A stretch of 38,842 nucleotides of DNA, from the IMG/VR virus record IMGVR_UViG_3300024262_000009, positions 1 to 38,842 of that record, one strand, 5' to 3'. Positions 1 through 38,842 of the stretch are shown here, piece by piece. A model generated the notes under the pieces. The model was not told the origin of the DNA. It worked only from the letters and a program-made list of their open reading frames with translations, and ran no database searches. How positions within the stretch are numbered: the stretch's first letter is position 1; every line of letters starts with the position of its first letter. The translations under genes and the position numbers were made by a program. This DNA is from a virus.

Positions 1-127
1 CATAGTTTTAGCATTATTGGTGATTATAGTTCTTTTATATATGATTTATAGAAAGATTAAATGACATCAGATATTTATATAGTTTTAGCAGTTATAATAG
101 CATTTTAAATTATTATGATATATGCGA
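1..127. repeat. 127-bp end repeat (copy 1), assembly overlap
   Basis: Bases 1-127 are identical to 38716-38842. A perfect end overlap of exactly 127 bases is what a k=127 assembler leaves on a circular contig. It most likely means the genome is circular or circularly permuted with 38,715 unique bases. A real short terminal repeat cannot be excluded from sequence alone. Confidence 0.95.
61..108 (+). CDS. Tiny hydrophobic ORF, 15 aa, possible remnant
   Basis: The start overlaps the stop of the preceding 23-aa membrane peptide (ATGA), which reads in from the other side of the circle junction. The peptide is one short hydrophobic stretch. After its TAA (106-108) the same frame continues for 11 more codons, ending in a basic tail (NRRLK) at 144. 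This looks like a 27-residue single-span membrane peptide cut by one stop codon. Coding status is uncertain. The same bases recur at 38776-38823. Confidence 0.35.
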   Translation: MTSDIYIVLAVIIAF

Positions 128-146
128 ACAGAAGACTGAAATAATT

Positions 147-695
147 ATGGCAACAAAAGAATATTTAAGAAATTATTATTTGAATAACAGAGAAAGATTA
201 TTCGAAATTGGTAAAAAATGGAGAAGAGAAAATATGGACAAGTTAAGGGAATATCAAAAGAATTGGAGAGAAAAACACAGGATTAAATGTAATGAATATC
301 AGAGGGAATGGAGAAAAAAGAACAGAGATAAATGTAGAGAGTTTTCTAAAAAATATAATCTAAAAAATAGAGAATATCATAAAAAATATTATGAAAAAAA
401 TAAAGGGAAATATACCTTATCCAATAAAAAGAGAAGGCAAGAAAACAAAGCCAAAGTAATAAAGTTTCTTGGTGGCAAGTGTATTAAATGTGGAATAATT
501 TATGATGGTAAAAATGCTTGCATATTTCAACTTCACCATAGAAGTCAAAAAGAAAAGAAAGTTAGAAGAAATCAAAAAATTATTAGTGATAATGGAATGG
601 ATTATACTAATTGGATAACCACAGAAAAAGAATTAAAGTTTTGTGATTTATATTGTGCCAATTGTCATTTTAAAGAACATTCTGAAGAATATTAA
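147..695 (+). CDS. HNH homing-type endonuclease
   Basis: The N-terminal half (residues 3-95) is a run of Lys/Arg/Asn/Tyr-rich repeats of the form KKWRxEN / REYQKNW, probably helical DNA-binding segments. The C-terminal half is a zinc-stabilised HNH domain: CIKCG near residue 111, the QLHH core near 130, and CANCH near 170 with the last His. This is a standard phage free-standing HNH layout, and it shares the basic repeat region with the gene nested at 37431-37934. Such enzymes nick or cut DNA so that their own gene is copied into empty sites. It sits between tiny membrane ORFs and the early gene cluster, with no sign of an intron around it. Family assignment is secure; the target is unknown. 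Confidence 0.85.
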   Translation: MATKEYLRNYYLNNRERLFEIGKKWRRENMDKLREYQKNWREKHRIKCNEYQREWRKKNRDKCREFSKKYNLKNREYHKKYYEKNKGKYTLSNKKRRQENKAKVIKFLGGKCIKCGIIYDGKNACIFQLHHRSQKEKKVRRNQKIISDNGMDYTNWITTEKELKFCDLYCANCHFKEHSEEY

Positions 696-726
696 TATAA
701 AAATAATATGCGAGTAGGAGGATGAA

Positions 727-894
727 GTGAAGAAGGAATATTCATTAGAAATTTACAAAGAGCATCTTGAACTTGTAATAGCTGATAAGGACTATCACTT
801 AGAGCAAATTAGAATACACAAAGAGGCAATTAAAGAACGCAATTTAGATATAAAAAGACGGGAAGCAAAAATTAAGGAATTAGAAGCCAGATGA
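727..894 (+). CDS. Small coiled-coil protein, 55 aa
   Basis: The GTG start has a perfect AGGAGG at 716-721. An ATG at 722 is ruled out because it stops after two codons. The product is highly charged and probably all helical (heptad-like Leu/Ile spacing, ending KIKELEAR). The stop overlaps the start of the 3D-domain gene (ATGA), so the two are likely translated together. No family recognised. Confidence 0.7.
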   Translation: MKKEYSLEIYKEHLELVIADKDYHLEQIRIHKEAIKERNLDIKRREAKIKELEAR

Positions 895-1427
895 AACTAA
901 ATAAATTAGCAATCTTAATCTCAATAGCTCTAATGGCAACCTTAATACTGGTTATTATTGTAAGGGAAAATCAGCACGATAAAACCATAGCAGAATACCT
1001 GGATAGAGAAATACTAAAAGAAGAGGATAGGCTGGAAACCTACAGAGAATTTACTAAAAATTATAATGAATTTCAAGACAACTACGATGAGCTTTATAAA
1101 AAGTATGAGGAGCATTATATTGAGTGGCACGATAATTTTATAATAACCAGATATACCCAGCAAGATGAAGGCTGCAATAATATAACCAGTATTGGACTAA
1201 ACCTTGATAAGGCTTGGACACAATATTTTAATTTCGTTGCAGTTGACCCCGATGTAATACCTTACGGGAAGACTGTTTATATAAAAGATGGTGATGAAAT
1301 TATCGAGGCTTTAGCGGTAGACACTGGAGGAAAAATTAGAGGTAATAATATTGATTTTTATAGTAACAATCTAAAAGAGGCTTTCAATTGGGGAGTAAGA
1401 GAATTAGAAGTAGGCTGGGTGAAATGA
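891..1427 (+). CDS. Membrane-anchored 3D-domain protein (putative peptidoglycan lytic enzyme)
   Basis: Residues 5-25 form a membrane anchor or uncleaved signal segment, followed by a charged coiled-coil stalk (about 28-80). The rest is a 3D (Asp-Asp-Asp) domain of the MltA/YuiC double-psi-barrel type: VDPDVIPYG at 118-126, AVDTGG at 142-147 and IDFY at 154-157, holding the three conserved aspartates. These domains are linked to cleavage of peptidoglycan glycan strands and are typical of Gram-positive bacteria and their phages. It is unusual here in the early/replication arm rather than the lysis cassette, so a role in entry, in local wall remodelling or in the prophage/host state is possible. 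It overlaps genes on both sides by four bases. Confidence 0.8.
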   Translation: MKLNKLAILISIALMATLILVIIVRENQHDKTIAEYLDREILKEEDRLETYREFTKNYNEFQDNYDELYKKYEEHYIEWHDNFIITRYTQQDEGCNNITSIGLNLDKAWTQYFNFVAVDPDVIPYGKTVYIKDGDEIIEALAVDTGGKIRGNNIDFYSNNLKEAFNWGVRELEVGWVK

Positions 1428-1516
1428 TTAAACAAATACTATTTATAATTTTTATTATATTTTTAGCAATTATTAGTTTAATGATTGGGGGTATGTTATG
1501 GGACGATGTAAAATAA
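1424..1516 (+). CDS. Tiny single-span membrane peptide, 30 aa
   Basis: Starts inside the stop of the 3D-domain gene (ATGA) and ends overlapping the next gene. Residues 4-24 are almost entirely Ile, Leu and Phe, one transmembrane helix, with a short acidic tail. Translational coupling supports it being real. Function unknown; it may partner the adjacent anchored 3D protein. Confidence 0.5.
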   Translation: MIKQILFIIFIIFLAIISLMIGGMLWDDVK

Positions 1517-1794
1517 AAAAATCTATTGAGATTGTTGAGCATGAATTAAAAACATTAAATGGCTTAACCGCAACCGATGGATTTGAAGCATATTATTCCG
1601 CACAGGGTGTTTGTGATTGCGTCGGTGCATGGGATTGTTTTGTGGAAGAAACATTTGAAATTGATACAGGTAAAGCATTGAAAGAATTGCATAAAATTGA
1701 AGAGGAATTAAATAATGCCTATAAATCCATATCTGAACTCGAAGAAGAAAATGGAAGAATAATATCTGGGGAAAGAGAGGGGTTATTAAAATAA
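1498..1794 (+). CDS. Hypothetical protein, 98 aa
   Basis: The start at 1498 follows a GGGGG-containing site and overlaps the end of the tiny membrane ORF. The N-terminal part holds a Cys-Asp-Cys-Val-Gly...Cys cluster (about residues 38-47) and the C-terminal 40 residues are a probable coiled coil. Not recognised. The early-arm neighbours suggest an accessory role. Confidence 0.6.
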   Translation: MGRCKIKKSIEIVEHELKTLNGLTATDGFEAYYSAQGVCDCVGAWDCFVEETFEIDTGKALKELHKIEEELNNAYKSISELEEENGRIISGEREGLLK

Positions 1795-1839
1795 TTTAGC
1801 AGTTATTAGTTATTGGTATGGCGAGATTAAGGAGAGGAT

Positions 1840-2052
1840 ATGGAAAAGATAATTGAAAAGATATTAATAAGCAAAAGCACATTCCCATTTATGCCCGTTG
1901 ACCCCAATGAACCAAGATATTATCACTTTGGAATATTAACTGACAAAGAAATAAAACAATGGGCAAAAGAGATAGCAGACGATATAAAAAGGGAATATCA
2001 AATCACAATTGATAATGAACCAGAATGTAATAGAAGATTAACAAAGATATGA
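1840..2052 (+). CDS. Hypothetical protein, 70 aa
   Basis: Good ribosome site (AAGGAGAGG just upstream). Small soluble protein with a Pro-rich middle (FPFMPVDPNEPRYYHFG) and a helical end. No family recognised. It lies directly before the replication gene. Confidence 0.6.
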   Translation: MEKIIEKILISKSTFPFMPVDPNEPRYYHFGILTDKEIKQWAKEIADDIKREYQITIDNEPECNRRLTKI

Positions 2053-2094
2053 AAAATGTTTACGTTAAATTATATAGAAGTGAGGAGAGTGTAA

Positions 2095-2823
2095 TTGTCA
2101 AGACCTAAAAAACAAACGGTAGATTATTTCCCACATAGTTGTATTCATAAAAAAACAATGTTTATCCTTGAACAAAAATATGGAAATGATGGCTATGCTT
2201 TTTGGTTTAAGTTACTTGAGATGTTGGGAAGTACCGAAGGACATTGCCTACATTTTATAAATGGGATAGATTGGGAATTTTTAATTGCTAAAACACGATT
2301 AGACAAAGAAAAATGTACCGAAATGTTGGATTTGCTTTCCACTCTTGAAGCTATTGATAAAAATTTATGGAAAGAAAAAATAGTCTGGAGTGATAATTTT
2401 ATAGATAATATTAAGGATGCTTATAGAAATAGAATGGCAGATATCCCCAGTAAACCAGTTATCTTACATAAGAAATCCATAAGTAAGGGGATTAATGACG
2501 TAAGAAATCCACATACTAAACTAAAGGAAACTAAACTAAAGGAAACTAAAGGAAATATATATGGGTATGTAGTTTCTTATCTAAATGAAAAAGCGGAAAG
2601 AAATTATAAAGAAAATACACCAAAGACAAAAGATTTTATAAAAGCAAGGATCAATGAAGGTTTTACTTTAGATGATTTTAAAAAAGTAATAGATATTAAA
2701 GTTGCTAAATGGAAAGCAGACCCCAAAATGCAGGATTTTTTACGGCCTGAAACATTGTTTGGGACAAAATTTGAAAGCTATCTAAATGAAAAGGAAATAA
2801 AAAAAGAGGATTGGAAGACGTAA
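2095..2823 (+). CDS. Phage replication initiation protein (Lin1244-like N-domain, phage replication C-domain)
   Basis: TTG start behind GAGGAG. Residues 6-110 match the Lin1244/Lin1753-like N-terminal domain (DUF4373), seen in the KTMFILEQKYGNDGYAFW stretch and the following LEMLGSTEGH; this is a winged-helix DNA-binding module. Residues about 155-236 match the conserved phage replication C-terminal domain (Phg_2220_C), with NTPKTKDFIKARINEGFT and LRPETLFGTKFESYL. The two are joined by a Lys/Thr-rich linker (141-153) coded by tandem DNA repeats, the place where initiators of the lambda O type carry their origin. It should bind the origin and recruit the host helicase with the loader-like protein that follows directly. 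Confidence 0.85.
   Translation: MSRPKKQTVDYFPHSCIHKKTMFILEQKYGNDGYAFWFKLLEMLGSTEGHCLHFINGIDWEFLIAKTRLDKEKCTEMLDLLSTLEAIDKNLWKEKIVWSDNFIDNIKDAYRNRMADIPSKPVILHKKSISKGINDVRNPHTKLKETKLKETKGNIYGYVVSYLNEKAERNYKENTPKTKDFIKARINEGFTLDDFKKVIDIKVAKWKADPKMQDFLRPETLFGTKFESYLNEKEIKKEDWKT
2515..2554 (+). repeat. Iteron-like tandem repeats inside the replication gene (candidate origin)
   Basis: Two perfect 15-base copies of ACTAAACTAAAGGAA (2515-2529, 2530-2544) are followed by a partial copy, ACTAAAGGAA (2545-2554). They lie exactly in the linker between the two domains of the initiator. Origins within initiator genes are known from lambda and many Gram-positive phages; that this is the origin is an inference. 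Confidence 0.6.
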
Positions 2824-3170
2824 TGTTATTAAAAGAAATATTTAATAAAGGCATAGAAGAAATGATAAAAGCATTTATTGGATTTGAAATGACCAAAGAG
2901 AGAGCAAATATCTGGTATAAATATTCTAAAGATTTAACTGATAGCCAATGGAAAGGAAAAATTGAAAACTGTATAAGATTTTGCAGGAGAATTCCTACTC
3001 TTGCGGATATATTAGATTTTAAAGGATATTACAGGGAGGAAAAGGATTGGTCAGGAGTAAAAACATTTGAAGAAGATAACTACGAATACAAACCAATACC
3101 GCCAAAAATAAAAGAACAAATATATAAAGTTTTAAATATACCCAATGGGGATAAAAAGAGAAAGGAATAA
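2823..3170 (+). CDS. Putative helicase loader (G39P-like)
   Basis: ATG at 2823, with GGAAG six bases upstream, is preferred over an in-frame TTG at 2811, which has its ribosome site too close. The N-terminal 65 residues resemble the G39P helicase loader/inhibitor family: an aromatic WYKYSKDLTDSQW stretch, a helix, then RRIPTLADILDF, the usual xxPPTxADI ending. The C-terminal part is charged and probably disordered until contact. Its place right after the initiator, with the start overlapping the initiator stop, fits a loader. Overall similarity is short, so this is a moderate call. Confidence 0.6.
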   Translation: MLLKEIFNKGIEEMIKAFIGFEMTKERANIWYKYSKDLTDSQWKGKIENCIRFCRRIPTLADILDFKGYYREEKDWSGVKTFEEDNYEYKPIPPKIKEQIYKVLNIPNGDKKRKE

Positions 3171-3173
3171 AAA

Positions 3174-3830
3174 ATGAATAAACTTGAAAAGAAATTTTAT
3201 GAATTAGCAGGTGGATTGGATATTACAAATAAGATACCGACACACATAGATTTTAGAGGATTTTTAAAGCAACTTGCAGAAATAGCTGAAGAATATTATG
3301 TAAATTGTGATAAGTGTATGAAACTATGTGGAGAAAATACTGAACTTAAAAAGCAGATAGAATGTGAAATAGCAAATAATTCATTGACGCTTGAAAGATT
3401 GGCAATAACAGAAGAAGAATATGAAGAAGAAATAAAAGAACTTAAAAAGAAGATAGACATAATGAAAGATATTATTAAGGCATTGGAATATGATGTTAAA
3501 TTCTGGAAAGATAAAAGTAGGGGTCTTGCCATACCAATAACAAAAGATGAGATAGAGAAAGAATTTAAAAATTATAATGGAGCTCAACACGATGATGCAG
3601 TTGACGCTTTAAGTTTTGCAATCCAAACTCTTCATAGAAAACGAACATTATGGCGGAAAATTAAATTATGGTTTCGCAAATTAAAAAATTGGTTTCGTAA
3701 AAAGATATTAAAAGTGGAATATGCTTATGGTATTGATATGGCAAAAGGTAATGACTATTCTTGCAAAGTTACTATAAGACGAAATCTTATAACAGGGCAG
3801 ATAACAATTATAAAAATTGAATATTTTTAA
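3174..3830 (+). CDS. Coiled-coil protein with terminase-nuclease-like motifs in swapped order
   Basis: Residues 1-45 are unassigned; about 45-110 form a Lys/Glu coiled coil with a Cys-x2-Cys-x3-Cys cluster just before it. Then comes GAQHDDAVDALSFAIQ (about 136-151), which looks like the end of a large-terminase nuclease domain, a very basic Trp/Arg/Lys helix, and YAYGIDMAKGNDYS (about 183-196), which looks like the start of such a domain (the Asp in strand 1). In a normal terminase the second motif comes well before the first. It may be a mosaic of two terminase fragments or an unrelated RNase H-like protein. Located in the replication arm, far from the real terminase. Confidence 0.5.
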   Translation: MNKLEKKFYELAGGLDITNKIPTHIDFRGFLKQLAEIAEEYYVNCDKCMKLCGENTELKKQIECEIANNSLTLERLAITEEEYEEEIKELKKKIDIMKDIIKALEYDVKFWKDKSRGLAIPITKDEIEKEFKNYNGAQHDDAVDALSFAIQTLHRKRTLWRKIKLWFRKLKNWFRKKILKVEYAYGIDMAKGNDYSCKVTIRRNLITGQITIIKIEYF

Positions 3831-3839
3831 GGGGGAATA

Positions 3840-4049
3840 ATGGAAATAATAAGATATGTTTATAAATGCAACCTAGAAAATATGTTAAATTACGATATAA
3901 CTCTTGGTAAATTTATTGAATCAAGTAACCCCGAAAGTTATTTTATTAGTGAGCATAAAAAAGAACAGGAAAATTTGAATAGTCTTAAGAAACAGGCGAT
4001 TCAAATAAAAATAATAATTCCAGATATAACAAATGATAACAAAAACTAA
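3840..4049 (+). CDS. Hypothetical protein, 69 aa
   Basis: Strong site AAGGGGGAATA before ATG. Small mixed alpha/beta protein, not recognised. Its last 17 bases overlap the next gene, an HNH nuclease, a pattern seen at several HNH genes in this genome. Confidence 0.55.
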   Translation: MEIIRYVYKCNLENMLNYDITLGKFIESSNPESYFISEHKKEQENLNSLKKQAIQIKIIIPDITNDNKN

Positions 4050-4527
4050 AAGAAAACCAATAAAAAAAACAGCTAAAATTAAACTATGTCCTAATTGTGA
4101 AAACGAACTTGAAAAAGTACGCCCTGGATATCATTGCTCTATTTGTGGTTACTCTTATGTTAGGGGTAAAAAATCAGTTCTGGCAAAAGCAAAAGATAAA
4201 TGCGATGATATATGGAGAAAGATTATTCGGTCTAAAATAAGATGTGAGGTATGTGGAAGACCTGGTAATAATCCCCATCACGTAATTGGTAGGGATAACC
4301 ACACTGTAAGATGGGATATTCGTAATGGTTGCTTACTATGTTCTGGCTGTCATACTATGAATAATGGATCAGCCCATAAAGATCCACAGGATTTTATGAT
4401 TTGGTTTGAACATCACCGGCCAGACGATTATAAATATCTACTTAAAAAGAAAAATGAGATTTGGGATAAGGATTATGAGAAGGTGTTGGAATATTTGGAA
4501 GAATATAAAAATATAGGGAAGGAGTAA
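4033..4527 (+). CDS. HNH nuclease with N-terminal zinc ribbon
   Basis: Residues 19-42 form a zinc ribbon (CPNCENEL...CSICGYSY). Residues about 70-120 are an HNH domain: CEVCGRPGNNPHHVIGR, then a conserved NGCLLCSGCH with the final zinc ligands. The compact HH core and the CxxCH end differ from the other HNH genes here and are closer to phage recombination-type HNH enzymes (NinG-like). It could therefore be a working replication/recombination nuclease rather than a homing enzyme. The gene overlaps the upstream ORF by 17 bases and the next starts three bases after its stop. Confidence 0.75.
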   Translation: MITKTKRKPIKKTAKIKLCPNCENELEKVRPGYHCSICGYSYVRGKKSVLAKAKDKCDDIWRKIIRSKIRCEVCGRPGNNPHHVIGRDNHTVRWDIRNGCLLCSGCHTMNNGSAHKDPQDFMIWFEHHRPDDYKYLLKKKNEIWDKDYEKVLEYLEEYKNIGKE

Positions 4528-4530
4528 ATA

Positions 4531-4770
4531 ATGAAATTTAGTTATGCTATAAGTATTTTAGAAGGAAAAATAGATTATTACAACTGGTGCTTGGAAGATG
4601 AACCACATCCTAAGACTGAAATGATAAAACGTGTAAAGGAACTCCAACAAGCTATAAAAATATTAAAAAAGGAAACTGTTCAAAAGATAGAACCAATCGA
4701 TTATGAATCTGATAAACCTGTAAAATTAATAGAAGAATATAAAAATATGAGGAAGGATAATAATGCTTGA
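4531..4770 (+). CDS. Hypothetical protein, 79 aa
   Basis: Ribosome site GGAAGGAG inside the end of the upstream HNH gene. Highly charged and mostly helical. Both its tail and that of the upstream HNH protein contain a similar EEYKN stretch, probably chance in Lys/Glu-rich ends. Not recognised. Confidence 0.55.
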   Translation: MKFSYAISILEGKIDYYNWCLEDEPHPKTEMIKRVKELQQAIKILKKETVQKIEPIDYESDKPVKLIEEYKNMRKDNNA

Positions 4771-4797
4771 TATAATAATATAATTGTATTATTATAT
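4770..4797. promoter_or_regulatory. 28-base AT palindrome (11-bp arms)
   Basis: ATATAATAATA at 4770-4780 is matched by its exact complement at 4787-4797 around a TAATTG spacer. Only one base of the 28 is G or C. It lies between genes, just before a ribosome site. It could be an operator, an unwinding element or a weak RNA hairpin; no poly-T follows. Confidence 0.55.
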
Positions 4798-4826
4798 AGC
4801 TAATATAATTTCACAAAGGAGATAAA

Positions 4827-5132
4827 ATGCTAAAGACAAAAAAAATAAGATCCCAATATCCAGATATGTATCTAAGAGATGACTTTAGAAAATTAATTAA
4901 TGATTTTAATAATATAACAAAAAATATCTCTAATTATAACCATAAAGTTTACCTGGAACTCCTAAGAAAATTAAAATGTGAAGTTGATTATGAATTCAAA
5001 TTTGTTGTAACAAAACAAAAATATTGCCAGCAACATGATTTCTCGGGACACGATGAGGAAGGCAATGATATTTGTATATATTGCAAAGTGAAGTGGGGAG
5101 ACTGGGTTAATGCAACCAAAAGAAGAGTATAA
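4827..5132 (+). CDS. Hypothetical protein with a C-terminal zinc-binding motif, 101 aa
   Basis: Ribosome site AAGGAGAT. The helical N-terminal two-thirds is followed by CQQHDFSGHDEEGNDICIYC (about 69-88), a Cys/His pattern likely to bind zinc. Not assigned to a family. Possibly a small DNA-binding or replication accessory protein. Confidence 0.6.
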   Translation: MLKTKKIRSQYPDMYLRDDFRKLINDFNNITKNISNYNHKVYLELLRKLKCEVDYEFKFVVTKQKYCQQHDFSGHDEEGNDICIYCKVKWGDWVNATKRRV

Positions 5133-5144
5133 CAATAAAATAAA

Positions 5145-5300
5145 ATGACAAATAAAAACATAATCAAAAATCCCCACATATTAAATATTAGCATAGAAGA
5201 AGAACAATACGAAAAAATTAGAGAAATAGCATATAAAAGCAGGAAATCTATAGCGCAAGTATTAAGAGAATGGATTGATGAAATTATAGCAAAAATCTAA
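5145..5300 (+). CDS. Small ribbon-helix-helix protein, 51 aa
   Basis: The product fits the ribbon-helix-helix (CopG/Arc) fold: a short strand ILNISIEEEQYEKI, helix A IREIAYKSR, a turn KSIAQ, and helix B VLREWIDEII. Such dimers bind operators. It is near the end of the early transcription unit, about 230 bases before the terminator, so it may control the early-to-late switch. The ribosome site is weak (no clear AGGAGG), and the gene is short, but the fold pattern is convincing. Confidence 0.65.
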   Translation: MTNKNIIKNPHILNISIEEEQYEKIREIAYKSRKSIAQVLREWIDEIIAKI

Positions 5301-5343
5301 TCTATTGATTGTTTTATTTAAAATAGTAAACTTATACTAAGAT

Positions 5344-5499
5344 ATGAAAACTATAACAGAAAAGATTAAGGACTTATTAGATGAAAAGAAAGACGAAATA
5401 AACAGGAATAATTACTTTACACTAATGATAAATGTTCAAGATGGATATCCGGTTAATATGAAAATAGAACATAGTCTAAAGCCGGCATTTGAAAAATAA
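5344..5499 (+). CDS. Hypothetical protein, 51 aa
   Basis: ATG preceded by TTATACTAAGAT, without a clear ribosome site. A charged helix then a short strand-rich end. The stop lies about 30 bases before a strong terminator, so it is the last gene of the early unit. No family recognised. Confidence 0.45.
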   Translation: MKTITEKIKDLLDEKKDEINRNNYFTLMINVQDGYPVNMKIEHSLKPAFEK

Positions 5500-5528
5500 A
5501 TAAAAGATAAATTCTGACTGAAACAATC

Positions 5529-5574
5529 AGAGGAATTTTAGGAGTATAAAAGCTCTTAGGATTCCTCTTTTTTT
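5529..5574 (+). terminator. Rho-independent terminator ending the early arm
   Basis: A 16-bp stem (5529-5544 with 5553-5568), AGAGGAAT...ATTCCTCT at its base, includes some G-U or mismatched pairs around TTTAGGAG/CTCTTAGG. A T-run (5568-5574) follows directly. Clear intrinsic terminator for transcripts coming from the circle junction side. Confidence 0.85.
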
Positions 5575-5587
5575 ATTGGAGTAAATC

Positions 5588-5803
5588 TTGCAAGAAGTAA
5601 AAGAACAAATTAAAGATTCATTCTTACTGATTCAGCTATTGGATAAAGACTCTATTTCTAAAATTAATAAATTATTTGATACTCACTATTCTGCAAAACA
5701 GGTTAAGAAAAATATTCGGGTCCAGCGAGCCTCTAAAAAGTTTAAATTCTGGGATAGATTAGTTAGGGAGAAACCTGGCTTTGATAAGTGGGGTGAGGAG
5801 TGA
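5588..5803 (+). CDS. Hypothetical protein, 71 aa
   Basis: TTG start with GGAGTAAATC upstream. Helical, basic C-terminal half (KKNIRVQRASKKFKFWDRL). The stop overlaps the next start (GTGA). It lies between the early terminator and the late unit; function unknown. Confidence 0.55.
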   Translation: MQEVKEQIKDSFLLIQLLDKDSISKINKLFDTHYSAKQVKKNIRVQRASKKFKFWDRLVREKPGFDKWGEE

Positions 5804-6054
5804 GTAGGAGAAGAAGGCGTAAATATCAAAATCCTGTAGAAAGACTTTCTGAAAGATATGAATTTTTAGAGGAATTACTTATAAAGACTTCCGGCCACAT
5901 ACTCCTACTTCGGAAAATTAGAGGTAAAGCAAGCGAGCCGATAGATATTGATTTACTCGATATTAAAGATGAAATAGATGCAGATATAAATTATGTAATT
6001 AGAAAAATAGATGGAAAATTGAAACTGTTTGATACTCCTGATGGGATAAAATAA
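5800..6054 (+). CDS. Hypothetical basic protein, 84 aa
   Basis: GTG start inside the stop of the previous gene, with GAGGAG just before. It begins with an Arg run (SRRRRRK), then a helical middle and an acidic DIDLLDIKDEIDADI segment. Not recognised; the Arg-rich start suggests nucleic-acid contact. Confidence 0.55.
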   Translation: MSRRRRRKYQNPVERLSERYEFLEELLIKTSGHILLLRKIRGKASEPIDIDLLDIKDEIDADINYVIRKIDGKLKLFDTPDGIK

Positions 6055-6062
6055 TAAGGCAC

Positions 6063-6092
6063 TTGACAAAATCAATTTTAAAATGTTAAAAT
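6063..6092 (+). promoter_or_regulatory. Promoter P1 (TTGACA-N18-TAAAAT)
   Basis: Consensus -35 TTGACA at 6063-6068 and -10 TAAAAT at 6087-6092 with 18 bases between. It faces the terminase operon, but a terminator follows about 130 bases later, so its main product is a short RNA, with read-through possible. Confidence 0.7.
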
Positions 6093-6097
6093 CAGTA

Positions 6098-6225
6098 AGA
6101 TTTTGTACTGTGTCTAAAAAAAGTAGATGCTTGCGAGGTAATTACTTGAATAGGCCTTGATATGATAATATTGACGCCTATTCGTCTTAATTTATAAGAG
6201 TCTCTTTTTAGGGGCTCTTTTTTAT
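6098..6225 (+). ncRNA. Candidate small structured RNA upstream of the terminase genes
   Basis: Between promoter P1 and the terminator at 6196-6225 there is no credible ORF. The transcript, about 125 bases, would contain a perfect 8-bp stem GAATAGGC (6148-6155) with GCCTATTC (6176-6183) around a 20-base loop, then the terminator stem. A promoter, structured body and terminator make a full small-RNA unit. Position before the terminase invites comparison with packaging RNA, but it could equally be a regulatory RNA or an attenuated leader. Ends are estimated. Confidence 0.5.
6196..6225 (+). terminator. Rho-independent terminator after the small RNA
   Basis: AAGAGTCTC (6196-6204) pairs with GGGGCTCTT (6211-6219), nine pairs including two G-U, with a short T-rich loop and a T-run after it. 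It ends or attenuates transcription from P1. Confidence 0.8.
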
Positions 6226-6290
6226 ATTACGGGCCCTTAGTAATTCTCTAATAGAATGGGAATAGAACGGGGCTTTTTTATTGGGGAATA

Positions 6291-6464
6291 ATGGAAGAGA
6301 AGATTAGTTTTATTGCAGCATTAAATAATACTACAGCAATTAAAATTGATGGTGAAGGTGAATGTAAGGTAACGTTTCAGATTCCTGCTTCGGAGATGGC
6401 AAATGTTATTAAACTGGTTTTAAAAGTAGGAGAAACTTTTAGAGTGGTGATAGAAGATGAGTAA
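6291..6464 (+). CDS. Hypothetical protein, 57 aa
   Basis: ATG behind TTGGGGAATA. A strand-rich small protein, likely a beta-sandwich-like or dimeric fold (AIKIDGEGECKVTFQIP, then a helix and FRVVIED). Its end overlaps the small terminase start by eight bases, so it is the first gene of the packaging operon. No known family. Confidence 0.6.
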   Translation: MEEKISFIAALNNTTAIKIDGEGECKVTFQIPASEMANVIKLVLKVGETFRVVIEDE

Positions 6465-6846
6465 GAATGAATTGGCGGTTAAAACCGCGAAAAAACCGCG
6501 AGGCAAAGGTAGACCATTTGAGAAAGGAAATAAAGCTAATCTCAATGGAAGGCCAAAAGGTTCAGTTAATGAAGTAACAAAATTCAAAGAAGCTATCAAG
6601 ATATTTGAAAAAGAACAGCAGAAGTCTATTTACGAGATTCTTTTAAAGAAAGCTCTTGTAAATCCTCACGTTCTTGTTGCAATTTTTAAAGCATTAATCC
6701 CACAGCAAACCGAATCGAGTATAAAAGTTGAGAATATCGGCCGGCCTTACAAAGATTTATCTGACGAGGAGTTAATAATAAAAGCAAATGAAATCCTTAA
6801 CAGAACAGCAACACCAGGGAATAGAAGAGATATTAGCAGAGCGTGA
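6457..6846 (+). CDS. terS: Putative small terminase subunit (DUF5681-like)
   Basis: Residues 15-35 carry the basic, Gly/Asn-rich GRPFEKGNKANLNGRP stretch typical of DUF5681 proteins, found next to phage large terminases. The rest is helical, with a possible oligomerising helix near 40-75. It sits directly before the large terminase and overlaps it by 59 bases, the usual small-terminase place. The small subunit recognises the packaging site and loads the motor. Size (129 aa) fits. The call rests on the motif and context. Confidence 0.65.
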   Translation: MSKNELAVKTAKKPRGKGRPFEKGNKANLNGRPKGSVNEVTKFKEAIKIFEKEQQKSIYEILLKKALVNPHVLVAIFKALIPQQTESSIKVENIGRPYKDLSDEELIIKANEILNRTATPGNRRDISRA

Positions 6847-8254
6847 GATAAAAGATGCTGAAAACTCCTTGTTTTATTATGGAAAATACATTTTAGGATT
6901 TAATCAGTTTGACGAGAATGTCCATAAAGAATGGGAGTTTTTCTTAAAAGGTGGAAAGAGATTAAAACTTGTTCTGATTCCAAGAGGGTATTTTAAATCA
7001 AGCTTCTTTACAATATCTCACCCACTTCAGGAATTATGTAAAAATAAAAGTAAAAGATTCCTTCTTACAAATGCAGTATTTGATAACGCAAAGGCTTTTT
7101 TAGGCTCAATAAAACAGCAAATTGAAACAAATCCAAAGCTTAAATGGTGGGGTCTTGAACCAGGCGATCCGTGGTCATCGGAAGAACTAACGGTAAAAAG
7201 AGATTCAATTCATAAAGAGCCATCAATCTCTATAGCAGGAATAGGAAGTCAGCTCCCTTCCCAGCATTATGATGAGATTATATGGGATGACCTTGTTAAT
7301 GACAAAAACATTACATCAAAAGAATATATTGATAAAGTTATAAATTGGTGGAAAAACTCACTTAACCTGCTTGATCCTGGAGGACTTGGGATCATCGTAG
7401 GCACACTCTGGCATTATCGGGATTTGTATCAATATGTCATTAAAAATTTAGCTGAACATTTTGATATCATAATAAAGAAAGCAACAGCAGACAATGGAAG
7501 TATTTACTTTGAGTCAAGGTTTCCGAAAGAAGAGCTTGAAAGACTTAAGAAGCTTTTAGGCCCATATATATACAACTTGCAGTACCAGAATGAACTTACT
7601 GATCCCGAAGACGCAATAATTAAACAGGATTGGATTTTAAAGTACAAGGAGCTTCCAAAACCAGTAAGAATGTTTATGACAATTGATCCTGCACTTTCAG
7701 AGGACCCTACAGCAGATTACAGCGTCATTATGATTTGTGCAGTAGATGCAGAGAATAATCTTTATGCAGTTGATTATGTTCGGGAGCATTTAGACCCGAA
7801 AGCCTTAATTGATAAGATTTTTGAGAAGGCAGCTGAGCATAAGCCGGTTAAGATTGGAATTGAAACTATAGCATTTCAAAGAGTTTTAAAGTTCTGGCTT
7901 GAAGATGAGATGAGGTCACGCTCAAAGTTTCTTCCTATTGAAGAACTTAAGACATCAGATAGGGCTAAACCTGATAGAATCCTTGCCTTACAGCCAAGAT
8001 TCAGTGCAAAGACTATTTTTATTAAAGGTTGGATGGCTGACTTAGAAGATGAACTAATAAGGTTTAGATATCCAGTATCAAATCAACTGCATGACGACTT
8101 AATAGATGCTCTTGCTTACCAGTTAGAGATTATATACAAGCCGAATGTGTACGAGAAGAAGGAGTTAATTTATATGTCTCCTGCCTGGTATGAGGATAAG
8201 TTTGGTAACAAACCGGAAGAATCTAATATTGCAAACCCGAATGTTTATAAATAA
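6788..8254 (+). CDS. terL: Terminase large subunit
   Basis: A packaging motor ATPase plus headful/end nuclease. The ATPase domain shows a Walker A variant PRGYFKSS (65-72) and Walker B YDEIIWDD (161-168). The RNase H-like nuclease domain begins at TIDPALSEDPTADYS (298-312), continues with IGIETIAF (about 359) and ends with HDDLIDALAY (about 440), giving the expected acidic residues. Length 488 fits the family. ATG 6788 lies within the small terminase gene; GAGGAG is 14 bases upstream, so expression is probably by coupling. Confidence 0.95.
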   Translation: MKSLTEQQHQGIEEILAEREIKDAENSLFYYGKYILGFNQFDENVHKEWEFFLKGGKRLKLVLIPRGYFKSSFFTISHPLQELCKNKSKRFLLTNAVFDNAKAFLGSIKQQIETNPKLKWWGLEPGDPWSSEELTVKRDSIHKEPSISIAGIGSQLPSQHYDEIIWDDLVNDKNITSKEYIDKVINWWKNSLNLLDPGGLGIIVGTLWHYRDLYQYVIKNLAEHFDIIIKKATADNGSIYFESRFPKEELERLKKLLGPYIYNLQYQNELTDPEDAIIKQDWILKYKELPKPVRMFMTIDPALSEDPTADYSVIMICAVDAENNLYAVDYVREHLDPKALIDKIFEKAAEHKPVKIGIETIAFQRVLKFWLEDEMRSRSKFLPIEELKTSDRAKPDRILALQPRFSAKTIFIKGWMADLEDELIRFRYPVSNQLHDDLIDALAYQLEIIYKPNVYEKKELIYMSPAWYEDKFGNKPEESNIANPNVYK

Positions 8255-8269
8255 GAATAGAGGACTTAA

Positions 8270-8377
8270 ATGAAGAAAAAACAAGAACCAATTTATGACT
8301 TAATGGAAAATCCTTATTCACCTGATTACAGTACATGGATTAAAGAAGCTAAGGAAAGGAAACCAGAGTCTAAATGA
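8270..8377 (+). CDS. Hypothetical protein, 35 aa
   Basis: ATG after GAGGACTTAA, stop overlapping the next start (ATGA). Short, charged, with NPYSPDYSTW in the middle. Tight packing between terminase and the zinc-ribbon gene supports it. Confidence 0.55.
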   Translation: MKKKQEPIYDLMENPYSPDYSTWIKEAKERKPESK

Positions 8378-8595
8378 TATTTGAATATAAGTGTTCATTT
8401 TGTGAAAAAATATTTGATGATAATTCTGGTAAACCCATGATCAACTGTCCTACGTGTGGAGCACCAGCAACAAGACAGTTTCATGCCTGCACAAACATAT
8501 ATATTCCATCTTATTTCCACACGTCAAAAAGCGATATATTCAGTGATACTGAATGGCAGGACTTAAAGAAAAATCCAGATATTGAGAGGGCTTAA
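8374..8595 (+). CDS. FmdB-type zinc-ribbon protein, 73 aa
   Basis: Begins MIFEYKCSFC and continues with CPTCGAPATRQF, two Cys-x2-Cys knuckles in the FmdB regulatory-protein/zinc-ribbon arrangement (FEYxCxxC...CPxCG). Such short proteins are common in phage packaging clusters, with no proven role. The portal start lies within two bases of its stop. Confidence 0.75.
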   Translation: MIFEYKCSFCEKIFDDNSGKPMINCPTCGAPATRQFHACTNIYIPSYFHTSKSDIFSDTEWQDLKKNPDIERA

Positions 8596-8596
8596 A

Positions 8597-10228
8597 TTGG
8601 AAAAATCAAAAGCATTAAAAACAAGACTCACGTGCGCAATCAACTACCAGAAAATAAGAATGACTGAAGCTGATGATTATATAGATTTTCTTAAAGGCAA
8701 GCAGTACACAAAAAAGCCTAAAAAAGATGAGGCAACATTTAACATATGTCACACTACTGTACAGGCTATCTTAAACTCAATTATAAGAGGAAAACCATTT
8801 ATCTATGTTGAGCCTGCAAGTAGTGAAGCGGTAGAGCCTGCGTCTTTGGTAGAAAAAGTTATTAACCAGTACTGGAAAAAACTAAAAGTTAAGTATCAGC
8901 TTGAACTTTCTGTAATTGATTATGCTGCCTTAGGACTTGGTGTTAGTTATGTAGACTGGGATTTTAGATTAAATGATAAGGGGGAGATTATATCGGATGA
9001 CCCGTTTGTTTTGCATATTCCATATTCAGACTTCCTGATTGACCCTGAGGCAACAGTTGAAGAAATATACGAAGCTAAGTATATGATAAGAAAATACTAC
9101 AAGCCCACTAAAGAATTAAAAGCAGACCCCAGATACAAACATACTAAGAATATAACAGGGGATAAGAAACTTAAAGAAGATATCACTAAAGAAAAAACCG
9201 ACGATATCCAGCGTACTACGTTGTATCAGATGTGGATTCCAGAAGACCAGTCAAGTTATGTTATGAGAGAGGGTTCTGATGATATCCTGCGGGAAGTAGA
9301 AAATAAGTTTGGCCGTGAGTATCCGTTTGTTTTGTTACAGAATTATAAAATGCCCGGAGAGTTGTTTCCATACGGTGAGGTTAAAATACTCTACGAACCA
9401 CAAAAGATACTAAACAGAATATTTTCACTGGTCCTTACTCATGCAAGGCGTGTTTCAACAAGGCAGTATGCGATAAATGACCTGATAAAGATTGAGGAAG
9501 CAAGGAAACTAAAGAACGCAGAAGATGGAGAAATACTTAAAATTGAAGGCAATGCAAAATCAAGCGATGCGATATCTCCGATTATGGACGCTCCGCTCTC
9601 TGTAGATGTTTATAAGGCTTACGAACTTATAAATGCTGCTGTGGTTCAGCTTACCTCAATATCAGAATACAGGCGCTCTACTATGCCAAAACAACAGAGG
9701 AAGGCAACCGAAGCAGTATATATTGAGCAGGGAACAGAGTTGAGTACAAATTCAAAAGCAGAAGATGTGGCCGAACACTGCGAGGAAATAGCGCAGAAAT
9801 TATTTACCTTGCTTACCAATGAGAACAATATAGCCAGTCAAGAAATCACTTACAAAGATGAGAAGACCGGACAGTGGATGAGTACGGCATATAACGGCTC
9901 TTCATTCCCTGGTAAATACTCATTCAGATGGGAATCAGGAGTAGAAGCGCCCATAAATCAGTCAACAAGATATCAAAAAGCACTCGCACTGCTAAATACT
10001 ATCTCAACTGTTATGAGAGCAAATCCGCAACTGATGGCCTCTATCAACTGGACAGAACTACTGCGTTCAACTCTGGCCGACTCTGATACGAAAAATGCGG
10101 AAAAGATTTTAACACCAGAAGTACAACCAGGAATGCAGCCAGGAATGGAAGGGGCGATGCAAGGTGGACAACCAGGGATGGCAGGACAGATAATACCACC
10201 AGAAGGAACTTCGGAAGGAGGATATTAA
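8597..10228 (+). CDS. Portal protein
   Basis: A 543-residue protein directly after the terminase, in the portal place. It opens with a helical region, then NICHTTVQAILNSIIRG and an alpha/beta core (LGLGVSYVDWDF, IPYSDFLIDPEA), typical of portals of podovirus-like phages that make the DNA channel and motor docking site. The end is Gly/Pro/Met/Gln-rich and disordered. TTG 8597, with GAGAGGG six bases upstream, is chosen over TTG 8582, which would overlap the previous gene and lacks a site. The stop overlaps the next start (TAATG). Confidence 0.85.
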   Translation: MEKSKALKTRLTCAINYQKIRMTEADDYIDFLKGKQYTKKPKKDEATFNICHTTVQAILNSIIRGKPFIYVEPASSEAVEPASLVEKVINQYWKKLKVKYQLELSVIDYAALGLGVSYVDWDFRLNDKGEIISDDPFVLHIPYSDFLIDPEATVEEIYEAKYMIRKYYKPTKELKADPRYKHTKNITGDKKLKEDITKEKTDDIQRTTLYQMWIPEDQSSYVMREGSDDILREVENKFGREYPFVLLQNYKMPGELFPYGEVKILYEPQKILNRIFSLVLTHARRVSTRQYAINDLIKIEEARKLKNAEDGEILKIEGNAKSSDAISPIMDAPLSVDVYKAYELINAAVVQLTSISEYRRSTMPKQQRKATEAVYIEQGTELSTNSKAEDVAEHCEEIAQKLFTLLTNENNIASQEITYKDEKTGQWMSTAYNGSSFPGKYSFRWESGVEAPINQSTRYQKALALLNTISTVMRANPQLMASINWTELLRSTLADSDTKNAEKILTPEVQPGMQPGMEGAMQGGQPGMAGQIIPPEGTSEGGY

Positions 10229-10386
10229 TGCCATATAAATCAGAAGCTCAGCGTAGATTCATGCATGCCCGACATCCTAAAATAGCAAAAAGATGGGATG
10301 AAGAATATCCAGTTAAAAAGAAATTACCTGAGCATGTTAAGAACAAAAAAGCTTGGGATAAGTACAGGAAAAAGAAGAAGAAATAA
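10228..10386 (+). CDS. Small basic phage protein, 52 aa
   Basis: Begins MPYKSEAQRRFMHARHPKIA and ends in a Lys run. This short opening (KSEAQRRFMHA..P.IAKRW) recurs in small proteins of many phage structural operons, often near portal or head genes, with unknown role. AAGGAGG lies at the end of the portal gene with suitable spacing, and translation is coupled. Confidence 0.75.
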   Translation: MPYKSEAQRRFMHARHPKIAKRWDEEYPVKKKLPEHVKNKKAWDKYRKKKKK

Positions 10387-10444
10387 CAGGTAGTAGAACT
10401 ATCTTTTATTATATTATAAATAAAATTAACCCAGGAGGTTAAAA

Positions 10445-11188
10445 ATGCCACCAGTAGACGAGTTAGATACTCAACTAAAAGATGAATTAGCTGCAAAAGC
10501 AGCAGAAAAAGAAACAACAGAGAAGGCAGGTCAGGAACCTGTACCGGAAATAAAACCGGAAGAGGGAACAAAAGAAGTAAAAGCCCAGGAGGCTAAAACA
10601 TTTGACGAAAAATACGTCAAATCACTACGAGCAGAAAATGCAAGATATAGAAGACAGGTGCGGGATACCGAGTCTTCAATACCAGGCATAGTCCAAAATG
10701 AAGTTCAAAGATTGCTCAACTCGCAAGGACAGGGAAGTCCTCAGGCAGGACAACCACCACAACCAGCACAATCAGGAGAGTTTTATGATCCAAGAGTAGA
10801 TGACATCATTCTCAGTAACAAACTAAATGAAGTTAAGGCTGATCCTTATTTCAGTGAACTATTCAACGAGACTGATGAAGAAGGCAGGACCTTCGAAGAA
10901 AAACTACTTGAGGAAGCTGTTGCCAGGTCATGGCCAATATCAGAGCTTGATGCACTGATATTTAAAATGGAGAGAGAAAAACTTCTTGGTAGAGATCGAC
11001 AGAAAGCAGTTGATGAAACTTATAAAAGCATATCCGCTAAGACTGTCTCTTCAGCAGACCGCAGCGTTTCTTCAGGTAAGGGCGTTGAGGAAGGCGAGAT
11101 TAAAAATGTGGACGATGCAGTTAAGGCAGCAATGAAAGAACACGGAGTTACAAATTTATCAGAACTCAGGCAGTTCGCTAAAGAATAG
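10445..11188 (+). CDS. Putative scaffolding protein
   Basis: Perfect CCAGGAGGT site. A 247-residue Glu/Lys/Ala/Gln-rich protein without hydrophobic core in its first 120 residues (helical, then a Gln/Pro/Gly linker at about 95-112), with a helical acidic end. Composition and position between portal and capsid gene are those of capsid scaffolds, which guide shell assembly and then leave. No sequence family is visible, so the call is from composition and context. Confidence 0.75.
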   Translation: MPPVDELDTQLKDELAAKAAEKETTEKAGQEPVPEIKPEEGTKEVKAQEAKTFDEKYVKSLRAENARYRRQVRDTESSIPGIVQNEVQRLLNSQGQGSPQAGQPPQPAQSGEFYDPRVDDIILSNKLNEVKADPYFSELFNETDEEGRTFEEKLLEEAVARSWPISELDALIFKMEREKLLGRDRQKAVDETYKSISAKTVSSADRSVSSGKGVEEGEIKNVDDAVKAAMKEHGVTNLSELRQFAKE

Positions 11189-11246
11189 CAAGATAAAATC
11201 CTCCGTAACGTAAAAACTAAATTAAGAAAATAATAGGAGGATTATT

Positions 11247-12170
11247 ATGACACCATCATATTCAGACATAACCGCCACTACTCTAAAATTCTATGAGAAA
11301 AAACTTTATGACAATATCTTCAAGGCATATCCATTGCTTGAGAGATTATTGTATAAAGGTCAGATAAAGCTTTTTGAAAGTGGCGAAAAGATATTCATAC
11401 CAATTGAATATGCGGAAAATTCAACGGTAAATTGGATATCTAAAAACGGAACAATTTCAACCGACCCACAGACTATAATCACAGCGGTAGAGGATTCATG
11501 GAGAATATTACCAGGTACAGTTCTTTTTAATGACCTGGATAATGTTCTTAACCGTGGAGAGGCTCAGATAGTTGACCTGATGAAGTCAAAGGTTAAAAAC
11601 CTTGAAAAGTCCATGAAAAAGAAACTGGCTGAAAGTATTCATACAGCACAGACAGGAGAGGCAATGAACGGTCTACCTGACATCGTTTCTCTGACCACAA
11701 CACTGCATGGATTAGCAGTTGATGATTTTGCGGGGTGGAAATCAGGCTATGCTGACAATACGGCTGAACCACTTTCTCAAATTGATATGGAAACAGCCTA
11801 CTATACGCTTTCTGATGGTGATGACAAGGTTGACCTGATTGACGCAAGCCAAACTCTTTACGAGAAATACCTTTCAACTGTCACTCCACAACTCAGGTTT
11901 TCTGATTCCAGAACTGTAGATGCATCATTTGATAATATCAAATTTCATCAGGCAATAATGGTATTAGATAAACAATGCGATTCAGATAGGATGTACTTTC
12001 TTAATACAGACTACATTTATCTGGCCGGAGTTAAGGACAGACAATTCCATGCATTTCCAGCAGTTAATGCAGCAAATCAGCTAAACGATGTAGTTAAAGT
12101 GGTATGGTACGGTAACCTGATGACTTCAAACAGAAGAATGCAGGGTATGCTTGACGGCAGGACTGTATAA
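11247..12170 (+). CDS. Major capsid protein
   Basis: Strong AATAGGAGG site. A 307-residue protein after the scaffold, with the mixed helix/strand layout of HK97-fold phage coat proteins: a helical N-terminal part (TTLKFYEKKLYDNIFKAYPL), a strand-rich region with IFIPIEYAENS, and a C-terminal VVWYGNLMTSNRRMQGML. The TxxFYxxKLxDNI start is seen in related podovirus-like and siphovirus-like coat proteins. No large N-terminal delta domain is apparent, consistent with a separate scaffold. Confidence 0.85.
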   Translation: MTPSYSDITATTLKFYEKKLYDNIFKAYPLLERLLYKGQIKLFESGEKIFIPIEYAENSTVNWISKNGTISTDPQTIITAVEDSWRILPGTVLFNDLDNVLNRGEAQIVDLMKSKVKNLEKSMKKKLAESIHTAQTGEAMNGLPDIVSLTTTLHGLAVDDFAGWKSGYADNTAEPLSQIDMETAYYTLSDGDDKVDLIDASQTLYEKYLSTVTPQLRFSDSRTVDASFDNIKFHQAIMVLDKQCDSDRMYFLNTDYIYLAGVKDRQFHAFPAVNAANQLNDVVKVVWYGNLMTSNRRMQGMLDGRTV

Positions 12171-12237
12171 GCATAACAATTTAAAAACTTGAGGGGATAG
12201 GTACGAGTACCTGTCTCCTCTGATTTAGGAGGGTAAA

Positions 12238-12726
12238 ATGGCAGAATACGGAATTAAACAAACATTTCCAGATAAGGTAACAGATTCATCGACTACACAG
12301 AAAAATGGACTTGGAGTTATACGGTTTGAAGGAGCTAAGGAGTATAGGTATGTACAGGTTGTTGATAAGGCTCTAACCAAAGGTGACTCTGTATGTCCCG
12401 CTTCAACAGCTGAAGGAATAGTTACCGCTGACCGTGCAAGTGGAAGTCAACTTGCATTTCAGGTAAGAGGTGTAGCAATAGGGGCTATCGCTTCTGGTTC
12501 TTATGGTTGGATACAGATTAAAGGTAATTGTGAAGTACAATGCGATGGCGGAGTAGCTGCTGCTGATGGACTTATTCCTCACGCTACAGCAGACGGTCAC
12601 GCTGATACGGTTGTTGCAGCTTCAAACGCAGCAGGTACTGAATATCAGGTATTTGGCTTTGCAATGAACACTGATTCTACTTCGGCAGATGGCGCTACAG
12701 CTACAGCACAGATAAATTGTCCATAA
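12238..12726 (+). CDS. Putative capsid decoration/cement protein
   Basis: Site GGAGGGTAAA. A 162-residue, Ala/Gly/Thr-rich beta protein without helices after the first 15 residues. Short alternating strands such as GYGWIQIKGNCEVQC and EYQVFGFAMN fit the DUF2190-type head decoration proteins that follow coat genes. It may strengthen the shell or be surface-exposed; the glycosyltransferase gene starts right after it. Confidence 0.65.
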   Translation: MAEYGIKQTFPDKVTDSSTTQKNGLGVIRFEGAKEYRYVQVVDKALTKGDSVCPASTAEGIVTADRASGSQLAFQVRGVAIGAIASGSYGWIQIKGNCEVQCDGGVAAADGLIPHATADGHADTVVAASNAAGTEYQVFGFAMNTDSTSADGATATAQINCP

Positions 12727-12741
12727 GAGTAAGGATTTAAC

Positions 12742-14061
12742 TTGATAGATATTTGTACAGTCACTTATAACAATCTTAACTGGTTGCGTATATTTATTGA
12801 TTACCTGTTTGCTAATACTAAGGATTTTAAACTTTATGTTAGCGATAGCGGGTCAACAGATAAGACGCCAGAATATCTATTGAAGTTAAAAGAGAAATAT
12901 CCTGAAGTAGTTACATTCAGGCATACTAAAGAAAATCACGGATGGACAAAAGGAATTAATTGGGGGATTGTTCAAGGCAGTTCCCCATATGTCCTGATTG
13001 CCAACTGCGACATGATACTGCCTGAAAACTGGTTTGAGAAAATGTCGGCACATCTTAAGGACGATGTGGGAATAGTGGGTCCGGTATCCGATGTTGTTGG
13101 AGGACGTCAGGACTTTAATTACAGTTACGGGCAATATGAGGATGAGGTTGACCTACTTATAGGATTTTGTGTCCTTACTAAAAGGAAAGTACTGGATAAA
13201 GTCGGACTACTTGATGAGCATTATTTCTATGGGCATGATGATTATGACTTCTCTATCCGTATGAGAAAAGCAGGCTATAAGCTTATTATTGCAAGGGACA
13301 CGTTTGTAAAACACTTTTGCTACAACAGTATAAGCCAGATATTGATCCAGAATCCTAAACTCAGAAAAGACGGTAAGGACTACACCATCAAAAAACATGG
13401 GCAGGGAGAATACACCAAGATATTGAAAGTAAAACCGTCAGTCGTTGTGGGGATACCTTTCTATGGGGACAATGATAACGAGTTTACAAGTTCGCTATTG
13501 TCTATGAGGCAGCCCGGAGGAGCAGGGGCGGTGGTATTTGCAAAGACATCCAGAGTTTTAATTACCATTGCAAGAAATTTACTGGCAAAGGCAGCTATTG
13601 ACTATGACAGCCAGTTTTTGCTTTTTATCGATAGTGATATGGTTTTCGGAAGAGAATCACTTATGAGGTTACTAATGCGAGCGTGCGACAGAAATATCTC
13701 TATTATAGGAGGGCTTGCATATAAAAGACAGAAACCTTTTGAGCCGTGTATTCTGCGCAGGATAGGCAGGAAGTGGAAATACTGCACAGTAACCGATCCT
13801 CCTGGAGTGTACGAAATCGATGGAATAGGGATGGCTTTTACTCTTATCAGGACTTCGGTATTTGATGATTTAAAGAAACCGTACTTTTATCCGAGTCGGG
13901 ATGGACAACGAGAAGATTTGAATTTCTGTCTTGATGCAAAAAAGGCGGGACATAGGATATTTGTTGACACTACCGTTCAAGTAGGACATTTAAGTGAACG
14001 GACAGTAATTGACCATTATTTTAAAAACAATCAATTAAAAGAATTAAAAGGAGAGGATTAA
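12742..14061 (+). CDS. Two-domain GT-A (family 2-like) glycosyltransferase
   Basis: TTG start behind AAGGATT. Two tandem nucleotide-sugar transferase domains. Domain 1 (1 to about 190) opens with DICTVTYNNLNWL, has DSGSTDKTPEYL (35-46) and the metal-binding NCDM (88-91), then GHDDYDFSIRMRKAGY. Domain 2 (about 225-430) has FIDSDM (about 297) and REDLNFCLDAKKAGH. GT2 enzymes move sugar from a nucleotide-sugar donor. Its place inside the head/tail operon suggests it decorates a virion protein or a surface glycan, not DNA. The next gene but two is also transferase-like. Confidence 0.85.
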   Translation: MIDICTVTYNNLNWLRIFIDYLFANTKDFKLYVSDSGSTDKTPEYLLKLKEKYPEVVTFRHTKENHGWTKGINWGIVQGSSPYVLIANCDMILPENWFEKMSAHLKDDVGIVGPVSDVVGGRQDFNYSYGQYEDEVDLLIGFCVLTKRKVLDKVGLLDEHYFYGHDDYDFSIRMRKAGYKLIIARDTFVKHFCYNSISQILIQNPKLRKDGKDYTIKKHGQGEYTKILKVKPSVVVGIPFYGDNDNEFTSSLLSMRQPGGAGAVVFAKTSRVLITIARNLLAKAAIDYDSQFLLFIDSDMVFGRESLMRLLMRACDRNISIIGGLAYKRQKPFEPCILRRIGRKWKYCTVTDPPGVYEIDGIGMAFTLIRTSVFDDLKKPYFYPSRDGQREDLNFCLDAKKAGHRIFVDTTVQVGHLSERTVIDHYFKNNQLKELKGED

Positions 14062-14062
14062 A

Positions 14063-14320
14063 ATGGCAGCAGATGGGACATATACAGTTAAAAAGACCAG
14101 CGTATTTGGTGATTTAAGAGTTGTTATGGGGACATACACAAACGTAAGTGGAAGTACAGGCGGAGCAATTGTAACAGGACTGAATGAAGTATTTTACTTC
14201 AACTCAAGTTGTGGAACATCACAAGCCGCAACTGTAAATTTAGTTACAATTTCAGGCGGTACGGTAACTATGACTTGTGTTAGCGACGAAGATGGTCAAT
14301 GGATAGCGATAGGAGTGTAA
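14063..14320 (+). CDS. Small beta-rich structural protein, 85 aa
   Basis: GGAGAGG site overlapping the transferase end. Ala/Gly/Thr/Ser-rich, all-strand sequence (MAADGTYTVKKTSVFGD...), with alternating hydrophobic residues. Similar short proteins in late operons are head or tail decoration components. It and the next gene look like a pair. Confidence 0.55.
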   Translation: MAADGTYTVKKTSVFGDLRVVMGTYTNVSGSTGGAIVTGLNEVFYFNSSCGTSQAATVNLVTISGGTVTMTCVSDEDGQWIAIGV

Positions 14321-14321
14321 A

Positions 14322-14603
14322 ATGATTAATGCACAAGGAAAATCAAAAGTAATAAGTGAATCCGCTGCAATAAATGCAAAAGCTGGGCGTATACTTGGAG
14401 TATCAATCAAAGCTGGAACTGACAGTGCTTCTGTAAAACTTTTAGACGGTGGAGCATCTGGAACACAGAAAACAGCAACACTGATAGCAACAGGAACTTC
14501 ATCTGCTCATTGGACATTCCCAAATGGTATCCAGTGTACAACCAGTATTTATGCAACCGTAACAGGTACAACTCCAGAGGTTGCAGTAGAATTTGAGGAC
14601 TAA
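14322..14603 (+). CDS. Small beta-rich structural protein, 93 aa
   Basis: Starts one base after the previous stop. Ala/Gly/Thr/Ser-rich strands (ILGVSIKAGTDSASVKLLDG, TTSIYATVTGTTPEVAVEF). Likely a virion surface or decoration component. The function is not shown. Confidence 0.55.
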   Translation: MINAQGKSKVISESAAINAKAGRILGVSIKAGTDSASVKLLDGGASGTQKTATLIATGTSSAHWTFPNGIQCTTSIYATVTGTTPEVAVEFED

Positions 14604-14608
14604 TAAAT

Positions 14609-15154
14609 ATGTTTAAAACAGGACTGGAAGATTTAAAAGATAAACATAGAGGAGAAACTTGTTATATGGTGGGTAAAGGTCTAAGTCTAAAAAATATCAA
14701 AAAAGAATATTTTGGGGAAGGTGTGGTAATAACTTTGAACTCTGCAATAGTCCAAATAGAGAAATTGGAACTTCCCAACCAGATATACGCTATGATGAAG
14801 GATGGAGGTGTCCCAGATTTCAGACCACGGGAAGCCACGCTTCTTGTTTCTCTTCATGAAAGCAATAACGTTCTTGAAGACTATTCACCTCGTTATGTTT
14901 TTGATGCTATAACACTTACCCATACCGGATATGGATACAAAGAATTTTCCGCTAATTGTGCATTAAAGGTGGCTCAACTTATGGGATGCAATAAAATTAA
15001 ACTACTTTGTTTTGATGCTTGCACCATAGGTATTATTAAGAGTATCAACGAAAAAAATGAAGTCTATGAGAATTGGAGATATACCGAACAATGCAAGAGG
15101 ATGTATGAACTAATTGATAAAGAAAAGATGGATGTAGAGTGGATAAAATCATAG
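14609..15154 (+). CDS. MptE/DUF115-like (sialyltransferase-fold) protein
   Basis: The N-terminal GETCYMVGKGLSLKNIK (15-31) is the nucleotide-binding loop of the DUF115/MptE-like and sialyltransferase-type Rossmann fold (G-x-GxSL). The following VVITLNSAIV and QIYAMMKDGG and the later IKLLCFDAC match this fold. Such genes travel with glycosyltransferases. With the GT2 gene it makes a two-gene sugar-modification unit embedded among capsid and tail genes. Target is unknown. Confidence 0.65.
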   Translation: MFKTGLEDLKDKHRGETCYMVGKGLSLKNIKKEYFGEGVVITLNSAIVQIEKLELPNQIYAMMKDGGVPDFRPREATLLVSLHESNNVLEDYSPRYVFDAITLTHTGYGYKEFSANCALKVAQLMGCNKIKLLCFDACTIGIIKSINEKNEVYENWRYTEQCKRMYELIDKEKMDVEWIKS

Positions 15155-15226
15155 CAACAATTAACAGAAGAGATATAAAAAAAATTAAAGATTTTAAAAC
15201 GTAAAAATTGGCTAAAGGAATAAATT

Positions 15227-16123
15227 ATGGCTTATGATACTTACGTAAATATTAAATCGGCAGTACTGGAAAAAATTGGCATAACTGATACCGATGTGGA
15301 GACTGTAGTCAAGCAGGCTTTAAATGACGTCCTGCAGGAAATATGCCAGGCTCATAACTTCTCTTGGCTTTATGGGGACAGCTCTTTTATTACGGTAAAA
15401 CCATATACGGTTGGCACGGTTAAGGTTGAGGAAGGCTCTGAAACTGTAACAGGTACTGATACGGTATGGATAGCAGGAATGGTTGGAAGAAAATTTTACT
15501 GTGGAAACGCAACCTATGAGATTTCAGCAGTAACAACTACTCCTTCAATGACGCTAACACTTTCAACTGCTTACACTGGCGATGATGACGATTCGGCAAC
15601 CTATAAGATTTATCAGGACGAATACTCTCTGGCAGCCGATGTTGAGGACGTCCTTGCGGTAAGGCAAGAAAATTATCCGCAAAAGTTGGCAAAAAGAGGA
15701 ATTGAAGAAATGGACAGGTACTGGCCACAACGTAATTCCTTCGGCTATCCTTCCATGTATTCAATAGTAGGATACGACTCAACAGATTATATCAAAATTG
15801 CTGTCTATCCAATTCCAAATCAGGCAAGAAATATCTACTACCGTTACAAAAAAAGGGTAACAGAGATGTCTGCTGACGAATCTACTCCCATAGTTCCGCT
15901 TCGTTACAGGTGGGTACTCGCTAAAGGCGCACTTTATATTGTAGCAAAATATTTAGATATGCCGGATATTGGCAAAGACTTTGAAAGAGAGTACAGGACT
16001 GGCATAGCTCAACTTATTAAAGCAGATGAAAAGAGGGATGAGCGGCTCGTGAAGGGGCAAGGACTTGATAATGATAATCAGGGGAACTTTATTGGTAGTA
16101 ATTATCCATTATCACCACTTTAG
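15227..16123 (+). CDS. Head-tail adaptor / tail connector protein
   Basis: Site AAAGGAATAA. A 298-residue protein with a helical start (YVNIKSAVLEKIGITDTDVETVVKQALNDVLQEI), a beta insertion (60-130), and an end with RYRWVLAKGALYIVAKYL and FEREYRTGIAQLIKADEK. The layout (helical bundle start, helix-rich finish) is that of podovirus gp4/gp11-like adaptors, which bridge portal and tail. The 805-residue tail gene downstream supports this. Confidence 0.7.
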   Translation: MAYDTYVNIKSAVLEKIGITDTDVETVVKQALNDVLQEICQAHNFSWLYGDSSFITVKPYTVGTVKVEEGSETVTGTDTVWIAGMVGRKFYCGNATYEISAVTTTPSMTLTLSTAYTGDDDDSATYKIYQDEYSLAADVEDVLAVRQENYPQKLAKRGIEEMDRYWPQRNSFGYPSMYSIVGYDSTDYIKIAVYPIPNQARNIYYRYKKRVTEMSADESTPIVPLRYRWVLAKGALYIVAKYLDMPDIGKDFEREYRTGIAQLIKADEKRDERLVKGQGLDNDNQGNFIGSNYPLSPL

Positions 16124-16134
16124 AAAGAGGTATT

Positions 16135-16758
16135 ATGAGTTGGACAAAATCTCATGAAGCAAGAATAGGGAAAAGACTACCAGAAGAAACAAGAAGAAAA
16201 ATAAGTGAATCTCTAATGGGAAAAATACCTTGGAATAAAGGCAAAAAGGGTGTTCAACATCAATCCGAAGAAACAAGAAAAAAAATTAGCAAAGCAGTAA
16301 AGGGAAGAATTTTTTCAGAAGAACATAAACAGAAAATTAGTAAAGCCTTAACTGGTAAGACAAAAAGAAACTTACATTGGATAGGTAGAAGACATACTGA
16401 AGAATCTAAAAAGAAAAATAGTATATCTCATATTGGATTGAATGTTGGTAAAAAGAATGGTAATTGGCAAGGTGGGATTACTCCAATAAATATAAAAATT
16501 AAAATATCTAAAAAGTACCAAGACTGGCGAAAAAAAGTATTTGAAAGAGATGACTATACTTGCCAAATTTGTGAACAACGAGGTTATAAATTAGAAGTTC
16601 ATCATATTAAATCTTTCTCTAAATATCCCAAAAGAAGATTTTGGGTTTCAAATGGGATTACCCTTTGTAAAAATTGTCATCAAATAATTACTACATATCT
16701 TAAAAAAGGGGAAAAAAGAGGGAAATATAAAAAAATAAAATTAGAAGAGGTGGTTTAA
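16135..16758 (+). CDS. NUMOD3-HNH homing endonuclease
   Basis: Several NUMOD3-type helices come first: RLPEETRRKISESLMGK, QSEETRKKISKAVKGR, FSEEHKQKISKALTGK and RHTEESKKK (about residues 14-100), each binding DNA in the manner of T4-family homing enzymes. An HNH domain follows: FERDDYTCQICEQRG, LEVHHIKSF, and LCKNCHQ at about 180. It sits in a gap of 11 bases after the adaptor and one base before the next fibre gene, so it is a clean intergenic insertion in the virion operon. Confidence 0.9.
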   Translation: MSWTKSHEARIGKRLPEETRRKISESLMGKIPWNKGKKGVQHQSEETRKKISKAVKGRIFSEEHKQKISKALTGKTKRNLHWIGRRHTEESKKKNSISHIGLNVGKKNGNWQGGITPINIKIKISKKYQDWRKKVFERDDYTCQICEQRGYKLEVHHIKSFSKYPKRRFWVSNGITLCKNCHQIITTYLKKGEKRGKYKKIKLEEVV

Positions 16759-17511
16759 ATGGCTTTCCCTACGTCTATTGAAGCCAGTACATATTTCGGT
16801 ACTGCATATAATAATTTAAGTACAACTTTATCAGCCGAGGCTTCAGCTTCCGATACTACGATTTACGTGGCTTCAACAGATAATTTCAACGCTATAGGTG
16901 AAGCAACCTGTGAAGATGAAATTTTTTATCATACAGGTAAAACTGCTGGTTCTTTTACCGGTTGTACTCGTGGATATGGTAACACTACTGCTGCAATTCA
17001 TGCTTCAGGTAAACAGGTATCACTCACATTTACGGCTACTAATTGGGAAAGGATAGTAGCGGAACTTAGAGCAATTCAGACAGCACTTGGTATTACTGGA
17101 ACATTTAATTTTGTAGATATTGCAAATGCACAAACAATAACAGGAGTAAAAACTTTAACTAAACCTATCATCAACGGTACAAATCCTACGGGAGCAACTT
17201 ATACACCCGCTACAGGAGCGCAAACTGTTGCTTTGGATTGTGCGGCTAATAATATGCATATAGTTACAGGACACGCTTCAGGAACAGCAATTACTTTTAC
17301 GGTTGCAAATGCGACCAACAATCAACCATTTATGGTTTCTATCTTGCAGGGTGCGGTTGTTTCTACTATTACAGCGTGGTTTGCAACTATAAGATGGGCT
17401 TATGGTTCAGAACCAACACTAACAGCTACGGTAGGCAAGCGTGATACTTATGGCTTTATAAGAACTGGAGCAAATACTTATGATGGCTTTGTAATTGGAC
17501 AGAATATTTAA
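16759..17511 (+). CDS. Putative tail fibre/structural protein, 250 aa
   Basis: Starts one base after the HNH stop, with an AGAGG site in that gene's end. Ala/Thr-rich protein with a strand-rich N-terminus, then repeated short strands (TFTVANATNNQPFMVSILQG, TYGFIRTGANTYDGFVIG), typical of phage fibre or host-contact proteins. It includes a Gly-rich CEDEIFYHTGKTAGSFTGCTRG region. Not matched to a named family. Confidence 0.6.
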   Translation: MAFPTSIEASTYFGTAYNNLSTTLSAEASASDTTIYVASTDNFNAIGEATCEDEIFYHTGKTAGSFTGCTRGYGNTTAAIHASGKQVSLTFTATNWERIVAELRAIQTALGITGTFNFVDIANAQTITGVKTLTKPIINGTNPTGATYTPATGAQTVALDCAANNMHIVTGHASGTAITFTVANATNNQPFMVSILQGAVVSTITAWFATIRWAYGSEPTLTATVGKRDTYGFIRTGANTYDGFVIGQNI

Positions 17512-17520
17512 GGAGTAATT

Positions 17521-18258
17521 ATGGCACTAACAAAAACACCTTATGCAAATAGATTACCACAGGCAAACAATATTCAAGGTTTCTGGCGAATGGAAGAGGA
17601 ATCTGGTGTTAGGGCAGATTTATCAGATAATGCAAATACTTTGCAAGATAATAATACAGTTTTATATGGTGTAGGTAAAATAGGAAATGCTGCTGATTTT
17701 GAACTTACAAATTCTGAATATCTATCCATAACTGATGCATTACAAACCGGACTTGATATAACAGGAGAGATAACTATATGCACCTGGATTAAACCTGAGA
17801 CTGTGGGAACACCGCAAGCAATAGTTTCTAAATATAGCGTAACTGATGCTAAAAGAGCCTATAGTTTTTATGTTAGTGCTGATGGTAAAGTACGTTTATT
17901 TCTATCTCCAGGTGGTGCTGCCGCAGGTGCAGCAGAAGGAGTAAGTTCAGATGCATTATCTGCTGCTACCTTGTATCACATAGGAGCAACTTTAAACCAG
18001 ACGACTGATTTGATACAAGTATATATAAATGGTTTGCCTAATGGAAACGCAATTAGCTATACATCAAATATTTATGATAATGCAAAAAAATTTATGATAG
18101 GCGCTTATGATGATAGTGGAGGAGTAACTAATTTTGCCGATGCTCTAATAGATGAAACAATAGTTTGGAGGGATAAATGTTTAACAGCAGCAGAAATGTT
18201 ACAGGTTAATAATATCAGGAATTATAGTTATGGCGGATTATTACCATTCTTTATGTAA
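17521..18258 (+). CDS. LamG/concanavalin-like lectin domain protein, probable tail fibre
   Basis: Site AAGGAGTAATT. The whole 245 residues look like one LamG-type jelly roll: FWRMEEESGVRADLSDNAN, DFELTNSEYLSI, TICTWIKPE, TLYHIGATLNQTTDLIQVYING and FADALIDETIVWRD. The last is the characteristic end of LamG/glucanase-like domains (D...IDE). Such domains bind carbohydrate, so it likely helps recognise host surface glycans. Sits directly before the gp10-like tail gene. Confidence 0.8.
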   Translation: MALTKTPYANRLPQANNIQGFWRMEEESGVRADLSDNANTLQDNNTVLYGVGKIGNAADFELTNSEYLSITDALQTGLDITGEITICTWIKPETVGTPQAIVSKYSVTDAKRAYSFYVSADGKVRLFLSPGGAAAGAAEGVSSDALSAATLYHIGATLNQTTDLIQVYINGLPNGNAISYTSNIYDNAKKFMIGAYDDSGGVTNFADALIDETIVWRDKCLTAAEMLQVNNIRNYSYGGLLPFFM

Positions 18259-18290
18259 AAGATTTAGGATTTCAGATGTAAGGATAAATT

Positions 18291-20708
18291 ATGCCTACAA
18301 TTACAAGTAAAAACCGATTTGTTATAGATGTACCTAATCTTGGTGGCGGTAGAAACACAAAGGATTCAAATACACTTATTGCCGACACCGAAGCAGTTGA
18401 CATTGAAAACTTTGACTTTGAAGAAAGAGGGGCACTGAAAAGAGTTGATGGGTCGGCTAAATTAAACACAATTAGAATTGACACTATAGATAGTTATAGT
18501 GAGAATAATACTGACGCTTGTTATTATTTATCTGATACTGATAATAATCATACACATAAAATAGGACATTCTTTTACTGGCGATGGCGGAGTACTAGAAA
18601 GTGTTGTATTTTATCTTTTGAAGTGGGGTTCGCCAACTGGATATGCCTATGCAAAAGTTTATGCTCATGATGGAACTTTTGGTACATCAAGTGTCCCCAC
18701 AGGAGCAGCTTTAGCTATTTCAGATGGTTTTGAAGTTTCTAATATAATCGCTTTTCAATATAGTCGTATTGCTTTTAATTTTAATAAGGCTAATAAAGTA
18801 ACCACGACAGATGGGACAAAATATGTTGTTACCATTGAATATGATAATGGTGCATATTCAACTGATTATATTCGAGCTGGAGTAGATGGTACAAGTCCTA
18901 CTCATGGAGGTAATTTAAGTACGTATGATACTGATAATGGATGGACTGCTTATAGTGATGAGGATTTATGTTTTTATATCTATAGTAATAGTCCCGTAAA
19001 TACTCTTTATGAAGCAATTAAAAGCGATGGCACTTCTCACTTACTGGCATTTTGCGGCACAGGAATATACGTGTCAACTGACGGCGGGGCTACTTTTTCA
19101 ACTTTAAAGACTGGACTGACTGCTAATAGGAAGTGGTCATGTTATACCTATGCCGATAACGTAATTATGGTAAACGGTGTTGATGCTAACCAGATTTATG
19201 ACTTTTCAACCGTTAGGGATATGGGACTTACTGACCCCACAACTGCACCGACTTTAGCAGTAGGAGCAGCAGGATTACTTACAGGCGATTATTACTATTG
19301 GGTATCTTTTGTATACAGTGGTTCAGAATCCAATGTTGGATTAAAATCAGCTGTCGTTGCACCTTCAGCACAGAAAGTAAATGTAACTGATATTCCATTA
19401 GGCGGTACAGGTTGCACCCAGAGAAAACTTTACCGTACAAAAGCAGGCGGGACGGTAGGTTATGAACTTCATACAATAAATGATAATACTACCACTGAAT
19501 ATACTGATAATGATGTTGACGACTTACTTTCTTGGAAGACAGCACCGACAAATAATACTCCTCCTCCAATAAGCAAGTTTATAATAGAAAAAGATGAGAG
19601 AATTTTATATATACTCCCTGACTCTTCAGACTTTTATTACAGTGAACTTTATAAACCGGAACTGTCTAAAGGTACATCTTATAGAACTATAGGGGCTGAT
19701 GACGGCGGTATACTTATGGGGGCTGCTATTTATGAAGGGGATATGTTCTTTTATAAGGCAAAAAAGATTACCGATGATGACGGTACTTACTATGCAGGAC
19801 ATAAAACATATCAACTCTCCGGCACAGACCCGGATCCCGAATCTGGCGACTGGGTAATTAAGATTGCAAATAATGCGGTAGGCGGGATTGCATACGACAC
19901 CATTGATTACAGCGTATCCGAAGTCCTATGTCTTGATGATGATGGACTTTACAGTTTGCAGAGAAATAGACTCTTATCAACAATAGTTGTAGATACATTG
20001 TCTCTTTCAAATAAGATTGAGCCTGATTTTGATAAGTTTAATAAATACTATCTTCATAACTCGTCAGGAAGGGTATTTAACCATAAATACTATCTGGCTG
20101 TCCCAGGAGAAGGTAGGACTTCAAATTCTGAAATTCACGTCTTAGACTTCAAGGCAGTCCAGACTAAAACCGGCTGGACAGCGGCATGGTCTAAGATTAG
20201 AGGATTTACTGCTAATTGTTTTGCAGTGTTTAGAAATAAACTGGTCTATGGCGGAGATAATGGTTATGTATATGTTATAGATGACGCCTATACATATTTT
20301 GATGGTTCTGAAATACAGGCTTTTTTTGACAGTAAATACTATGATGCAGAAATATTTGATGCACTTAAGTGGTTTAAACTTCTTGATGTAAATATCAAAG
20401 CTTCTGCGATTTGGTCATTTAACTGTGTTATATATGTTCAGAAAGGGCTGACTATAAGTTCTTACAGTTTTACAAAGACTAATGCTTCCTCATCAGTACA
20501 GCACCCGCTATGGGGGAAGAGTCTTTTTAGCAGATTTACATTCGGTTCAGGTTCTACTATATCAAATTTAGTGTCAAGCCAGAAGGTAAGGATAAAATTA
20601 GGTTATCTTGGAGAACTAATTAAAATAAGGTTTCAGAATATTTATGCGAATCAGGATTTTTCAATTCAAGGATTTAGGGTCCACGGTCAATATATGAGAG
20701 TAAAATAA
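18291..20708 (+). CDS. Large tail protein (gp10-like, DNA-stabilisation/nozzle)
   Basis: An 805-residue protein whose opening, VPNLGGGRNTKDSNTLIADTEAV-like (residues 9-45), with DIENFDFEERGALKRVDGSAK, matches the recurrent LNT...EAxDxxNxxFxxxGALxxR start of podovirus tail-tube/nozzle proteins (P22 gp10 type). The middle is strand-rich with Asp/Gly/Tyr-rich blades such as YYYWVSFVYSGSESNV and YTDNDVDDLL. It would close the channel below the portal and adaptor. No tape measure gene exists in the window, supporting a short tail. Confidence 0.7.
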   Translation: MPTITSKNRFVIDVPNLGGGRNTKDSNTLIADTEAVDIENFDFEERGALKRVDGSAKLNTIRIDTIDSYSENNTDACYYLSDTDNNHTHKIGHSFTGDGGVLESVVFYLLKWGSPTGYAYAKVYAHDGTFGTSSVPTGAALAISDGFEVSNIIAFQYSRIAFNFNKANKVTTTDGTKYVVTIEYDNGAYSTDYIRAGVDGTSPTHGGNLSTYDTDNGWTAYSDEDLCFYIYSNSPVNTLYEAIKSDGTSHLLAFCGTGIYVSTDGGATFSTLKTGLTANRKWSCYTYADNVIMVNGVDANQIYDFSTVRDMGLTDPTTAPTLAVGAAGLLTGDYYYWVSFVYSGSESNVGLKSAVVAPSAQKVNVTDIPLGGTGCTQRKLYRTKAGGTVGYELHTINDNTTTEYTDNDVDDLLSWKTAPTNNTPPPISKFIIEKDERILYILPDSSDFYYSELYKPELSKGTSYRTIGADDGGILMGAAIYEGDMFFYKAKKITDDDGTYYAGHKTYQLSGTDPDPESGDWVIKIANNAVGGIAYDTIDYSVSEVLCLDDDGLYSLQRNRLLSTIVVDTLSLSNKIEPDFDKFNKYYLHNSSGRVFNHKYYLAVPGEGRTSNSEIHVLDFKAVQTKTGWTAAWSKIRGFTANCFAVFRNKLVYGGDNGYVYVIDDAYTYFDGSEIQAFFDSKYYDAEIFDALKWFKLLDVNIKASAIWSFNCVIYVQKGLTISSYSFTKTNASSSVQHPLWGKSLFSRFTFGSGSTISNLVSSQKVRIKLGYLGELIKIRFQNIYANQDFSIQGFRVHGQYMRVK

Positions 20709-20725
20709 TTATTAGGGGGATTAAA

Positions 20726-22183
20726 ATGAATGTAAAAGAATATTTAAAAAGTGTATGGAATGATTTGAAGTATGATGAAGGAGGTCAAGTGTCTTGGGGT
20801 GCTATACCAAAATCTTTATATACCAAAAAACCAACACCAGGTACACCGTGGAGTGCAACAGAAAAATCTGCTTTGGCTAAATATTCAACTAAACAAGCAG
20901 CTACATATGAAAGCATATATGGAAAACCACAATATAATATACCAGTAAAACAGCAACCAGTTTATAAAGCACCAGTATATAAACCACCAACACCAGGTAC
21001 ACCGTGGAGTGCAACAGAAAAATCTGCTTTGGCTAAATATTCAACTAAACAAGCAGCTACATATGAAAGCATATATGGAAAACCACAATATAATATACCA
21101 GTAAAACAGCAACCAGTTTATAAAGCACCAGTATATAAACCACCAACACCAGGTACACCGTGGAGTGCAACAGAAAAATCTGCTTTGGCTAAATATTCAA
21201 CTAAACAAGCAGCTACATATGAAAGCATATATGGAAAACCACAATATAATATACCAGTAAAACAGCAACCAGTTTATAAAGCACCAGTATATAAACCACC
21301 AACACCAACTTATCAAGCACCAGCACCAGTAAAAACACAGGCTCAAATAGTTCAAGAAGCACATGCTGCAAGAGTAGCTTCATATCAAGCACCACAGGGA
21401 TTTAATGTTGACCTGTCAGGTATCTGGGAAAAAGCAGGGCAGATGGCTGACAATGAAATCAATCCGCAACTGTCTGAAATTGACAGACTTCTTCAGGAAG
21501 CAGGATACACCGCAGAAGACGCACAACGTGCAATAAGTGAAGCATATCCGGTGGCAAGACGGTCACTGCAGAAATCTATTTATGAAAATATGGTAGCAGG
21601 AGAGCAAGGACTTGCAGCTATGGGAACTGGTCGTGGTGGTGGACGTCAGGAACTACTGGCAAGAGCAGGAGAGCGTGAAGCAACCGGACTTGAGAGTATA
21701 GAGACTGCCAAACAAAGAGAGACTGGCGCGATACAGAGAGCACTGGGGCAGTATCAGGGTCAACTTGGAACTCAAAGGACAGCACTTGTAGGACAGCGGG
21801 GAGGATTGCAGGCGTCATATGCTGAACAGTTAAGAGGCGCAAGATTTGGTGAGGCGTCTACTATGGCAAATTATGGACTACAGTCAGCGCAACTTGCAGA
21901 ACAGGCAAGACAGTTTAATGCTGGCCTAGCAGAAACTCAGAGACAATATAACCAATCACTTACCAGTGTAGGTACAACTGCTGGCGGTGGACAGCCTTAT
22001 GCAACTGCTCCTTCTGGAGCTAGTTATTTTCTTACTGAAGCTGATTTAGCTGCTCTTGGTTTAGGTACTAATGCTGTCAAGTCTACAACAGGCACACCAG
22101 TTGTTAAAAAAGCAGTAACGCCTGCTGCTATATTCCAAGGTAAGCCATCATATCTGCAAGCTTATCAAATGCAAAGGTATTAA
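20726..22183 (+). CDS. Putative internal virion/ejection protein with tandem repeats
   Basis: Residues 1-22 (KEYLKSVWNDLKYDEGGQVS) resemble the start of the next protein. Then three identical 52-residue repeats rich in Pro, Lys, Tyr and Ala (about 36-191; TPGTPWSATEKSALAKYSTK within each). The C-terminal 260 residues are Ala/Gln/Glu-rich and helical, with long stretches such as QRAISEAYPVARRSLQKSIYENM and YAEQLRGARFGEAST. The latter is typical of phage ejection proteins injected with DNA. Strong AGGGGGATT site. Confidence 0.65.
   Translation: MNVKEYLKSVWNDLKYDEGGQVSWGAIPKSLYTKKPTPGTPWSATEKSALAKYSTKQAATYESIYGKPQYNIPVKQQPVYKAPVYKPPTPGTPWSATEKSALAKYSTKQAATYESIYGKPQYNIPVKQQPVYKAPVYKPPTPGTPWSATEKSALAKYSTKQAATYESIYGKPQYNIPVKQQPVYKAPVYKPPTPTYQAPAPVKTQAQIVQEAHAARVASYQAPQGFNVDLSGIWEKAGQMADNEINPQLSEIDRLLQEAGYTAEDAQRAISEAYPVARRSLQKSIYENMVAGEQGLAAMGTGRGGGRQELLARAGEREATGLESIETAKQRETGAIQRALGQYQGQLGTQRTALVGQRGGLQASYAEQLRGARFGEASTMANYGLQSAQLAEQARQFNAGLAETQRQYNQSLTSVGTTAGGGQPYATAPSGASYFLTEADLAALGLGTNAVKSTTGTPVVKKAVTPAAIFQGKPSYLQAYQMQRY
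20831..21298 (+). repeat. Three identical 156-bp tandem repeats in the ejection-protein gene
   Basis: Copies begin at 20831, 20987 and 21143 with a partial fourth at 21299, each 156 bases (52 codons) and in frame. No base differences were seen between copies. This indicates very recent duplication or continuing recombination. Copy number could be misassembled because the unit is close to read length. Confidence 0.9.
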
Positions 22184-22194
22184 GGGGGTGTTAA

Positions 22195-23355
22195 ATGCAG
22201 ATAAAAAAATTTCTAACTAGTCTACTAAATAAAATCAAATACGATGAGAATGGACAATTAAGTTCTTTTGCTACACCAATAAGAACAATAAAATCAATAC
22301 AAGGTTTGGCTGCATATGTAAAACGGCAGGCTGCTTTAAAAAAATCAAAACCCATAACAGAACAAGCTCAAGTAACATCACCAACAACAAAACAAACTCC
22401 AAAGCTATATAATCCCTGGCAAGGACTAACTACACAGCAAATAAGAGAAAAGGAAGCAGCAAGGGTAAAAAAAGTAGGATATTATAGTGATATTTATAAT
22501 CCTCCAGGCACAGGTTTAGGTGATCTTGGTATTACTTCAGCACCAAAAACATCAACCGTTCCGGCAGTATCTCCAGAAATAAATACAAAAGTATTAGCAT
22601 ATTTAAAAGAATATGTTGGTCAGATGAGGGCTGCTGGTTTTAGTGACTACCTTATCAGAGAAAAATTATTAAAAACAGGAAGTGTCTTTATACCTGACCA
22701 ACTGCCAACCAATTTCGGGCAAACGGGACCCTGGGCAACTGGTATGGCTGATGAATTCAGATTTGCAGCTATGGAGTCAGGTAAAAATCAACAGGGACTA
22801 CTGGAAGACTGGGTACCGTCTCCAAATGAATATATGGAATATATGCCAGGAGCTGGTGCAAATAGACTTCCTTCTTATAGTGAATACACTGGACAGGAAA
22901 CGTCTCCATTTATGAGTCCAGCGGGAAAATTTTCACAAGATAAAATTGCAAACCTGCAGAGTGCACTTGTCAATTATATGACAACTTATAAGGGCCCAAC
23001 AGTTTCTCCATCACAATATACATATGAAGCAGGTATAGCCGGATTGCCTCAAGGATTGGGACAGCAATATTATCAGGATTTTTTAGCACTTGCAGAGCAG
23101 AAAGCAGAAGAAGCAAAAGGGCAGGAAGAATATAAAGAAGAATTAAAGGGACAGCAAGAAGTCTACAAAGGTGAGCTTTTTTCCAAAATTGCTGCGGAAT
23201 TAGATAATGTTATATATCAAGCAGCTGCCAATGATGAATCAATTAGTCTGACAGATGTTATGAAGTATGCTTCAGATAGAGGCATCGAACTTAGTTATGA
23301 AGAAGCATTAGATATTTTTAACGCTGCATATAAGCGATATTCAGAAAGCTGGTAA
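22195..23355 (+). CDS. Putative internal virion protein, 386 aa
   Basis: Begins with KKFLTSLLNKIKYDENGQLS, sharing the xxLxxLKYDExGQxS opening with the preceding protein. The remainder is Lys/Gln/Tyr-rich and helical, with a Pro/Thr linker and a QKAEEAKGQEEYKEELKG helix near residue 302. No catalytic motif is evident. Context and paired start suggest an ejection protein or internal head protein. Confidence 0.55.
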   Translation: MQIKKFLTSLLNKIKYDENGQLSSFATPIRTIKSIQGLAAYVKRQAALKKSKPITEQAQVTSPTTKQTPKLYNPWQGLTTQQIREKEAARVKKVGYYSDIYNPPGTGLGDLGITSAPKTSTVPAVSPEINTKVLAYLKEYVGQMRAAGFSDYLIREKLLKTGSVFIPDQLPTNFGQTGPWATGMADEFRFAAMESGKNQQGLLEDWVPSPNEYMEYMPGAGANRLPSYSEYTGQETSPFMSPAGKFSQDKIANLQSALVNYMTTYKGPTVSPSQYTYEAGIAGLPQGLGQQYYQDFLALAEQKAEEAKGQEEYKEELKGQQEVYKGELFSKIAAELDNVIYQAAANDESISLTDVMKYASDRGIELSYEEALDIFNAAYKRYSESW

Positions 23356-23360
23356 AAATA

Positions 23361-26345
23361 ATGATTAACCCTTTAGAAAAATATGCACCTTATCCAAAAA
23401 AAACTAAAATTCCCATTCTGTCACCAGAAGAATCCACCAATCCTTTAGAAAAATATGCACCTGAAAAAACTACACCAGATACTACTACACCTATTACGGA
23501 CACTACGGAATATATCAATCCTTTAGAAAAATATACAGATACTTCCCTAACAGTTATTCCTAAAAAAACACTTGAAGCACCTCAAACTACGTGGAAAAAA
23601 ATGACGACAGCCGGCGGATTAGCTCTGCGTTCAATCTTGGGTATTGTAAGCATACCTGAAACTATGGTGGGCGGGGCAATGGAATCAGAACTGGCTAAAA
23701 GAGATAAAGTGGAAGAGGTTTTCAAAGATGTTAAACTTGACCCTACCTCACTAAAAATTGCCAAATATCTTTATTCAATCTCACCATACGCAGGGGGCAC
23801 TCCGAAATATATGGCAAGTAAGGTACTAAAAACGCTAAAAGGAGATTTATATGAAATAGGAACACAAAAAGGCGTTATATCAGGTCTAGAAGAGGCGAAA
23901 GGGGAAGAGTTAACCACAGGACAATATATCGGAGCTACCGCAGCCAGCATTTTGTTTGATATAGTTGTAAATCCTTTAACTTATGTAACCTTTGGTGCTT
24001 CAAGTACATTAACGGTTGGTGAAAAAGGCGCAAAAGTAGGATTAACAAGAGCAGGAACAAAAGCATATGCAACACTTATAAAATCAGGAGTAGCAAAAGG
24101 TCTTGCAAGAGAAACAGCAGTTGACGCAGCAAAACTGTCTATGAGTCAGATGTTAAAAAAAGGTTTACCCCAGTCAGCAAAACTATTTTCAAAAGGTGGA
24201 ATAAGATTTGCCACCTGGATACCTAAAGTAGGGGGCGAGTCAATACTTGGCTATAGTGATATTGCTAAATTTGTTGAACCTGTAGCTAAATATACCGGGC
24301 TTGGTAAAGCATACAAGGGACTGAAGAGCTGGGAGATGACAAGAGCAATAACAAAAGCAGTAAGCCCTGCAGCAGGAGTCCCAGAAGAGCTGTACAAATT
24401 TGGCAGAAAAGCAAAGGCATTTAGAGAATATGAAACACTGCTAGAAGTAAAAAAATATACTGAACCCTTGAAAAAATTAGGGAAGTTCAGCGAAAGTGAA
24501 GCAGAAAGTATTTTCAATGCTATAAGAAAAGCGGAGATATATGATGCTTCTCCCGTAAAAATCAAAAAAGCAGCAGACCTGATAGCTGAGAGATTTACCG
24601 AAATAAGAAAAGGTCTTACTAGCAGGGGAGTTGATATAGGATATTTGGATAGATATGCACCGCAGTTATATGCAGATGCTTTTGGCAAAGAGTTTGCAGA
24701 GAATATTAAGAAATTTGCCACAGAGATACCAGGAGTATCAGAAAAAATAACTATAGGTGGTGTAAAAAGAGGTAAGGAATTTTTTGAATATCCAAGACTT
24801 TTATTTAAAACAGTAGAAGAGGCAGAAGCAGCAGGATTTAAAGTAAATAAAAATATCTTTAACCTTTTAGGTTCTTATGAAGCCGGCGCAAATAGAATTA
24901 ATGCATTTATGGATATTGTTGAAAAAATCAAACCTATAGGCATAGATTTAACAAAAGAAAAAATACCTACAGGATTTATCAGGGGTTCAGGACTGCTTGA
25001 AAATTATGCTTTCCCTAAAGATGTTGCTAATTATATGGGTTCATTTCAAAAAACATTTTTTAATAATGCAGAAATGAAAACATTCTTAAAATATTATGAT
25101 AGTGCTCTGAGATGGTGGAAGACAATGGCAACAGTTGTATCACCGGGATTTCATGTCAGGAACTTCCTGTCAAATATATTTAATTCATGGCTTGGCGGAA
25201 ATAAAAATCCAGCAAATTATATTGATGCAGCAAAAGTTTTTAGAGGTACAGGAGTAGTAGTAACACAGGCAGGAGAAAAAGTTGCAGGTAAGGAAGTACT
25301 TGAAGAGGCAACAAAAAGGGGAGTACTGGGAAGAGGCTGGTTTGGGTATGGTGGAGAACTTGGAGGGGGAAAACTTGCACAGCAACTTCAACCTACAAGT
25401 AGAAGAGTCCTAAAGGGACTGAACATAATGAGTGCAGAAGGGTATCTTGCAAGAGGAGGCAGAAAAGTTGGAGTTACAGTTGAGGATTACTCAAGACTTA
25501 CACACTTTATAGATGTATTTAAGAAAACAGCGGACTTTGACAATGCTGCTGAAGAGGCTTTCAAGTACTTATTTGACTATAGCGAACTGACACCATTCTG
25601 GAGAAATGTAGCAAATAGAGCAATGCCATTCGGAACATGGCTTCGTAAAAATACTGCTCTTCAGTTTGAACAGCTAATTAAACAACCAGGAAAGTATGCT
25701 GCTATACCTAAGGGTAAAAAATTTATTGAGTCATTTTCAGAAGCAGAAAAACCAGATGAAACATATCTTCCTGAATGGCAAAAAAAAGAATTGGCTATAA
25801 GACTTCCTATAAAAGATAAAGAGGGCAATTTCATATACGCAAGACTTGATTTGCCTTATCTTGGAATAAGTGACGTTTCAGATTGGAGGACACTTATGGG
25901 GTCTATTACACCAGCAGTTAAAGTGCCAACTGAACTTATTATGGGTAAAGAATTGTTTACAGGTAAAAACATAGAAATATATCCAGGATATACTGCTTCA
26001 GTTCCGGGCTATATCGGGGTACTGCCTGATTGGATTAAAAAACGTCTTGGTGTGGTTAGAGCTAAAAATCCTAAAACAGGCAAGATAGAAGAAAGAATGA
26101 ACCCTTATGCTGCATATATTTTAAGACAAAATCCGCTCATGTCTAAGATAGGCAAACTGATACCATTCCCCAGTGAAACACAATATCAGACCATCTCAAG
26201 ACCGTATTCAGCAGCTTCTATCTTAGGAGGTATCGGTATAAATCCCTACGATGTTAAATATCGTAAAAAAGTATATGAGAAAGAGCAAAAAGAACTATTG
26301 CGCATATATAAAAAACGTTTGGAAGAATTAAGGAAATGGAAATAA
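23361..26345 (+). CDS. Large internal virion/ejection protein, 994 aa
   Basis: The largest gene. The N-terminal 60 residues contain NPLEKYAP-type repeats at about 3, 28 and 52. Then a hydrophobic region (LALRSILGIVSIPETMVGG), helical segments, and blocks FHVRNFLSNIFNSW and FWRNVANRAMPFGTWLRKN. These last recur in very large helical phage proteins (internal virion/polyvalent-type) that enter the cell with the DNA. No lytic transglycosylase or protease motif was found. Located after two putative ejection proteins, as in T7-like and P22-like sets of three. Confidence 0.65.
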   Translation: MINPLEKYAPYPKKTKIPILSPEESTNPLEKYAPEKTTPDTTTPITDTTEYINPLEKYTDTSLTVIPKKTLEAPQTTWKKMTTAGGLALRSILGIVSIPETMVGGAMESELAKRDKVEEVFKDVKLDPTSLKIAKYLYSISPYAGGTPKYMASKVLKTLKGDLYEIGTQKGVISGLEEAKGEELTTGQYIGATAASILFDIVVNPLTYVTFGASSTLTVGEKGAKVGLTRAGTKAYATLIKSGVAKGLARETAVDAAKLSMSQMLKKGLPQSAKLFSKGGIRFATWIPKVGGESILGYSDIAKFVEPVAKYTGLGKAYKGLKSWEMTRAITKAVSPAAGVPEELYKFGRKAKAFREYETLLEVKKYTEPLKKLGKFSESEAESIFNAIRKAEIYDASPVKIKKAADLIAERFTEIRKGLTSRGVDIGYLDRYAPQLYADAFGKEFAENIKKFATEIPGVSEKITIGGVKRGKEFFEYPRLLFKTVEEAEAAGFKVNKNIFNLLGSYEAGANRINAFMDIVEKIKPIGIDLTKEKIPTGFIRGSGLLENYAFPKDVANYMGSFQKTFFNNAEMKTFLKYYDSALRWWKTMATVVSPGFHVRNFLSNIFNSWLGGNKNPANYIDAAKVFRGTGVVVTQAGEKVAGKEVLEEATKRGVLGRGWFGYGGELGGGKLAQQLQPTSRRVLKGLNIMSAEGYLARGGRKVGVTVEDYSRLTHFIDVFKKTADFDNAAEEAFKYLFDYSELTPFWRNVANRAMPFGTWLRKNTALQFEQLIKQPGKYAAIPKGKKFIESFSEAEKPDETYLPEWQKKELAIRLPIKDKEGNFIYARLDLPYLGISDVSDWRTLMGSITPAVKVPTELIMGKELFTGKNIEIYPGYTASVPGYIGVLPDWIKKRLGVVRAKNPKTGKIEERMNPYAAYILRQNPLMSKIGKLIPFPSETQYQTISRPYSAASILGGIGINPYDVKYRKKVYEKEQKELLRIYKKRLEELRKWK

Positions 26346-26378
26346 ACATAAAGAAGGATATAGTTATTAGGAGGATTT

Positions 26379-26603
26379 ATGGCAAATAATAATAAGGCTA
26401 CCGTACAAAAATTATATGATGAGATTATCCCGATAGTAAAAATTATATCAGGGCAAACCGTAGAACTGAAAGATATTAAAGATAAATTGAAAAGTATTAA
26501 AGATGATATGACCTCTAAAATATCTATTAAAGCTTTTGTAGCTTGGTTGACTACTTTGTCAATAGTAATAGGAATTATAATTACAATAATGGCAACAAGG
26601 TGA
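26379..26603 (+). CDS. XhlA-like lysis accessory / holin-like protein, 74 aa
   Basis: Site TTAGGAGGATTT. Residues 1-45 form an amphipathic coiled coil (SGQTVELKDIKDKLKSIKDDM), and about 50-71 are one membrane helix near the end (AWLTTLSIVIGIIITIMA) with a basic tail. This is the architecture of the XhlA/hemolysin-associated family that helps holins in Gram-positive phages. It starts the lysis cassette directly before the glycosidase. Confidence 0.6.
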   Translation: MANNNKATVQKLYDEIIPIVKIISGQTVELKDIKDKLKSIKDDMTSKISIKAFVAWLTTLSIVIGIIITIMATR

Positions 26604-26607
26604 TTAT

Positions 26608-27696
26608 ATGTCAATAGGAATGGGAGCTTCGGGGGCAATATTTCAAGATAGATTTACATTAGATTGTCATTGCGTAGAAACAAGGCAATATCCATATAGA
26701 AAATCTGACTGCTGGGGAGTTACACAAAAAGCATTAAATAATGGTATATATCTAATTTTCAATATCTGCTGGGAGAATGGATACAATCCCACTGATGAGC
26801 AGTGGCGACATAGGGTAGAAGGTGTAGTACAAAAACTTATCTCCTATGGGGGTAATAAAAATAATTGTAGGATCACCATTATAAATGAACCTATGAAGTT
26901 TATCTCTAAAGAAAAATATGCTCATCTAATCAATATAGCATATTCACAGGTCAGGAGTAGATTTTTAGTTGGTAGTGGTAACGAGGAATTTGGACTCTCT
27001 GAAGCAAAAGGCGGAATGTACCAGTACATATTTTCACAATCTAATTTTGACATATTGGATATTCACATACAGACATCTTGTCTAACAGAAGCAAATTGTA
27101 ATCATTGGTGTGCGGTTGCGAGGAGTTGGGCCACGAAGTACAACAAGATACTTGACTGTACGGAAGCTAACTATAGTGATGTGGCAAAAGAAAGCGGATA
27201 TAAGAAACTGCTTATGCAGTTAAGTTATGCAGAACAGATTGGTTGCATACATTTTCCAATGGTATTTATAGGGTTATCTAATGAGGATAAATATAAATGG
27301 TTAAGTTTTATTTATAATGGCAAAGTTAGAAGTCCTTACTGGGAAGATTACAAGAGAATTATAAAAGAGAAAGCACCGATACCGAATATTAATATACCAA
27401 TAATAGAGGAGGAAGATATGGAATTAAGACTTTTAGGATTGAGTTATACGAGAATGGGACAACAGGTCAAGTGGCTACAGGATATTCTACTCAATGATTA
27501 TCATGTACCTAATCTCGGTGGGATAGACGGTAAGTTAGGCTCAATGACAGATAAACAAATAAGGGATTATCAGGAAGAAAAAGAATTAAAAGTTGACGGG
27601 ATAGTGGGGGAGCAGACTACGATGAAATTAATTAACGAAAGCTCTGACCCTAAAAAATGGATTATAAACTTACAGATATATATGGCTTATGAATAG
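26608..27696 (+). CDS. Endolysin: GH-A-type glycoside hydrolase with peptidoglycan-binding domain
   Basis: Residues 1 to about 235 look like a TIM-barrel glycosidase of clan GH-A: acid/base ITIINEP (88-95, Glu 94) and probable nucleophile ILDCTEANY (181-189, Glu 186), about 92 residues apart, each at the end of a predicted strand. The C-terminal 70 residues form a PG_binding_1 domain: QVKWLQDILLNDYHV, GGIDGKLGSMTDKQIRDYQ, KVDGIVGEQTTMKL. It should cleave wall glycan. A short acidic linker (IPIIEEEDMELR) joins them. The family of the barrel is not certain. Confidence 0.75.
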   Translation: MSIGMGASGAIFQDRFTLDCHCVETRQYPYRKSDCWGVTQKALNNGIYLIFNICWENGYNPTDEQWRHRVEGVVQKLISYGGNKNNCRITIINEPMKFISKEKYAHLINIAYSQVRSRFLVGSGNEEFGLSEAKGGMYQYIFSQSNFDILDIHIQTSCLTEANCNHWCAVARSWATKYNKILDCTEANYSDVAKESGYKKLLMQLSYAEQIGCIHFPMVFIGLSNEDKYKWLSFIYNGKVRSPYWEDYKRIIKEKAPIPNINIPIIEEEDMELRLLGLSYTRMGQQVKWLQDILLNDYHVPNLGGIDGKLGSMTDKQIRDYQEEKELKVDGIVGEQTTMKLINESSDPKKWIINLQIYMAYE

Positions 27697-27704
27697 GAGG
27701 AATA

Positions 27705-27734
27705 ATGAAATTAATTATTGAGGGATGGGCTTAA
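27705..27734 (+). pseudogene. 9-residue 5' end of the peptidase gene, cut off by an HNH insertion
   Basis: A perfect AGGAGG (27695-27700) is followed by an ATG that codes only MKLIIEGWA before TAA. The M15 peptidase after the HNH gene begins KPDDNLTPNF. Joining the two gives a natural-looking start, so the short ORF is probably the original beginning of that gene. The peptidase would now start at its own ATG (28268). Confidence 0.5.
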
Positions 27735-27739
27735 TAAAC

Positions 27740-27766
27740 TTGCAATAGAATTTATTTATATTGCAA
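27740..27766 (+). other. Hairpin before the HNH gene
   Basis: TTGCAATA (27740-27747) pairs perfectly with TATTGCAA (27759-27766), 11-base loop, followed by a short CTTTT. It could lower transcription into the HNH gene or mask its start. It probably came with the insertion. Confidence 0.5.
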
Positions 27767-27785
27767 CTTTTGGAGATAAATTGAA

Positions 27786-28271
27786 ATGAATAAACAAGAT
27801 AAATTAACTGACAACAAAATTTGTTCTGGATGTAATAAAGAAAAACCCGTAAATGAGTTTTATAAACATAAACATTATAAAAATGGAATATATTATCTTT
27901 GCAAGGAATGCTATAAAAAGGATAGAAAAAATTTTTATCAAAAATATAGAGAAAAAATATTAAAACAAAGAAAAAAATATCGAGAAGAAAATAGAAAGAA
28001 AATTAATAAAGAAAGAGAAAAAAGAAGGCAATGGTTCTTTAAATATAAATTAGACAAGGGTTGCCAAATTTGTGGTTACAATAAATGTGCGGCTGCAATA
28101 GAATTTCACCATTTGGATTCAAACAAAAAGGATACTATTGGAAGTATGGGTAATTATAGTATGAAAAGAATTAAAAAAGAAATAGAAGAATGCATGCTTT
28201 TATGTGCAAATTGTCATAAGGAATTGCATGCTAATAATTATAAAAGAGATAAAAAAGGAAAATTCCAATGA
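27786..28271 (+). CDS. HNH homing-type endonuclease
   Basis: Two zinc knuckles at the start (CSGCNKEKPVNEFY and CKECYKK, residues 13-42), a basic repeat region (KYREKILKQRKKYREENRKK), then an HNH domain: CQICGYNKC, IEFHHLD (about 102), and CMLLCANCHKEL (about 137-148). Same overall family as the genes at 147, 30505 and 37431. It lies between the glycosidase and the M15 peptidase inside the lysis cassette, with the peptidase start overlapping its stop (ATGA). It is probably inserted into the peptidase gene. Confidence 0.9.
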   Translation: MNKQDKLTDNKICSGCNKEKPVNEFYKHKHYKNGIYYLCKECYKKDRKNFYQKYREKILKQRKKYREENRKKINKEREKRRQWFFKYKLDKGCQICGYNKCAAAIEFHHLDSNKKDTIGSMGNYSMKRIKKEIEECMLLCANCHKELHANNYKRDKKGKFQ

Positions 28272-28720
28272 AACCAGACGATAACCTTACACCCAATTTT
28301 AAATTCAAAGAATCCTGGAGTACAGAAGTTATAAGTGGATTTGAATATAAAAGGCGTATTCCACCTACCCCAAAATATATACCATTGATATTTAAGGGAG
28401 CTTTTAATCTCCAAAAGATAAGAGATAGGTTAAATGAAAAATTTGGAAGTAACCCCAAAATTGGCAGGAGAAATAAATTAGGTGAAATTGTAATTGATGT
28501 CGGTAGCTGGTGGAGAACTAAAATATTTCAAAGATATCTCAAGCTAACAGGACAATCTACTACATCAACCGGTAATCACCCTAAGGGGATTGCTATTGAT
28601 TTAGATACTCCACGTGGGATGACACCTACACAATTTAGAAACTTTATTAGAGATGAATGTAATACTGATTTTACTTTTTATATTGTTTACAGGTGGGGCG
28701 TTCATTGTGATTGGAGATAA
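28268..28720 (+). CDS. M15-type peptidase (endolysin, DD-carboxypeptidase/L-Ala-D-Glu-like)
   Basis: A 150-residue peptidase of the M15 (VanY/PlyP-like) fold. Metal ligands are visible in order: GNHPKGIAIDL (His 104, Asp 111), and the last GVHCDWR with His 146. A conserved SWWRTK (80-85) is the region before the active site. It cuts the peptide part of peptidoglycan, complementing the glycosidase. It starts in the stop of the HNH gene, with AAAGGAAAA inside that gene as ribosome site; the original N-terminus may have been longer by about nine residues. Confidence 0.8.
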   Translation: MKPDDNLTPNFKFKESWSTEVISGFEYKRRIPPTPKYIPLIFKGAFNLQKIRDRLNEKFGSNPKIGRRNKLGEIVIDVGSWWRTKIFQRYLKLTGQSTTSTGNHPKGIAIDLDTPRGMTPTQFRNFIRDECNTDFTFYIVYRWGVHCDWR

Positions 28721-28739
28721 ATTTAGGGAGGTGAAATAA

Positions 28740-28970
28740 ATGGGATTAGATTGGACAAGTGCAGCAGTATTGGTATTAGTTACAGTAGCTATTGTAAATA
28801 GAATAAAAACAGAAGCACCAGTGATAAAAGGATTTTGGTATACAATTATTGCTTTTGGTGTTGGAGCGATTTTATATTTTATAGGATTATATGCTCCTGT
28901 AATTGTAACTGTACCATTAACTATAGGTTTAGCAGCATCAGGGATTTTTGATGTTTATACGAAAAAATAA
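28740..28970 (+). CDS. Putative holin, 76 aa
   Basis: Site GGGAGGTGAAA. Three probable membrane helices in 76 residues (about 6-20, 31-50, 52-70), with a short basic loop between the first two (NRIKTEAP) and a charged DVYTKK end. Small size, the lysis genes before it and the terminator after it fit a holin that sets lysis timing. No specific holin family identified. Confidence 0.7.
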   Translation: MGLDWTSAAVLVLVTVAIVNRIKTEAPVIKGFWYTIIAFGVGAILYFIGLYAPVIVTVPLTIGLAASGIFDVYTKK

Positions 28971-28985
28971 AAATTAAATAACTTC

Positions 28986-29031
28986 CTTACTGAATAGTAA
29001 GACCCTCTAGATGATTTATCATGGCTAGAGG
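28986..29031 (+). other. Two stacked hairpins before the late terminator
   Basis: CTTACT (28986-28991) pairs with AGTAAG (28996-29001). Then CCTCTAGATGA (29004-29014) pairs with TCATggCTAGAGG (29019-29031), 11 pairs with a two-base bulge. Together with the terminator stem they form a rigid three-hairpin 3' end. They might protect late mRNA, or form a distinct small RNA. Confidence 0.65.
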
Positions 29032-29034
29032 ATA

Positions 29035-29074
29035 GGGTAGTTCGGTATTAATTATCGGACTACCCTTTTTTTTT
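29035..29074 (+). terminator. Strong terminator ending the late operon
   Basis: GGGTAGTTCGGTA (29035-29047) pairs with TATCGGACTACCC (29053-29065), 13 pairs including G-U, loop TTAAT, then nine T (29066-29074). It ends the 23-kb late unit, and keeps it apart from the regulator promoter 60 bases downstream. Confidence 0.92.
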
Positions 29075-29133
29075 GTTCTAAAATCGGAAATCAATTCAAA
29101 TATAAAAAATATCAATTCTGATAAAGATTTTAC

Positions 29134-29162
29134 TTGACAAGGGTTTGTAGACGTATTATACT
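29134..29162 (+). promoter_or_regulatory. Promoter P2 (TTGACA-N17-TATACT), early/regulator operon
   Basis: Perfect -35 TTGACA (29134-29139), 17-base spacer, -10 TATACT (29157-29162). This is the best promoter in the window, driving the HTH gene and the early arm. Start of transcription is expected near 29169. Confidence 0.85.
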
Positions 29163-29169
29163 AAGTCTA

Positions 29170-29187
29170 ACAGTTAACACAGTTAAC
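29170..29187 (+). promoter_or_regulatory. Candidate operator: ACAGTTAAC twice
   Basis: Two exact 9-base direct repeats ACAGTTAAC (29170-29178, 29179-29187), each containing the palindrome GTTAAC, start at the expected +1 of P2. The HTH gene begins 20 bases further. A bound repressor here would block P2, so the HTH protein probably controls itself. Confidence 0.6.
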
Positions 29188-29207
29188 ATAAGCAATGGAG
29201 GCAAGGA

Positions 29208-29432
29208 TTGAGCAGACCAGATACTACAATAGGATTTTACAGAGAAAAATTGAAAATAAGTCAGCAAAAAATCGCCGACATTCTTGGTATACCCAGAACT
29301 ACAATGTCCTTCTATGAAACAAAAAGAGAGTTCCCCATACTTGCAATTGCTGAAAAGATAGCAGAAATATTAAATGTTCCAATTGGAAAATTATATAGCC
29401 AAGAGGAATTAGAGGTTATAAAAACAAAATGA
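29208..29432 (+). CDS. XRE-family HTH transcriptional regulator, 74 aa
   Basis: TTG start with GGAGG (29197-29201). The HTH is plain: LKISQQKIADILGIPRTTMSFYETKR (about 16-40), followed by helices IAEKIAEILNVPIGKLY, as in Cro/CI-type one-domain regulators. The likely operators lie just before it. It could be the phage repressor or a Cro-like switch protein; there is no C-terminal peptidase domain for SOS cleavage, and no integrase was found, so lysogeny is uncertain. The stop overlaps the next HNH start. Confidence 0.85.
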   Translation: MSRPDTTIGFYREKLKISQQKIADILGIPRTTMSFYETKREFPILAIAEKIAEILNVPIGKLYSQEELEVIKTK

Positions 29433-29731
29433 AAAAACTTACAAATAAAGATTACATAATAATAGGCAAAATGTGGGAGAAAAAATCATCACTTTCAGAA
29501 TATAGAATAATAATGGCATTAAAATTAAGACGACCTTTAGAAAAAAATGAGATTGTCCACCACCTAAATGGAAATTCTGAAGACAATAGACTAGAAAATT
29601 TAAGGTTATGTAATAGTGCGAGTGAGCATAGGAGTTATCATTGGAAGTATTGTGAATGGCGAGAGATGAGAAGAGATTCAGTTTTATATCATAAAGAAGA
29701 TTTAGAAATAATAAAAAATGAAAACAAATAA
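29429..29731 (+). CDS. Small HNH_3-type endonuclease, 100 aa
   Basis: A minimal HNH_3 domain: YRIIMALKLRRPLEKNEIVHHLNGNSEDNRLENLRL (about 24-59), with the VHH core and the N-x8-N, then SASEHRSYH. No DNA-binding repeats or NUMOD modules. It overlaps the upstream regulator stop (ATGA) and the next gene by 14 bases. It could be a reduced homing enzyme that relies on little more than its nuclease core. Confidence 0.8.
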   Translation: MKKLTNKDYIIIGKMWEKKSSLSEYRIIMALKLRRPLEKNEIVHHLNGNSEDNRLENLRLCNSASEHRSYHWKYCEWREMRRDSVLYHKEDLEIIKNENK

Positions 29732-30179
29732 ACTAAAAACAATTACAGTAATATTTCTAATATCTCTTATTGCAATTACAGGTCTTGTTTTTTCTTGCGC
29801 TTGTAAAAAAGAGGTAGCCTTAAACAAAACTGAATTAGCTTTCCTGAACCTCATAAATGACGTAAGGGTAGAAAATAATCTTAATCCACTTACGGCTGAC
29901 CAGAAATTAATGGACTTAGCAAAATCAAGATGTACCGATATGGCAGCCAGGAATTATTTCTCGCACTGGACACCTGAAGGTAAGAGGGTAAGACAAGGTG
30001 AGATTTTAGGTAGGGCAAAGATTGTTATTATCCCAGAAAGATTTATTAACGCCTGGTTAAATAGTCAATCCCATAAGGGAGTTATTTTAAATCCAACATA
30101 TAAAAATATCGGTATTGGAATAATTGATGATAACGGAATAAGGATTGTAACAATAATATTTTCAAGTAGAAAATGGTAG
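29718..30179 (+). CDS. CAP (SCP/PR-1-like) domain lipoprotein
   Basis: Signal/membrane segment at residues 8-26, with Cys 27 and Cys 29 after VFS, a plausible lipoprotein cleavage site. The rest is a CAP domain: ELAFLNLINDVRVENNLNPL, DLAKSRCTDMAARNYFSH, and NPTYKNIGIGIIDD (about 128-141). The usual GENIA segment is degraded (GEILGRA) and the late H/E pair is incomplete, so it may not be fully active. It would sit on the cell surface. Such exported proteins in a phage regulator operon suggest host-surface change or superinfection exclusion. Confidence 0.75.
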   Translation: MKTNKLKTITVIFLISLIAITGLVFSCACKKEVALNKTELAFLNLINDVRVENNLNPLTADQKLMDLAKSRCTDMAARNYFSHWTPEGKRVRQGEILGRAKIVIIPERFINAWLNSQSHKGVILNPTYKNIGIGIIDDNGIRIVTIIFSSRKW

Positions 30180-30186
30180 GGGAAAA

Positions 30187-30405
30187 ATGAAATTTATAAA
30201 ACTAAACAGAATCTGGGGATGTGCGGAAAGTAAAGACAGCGTAATAACTGAATTCTACATAAATACTGAATATATTCGTGCTTTTAATTATGACGGAGAA
30301 TCAAACCGCACTCGTTTGTCAACATATGACAATATTGAGATATGGATTAAGGAAACTCCTGAAGAAATATTAGAATTAATTTTGGATAGAAACAATGAAA
30401 AATAA
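30187..30405 (+). CDS. Hypothetical FlbD-like small protein, 72 aa
   Basis: AGGGGAAAA site. Strand-rich: MKFIKLNR, then YINTEYIRAFNYD, LSTYDNIEIWIKETPEEILELI. The strand-turn-strand-helix order resembles small FlbD-type domains common in phages. No proven function. Confidence 0.6.
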   Translation: MKFIKLNRIWGCAESKDSVITEFYINTEYIRAFNYDGESNRTRLSTYDNIEIWIKETPEEILELILDRNNEK

Positions 30406-30429
30406 AATATCAAATTTGCCACAGCAGGA

Positions 30430-30488
30430 ATCACCTCCTTTCTTAATGGCAAAGGTAGGAGTAGTTTAAAATCGCTTCTACTCCTACC
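30430..30488 (+). other. Region with a copy of the 16S rRNA tail and an 11-bp hairpin
   Basis: ATCACCTCCTTTCT (30430-30443) is identical to the anti-Shine-Dalgarno tail at the 3' end of Bacillota 16S rRNA. It is followed by GGTAGGAGTAG (30454-30464) paired perfectly with CTACTCCTACC (30478-30488), 13-base loop, no T-run. CCTTT (30437-30441) can alternatively pair with AAAGG (30451-30455). The whole lies in the leader of the next HNH gene and looks like a translation-control element. Confidence 0.5.
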
Positions 30489-30504
30489 AAAATAAAAGGT
30501 AGTT

Positions 30505-31089
30505 ATGAATAATATTAAAAAATGTAATAGATGTAAAAAAATAAAATCAGTTAATGAATTTTATAAAGATAAAAGAAGAAAAGATGGTTATACGTCTTAT
30601 TGCAAAGATTGCATAATTAAATATGTTAAGAAATATAAGAAAAATAATCGTGAAAGAACAAATAAAAATGCCAGAGAATGGAAGAAAAATAATCCAGAAA
30701 AAGTGAGGAAATGGAAGAAAAAGAATCCAGAGAGAAACAAAGAACTATGGATAAAGGCAAATAAAAAAAGAAGATTAAGTCCAACATATAAATTAAGCTG
30801 TGCGCTATCTGGTTCGATATGGAGAGCACTAAAAAGTGGTAAGTGCAAAAAACACTGGGAAACTCTGGTAAATTATACTTTACAGGATTTAATAACTCAT
30901 CTTGAAAGTAAATTTAAAGACGGTATGTCTTGGGAAAATTATGGCAAATGGCATATCGACCATAAAAAACCGATATCAAGTTTTAATTTCAGTTCTTATG
31001 AAGACCCAGAATTCGAAGAGTGTTGGGCATTAACAAATCTACAGCCTTTATGGGCTTCTGAAAATATTTCAAAAGGAGTAAAGCTATGA
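30505..31089 (+). CDS. HNH homing-type endonuclease (WHIDH type)
   Basis: N-terminal zinc pair CNRCKKIKSVNEFY and CKDCI (residues 6-37), basic WKKNNPEK repeats, then the C-terminal nuclease of the WHIDH class: WENYGKWHIDHKKPISSF (about 148-165), ECWALTNLQPLWASENISKG. The DH pair is the catalytic core in this group, which replaces the usual HH. Its stop overlaps the start of the next gene, and its last codons (AAAGGAGT) give that gene's ribosome site. Confidence 0.9.
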   Translation: MNNIKKCNRCKKIKSVNEFYKDKRRKDGYTSYCKDCIIKYVKKYKKNNRERTNKNAREWKKNNPEKVRKWKKKNPERNKELWIKANKKRRLSPTYKLSCALSGSIWRALKSGKCKKHWETLVNYTLQDLITHLESKFKDGMSWENYGKWHIDHKKPISSFNFSSYEDPEFEECWALTNLQPLWASENISKGVKL

Positions 31090-31487
31090 ATAATAATAAA
31101 TTTAGTTCAAATATATTTTCAGGTGGAATGCTCTTAAAGGGCAGTACAAAAATGGATTCTACTCTAATCATAGAACAAGAAAGATTATGTAATACCTGTA
31201 AAAATTATAAAGGTAGTCTAAATTGTAGAGTCTTAGGTAAAATTAAAAATCCCGATACTGCAATACATTGCTCTTGGTGGAAAGAAAAATCCAGTAAACC
31301 TAAAACTAAAAGATGCAGTTATTGCGGCGAATTAAAAACTATTGATAAGTTTTATAGAAATAAAGCAAATCCAGATGGGCATCAAGGTAAATGTATTAAA
31401 TGTGCGCTTATTTATGGAACAGAATATCAAAGAAAAGATAAAAAAGTTAAATTAAATAATGTAAGAGGGTATAGGAGTTTGAAATGA
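31086..31487 (+). CDS. Two-zinc-finger protein, probably a nuclease-less HNH relative
   Basis: First a zinc-finger-like CNTCKNYKGSLNC...CSWW (about 37-61), then CSYCGELKTIDKFYRNKANP and CIKCAL (about 78-105). The second copies the N-terminal finger of the HNH genes at 27786 and 30505 (CxxC-x(6)-EFY/KFY...CxxC). There is no HNH core after it. It may be a remnant of a homing gene or a partner DNA-binding protein. Good AAAGGAGT site and coupled start. Confidence 0.6.
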   Translation: MNNNKFSSNIFSGGMLLKGSTKMDSTLIIEQERLCNTCKNYKGSLNCRVLGKIKNPDTAIHCSWWKEKSSKPKTKRCSYCGELKTIDKFYRNKANPDGHQGKCIKCALIYGTEYQRKDKKVKLNNVRGYRSLK

Positions 31488-31858
31488 ACAATTTTAATAA
31501 AGAATATATAAAAGAATGTGATTGTAAAGAGATACAGGGGTTAAGAAAGCGTTTAGTAATGGGTGATTATTACATGGATACAAGTAGTATACAGCCTAAA
31601 GAGATTAATCTATCAAGAGATGTAGAATTAGACAACCGCAGTCCTTATTCTTGGCTACCCACAGGCGACCAATTAGATGAAGAGATAGTAAAGATATGTA
31701 AAAAGAAATTTTATGAATATGAATTTTTTATGCAATGGGATAATTGTAAAATAAGTTATTTTGTATGTGTTAAGGAAGATGGAAACCTCCAACAAAATAG
31801 TAGAAATGACAACCCTCTAATAGCAAAAATTTTGTTACTGAAAGAATTACTAAAATGA
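31484..31858 (+). CDS. Hypothetical protein, 124 aa
   Basis: Starts in the stop of the previous gene. Mixed alpha/beta. SPYSWLPTGDQLDEEIVKI and FYEYEFFMQWDNCKISYFVC are the clearest blocks. Not recognised. Confidence 0.55.
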   Translation: MNNFNKEYIKECDCKEIQGLRKRLVMGDYYMDTSSIQPKEINLSRDVELDNRSPYSWLPTGDQLDEEIVKICKKKFYEYEFFMQWDNCKISYFVCVKEDGNLQQNSRNDNPLIAKILLLKELLK

Positions 31859-31998
31859 AAACAAAACAACTACTAAAATTTTGTAAAGATTGTCTATGCA
31901 ATACCTGTGAGAATACTGATTGCAAAGAGTCAATGTGCTTTATATGTGAAATGGAATTTCCAATAGAAGATTGTGAAGGTTATAGAAGTGAGGGATAA
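31855..31998 (+). CDS. Cys-rich protein, 47 aa
   Basis: Coupled start (ATGA). Eight cysteines in 47 residues (FCKDCLCNTCENTDC then CFICEMEF, EDC), enough for one or two zinc sites. No family. One of a run of tiny early genes here. Confidence 0.6.
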   Translation: MKTKQLLKFCKDCLCNTCENTDCKESMCFICEMEFPIEDCEGYRSEG

Positions 31999-32169
31999 AT
32001 GAATAAAGAAATAGAAAAAGCGTGGCAAGCTAAATGTAAAGCATACAATATTTACCATAAAACACTTAGGATTTATGGTCCCTTATTAGACATTACTCGC
32101 AATAAATGGAAGACATATATTAAGGCAAGAAAATATTGGGAAAAGTTGTGTGAGGAGATAAATGAATAA
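31999..32169 (+). CDS. Hypothetical protein, 56 aa
   Basis: Starts directly after the previous stop (TAAATG). Helical and basic, Lys/Trp/Tyr-rich. Its last eight bases overlap the next gene. Not recognised. Confidence 0.5.
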   Translation: MNKEIEKAWQAKCKAYNIYHKTLRIYGPLLDITRNKWKTYIKARKYWEKLCEEINE

Positions 32170-32311
32170 AGACATTCAAAAACGAGTAGATAGTTTCTTC
32201 AAACAGTACGGTAAAAATAAACCAAAGATAGCAAATAATCGCTGTGCCAAAAGGAAGAAAGTTTGCCCTTATAACGAATCAGGTAAATGTAGGGGCTGGT
32301 GTTTAATTTAA
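32162..32311 (+). CDS. Small basic protein with Cys cluster, 49 aa
   Basis: GAGGAG site inside the previous gene. Basic N-terminal helix, then CAKRKKVCPYNESGKCRGWC, four cysteines likely to bind zinc. Not recognised; possibly DNA-binding. Confidence 0.5.
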   Translation: MNKDIQKRVDSFFKQYGKNKPKIANNRCAKRKKVCPYNESGKCRGWCLI

Positions 32312-32332
32312 AATATTAGGAAAGGATAAGAG

Positions 32333-32521
32333 ATGAAAATAAATTTAGCCAGACGATTGAGACAATACACGATTAAACTTCCGGATAAATGTAACAGCTG
32401 CGATAGTAAATATAAGGATAAGGCAAGGGGCAGTTGCAGTTATTGTTATACACACGGATATGAAGAACTTGGCAATAATGCGGAAGAAATAAGGGAATAT
32501 CCAGACGAAAGGAGATATTAA
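32333..32521 (+). CDS. Cys-rich protein, 62 aa
   Basis: GGAAAGGATAAGAG site. Basic start (NLARRLRQYTIK), then CNSCDSKYKDKARGSCSYC (about 20-38), a single zinc-ribbon-like site, and an acidic tail. The next gene starts one base after its stop. Confidence 0.55.
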   Translation: MKINLARRLRQYTIKLPDKCNSCDSKYKDKARGSCSYCYTHGYEELGNNAEEIREYPDERRY

Positions 32522-32522
32522 A

Positions 32523-32894
32523 ATGAGAAATAAAATTATTAATTTCTTTCATAGAAATCGGATTATAGATAGTCATATAGGTATTTGGCATTTGCATATC
32601 TGGATATATCTATTTGCCACTTACTTTGATATGCACATTATAAGTATTTCAGTTTATTTTAAACAATTTTGTATTTTTGGCTTTAGTTTTGAACTAAATG
32701 AAAAGCGCAGGCTATTTGAATTTGCTATTAAAATTTTTAATGTAGGATTTGATACTTCTAAAAAACATACAGCAGAAGTTCACGAGTGGTATGAAAAATA
32801 TATACTAGAAAGAACAGAGAAATTTGAGGAACTTAAAAAAACATTGACAGAAGAAGAAATTGAAAAAGCAATTAAATATAAAGAATTAAGTTAA
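32523..32894 (+). CDS. Hypothetical membrane-associated protein, 123 aa
   Basis: AAAGGAGATATTAAA site. A hydrophobic aromatic N-terminal half (IWHLHIWIYLFATYF, ISVYFKQFCIFGF) suggests membrane or tight core contact. The C-terminal half is a Lys/Glu coiled coil. Not recognised. Confidence 0.55.
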   Translation: MRNKIINFFHRNRIIDSHIGIWHLHIWIYLFATYFDMHIISISVYFKQFCIFGFSFELNEKRRLFEFAIKIFNVGFDTSKKHTAEVHEWYEKYILERTEKFEELKKTLTEEEIEKAIKYKELS

Positions 32895-32905
32895 GGAGAT
32901 ATTAA

Positions 32906-33136
32906 ATGATTAATGAAAAAGTAGAATGTCCTTTTTGTGAATATAGAGACAAAGAATACTGGCTACAATTTAGATTAAAAGCTATAGAGGATTCTATAAA
33001 ATTTGAACTTAGCGATATGGTTGGAGCAATTATTTGTAACCATATAAGAACCAAAGAAATAGATTGGACAATAAGGGATGCTGCATTAAAAGAAATTATG
33101 GAGGATATTGAAAAATGGGAAAGACAAAAGAAATAG
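32906..33136 (+). CDS. Hypothetical protein, 76 aa
   Basis: AAGGAGATATTAA site. Starts with CPFC and later has one Cys-Asn-His stretch (IICNHIRT). Helical C-terminus, overlapping the exonuclease gene by 22 bases. Not recognised; coupling suggests a role in recombination. Confidence 0.55.
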   Translation: MINEKVECPFCEYRDKEYWLQFRLKAIEDSIKFELSDMVGAIICNHIRTKEIDWTIRDAALKEIMEDIEKWERQKK

Positions 33137-33813
33137 TAAAAGTAAAAATAAATTTTAATGAACCGCATATAACTTACAAGAATTCTAAAGAGCAGAAAAT
33201 TGTGGGGGTTACAACTGCATTAGGTAAACTTGATAAACCTGCTCTTATTGGTTGGGCTTATAACAAAGGTGTAAACGGTGAAAATCTTTATGAAAAGGAC
33301 GAATCAGCTAATGTTGGTACTGTAGTCCATGCAAGGATACTTGGAATACTTTTAGGATATGAAATTGACAAGTATAACATCAGCCAGCAAGTCTGGGATT
33401 GGTCTGAAAATAGCCTTAATTCATTTAAGGAATATATCAAAGGCAAAGTCATTAAACCGATAATTGCTGAAACTCCTCTTGTTAGTGAAGAATACCAGTA
33501 TGGCGGAACATTGGATTTATATGGTTTAGTTGATGATGTTAGGGAACTATGGGATTTTAAAAGTGGATCCGGAATATACGAAAGCAATATTTATCAACTT
33601 GCAGCACTACGACAACTGCTAATCGAAAATGGTTATGAATCTCCGGAAAGAGTTATTCCAATTAACATTCCAAAAAGTCCCGATGACAGTTTTGCAATAC
33701 AGTCGATAAATGCAAATAACCTGGAAGAAGAATTTGGAATATTTAAAGACTGTGTTGATATTTATTATCGTCAAAAAAGAATTAAAGACAGAAAGAAAGG
33801 AAAAATAAAATAG
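33115..33813 (+). CDS. PD-(D/E)XK exonuclease (RecB/lambda-exo-like)
   Basis: Phage recombination nuclease. The motifs run GTVVHARI (68-75; His 72), then GGTLDLYGLVDD (130-141; Asp 134), then LWDFKSG (145-151; Asp 147, Lys 149), then IYQLAAL (159-165; Gln 161). This is the RecB-type nuclease pattern. It would chew one strand of double-stranded ends to make single-stranded DNA for the annealing-type protein at 34636. The gene between them is an HNH insertion. The start lies inside the previous ORF; AATTATGGAGGATATT gives a weak GGAGG site. Confidence 0.85.
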   Translation: MGKTKEIVKVKINFNEPHITYKNSKEQKIVGVTTALGKLDKPALIGWAYNKGVNGENLYEKDESANVGTVVHARILGILLGYEIDKYNISQQVWDWSENSLNSFKEYIKGKVIKPIIAETPLVSEEYQYGGTLDLYGLVDDVRELWDFKSGSGIYESNIYQLAALRQLLIENGYESPERVIPINIPKSPDDSFAIQSINANNLEEEFGIFKDCVDIYYRQKRIKDRKKGKIK

Positions 33814-33814
33814 C

Positions 33815-33843
33815 TTGACAATGATATACATTAATGCTATTGT
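33815..33843 (+). promoter_or_regulatory. Promoter P3 (TTGACA-N17-TATTGT)
   Basis: TTGACA at 33815-33820, then TATTGT at 33838-33843 with 17 bases. It lies two bases after the exonuclease stop, facing the zinc-ribbon gene. An internal promoter for the second half of the early arm. Confidence 0.75.
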
Positions 33844-33858
33844 TAAGAAAGTGATTAT

Positions 33859-34014
33859 ATGAAAGAAAAAATAACAATTTCAAGTTTAACTTGCAAGAGG
33901 TGCAATTATTTTTGGATTCCACGTAAAGAAGAATTACCAATAACTTGCCCTTCTTGCCGAAGTCCCTATTGGAATAAAGAAAAGAGAATAAAATCGAATG
34001 ATAAAAGAAGTTAA
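33859..34014 (+). CDS. Zinc-ribbon protein, 51 aa
   Basis: First gene after promoter P3, about 16 bases after its -10, so its leader is almost absent. One zinc ribbon: LTCKRCNYFWIPRKEELPITC-type with CPSCRSPYW at 30-38. The CxxC...FWxPR...CPxCxSPYW pattern recurs in small proteins of phages and archaea. The end overlaps the HNH gene by 17 bases. Confidence 0.75.
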   Translation: MKEKITISSLTCKRCNYFWIPRKEELPITCPSCRSPYWNKEKRIKSNDKRS

Positions 34015-34654
34015 AAAAGGTCGAAATGGAAAATATTGTATCTGTATTTGTGATTATTGTTTAATGGAATTTAAGAGAGATTTTAATACAGCAGTAAAAT
34101 CAAAACATAACTTTTGTAATTATTTTTGTATGGGAAAATGGCAATCAGAAAATTTAATAGGAGAAAAGGCTACAACATTTGGTTATAAACATACCAAAAA
34201 AGCAAAGGAAAAAATAAGAATAGGGCATATTGGATTAAAGATGTCAGAAAAAAACAGAATAGAATTAATTAAAAGAATGAGCGGAAAAAATAGTCATCGT
34301 TGGAAAGGTGGTAGAAGAAAAGATAAAGATGGATATATTCTTGTTTATATACCCAACCATCCAAATGCAAATAGAGATGATAATTTTATTTTAGAACATA
34401 GATTAATAATGGAAAATTATTTAGGGAGACATCTATCACCCAATGAAATAATTCATCATATTAATATGGATAAATCTGATAATAGAATAGAAAATCTATA
34501 TCTTTATTCAGATAATGGACATCATACAAAAGATTATTTTTATATAAAAGATTTAATCAAGGAACTTTTAAATAAAGAAATAGTTGAGTTTAAAGAAGGA
34601 AAATACATTATTAAAAATAAAAAAGGAGATGAATTATGCCTATCAAAAATTTAG
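33998..34654 (+). CDS. NUMOD3-HNH_3 homing endonuclease
   Basis: A zinc-binding CDYC...FCNYFC N-terminal module (about 18-44), a NUMOD3-like helix (YKHTKKAKEKIRIGHIGLKMS), then SHRWKGGRR leading into HNH_3: FILEHRLIMENYLGRHLSPNEIIHHIN (about 126-152) and DNRIENLYLYSDNGHH. It lies between the zinc ribbon and annealing-type genes, overlapping each by 17 and 19 bases. Its end supplies the AAAAGGAGATG site of the next gene, so the insertion preserves neighbour translation. Confidence 0.9.
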   Translation: MIKEVKKGRNGKYCICICDYCLMEFKRDFNTAVKSKHNFCNYFCMGKWQSENLIGEKATTFGYKHTKKAKEKIRIGHIGLKMSEKNRIELIKRMSGKNSHRWKGGRRKDKDGYILVYIPNHPNANRDDNFILEHRLIMENYLGRHLSPNEIIHHINMDKSDNRIENLYLYSDNGHHTKDYFYIKDLIKELLNKEIVEFKEGKYIIKNKKGDELCLSKI

Positions 34655-35565
34655 GGAGTGGAAGAATCCCAAGATTAGGAAAAATACGTTTAGGAATTAA
34701 GGTCCCAGGTTCTAAAAGTGAATATCCGAAAGCAACAGATTATTTTGTCTGTCCTATCGAGGTAAGGGCAGTCTATGGAGAGAAGCCTAAAAAGTTGCAA
34801 ATAGCTTTCCACTCTGACGAACTTGAAGAAGTTTTTCCACAGTACTATAAGCGGTACGGAAAATCAACTGGTCTGGTTTGTAAAGGTGATGGAGAGGATG
34901 CTAACCAAATTAATCCCAATACCGGTGAATTTGAAGAAATAAAATGTGCCGGCCGGAACTGTGAATACTGGAAAGAAAATAAATGTAAGGCAATCGGTAA
35001 TTTGTATTTTATGATTCGAGGTGTAAATCGATTTGGGGTATACCAGCTCGATACGTCCAGTTATAATTCAATTCTAAACGTCAATGGTGGTATAGAATAC
35101 GCAAAAAAACTAACCGGTGGAAGACTTGCTGTACTTCCATTCATTTTAGAAGTAGTGCCGCAGGAAGTAAATCCGGAAGGTAAGAAAAAAACTGTATGGA
35201 TCCTGCACCTTGAAGCAGATATAGGCAAAATGATGAAGGCCCTGGATTCTAAGCCGCAGGATATATTTACTTTAGAAGAACCGAAAGTAAAAGACATTGA
35301 AGAAGACTTACATAAAAAAAGCCTGGTTGAATCAATTAAGCTCATAACGGAGGCGCAGTTAAAACGATATCACGCTATGGTAAAAGAGGCAGGCCTTACC
35401 GAAGTTGATATGGATAAGTGGGTAAAAGAAACCTATAAAGTAGAACACAAAAAGGAACTGACTATGGAACAGATTGACGATTTGTATAAGAGATTGGACA
35501 CGAAAATAGAAACTAAAAGAATAGATGATGAGTTTGAAAAGTCTGAAGGTAAATTAAAAGTATAG
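34636..35565 (+). CDS. RDF-like / single-strand annealing-type protein
   Basis: A 309-residue protein with four Cys forming a metal site (Cys 82, 104, 109, 117 in LVCKGDGEDA and IKCAGRNCEYWKENKC), then GVYQLDTSSYNSILNVNGG (134-152). This motif is characteristic of a phage family annotated as recombination directionality factor-like or metal-binding, often next to exonucleases. The C-terminal third is a charged helical tail. Pairing with the upstream PD-(D/E)XK nuclease, and absence of any integrase, favour a single-strand DNA-binding/annealing role over excision control. Not proven. Confidence 0.7.
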   Translation: MPIKNLGSGRIPRLGKIRLGIKVPGSKSEYPKATDYFVCPIEVRAVYGEKPKKLQIAFHSDELEEVFPQYYKRYGKSTGLVCKGDGEDANQINPNTGEFEEIKCAGRNCEYWKENKCKAIGNLYFMIRGVNRFGVYQLDTSSYNSILNVNGGIEYAKKLTGGRLAVLPFILEVVPQEVNPEGKKKTVWILHLEADIGKMMKALDSKPQDIFTLEEPKVKDIEEDLHKKSLVESIKLITEAQLKRYHAMVKEAGLTEVDMDKWVKETYKVEHKKELTMEQIDDLYKRLDTKIETKRIDDEFEKSEGKLKV

Positions 35566-35571
35566 GAGGTA

Positions 35572-35602
35572 AGGCAGTATCTTGAAAATCAGGGTACTGC
35601 CT
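35572..35602 (+). other. Hairpin after the recombination gene
   Basis: AGGCAGTA (35572-35579) pairs with TACTGCCT (35595-35602) around a 15-base loop; no T-run. AGGAGG just before it has no good ORF, only MKIRVLPD from a TTG inside the loop. Possible attenuator or leader. Confidence 0.45.
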
Positions 35603-35637
35603 GATTAAAATATTAACAATTAAAGGAAGGAATGAAA

Positions 35638-35868
35638 ATGATTAAAAAGGAAATCAAATTAACTAAAAACCAAATAGAACCCTTCCGGGAATTGGTTTAT
35701 CTTAAGGGCGGTATAGCGGAAATGATGATTTTGGTAGGGAAAAGGCAAGAGGAATTGTGGGAAAGGTTAAAAAAGGAATTGAGCATAAGGGGTGGAGAAT
35801 CTATGAAAATTAATCATATAAAAAAAATATTAACCTATTTTGTTCAAGAAGATAAAAAGGAAAGATAA
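35638..35868 (+). CDS. Hypothetical protein, 76 aa
   Basis: ATG 35638 is preferred over 35632 because AAGGAAGG (35622-35629) is eight bases before it and only two before the other. Helical and charged; ELVYLKGGIAEMMILVGKRQEELW resembles a short coiled coil. Not recognised. Confidence 0.55.
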   Translation: MIKKEIKLTKNQIEPFRELVYLKGGIAEMMILVGKRQEELWERLKKELSIRGGESMKINHIKKILTYFVQEDKKER

Positions 35869-35919
35869 TATTTCATTAACTTCATCGGTATTATCTATCG
35901 GTGGGGTTATTAAAATATT

Positions 35920-36258
35920 ATGAATAACATACAAAACAGATTAGTAAATTACTTACAGACTTATTGTTATGGCAAATCTAACGCAATCAGTAAAGACAGG
36001 CTTGCCAGGTATTTTGATATTACTACCAGGGAACTTAGAGATTTAAAAAGGGATATTGTAATAAATGAAGGTATTCCTATCGGTAGCACAAAATCAGGTT
36101 ATTTCTATGCAGCCAATAAATTTGAACTCATGCTATTTAGGGGTGAAAATTATTCTAGGTTTATAAGCCATAAAGTAATGATGGACGCTTACGATTTAAT
36201 GATTTTAAAAGATGAACACACAGAACAATTGAAATTAATAGATGTTAAAACTAAATAA
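35920..36258 (+). CDS. Winged-helix DNA-binding protein, 112 aa
   Basis: Residues about 22-70 make a helix-turn-helix with wing: AISKDRLARYFDITTRELRDLKRDIVINEGIPIGSTKSGYFYA, the HTH_11-like layout in which a GYFYA strand follows. The helical end (RFISHKVMMDAYDLMI) could mediate dimers. It might act in replication or early regulation. Its last 17 bases overlap the methyltransferase start. Confidence 0.7.
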   Translation: MNNIQNRLVNYLQTYCYGKSNAISKDRLARYFDITTRELRDLKRDIVINEGIPIGSTKSGYFYAANKFELMLFRGENYSRFISHKVMMDAYDLMILKDEHTEQLKLIDVKTK

Positions 36259-36460
36259 AATATATTGCGGAGATTGTAAGGTAGTAATGAAAGAGATTGA
36301 TAATGAAAGTATCAATTGCTGTATTACCTCTCCGCCTTATTGGGCTTTAAGGTGCTATCTACCAGATACAGTTAAACTAAAAGATACTATTACGGGAGAA
36401 GAAAAAGAAAGTGTATTAAAAGAATTGACGTTATTAGGCATTAGTAGTATAATAAGGTAA
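36242..36460 (+). CDS. DNA methyltransferase, N-terminal part (split by HNH insertion)
   Basis: Begins LKLNKIYCGDCKVVMKEI and has the catalytic motif CCITSPPYWALR (27-38). The SPPYW form favours N4-cytosine methylation, with the order (SPPY first, FxGxG last) of class beta. Homologues run on into GLExTFEEY within a few dozen residues. Here the frame instead ends at a TAA (36458-36460) overlapping the ATG of an HNH gene. The rest of the enzyme resumes at 36992, so the gene is split into a 72-residue catalytic-motif piece and a large C-terminal piece. They may assemble as two chains. Confidence 0.85.
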   Translation: MLKLNKIYCGDCKVVMKEIDNESINCCITSPPYWALRCYLPDTVKLKDTITGEEKESVLKELTLLGISSIIR

Positions 36461-37008
36461 TGAGAGATAATAAAGGAAAATTTAAAAAGGGCTTTACATG
36501 GAGAAACACCAAACCATATTGGGATAGAGAATGGCTTCTTGTTCAGTATATAACATTGGGTAAAAGTTCTTCCGATATAGCAAAAGAGCAGGGGTGCCAT
36601 CGTAACAATGTTTACTACTTTTTAAAGAAATTTAATATAAACACAAGAACACTTTCGGAGGCAAGAAAAAATAAATATTGGGGACTATCCGGTGTTGATA
36701 ATCCTATGTGGAATAAATTAGGTGAACTAAATCCTAATTATAAAGGTGGAATAACTCCAGAAAGACAAGCATTTTATATAAGCCAAGAGTGGAAATCGGC
36801 TTGTAGTAAAGTTTGGAAAAGAGATAAAGCAACTTGTCAAAGATGTGGGTTGCATAAAGAAACGGATATGCCATTTCATATCCACCATATTAAAAGTTTT
36901 AAGTATAAAGAACTACGTTCTGATATAAATAATCTAATTTTACTTTGTGAAACTTGTCATCAGTGGACACACTCCGGGGGGAACAAAAACAATGATTACT
37001 TACAATAA
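36460..37008 (+). CDS. HTH-HNH homing endonuclease splitting the methyltransferase gene
   Basis: A helix-turn-helix (YITLGKSSSDIAKEQGCHRNNVYYFLKKF, about 29-57) gives DNA binding. A linker with GVDNPMWNKLGELNPNYKGG follows, then HNH: KRDKATCQRCGLHKETD, HIHHIKSF (about 147), and ILLCETCHQWTH. It starts one base inside the stop of the methyltransferase N-part and overlaps the C-part start by 17 bases. The whole insert is about 550 bases, all of it coding, leaving no space for an intron core. HNH codons here freely use NNT before A/G. Confidence 0.92.
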   Translation: MRDNKGKFKKGFTWRNTKPYWDREWLLVQYITLGKSSSDIAKEQGCHRNNVYYFLKKFNINTRTLSEARKNKYWGLSGVDNPMWNKLGELNPNYKGGITPERQAFYISQEWKSACSKVWKRDKATCQRCGLHKETDMPFHIHHIKSFKYKELRSDINNLILLCETCHQWTHSGGNKNNDYLQ

Positions 37009-38533
37009 GAAAGACATACCTGAAAATTTACAAAAATACTTTGAGCCCGCAGAATTAGGCCTTGAATCTACATTTGAAGAATATATTAATAAACTCTGCA
37101 ATATTTTTGATGGGGTGAAACGAATATTAAAAAAAGACGGGACCTGTTGGGTTGTGATTGGAGATACTTATGGTGGAACCGGTATAGGACAAGAAAAATC
37201 AATGGAAAGTAAAAATAAACAAACCGATGGTCAATATGAATTAGCAACAGAAGCAAGAAACTTAAAAAATATAGCCACAAAAGGAATATATGATAAATGC
37301 TTATTGATGATACCTTTCCGTTTTGCAATAGAAATGGTTAATCGAGATACAATGGATATTTATGAGCTTGATAAAAGTTATATTTTATGTAATAATATAG
37401 ATATTACAAATAATATAACTGGAGTACACAATGCCATACAAAGACAAGGAAAAAGCAAAAGAATATTCACGAATATATGCAAAGAAATGGAGGAATGCCC
37501 ACAAGGAACAATACCACAACCGAATGATAAAGTGGCAAGAGGAGAACAGGGACAAGACACATCAATACAGCCGAAAATATTATTGGCTTCATCGAGAACA
37601 GGAAATAACCAGAGTGATGAAAGGAAATACCAAGAGACACAGACGATTAAAAATGGAAGCAATAATACACTATGGTGGAAATCCTCCGAAGTGTGCTTGT
37701 TGTGGGGAGACGATTTATCTATTTCTAACGATAGACCATATCAAAGGGAAGACAAAAGAACACAAAGCAGAATTAATAAAATATGGCTCAATCTACGAAT
37801 GGTTAAGGAGAATGAATTATCCGCAAGGTTTCAGAGTTTTGTGCATGAACTGCAATTGGTCAATCGGGAAATTTGGATTTTGCCCCCATCAAGAGGAAAA
37901 AACCTTTGTATACGCAAACGAGACATCCCCATAGAATTACTACCTTTATTTAAACTATATAAAGAAGAACGATGGTGCTTGAGAAATACGATAATATGGC
38001 ATAAGCCTAATTGTATGCCGGCTTCAGTTAAGGATAGATTTACGGTTGATTTTGAATATGTATTCTTTTTTGTAAAGAATAAGAAATATTGGTTTGAACA
38101 ATTATTTGATGAATATACAGAACCACTAGACAGATGGGGCGGTCCTGAAATAAGAAAATCAAGTCATAAATATATTGAGATTGGCGAGCCCAAACTTGGT
38201 AAATTTGGAGCTACCTCTATGTTTAGAAAGGGTTGGCCAGTTAGACCAAATGAAATAGGACGTAATAAACGATGTGTTTGGCAAATAAAAACAGCACAAT
38301 TCCCGGAAGCACACTTTGCAGTTTATCCAGAAGAATTAATTGAACCGATGGTAAGGGCAGGTTGTCCTGAAAATGGAGTTATAATTGACCCGTTTATGGG
38401 AAGTGGGACAACCGGAGTGAAAGCCAAAAAACTTGGTAGAAATTTCATCGGTATAGAAATAAATCCCGATTATGTAGATATAGCAAACAGGAGATTAGCA
38501 AATACATATTTTCAGCCGGAGTTAATTAAATGA
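36992..38533 (+). CDS. DNA methyltransferase, C-terminal part, with an HNH gene nested in another frame
   Basis: ATG 36992, with GGGGGG about ten bases upstream, begins MITYNKKDIPENLQKYF. The methylase continues: LGLESTFEEYINKL, GTCWVVIGDTYGGTG, IPFRFAIEMVNR. After the nested HNH region come DIPIELLPLF, WCLRNTIIWHKPNCMP, SVKDRFTVDFEYVFFFVKN and the AdoMet motif DPFMGSGTTG (near the end). The true methylase parts flank about 168 codons (37431-37934) whose frame-2 translation has no methylase likeness but no stop. There is no good restart codon after 37934, so C-terminal motifs are reached only by reading through. Activity is unknown. Confidence 0.85.
   Translation: MITYNKKDIPENLQKYFEPAELGLESTFEEYINKLCNIFDGVKRILKKDGTCWVVIGDTYGGTGIGQEKSMESKNKQTDGQYELATEARNLKNIATKGIYDKCLLMIPFRFAIEMVNRDTMDIYELDKSYILCNNIDITNNITGVHNAIQRQGKSKRIFTNICKEMEECPQGTIPQPNDKVARGEQGQDTSIQPKILLASSRTGNNQSDERKYQETQTIKNGSNNTLWWKSSEVCLLWGDDLSISNDRPYQREDKRTQSRINKIWLNLRMVKENELSARFQSFVHELQLVNREIWILPPSRGKNLCIRKRDIPIELLPLFKLYKEERWCLRNTIIWHKPNCMPASVKDRFTVDFEYVFFFVKNKKYWFEQLFDEYTEPLDRWGGPEIRKSSHKYIEIGEPKLGKFGATSMFRKGWPVRPNEIGRNKRCVWQIKTAQFPEAHFAVYPEELIEPMVRAGCPENGVIIDPFMGSGTTGVKAKKLGRNFIGIEINPDYVDIANRRLANTYFQPELIK
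37431..37934 (+). CDS. HNH homing endonuclease nested inside the methyltransferase frame
   Basis: Basic repeats (YKDKEKAKEYSRIYAKKWRN, NRMIKWQEENRDKTHQYSRKYY) followed by HNH: PKCACCGETIYLFLTIDHIKGK (about 86-107) and VLCMNCNWSIGKFGFC. It resembles the gene at 147. All 504 bases lie within the methyltransferase ORF in a shifted frame, which has no stop. Codon choice differs from the other HNH genes: 16 of 16 pyrimidine-ending codons before AA, AG or GA end in C, where T would create a stop for the methylase. Elsewhere T:C is about 31:16 by hand count. Strong sign of overprinting. Confidence 0.9.
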   Translation: MPYKDKEKAKEYSRIYAKKWRNAHKEQYHNRMIKWQEENRDKTHQYSRKYYWLHREQEITRVMKGNTKRHRRLKMEAIIHYGGNPPKCACCGETIYLFLTIDHIKGKTKEHKAELIKYGSIYEWLRRMNYPQGFRVLCMNCNWSIGKFGFCPHQEEKTFVYANETSP

Positions 38534-38703
38534 TAGAAAATGAAGAAAAAATTAAAATTAGTCAAATGATAATTGAAGTCGAAGAAGAAAAAGATATTTA
38601 TCTAATTAGGGTCAGTAAATTAATTATGCCAGAGTTTCAAAAAGCAATTATAGACGGAACTTCAAAAAATAATATAGTTGTATTCTTTAATTTAAAGGAT
38701 TAA
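38530..38703 (+). CDS. Hypothetical protein, 57 aa
   Basis: Starts in the stop of the methyltransferase gene (ATGA). Acidic start, then strands (IYLIRVSKLIM, NNIVVFFNLKD). Not recognised. Coupled translation with the methylase suggests it is real. Confidence 0.6.
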   Translation: MIENEEKIKISQMIIEVEEEKDIYLIRVSKLIMPEFQKAIIDGTSKNNIVVFFNLKD

Positions 38704-38707
38704 TTAA

Positions 38708-38779
38708 ATGATAAGCATAGTTTTAGCATTATTGGTGATTATAGTTCTTTTATATATGATTTATAGAAAGATTAAATGA
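38708..38779 (+). CDS. Tiny single-span membrane peptide, 23 aa
   Basis: ATG five bases after the previous stop; almost the whole peptide is a hydrophobic helix (ISIVLALLVIIVLLYMIY) with a basic RKIK tail. It crosses the assembly overlap, so its 3' end is also bases 1-64. With the following 61-108 ORF it makes a small membrane-peptide pair. Function unknown. Confidence 0.5.
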   Translation: MISIVLALLVIIVLLYMIYRKIK

Positions 38780-38842
38780 CATCAGATATTTATATAGTTT
38801 TAGCAGTTATAATAGCATTTTAAATTATTATGATATATGCGA
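38716..38842. repeat. 127-bp end repeat (copy 2), assembly overlap
   Basis: Identical to 1-127. Genes running off this end continue at base 128. See copy 1 for meaning. Confidence 0.95.

Follow-up and report, generated by a model that had tools for sequence, protein, structure and literature searches.

A promoter, short leader, and intrinsic terminator preceding the terminase genes in a group of uncultured phages: a candidate late-operon switch

The locus described here lies in the IMG/VR virus record IMGVR_UViG_3300024262_000009, which was analyzed over its whole length of 38,842 nucleotides (referred to below as the window). The presence of genes for a terminase large subunit (TerL), a portal protein, and a major head protein indicates a tailed phage, and a Phg_2220_C replication protein together with 3D and CAP domains suggests a Bacillota-like host. 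No prophage relatives were found in the bacterial genomes scanned, and a DNA-level search of the region against known phages found nothing similar. This one 39-kb record contains no fewer than eight genes of HNH or endonuclease VII-like type (147–695, 4033–4527, 16135–16758, 27786–28271, 29429–29731, 30505–31089, 33998–34654, and 36460–37008). Elsewhere in the window, at 29034–29162, a strong terminator is followed by a strong promoter (TTGACA-17-TATACT) before a small gene that looks by eye like an HTH repressor, and this is the probable start of the early region.

Ahead of the terminase genes, the order is a NinG-like HNH gene, o71, and bas84, all three being conserved companions of a promoter-leader-terminator (P-L-T) unit. 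The features of the region are as follows:

5529–5574, plus strand: intrinsic terminator (17-pair stem, T-run) before the o71/bas84 pair; similar terminators lie ahead of o71 in several relatives
5588–5803, plus strand: o71, small conserved protein gene with no Pfam match; its HMM matches exactly the P-L-T lineages
5800–6054, plus strand: bas84, gene for a small Arg-rich protein, candidate late regulator; its HMM matches exactly the P-L-T lineages
6063–6092, plus strand: predicted promoter TTGACA-18-TAAAAT with a TGT extended -10; TTGACA is exact in 11 of 11 lineages
6113–6117, plus strand: TCTAA element at about +15, from sequence comparison
6118–6137, plus strand: core motif AAAAAGTAGATGCTTGCGAG, the first part of a structured insert, found otherwise only in L001/L002
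6148–6183, plus strand: hairpin GAATAGGC-C-TTGATAT-GATA-ATATTGA-C-GCCTATTC
6196–6223, plus strand: predicted intrinsic terminator preceding the late operon
6231–6279, plus strand: second terminator-like hairpin (GGGCCC..GGGGC) with a T-run, in the window only
6291–6464, plus strand: s57, first late gene, 57 aa
6457–6846, plus strand: probable terminase small subunit gene (terS), assigned by position, with a weak DUF5681 match under Pfam's cut-off
6788–8254, plus strand: terminase large subunit gene (terL; phrog_38, E 1e-85)

The whole unit spans 6063–6223 and has a leader of about 100 nt. The original prediction, made from this DNA alone, was of a complete small-RNA unit, and its parts were confirmed. 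The promoter is present with 11 of 12 matches, the -35 TTGACA at 6063–6068 being followed by an 18 bp spacer and by TGT-TAAAAT ending at 6092. The predicted 8-bp stem is exact and occurs once in the window (arms GAATAGGC at 6148–6155 and GCCTATTC at 6176–6183), but the hairpin is longer than had been described, with 15 pairs (8 + 7), the inner seven following a C-C mismatch. The terminator is likewise as predicted, with a 10-pair stem at 6196–6219 and a T-run to 6223, to which the hairpin at 6231–6279 is now added. The stretch had also been described as free of ORFs; the sole plus-strand ORF of at least 20 codons in the unit has 25 codons (6083–6160), and its start precedes that of the predicted transcript. 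At the sequence level, there is support for a transcription unit before the terminase genes.

The predicted RNA is unusually stable. The transcript including the terminator folded with a z of -5.56, with 0 of 200 dinucleotide shuffles as stable, the leader from the predicted start gave a z of -4.96 (0 of 500 shuffles), and the hairpin at 6148–6183 by itself gave a z of -7.0 relative to shuffles. Covariance models from Rfam matched no family in the leader region. In this AT-rich window, lone promoter-like or terminator-like matches showed no excess over chance, whereas TTGACA followed in order by a terminator occurred in 0.05% of shuffles of the window's stretch. What is above chance is the combination of promoter and terminator, and its conservation.

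Relatives were gathered by means of TerL, s57, bas84, the capsid protein, and the upstream HNH protein. It was found that 11 lineages carry the P-L-T unit: the window, L002 (the same as L001), L009, L010, L013, L021, L023, L025, L034, L042, and L043. All 11, which are those bearing bas84, have an exact TTGACA and, 58 to 160 nt later, a terminator between bas84 and the terminase operon. For the first eight lineages, the layout appeared in at most 0.05% of dinucleotide shuffles of each stretch, and P-L-T-like units elsewhere in the tested loci numbered only 4 in 590 kb of strand sequence. A P-L-T-like match in L044 was left out, as it lies downstream of TerL in another phage. The terminators diverge in sequence across the 11 lineages, but the stem is kept and all of them fold. 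The T-run directly abuts an ATG in 8 of 11 lineages; this ATG begins a gene only in some of them, the frame closing at once in L021 and L023. In L021, L042, and L043, additional genes sit between the terminator and s57. Because the T-run abuts the ATG in most lineages, and because a search between the terminator and s57 of the window found no promoter, the operon is apparently transcribed only by read-through of the terminator.

Within the leaders, an element of the form TC[TA]A[AG] was found 18 to 23 nt past the -10 in seven of the first eight lineages (0 of 5000 shuffles); among the others, L034 has TCAAG, and L042 and L043 have no clear fit. A Q-type module would have a sigma-dependent pause element and a Q-binding DNA element at the promoter; what was seen here is this shared TCTAA-like element and, in some lineages, -10-like hexamers past the -10, which are perfect only in L009 and L010. 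No promoter-proximal pause element stood out across all lineages, and a -10-like one is not claimed. A leader peptide was rejected: GTG-TCT-AAA frames are present in some leaders, but the start codons are not conserved. In L010, a gene that resembles RadC/JAB by eye (3599–4114, minus strand) lies between bas84 and the P-L-T unit. In L003 (4428–6053), the match to the capsid gene is split, residues 1–23 and 9–306 lying about 670 nt apart, which suggests an insertion or duplication near its start.

The presence of the P-L-T unit in 11 of 11 relatives that have bas84 indicates that it is most likely a late-gene switch and not a packaging RNA. We therefore favor, with somewhat better than even confidence, an interpretation in which this unit serves as the late operon's control leader, turned on and off by read-through in the manner of lambda Q-pR'-tR'. 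Among the functions originally offered for the RNA, a conditional leader fits best. The host-type promoter at 6063–6092 would start a transcript that would halt about 120 nt on, at the intrinsic terminator before s57, terS, terL, and the structural genes, and the late operon would be on when RNA polymerase reads through this terminator. The likeliest agent of read-through would be a phage protein encoded directly upstream, bas84 (5800–6054) or its neighbor o71, in a role like that of lambda Q at pR'-tR'. The sequence comparison establishes the anatomy of the unit, its conservation in 11 lineages, and its strict co-occurrence with bas84/o71; from it we infer a working promoter and terminator, regulated read-through, and bas84/o71 as the regulator.

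The assignment of bas84/o71 to the switch comes mainly from strict co-occurrence. The bas84 and o71 HMMs match none of six sister phages (L035, L037, L038, L039, L040, and L041) that share the HNH gene and s57 or terS and are without o71, bas84, and the P-L-T unit. The P-L-T unit was present in 11 of 11 lineages with bas84 and in 0 of 6 without it (Fisher p 8e-5, for lineages that are not fully independent because they are related). This pattern is the main ground for grouping bas84/o71 with the P-L-T unit in a single functional module. The bas84 protein (84 aa) is basic, with Arg concentrated at the N-terminus, and is predicted to be helical (mean pLDDT 74.5). No Pfam match was obtained for it, the Q families PF03589, PF06530, and PF06323 included; a scan of o71 and the upstream genes for these three families was also negative, and a Foldseek comparison of the predicted bas84 fold gave no significant match. 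The lack of a family or fold match for bas84 counts against the favored interpretation, as does the lack of a pause element common to all lineages.

An ordinary activator at the promoter would predict the same co-occurrence of bas84/o71 with the P-L-T unit. Under this alternative, bas84/o71 or another factor raises initiation, and the terminator merely damps leaky starts and transcription arriving from upstream. Late activators of the RinA/ArpU type raise initiation at the late promoter, and the present locus resembles those systems in having a small regulator gene immediately upstream of the terS promoter; it differs in that a search of bas84/o71 for a RinA/ArpU family model or an HTH found none, and in that a terminator comes after the promoter. 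For an insulator, a place upstream of the activated promoter would be more natural than one behind it. An HTH gene occupies the same place in both sister phages that were examined, L035 and L037 (HTH_23, over Pfam's cut-off in L035), and late control of the activator type may therefore occur among these phages, but these HTH-bearing sisters have no P-L-T unit. Furthermore, five lineages (L009, L010, L021, L042, and L043) have a second TTGAC/TTGC box 9 to 10 bp, or one helical turn, past the first TTGACA, which is possibly an operator and as such would suit an activator. We consider this explanation unlikely, although it is, with the small RNA discussed below, one of the two main rivals of the late switch.

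An element of about 47 nt, GTTGGTCGGGTGGGTGGATAAGCTTAAGGTGTTCGGAAGGAAAGCTAAAT, recurs almost unchanged in the regions upstream of terS in sister phages. It is hairpin-like and might represent either a structured RNA or a cos site. It was found at 5200–5264 in L035, 2718–2782 in L037, 5815–5880 in L038 (one gene further upstream), 2800–2858 in L040, 2570–2632 in L041, and 2292–2364 in L021, and it had no match in Rfam.

The hairpins of the window have a distribution different from that of the promoter and terminator. The insert, which follows the TCTAA-like element and precedes the terminator, is confined to the window and L001/L002, the other 9 of 11 lineages having short leaders that lack it, and the two inserts have the core AAAAAGTARATGCKTGCGAG in common and little besides. 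A scan of all of IMG/VR for the core plus a closing TACTT matched only L001/L002; core-motif matches in L005 and L007 were rejected, as they lie in coding frames of unrelated phages at about chance level for the size of the collection. With a z of -0.42, the L002 leader showed no stability beyond that of shuffles. The bases that form the predicted core helix of the window are not kept in L002; therefore, no base pair is backed by covariation. Leaders of only 22 to 41 nt were found in six lineages, and the six short leaders tested were unstructured. These comparisons indicate that conservation does not extend to the striking hairpins, and that the two-hairpin insert is an optional addition in two lineages, where it may act in the stability or processing of the terminated leader or contribute some further regulation.

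This distribution bears on each of the explanations in which the RNA itself is the functional element. The terminated leader might be a small RNA acting on host or phage mRNA, which could coexist with a late switch. The stable two-hairpin fold plus terminator and the 20-nt core kept with L002 while the remainder diverged are in keeping with such a function, for which there is a precedent in StxS, an sRNA of Stx phages made between pR' and tR' as a stable leader RNA alongside the late switch (PMC7873438). However, the structured part is absent from 9 of 11 lineages, and a search for antisense targets in the phage itself gave none above shuffles, so that we regard a dedicated small RNA as rather improbable. 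A regulatory RNA, as in the original prediction, may occur as a by-product: like StxS, the window RNA would be a terminated late-promoter transcript arising from antitermination control.

Alternatively, the nascent two-hairpin leader might itself modify the polymerase, as in the RNA-only antitermination of HK022 put, EAR, and Tn916 canT (PMC11658703). The resemblance to these is a structured leader RNA near the promoter and upstream of terminators, with two adjacent hairpins between promoter and terminator in the window. The structure here is optional, unlike in those systems: in 9 of 11 lineages the same terminator is present but no such RNA precedes it, and the L002 leader does not exceed shuffles in stability. 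This mechanism could apply to at most the two insert-bearing lineages, and we consider it very unlikely. An attenuator or riboswitch, in which alternative leader folds decide whether the terminator forms, would have the same layout of leader, terminator, and downstream operon. However, most leaders have no strong antiterminator pairing to the 5' arm of the terminator, the Rfam search mentioned above was negative, and an RNA switch would have little space in leaders that go down to about 22 nt; such control appears highly improbable.

Two further explanations concern packaging. The insert might be a DNA site (cos or terminase binding) and not an RNA, as it contains a perfect inverted repeat adjoining terS, and in other phages packaging sites are located close to terS. 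It is present in only two lineages and is not kept in relatives with a very similar TerL, which leaves this explanation a very slim chance. A packaging RNA like the phi29 pRNA, which had also been suggested, has as its one support the position beside the terminase genes. Unlike in the phi29 system, TerL is here an ordinary terminase large subunit and not a phi29-type ATPase, and the structured RNA is missing in L009, L010, and L025, whose TerL is 73–82% identical. Because close relatives of this terminase manage without the structured RNA, we regard a packaging RNA as having a nearly negligible probability.

The favored interpretation, a late-operon leader controlled by read-through, has its closest counterpart in lambda, where the gene order is nin-Q-pR'-tR'. 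As at lambda Q/pR'/6S/tR', the predicted unit has a promoter, a short terminated leader, and an intrinsic terminator before the late operon, so that read-through would be needed, and as with nin-Q, the candidate regulator gene lies just upstream, after a NinG-like HNH gene. It differs from lambda in lacking a homologue of the three Q families, in having terS/terL and not lysis genes as the first late genes, and in its Bacillota-like gene content and a leader with a lineage-specific two-hairpin insert. In the late region of lambda, Q loads on the polymerase at a promoter-proximal pause and confers termination resistance (PMC7171158). As a tentative proposal, in which we have distinctly less than even confidence, bas84 (or the bas84/o71 pair) would be a new late-antiterminator family, outside the known Q families, acting on a promoter-terminator leader in Bacillota-like phages, with the two-hairpin insert as a lineage-specific RNA add-on that tunes the switch.

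The locus also serves as a warning that, within a regulatory unit, conservation can be lowest in a striking hairpin RNA. If the interpretation given above is true, a group of uncultured phages has a simple, testable late switch that is linked to an unannotated protein family of about 82–100 residues, and sister phages may replace this read-through switch, at one and the same position, with a different regulator.

Follow-up and report, generated by a model that had tools for sequence, protein, structure and literature searches.

We analysed a stretch of viral DNA of 38,842 nucleotides (IMGVR_UViG_3300024262_000009, positions 1 to 38,842), referred to here as the window, and all coordinates below are window positions. 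It carries a gene for a DNA methyltransferase (MTase) that is divided by one HNH nuclease gene (H1) and harbors a second (H2) within its downstream part. The features of the locus are:

36242..36460, plus strand: MTase N-part, 72 aa; phrog_67 DNA methyltransferase, E 1e-9
36329-36340, plus strand: catalytic SPPY motif in the N-part
36359..36457, plus strand: N-tail, the first half (strand-helix) of a ~50-residue module, LPDTVKLKDTITGEEKESVLKELTLLGISSIIR
36460..37008, plus strand: H1, free-standing HNH gene splitting the MTase, 182 aa; PF01844, Pfam HNH, E 6e-12
36976..36982, plus strand: G-rich Shine-Dalgarno-like site for the C-part, within the H1 coding sequence
36992..38533, plus strand: MTase C-part, 513 aa counted from the ATG at 36992
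36992..37054, plus strand: C-head, the second half of the ~50-residue module, MITYNKKDIPENLQKYFEPAE
37346..37972, plus strand: in-frame insert carrying H2, 627 nt, 209 codons; missing from uninterrupted MTases
37431..37934, plus strand: H2, second HNH gene, nested and in a frame different from that of the MTase; phrog_2255 HNH, E 9e-8
38387-38416, plus strand: AdoMet motif DPFMGSGTTG in the C-part

The TAA of the N-part and the ATG of H1 share one base (TAATG), the C-part begins with a 17-base overlap with the end of H1, and nine nucleotides separate the G-run from the C-part ATG. An initial annotation of this DNA had described these two overlaps, the G-rich site and ATG belonging to the C-part, and the division of the motifs between the two parts, and the sequence bears out each of these as well as the nested position of H2, which lies wholly inside the C-part. 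The limits of the H2 insert were set against uninterrupted alleles, and its length is a multiple of three, so that it keeps the frame.

The MTase belongs to the beta class of amino-DNA MTases, with motif IV preceding motif I and a match to PF01555 (E 9e-44), and the predicted structure of an uninterrupted relative (L206) resembles the beta-class enzymes CcrM, M.PvuII, and M.RsrI. Nuclease signatures are present in both inserted genes. H1 conserves HIHH and paired cysteines in its PF01844 domain. H2 conserves IDH and paired cysteines; its assignment comes from phrog_2255, and a Pfam search of H2 gave no HNH match. A third HNH gene (PF13392) lies at 33998-34654 and has a 19-base overlap with the start of the next gene, which encodes a recombination-directionality-factor-like protein (PF18897).

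Extra sequence in the window was defined against close relatives that lack the inserts (L011 and others). The module interrupted by H1, LPDTVKLKDTITGEEKESVLKELTLLGI...YNKKDIPENLQKYFEPAE, follows SPPYW-LR and precedes the conserved block that comes next. An AlphaFold model of L206 predicts the module to be strand-helix-loop-helix (pLDDT 76-95 per block), and the H1 cut maps to the loop between its helices. The split thus falls within the MTase and past SPPYW, as the initial annotation had it, but about 35 codons later rather than directly after that motif. The two halves of the module could dock with each other.

Three relatives (L206, L207, and L212) carry the module uninterrupted and without an HNH gene, and represent empty alleles of the H1 site. 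Comparison with them indicates that the H1 insert is approximately the HNH open reading frame alone, which leaves no room for a ribozyme. A search of Rfam returned zero matches at E values up to 5, and hence no group I or group II intron. We rejected an intron for both H1 and H2 because there is too little non-HNH sequence and the Rfam result is empty, and an intein because H1 comes after the host stop codon and H2 is out of the host frame. The earlier statement that neither ribozyme nor intein has space here is therefore upheld.

The arrangement of G-rich site and start codon seen in the window is also found in L039, L041, and L043. In several split loci the 3' end of the HNH gene contains a G-rich site and the ATG or GTG that opens the C-part. 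Because this end of the gene holds both the ribosome site and the start of the C-part, the restart signal seems to travel with the H1-type element.

About nine divergent phage lineages have this MTase split at this loop by an H1-type HNH gene. Split loci with an HNH of the H1 family are L039/40, L041/42, L043, L213, L214-217, L218, and L284, and L073/75 has the same split with a more diverged HNH. In a scan for the H1 family, all 16 of 16 contigs place the HNH gene at or beside an MTase of this kind. Between L213 and L214 the HNH genes have a dS of 0.087, whereas dS is 0.58 for the MTase N-part and saturated for the C-part. Near-identical nuclease genes between strongly diverged MTase halves show that the HNH moved recently between phages, and by this measure its transfer is independent of the host gene, as homing predicts.

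In L038 and L285 the HNH gene is immediately upstream of an intact MTase. L285 and L287 (PopTart_59/60), where the HNH abuts the intact MTase from upstream, represent a second arrangement of the gene pair. A candidate scrap of MTase upstream of the HNH in L038 and L285 was discarded, as it had no significance against shuffles. Some split copies do decay: positions 1081-2046 of L274 hold an N-part and an H1-type HNH, but the C-part is missing downstream.

H2, at site 2, presents a different case from the H1 split at site 1, because the MTase frame stays open through it. Expected numbers of stop codons were computed from the H2 protein and the codon usage of the genome: 17.3 are expected in the MTase frame through H2 and none is observed (exact P 8.8e-12). 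In L001/L002, whose H2 is 71% identical and occupies the same site, there are 0 stops versus 12.4 expected (P 7e-8); the H2 DNA of L001 and L002 is identical, so they count as one lineage, and the evidence for an open frame comes from two lineages. Controls behaved as expected, with 25 stops observed versus 23.7 expected for H1 and 20 versus 22.0 for L010, a split site-2 allele. Free-standing relatives of H2 (L017-L025) have 7-17 stops in the corresponding frame, and a wide scan of 65 gap-free H2 relatives turned up just two that are free of stops there, the L002 copy and an 81-codon fragment. Third-position T is used at 18% in H2 versus 34% genome-wide, and a calculation based on H2's own codon usage still predicts 8.9 stops. 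Where residues are unchanged, synonymous codon change affects 38 of 108 codons in H2 versus 59 of 91 in the MTase 3' flank (P 4e-5).

We conclude from the absence of stops that the MTase frame is maintained by selection across H2 and that translation of the MTase very probably continues across it, yielding a 209-aa in-frame insert. This makes splicing less likely, since an insert that is removed needs no stop-free frame. Placed close to the active core, an insert of 209 residues could well be detrimental to the enzyme. Our search found no uninterrupted long form of site 2. The initial annotation missed both that H2 differs in kind from H1 and that the H1-type split recurs in many phages.

Other alleles of this region vary. 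In L009 (at about 3.8 kb) and L010 (at about 1.7 kb), the site-2-split MTases are additionally interrupted by an in-frame stop immediately past SPPYWGL, and L009 has lost the first half of its HNH gene but retains the two MTase parts. L001 (3150-3420) and L002 (3930-4170) have a further MTase insert before the AdoMet motif, with paired cysteines (CVKCGK...DCGC) of zinc-ribbon-like character.

Among the split loci the MTase halves have dN/dS values of 0.12-0.39; given the horizontal arrival of H1, these also reflect history predating the split. Measured against five outgroups, the window C-part and the unsplit L011 are about equally diverged, and the window MTase keeps 84 of the 93 columns that are invariant in unsplit enzymes, similar to unsplit enzymes in leave-one-out comparisons. 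Judged by its divergence, the window MTase gives no sign of accelerated decay. It consists of two open reading frames that retain the conserved motifs, which is the genes-in-pieces arrangement of the Aeh1 nrdA type. A structure prediction of the C-part alone has a pLDDT of 32, too low to be informative. Activity of the MTase as two chains is predicted from these sequence features, and the phage apparently accommodates both nuclease parasites while keeping the enzyme.

We favor, with moderate confidence, the reading that two unrelated free-standing HNH homing genes invaded one beta-class MTase gene and that the enzyme most likely continues to be produced. H1 would occupy a surface loop of the helix-loop-helix module, the first chain would end at H1's own start codon (TAATG), and the 3' coding end of H1 would provide the ribosome site and start for the second chain. 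As H1 supplies both the stop/start overlap and the restart site, the N-part, H1, and the C-part could be made in turn from the mRNA, and the two MTase chains would pair non-covalently via the module halves. In H2, codon choice would avoid third-position T and leave the MTase frame free of stops, so that a single stretch of DNA would be read as an HNH protein in the H2 frame and as a 209-residue insert in the MTase frame. Translation, chain pairing, methylation, and endonuclease activity are all putative, as read from the DNA.

Several other explanations have to be weighed against this one. If the MTase were a dying pseudogene, destroyed by the two HNH insertions with its halves merely lingering, copies such as the N-part and HNH of L274 would be expected; however, about nine split lineages retain the two halves intact, the window MTase is without excess divergence, and a stop-free frame through H2 (P about 1e-11) would be without reason, so we consider this unlikely. 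That open frame would be equally needless if the inserts were removed by RNA splicing or another way of skipping the gap (a short intron or ribosome bypass) that restores one chain. Although the fixed insert sites and the frame-keeping H2 insert are what such removal would call for, Rfam offers no intron match, comparison with uninterrupted alleles shows that the H1 insert exceeds its open reading frame by very little, and H1 lineages retain the start codon and ribosome site of the C-part, which makes removal of the inserts very improbable.

An explanation closer to our own accepts the split as real and functional but attributes the open frame to odd codon usage in H2 rather than to selection for read-through. 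The low use of third-position T agrees with this, yet stops are still expected under H2's own usage, the second lineage has none where 12.4 are expected, and the free-standing relatives L017-L025 do have stops; we give it only a slim chance. Invasion of a still-functional MTase by two homing genes thus remains the preferred reading.

The module also occurs elsewhere. A profile HMM was built from site-1 modules, and shuffled sequences score at most 9.5 bits against it. The site-2 flanks of L010 score 37 bits and the ends of mycobacteriophage MTases 30-32 bits; the flanks of H2 in the window reach 9.8 bits, a weak match given shuffles of up to 9.5. A tail match is present in 84 Mycobacterium phage records, in which a different MTase terminates right after the tail (for example ShiLan and Ksquared). 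In the mycobacteriophages examined that lack a nuclease, the tail is followed by ~75 nt and then a 29-residue open reading frame corresponding to the head (phrog_7789). In PopTart_63 this mycobacteriophage MTase is uninterrupted. Since these modules match those of site 1, two MTase families are cut at the same module, with different nucleases or none.

In L223 and L270 (Ksquared and ShiLan) the MTase is annotated as two or three genes, with the break at the tail/head module and no nuclease. The 29-aa 'hypothetical' gp66 of ShiLan, in the series gp65/gp66/gp67, is the head, and the frame changes directly after AHPT. In L225 and L226 (Kari and Seagreen) the gap separating the MTase halves is occupied, on the opposite strand, by a Vsr-like nuclease gene (1523-2320, minus), and Ksquared resembles an empty gap relative to these filled ones.

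We also considered whether nuclease genes carry the module with them. H2-type HNH genes as general carriers were rejected after tests of 67 H2-family loci, nearly all of which lack the module: both flanks are found only in L341 (L010's own copy) and a head in L288 (the L002 copy). The uninterrupted alleles rule out that the tails are purely element-borne. The H2-family census favors a module that is a domain attracting elements over one borne by the elements. A wide distribution in bacteria was likewise rejected, as ~1,190 genomes from three phyla gave weak, mostly single-helix matches, and a tail match at a DNA polymerase boundary in Pectobacterium phage PP2, where the head is missing, was judged to be chance.

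Only tentatively do we go further and suggest that the module is a portable, split-tolerant docking device and that H2 is rendered harmless through two-frame coding; we regard this joint reading as rather doubtful. Phage DNA MTases would have acquired the module at three or more positions, and unrelated homing-type nucleases (H1-type HNH, H2-like HNH, and the antisense Vsr-like nuclease of mycobacteriophages) would occupy its loop because a cut there leaves two chains able to reassemble. The module would then be a non-covalent analogue of an intein.

Homing genes usually spare the host gene by means of introns, inteins, or an intergenic position. H1 would represent another way of sparing the host, a cut at a recurrent module from which two chains can be made, and H2 would do so by overprinting, with the nuclease gene written so that the host frame remains readable. 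The nested H2 is the more unusual part of the locus. If the module truly docks split halves, it would offer a natural split point for engineered MTases.

The parallel to Aeh1 drawn in the initial annotation, which also recognized the HNH genes as free-standing, is apt. The Aeh1 nrdA gene is split by the free-standing HNH gene mobE and the split enzyme is active, and gene 43 of phage 25 encodes another homing-split phage enzyme that is still active (PMC2988022). In Aeh1 and in the window alike, a free-standing HNH gene has broken the coding sequence of a phage enzyme in two, and the UAAUGA overlap of T4 nrdA/mobE resembles the TAATG at H1. In contrast to Aeh1, the host here is a DNA MTase cut in a recurrent module, and its activity in split form is putative; the window also has a second, nested HNH gene that is out of frame with the host and leaves the host frame open. 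The T4 topoisomerase split by mobA and the homing-associated 43A/43B genes of an Aeromonas phage likewise represent homing-linked division of a phage gene into separate chains; however, their host proteins are different, and no dual-frame nested gene is described for them (PMC2988022). Gosselin 2023 (PMC9957025) reports an actinophage methylase family with an intein, a LAGLIDADG insertion, and a ShiLan domain. That family resembles ours in being repeatedly invaded at fixed sites, but its insertions are in-frame in the protein, and a tail/head split of the chain is not described in the sections considered.

The division of the two motifs between chains had been put forward as new. In the open-access literature we found no earlier split of a beta-class amino-MTase with the motifs on different chains, nor a homing gene nested out of frame with the host frame kept open. 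A split methylase in general is not wholly new: M.AquI and M.EcoHK31I are natural two-chain methylases with motifs divided between the chains (PMC3404938). Like the window MTase they are natural DNA MTases of two polypeptides; they differ in being C5 enzymes with other break points, and the passage describing them mentions no homing gene. Two-chain methylases were thus already known, and we conclude that the locus is a real, new variant of genes-in-pieces homing insertions.

Follow-up and report, generated by a model that had tools for sequence, protein, structure and literature searches.

Endonuclease genes hidden out of frame within phage methylase genes have been described in mycobacteriophages. 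The ShiLan domain extends actinophage methylases by 202 residues in frame and conceals an HNH gene in the third frame (Arsenault, Gosselin, Gogarten 2025, PMC11855218); a hidden HNH in the actinophage DNA methylase gp65 was also reported by Gosselin et al. 2023 (PMC9957025), and the second published case is an out-of-frame HNH-like ORF in Pacc40 gp60 (PMC11855218). No other reports of such nested elements were found in the open-licence literature. Shuffles of the elements of Mantra, whose gp64 has a copy of ShiLan, and of Pacc40 gave P(0) values of 0.36 and 1.0, respectively, indicating that openness of the host frame is expected by chance in both. As an open host frame is little informative in these cases, read-through translation of the methylase had stayed uncertain. 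Another arrangement is found in Aeromonas phage Aeh1, where nrdA is split by the HNH homing gene mobE without splicing and the enzyme is still active as two polypeptides (PMC2988022).

The sequence analysed here (hereafter the window) comprises positions 1-38,842 of IMG/VR virus record IMGVR_UViG_3300024262_000009 (38.8 kb). A DNA methyltransferase (MTase) ORF on the plus strand (36947-38533, probable start ATG 36992) is open across a gene nested in its +1 frame, HNH2 (37431..37934, plus strand), which encodes a 167-aa HNH endonuclease. An intact 167-residue nuclease inside a stop-free MTase frame had been described from the letters alone (the sequence-only reading) and is confirmed by the ORF coordinates. 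Codon position 1 of HNH2 coincides with codon position 2 of the MTase, and each MTase codon consists of position 3 of one HNH2 codon and positions 1-2 of the next. HNH2 was classed as an HNH endonuclease by its profile match (phrog_2255 HNH, E 9.4e-8) and metal-site residues, with the Cys pairs, D102-H103 and N140 being conserved over 39 relatives. Searches for HNH2 gave no Pfam match and, using both profiles and Foldseek fold comparison, no significant match in the PDB. The ATG of HNH2 is preceded, at a distance of 6 nt, by a Shine-Dalgarno-like GGAG (37421..37424, plus strand). HNH-type genes are unusually dense in the window, with at least nine being present (positions 147, 4033, 16135, 27786, 29429, 30505, 33998, 36460 and 37431). 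Elsewhere, ORF 20726-22183 contains a unit of roughly 50 aa (TPGTPWSATEKSALAKYSTKQAATYESIYGKPQYNIPVKQQPVYKAPVYKP) in three near-identical copies.

The same host gene carries a separate insertion, HNH1 (36460..37008, plus strand; PF01844, E 5.9e-12). This homing-type HNH endonuclease gene splits the MTase upstream of HNH2, and the enzyme is therefore encoded in the window as pieces of 72 and 513 aa. The N-terminal piece (36242..36460, plus strand) contains the motif TSPPYW and closes with a tail, LKDTITGEEKESVLKELTLLGI.., that is absent from uninserted homologues; its stop overlaps the HNH1 start in the sequence TAATG. The second piece (36992..38533, plus strand; PF01555, E 1e-43; motifs IIWHKPN and DPFMGSGTT) restarts at ATG 36992 behind a G-rich Shine-Dalgarno sequence and contains the HNH2 insert. 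Many stops occur in the MTase frame of the HNH1 region, and HNH1 fits the Aeh1 type, its host polypeptides being started separately. The MTase of the window may be non-functional because it is also split by HNH1. The MTase parts bordering HNH1 (region 36242-37050) end in a tail on the N side, LKDTITGEEKESVLKELTLLGI, and begin with a head on the C side, DIPENLQKYFEP; both are similar to the tails found in the split MTase of two other contigs, L068 and L069 (LRDDLTKEEKEYVLKTLINNGI and IPKELLKYFKP). The HNH1 site, near TSPPYWALR, differs from the insertion site of those contigs despite the similar tails. Tails that serve reassembly may thus travel with the HNH1 element itself.

The extent of the HNH2 insert was determined by DNA alignment with L060, a close uninserted relative (empty-site sequence AATCGTGGTTGGATTTTACG), and by alignment of the MTase with 39 uninterrupted proteins lacking an insert at this site, a comparison that the sequence-only reading had proposed. 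The whole insert occupies 209 codons of the MTase frame (37346..37972, plus strand; about 627 nt), replaces one Gly codon and is bordered by FAIEMVNR and W(C/I)LRNTIIWHKPN. A length of roughly 168 residues, as first suggested, is correct for the HNH part and too short for the full insert, which also includes outer-only flanks on the left (37346..37429, plus strand; DTMDIYELDK..CNN..) and right (37935..37972, plus strand; ELLPLFKLYKEER). The best explanation of this arrangement, to which we assign a probability of about 0.78, is a stop-free homing element that is translated through as part of the host MTase, with the nuclease produced from an internal start.

Homologues with and without the insert had been called for as a check on the sequence-only reading, and scans of IMG/VR yielded both kinds. 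The same nested arrangement was present in three further contigs (i.e. L002, L003 and L089), whose uninterrupted MTase ORFs of 599, 652 and about 544 aa, respectively, have TSPPYW 5' of the insert and WHK.N / DPF.GSG 3' of it. HNH2 is 71% identical to its nested relative in L002/L003 and 62% identical to that in L089. A Shine-Dalgarno sequence precedes the nested ATG in two of the three types (GGAG in the window and GGAGG in L002); no clear one was found upstream of the L089 gene. The sample of the nested arrangement is three distinct sequences on four contigs, all from uncultured viruses. Most of roughly 60 MTase loci are without the insert, and the copies are too few for a tree test. Phage and plasmid records searched with the outer insert gave no match, a genome scan with HNH2 detected distant relatives only (none nested) and further scans of viral sequences, for which the outer insert and the right flank served as queries, produced no copies beyond these three contigs.

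Avoidance of stops in the MTase frame was examined through the codon choices of the nested gene. All 16 pyrimidine-ending HNH2 codons that precede AA, AG or GA end in C, whereas the remaining pyrimidine-ending codons are 31 T:16 C; both counts are exactly those of the sequence-only reading. Its statement that the other HNH genes of the window use T freely in such contexts also holds, and extends to other window genes, with counts such as 25 T:5 C; read in the equivalent frame, these genes have stops at a density of about 8 to 16 per 100 codons. A null based on shuffling of the synonymous codons of HNH2, which had been suggested as a check, gave a mean of 8.1 stops with a minimum of 2 in 20,000 shuffles, and a null drawn from window codon usage gave a mean of 17.8 stops with a minimum of 6 in 10,000. 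Open frames are therefore rare, and not common, under these nulls. When the three nested sequences were shuffled, about 8 stops were expected and zero was never reached in 20,000 shuffles of each.

The relatives behave in the same way. No stops occur in the MTase frame of the nested copies in L002/L003 and L089, where 12/12 and 13/13 stop contexts, respectively, have C. Pooling of the three nested types gave 0 T:41 C in stop contexts as compared to 101 T:54 C elsewhere (p=4e-16). Avoidance of TpA/TpG was considered as a source of this C bias and ruled out, as dinucleotide-matched non-stop contexts in the three genes take T freely (26 T:15 C vs 0 T:41 C; p=8e-11). The stop contexts occupy 27 codon positions between codons 3 and 163, of which 17 are found in one type only, indicating that the bias is not one inherited pattern. 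Simulated divergence of the HNH among the three sequences introduced 6-9 stops on average, with P(0)<=0.0007 in every comparison. Nearly all free-standing HNH relatives have 1-29 stops in the corresponding frame; the sole stop-free example, L119, is a short GC-rich segment. The suggestion that selection preserves both frames is thus upheld by the shuffled nulls, the dinucleotide control and the two further independent stop-free nested types, and these comparisons support the conclusion that selection keeps the MTase frame free of stops across the nested nuclease gene.

An open frame could also have arisen through chance or composition following a recent insertion into a now-dead gene. Open alternative frames are common in GC-rich phages, as the Mantra and Pacc40 shuffles illustrate, but the contigs examined here are AT-richer (GC content of 0.46 for L002 and 0.38 for L089), and for all three sequences the shuffles do not reproduce openness. 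A dead gene is, moreover, at odds with purifying selection on the flanks of the insert. In the parts lying outside the HNH gene, comparison of the window with L002 gave a pS of about 0.7 and a pN of about 0.12, in the MTase frame only. Frame-wise counts of synonymous and non-synonymous changes place this purifying selection in the first 17 codons of the left flank as well as in the right flank, and the motifs DIYEL (left) and ELLP.FKL (right) are conserved. We regard the dead-gene explanation as highly improbable.

Amino-acid selection on the outer frame within the HNH overlap was also assessed and was weak and mostly non-significant; the outer residues are at most weakly conserved beyond the constraint imposed by the HNH gene (P 0.03-0.29, identity). 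The simplest reading is that selection acts mainly on openness in the HNH-overlapping part and on sequence in the flanks. When the L002 MTase was modelled with AlphaFold, its core matched M.RsrI, M.BceJIV and MboIIA, and insert residues 172-296 have pLDDT values below 50. A strand is predicted at IYEL (163-166), in the left flank, and a helix-strand at LELLPL-FKLHK (351-361), in the right flank; in this model, the strand and the helix-strand may pair with each other as a stalk.

A further explanation is that the MTase is made in pieces, with an N-terminal part and a restarted C-terminal part that reassemble, the open frame being a relic or an accident. HNH1 provides a precedent in the very same gene, as does the split but active nrdA of Aeh1. 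In addition, a distantly related HNH occupies the HNH2 site in L068 and L069, where the MTase frame contains stops and the gene is split. The C-part of the MTase is restarted there (MLELPLDKIPKELLKYFKP), and its head (IPKELLKYFKP) resembles the right flank of the HNH2 insert; like HNH1, these two contigs fit the Aeh1 type. Restart of the MTase C-part is, however, not indicated in the nested copies, which contain no ATG, GTG or TTG from the HNH stop to the conserved W-LRN motif. The host frame of HNH2 is continuous, and stops are avoided over the entire HNH gene, including 5' of every possible internal start. Production of the MTase in separately started pieces is accordingly considered unlikely for HNH2, and translation straight through the insert remains the preferred reading. 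A third form of insertion was detected in L084 (2500-3100), at about the HNH2 site, where a homing-endonuclease-like insert (WLAALTDGEGC, phrog_5046) also leaves the frame open. Here, the endonuclease, which has a LAGLIDADG-like motif, is fused in the host frame, whereas HNH2 lies in another frame. The nested HNH2, the split L068/L069 and the in-frame L084 forms mark this MTase loop as an insertion hot spot that homing genes exploit by three different modes.

Excision of the insert as a self-splicing intron of an undescribed type, or as an atypical intein, with HNH2 as its homing endonuclease, would be in keeping with the conserved insertion site, a feature of both introns and inteins, and with the frequency of HNH genes in phage introns. 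Only about 120 nt of the insert lie outside HNH2, however, and an intron would not need the open host frame that is maintained here through avoidance of stops. No intron RNA core was matched in Rfam at the gathering threshold or at a relaxed E<=1. The insert translated in the MTase frame gave no match in Pfam or PHROG, to intein families or otherwise, and its ends (D..R|W) are without intein splice residues. The claim that HNH2 persists without intron or intein agrees with this lack of Rfam, Pfam and PHROG signatures, and excision appears very unlikely, although less so than a dead gene.

Evidence bearing on mobility was obtained from L002 and L003, in which the inserts are identical at 618/618 positions while the nearby MTase sequence is 79-83% identical. 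Identity extends roughly 40 nt to the left and at least 100 nt to the right of the insert. This pattern fits homing or transfer with co-conversion, and is suggestive only, because other identical blocks occur in these mosaic genomes. The terminase-like ORFs directly 3' of the MTase look intein-containing in both contigs (L002:4321-6291, with one block; L003:3596-6754, with two blocks) and, judging by these intein-like blocks, both loci are rich in homing elements.

The mechanism that we favour, i.e. read-through of a stop-free element, can be outlined as follows. A conserved site in the gene for a phage beta-class N6/N4 DNA methyltransferase would be occupied by a homing element, about 0.6 kb long, that is removed neither as RNA nor as protein. 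The HNH endonuclease would be translated in the +1 frame from its own internal start, while the host frame, selected to be free of stops, would allow ribosomes to read the MTase straight through. The product would be an MTase with a surface loop of roughly 205 residues, in which the conserved flanks (IYEL.., ELLPLFKL..) probably form a small stalk closing the loop and the HNH-overlapping middle would serve as a permissive, mostly disordered linker. In this scheme, the MTase would tolerate an insert of about 209 residues and remain active, and HNH2 would be a functional nuclease that allows the element to home to empty sites.

Comparison with the described systems places the HNH2 element beside ShiLan. 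Both enlarge a phage DNA methylase in frame by about 200 residues, leave its frame stop-free and are mostly filled by a complete out-of-frame HNH ORF, and neither shows signs of an intron or intein. The distribution of the HNH2 element may be patchy, as is that of ShiLan. In contrast, HNH2 and the hidden HNH of Mantra gp64 are not detectably related (BLASTP E 0.17) and represent different HNH types. The methylase subgroup and the site also differ, with the Mantra gp64 insert being located at the KPSHEPVVVARKP region. The HNH lies in the third frame in Mantra and in the second frame for HNH2, and starts at a GTG without a ribosome-binding site in the former and at an ATG, preceded by a Shine-Dalgarno sequence in two of three types, in the latter. 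Conserved outer-only flanks are a feature of the HNH2 element, and its open frame, unlike those of Mantra and Pacc40, is not expected by chance. Pacc40 gp60 likewise has an out-of-frame nuclease ORF within a methylase gene, but the nuclease is of another type, the host protein is a helicase-methylase and shuffling never yields a host-frame stop. Aeh1 mobE shares with HNH2 the location of an HNH homing gene in a phage enzyme gene without splicing and differs in the division of its host gene. Given the absence of BLASTP similarity to the Mantra HNH, the HNH2 element has the same kind of arrangement in another element family, and is probably of separate origin.

The three stop-avoiding types, together with selection on the flanks, constitute direct evolutionary evidence of host-frame translation across a parasite. 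Convergence is suggested, as an unrelated HNH at another site uses the same trick as ShiLan. The occurrence of nested, split (L068/L069) and in-frame fusion (L084) forms at one MTase loop makes host-sparing modes directly comparable. More tentatively, and at somewhat less than even odds, frame-neutral homing elements may constitute a third general route into coding genes, besides introns and inteins, that has arisen at least twice (i.e. in the HNH2 family and in ShiLan). In the HNH2 family, dedicated stalk peptides would then enable folding of the host enzyme around a loop that is dual-coded and kept stop-free by selection, and the split relatives that share its site may be an evolutionary intermediate.
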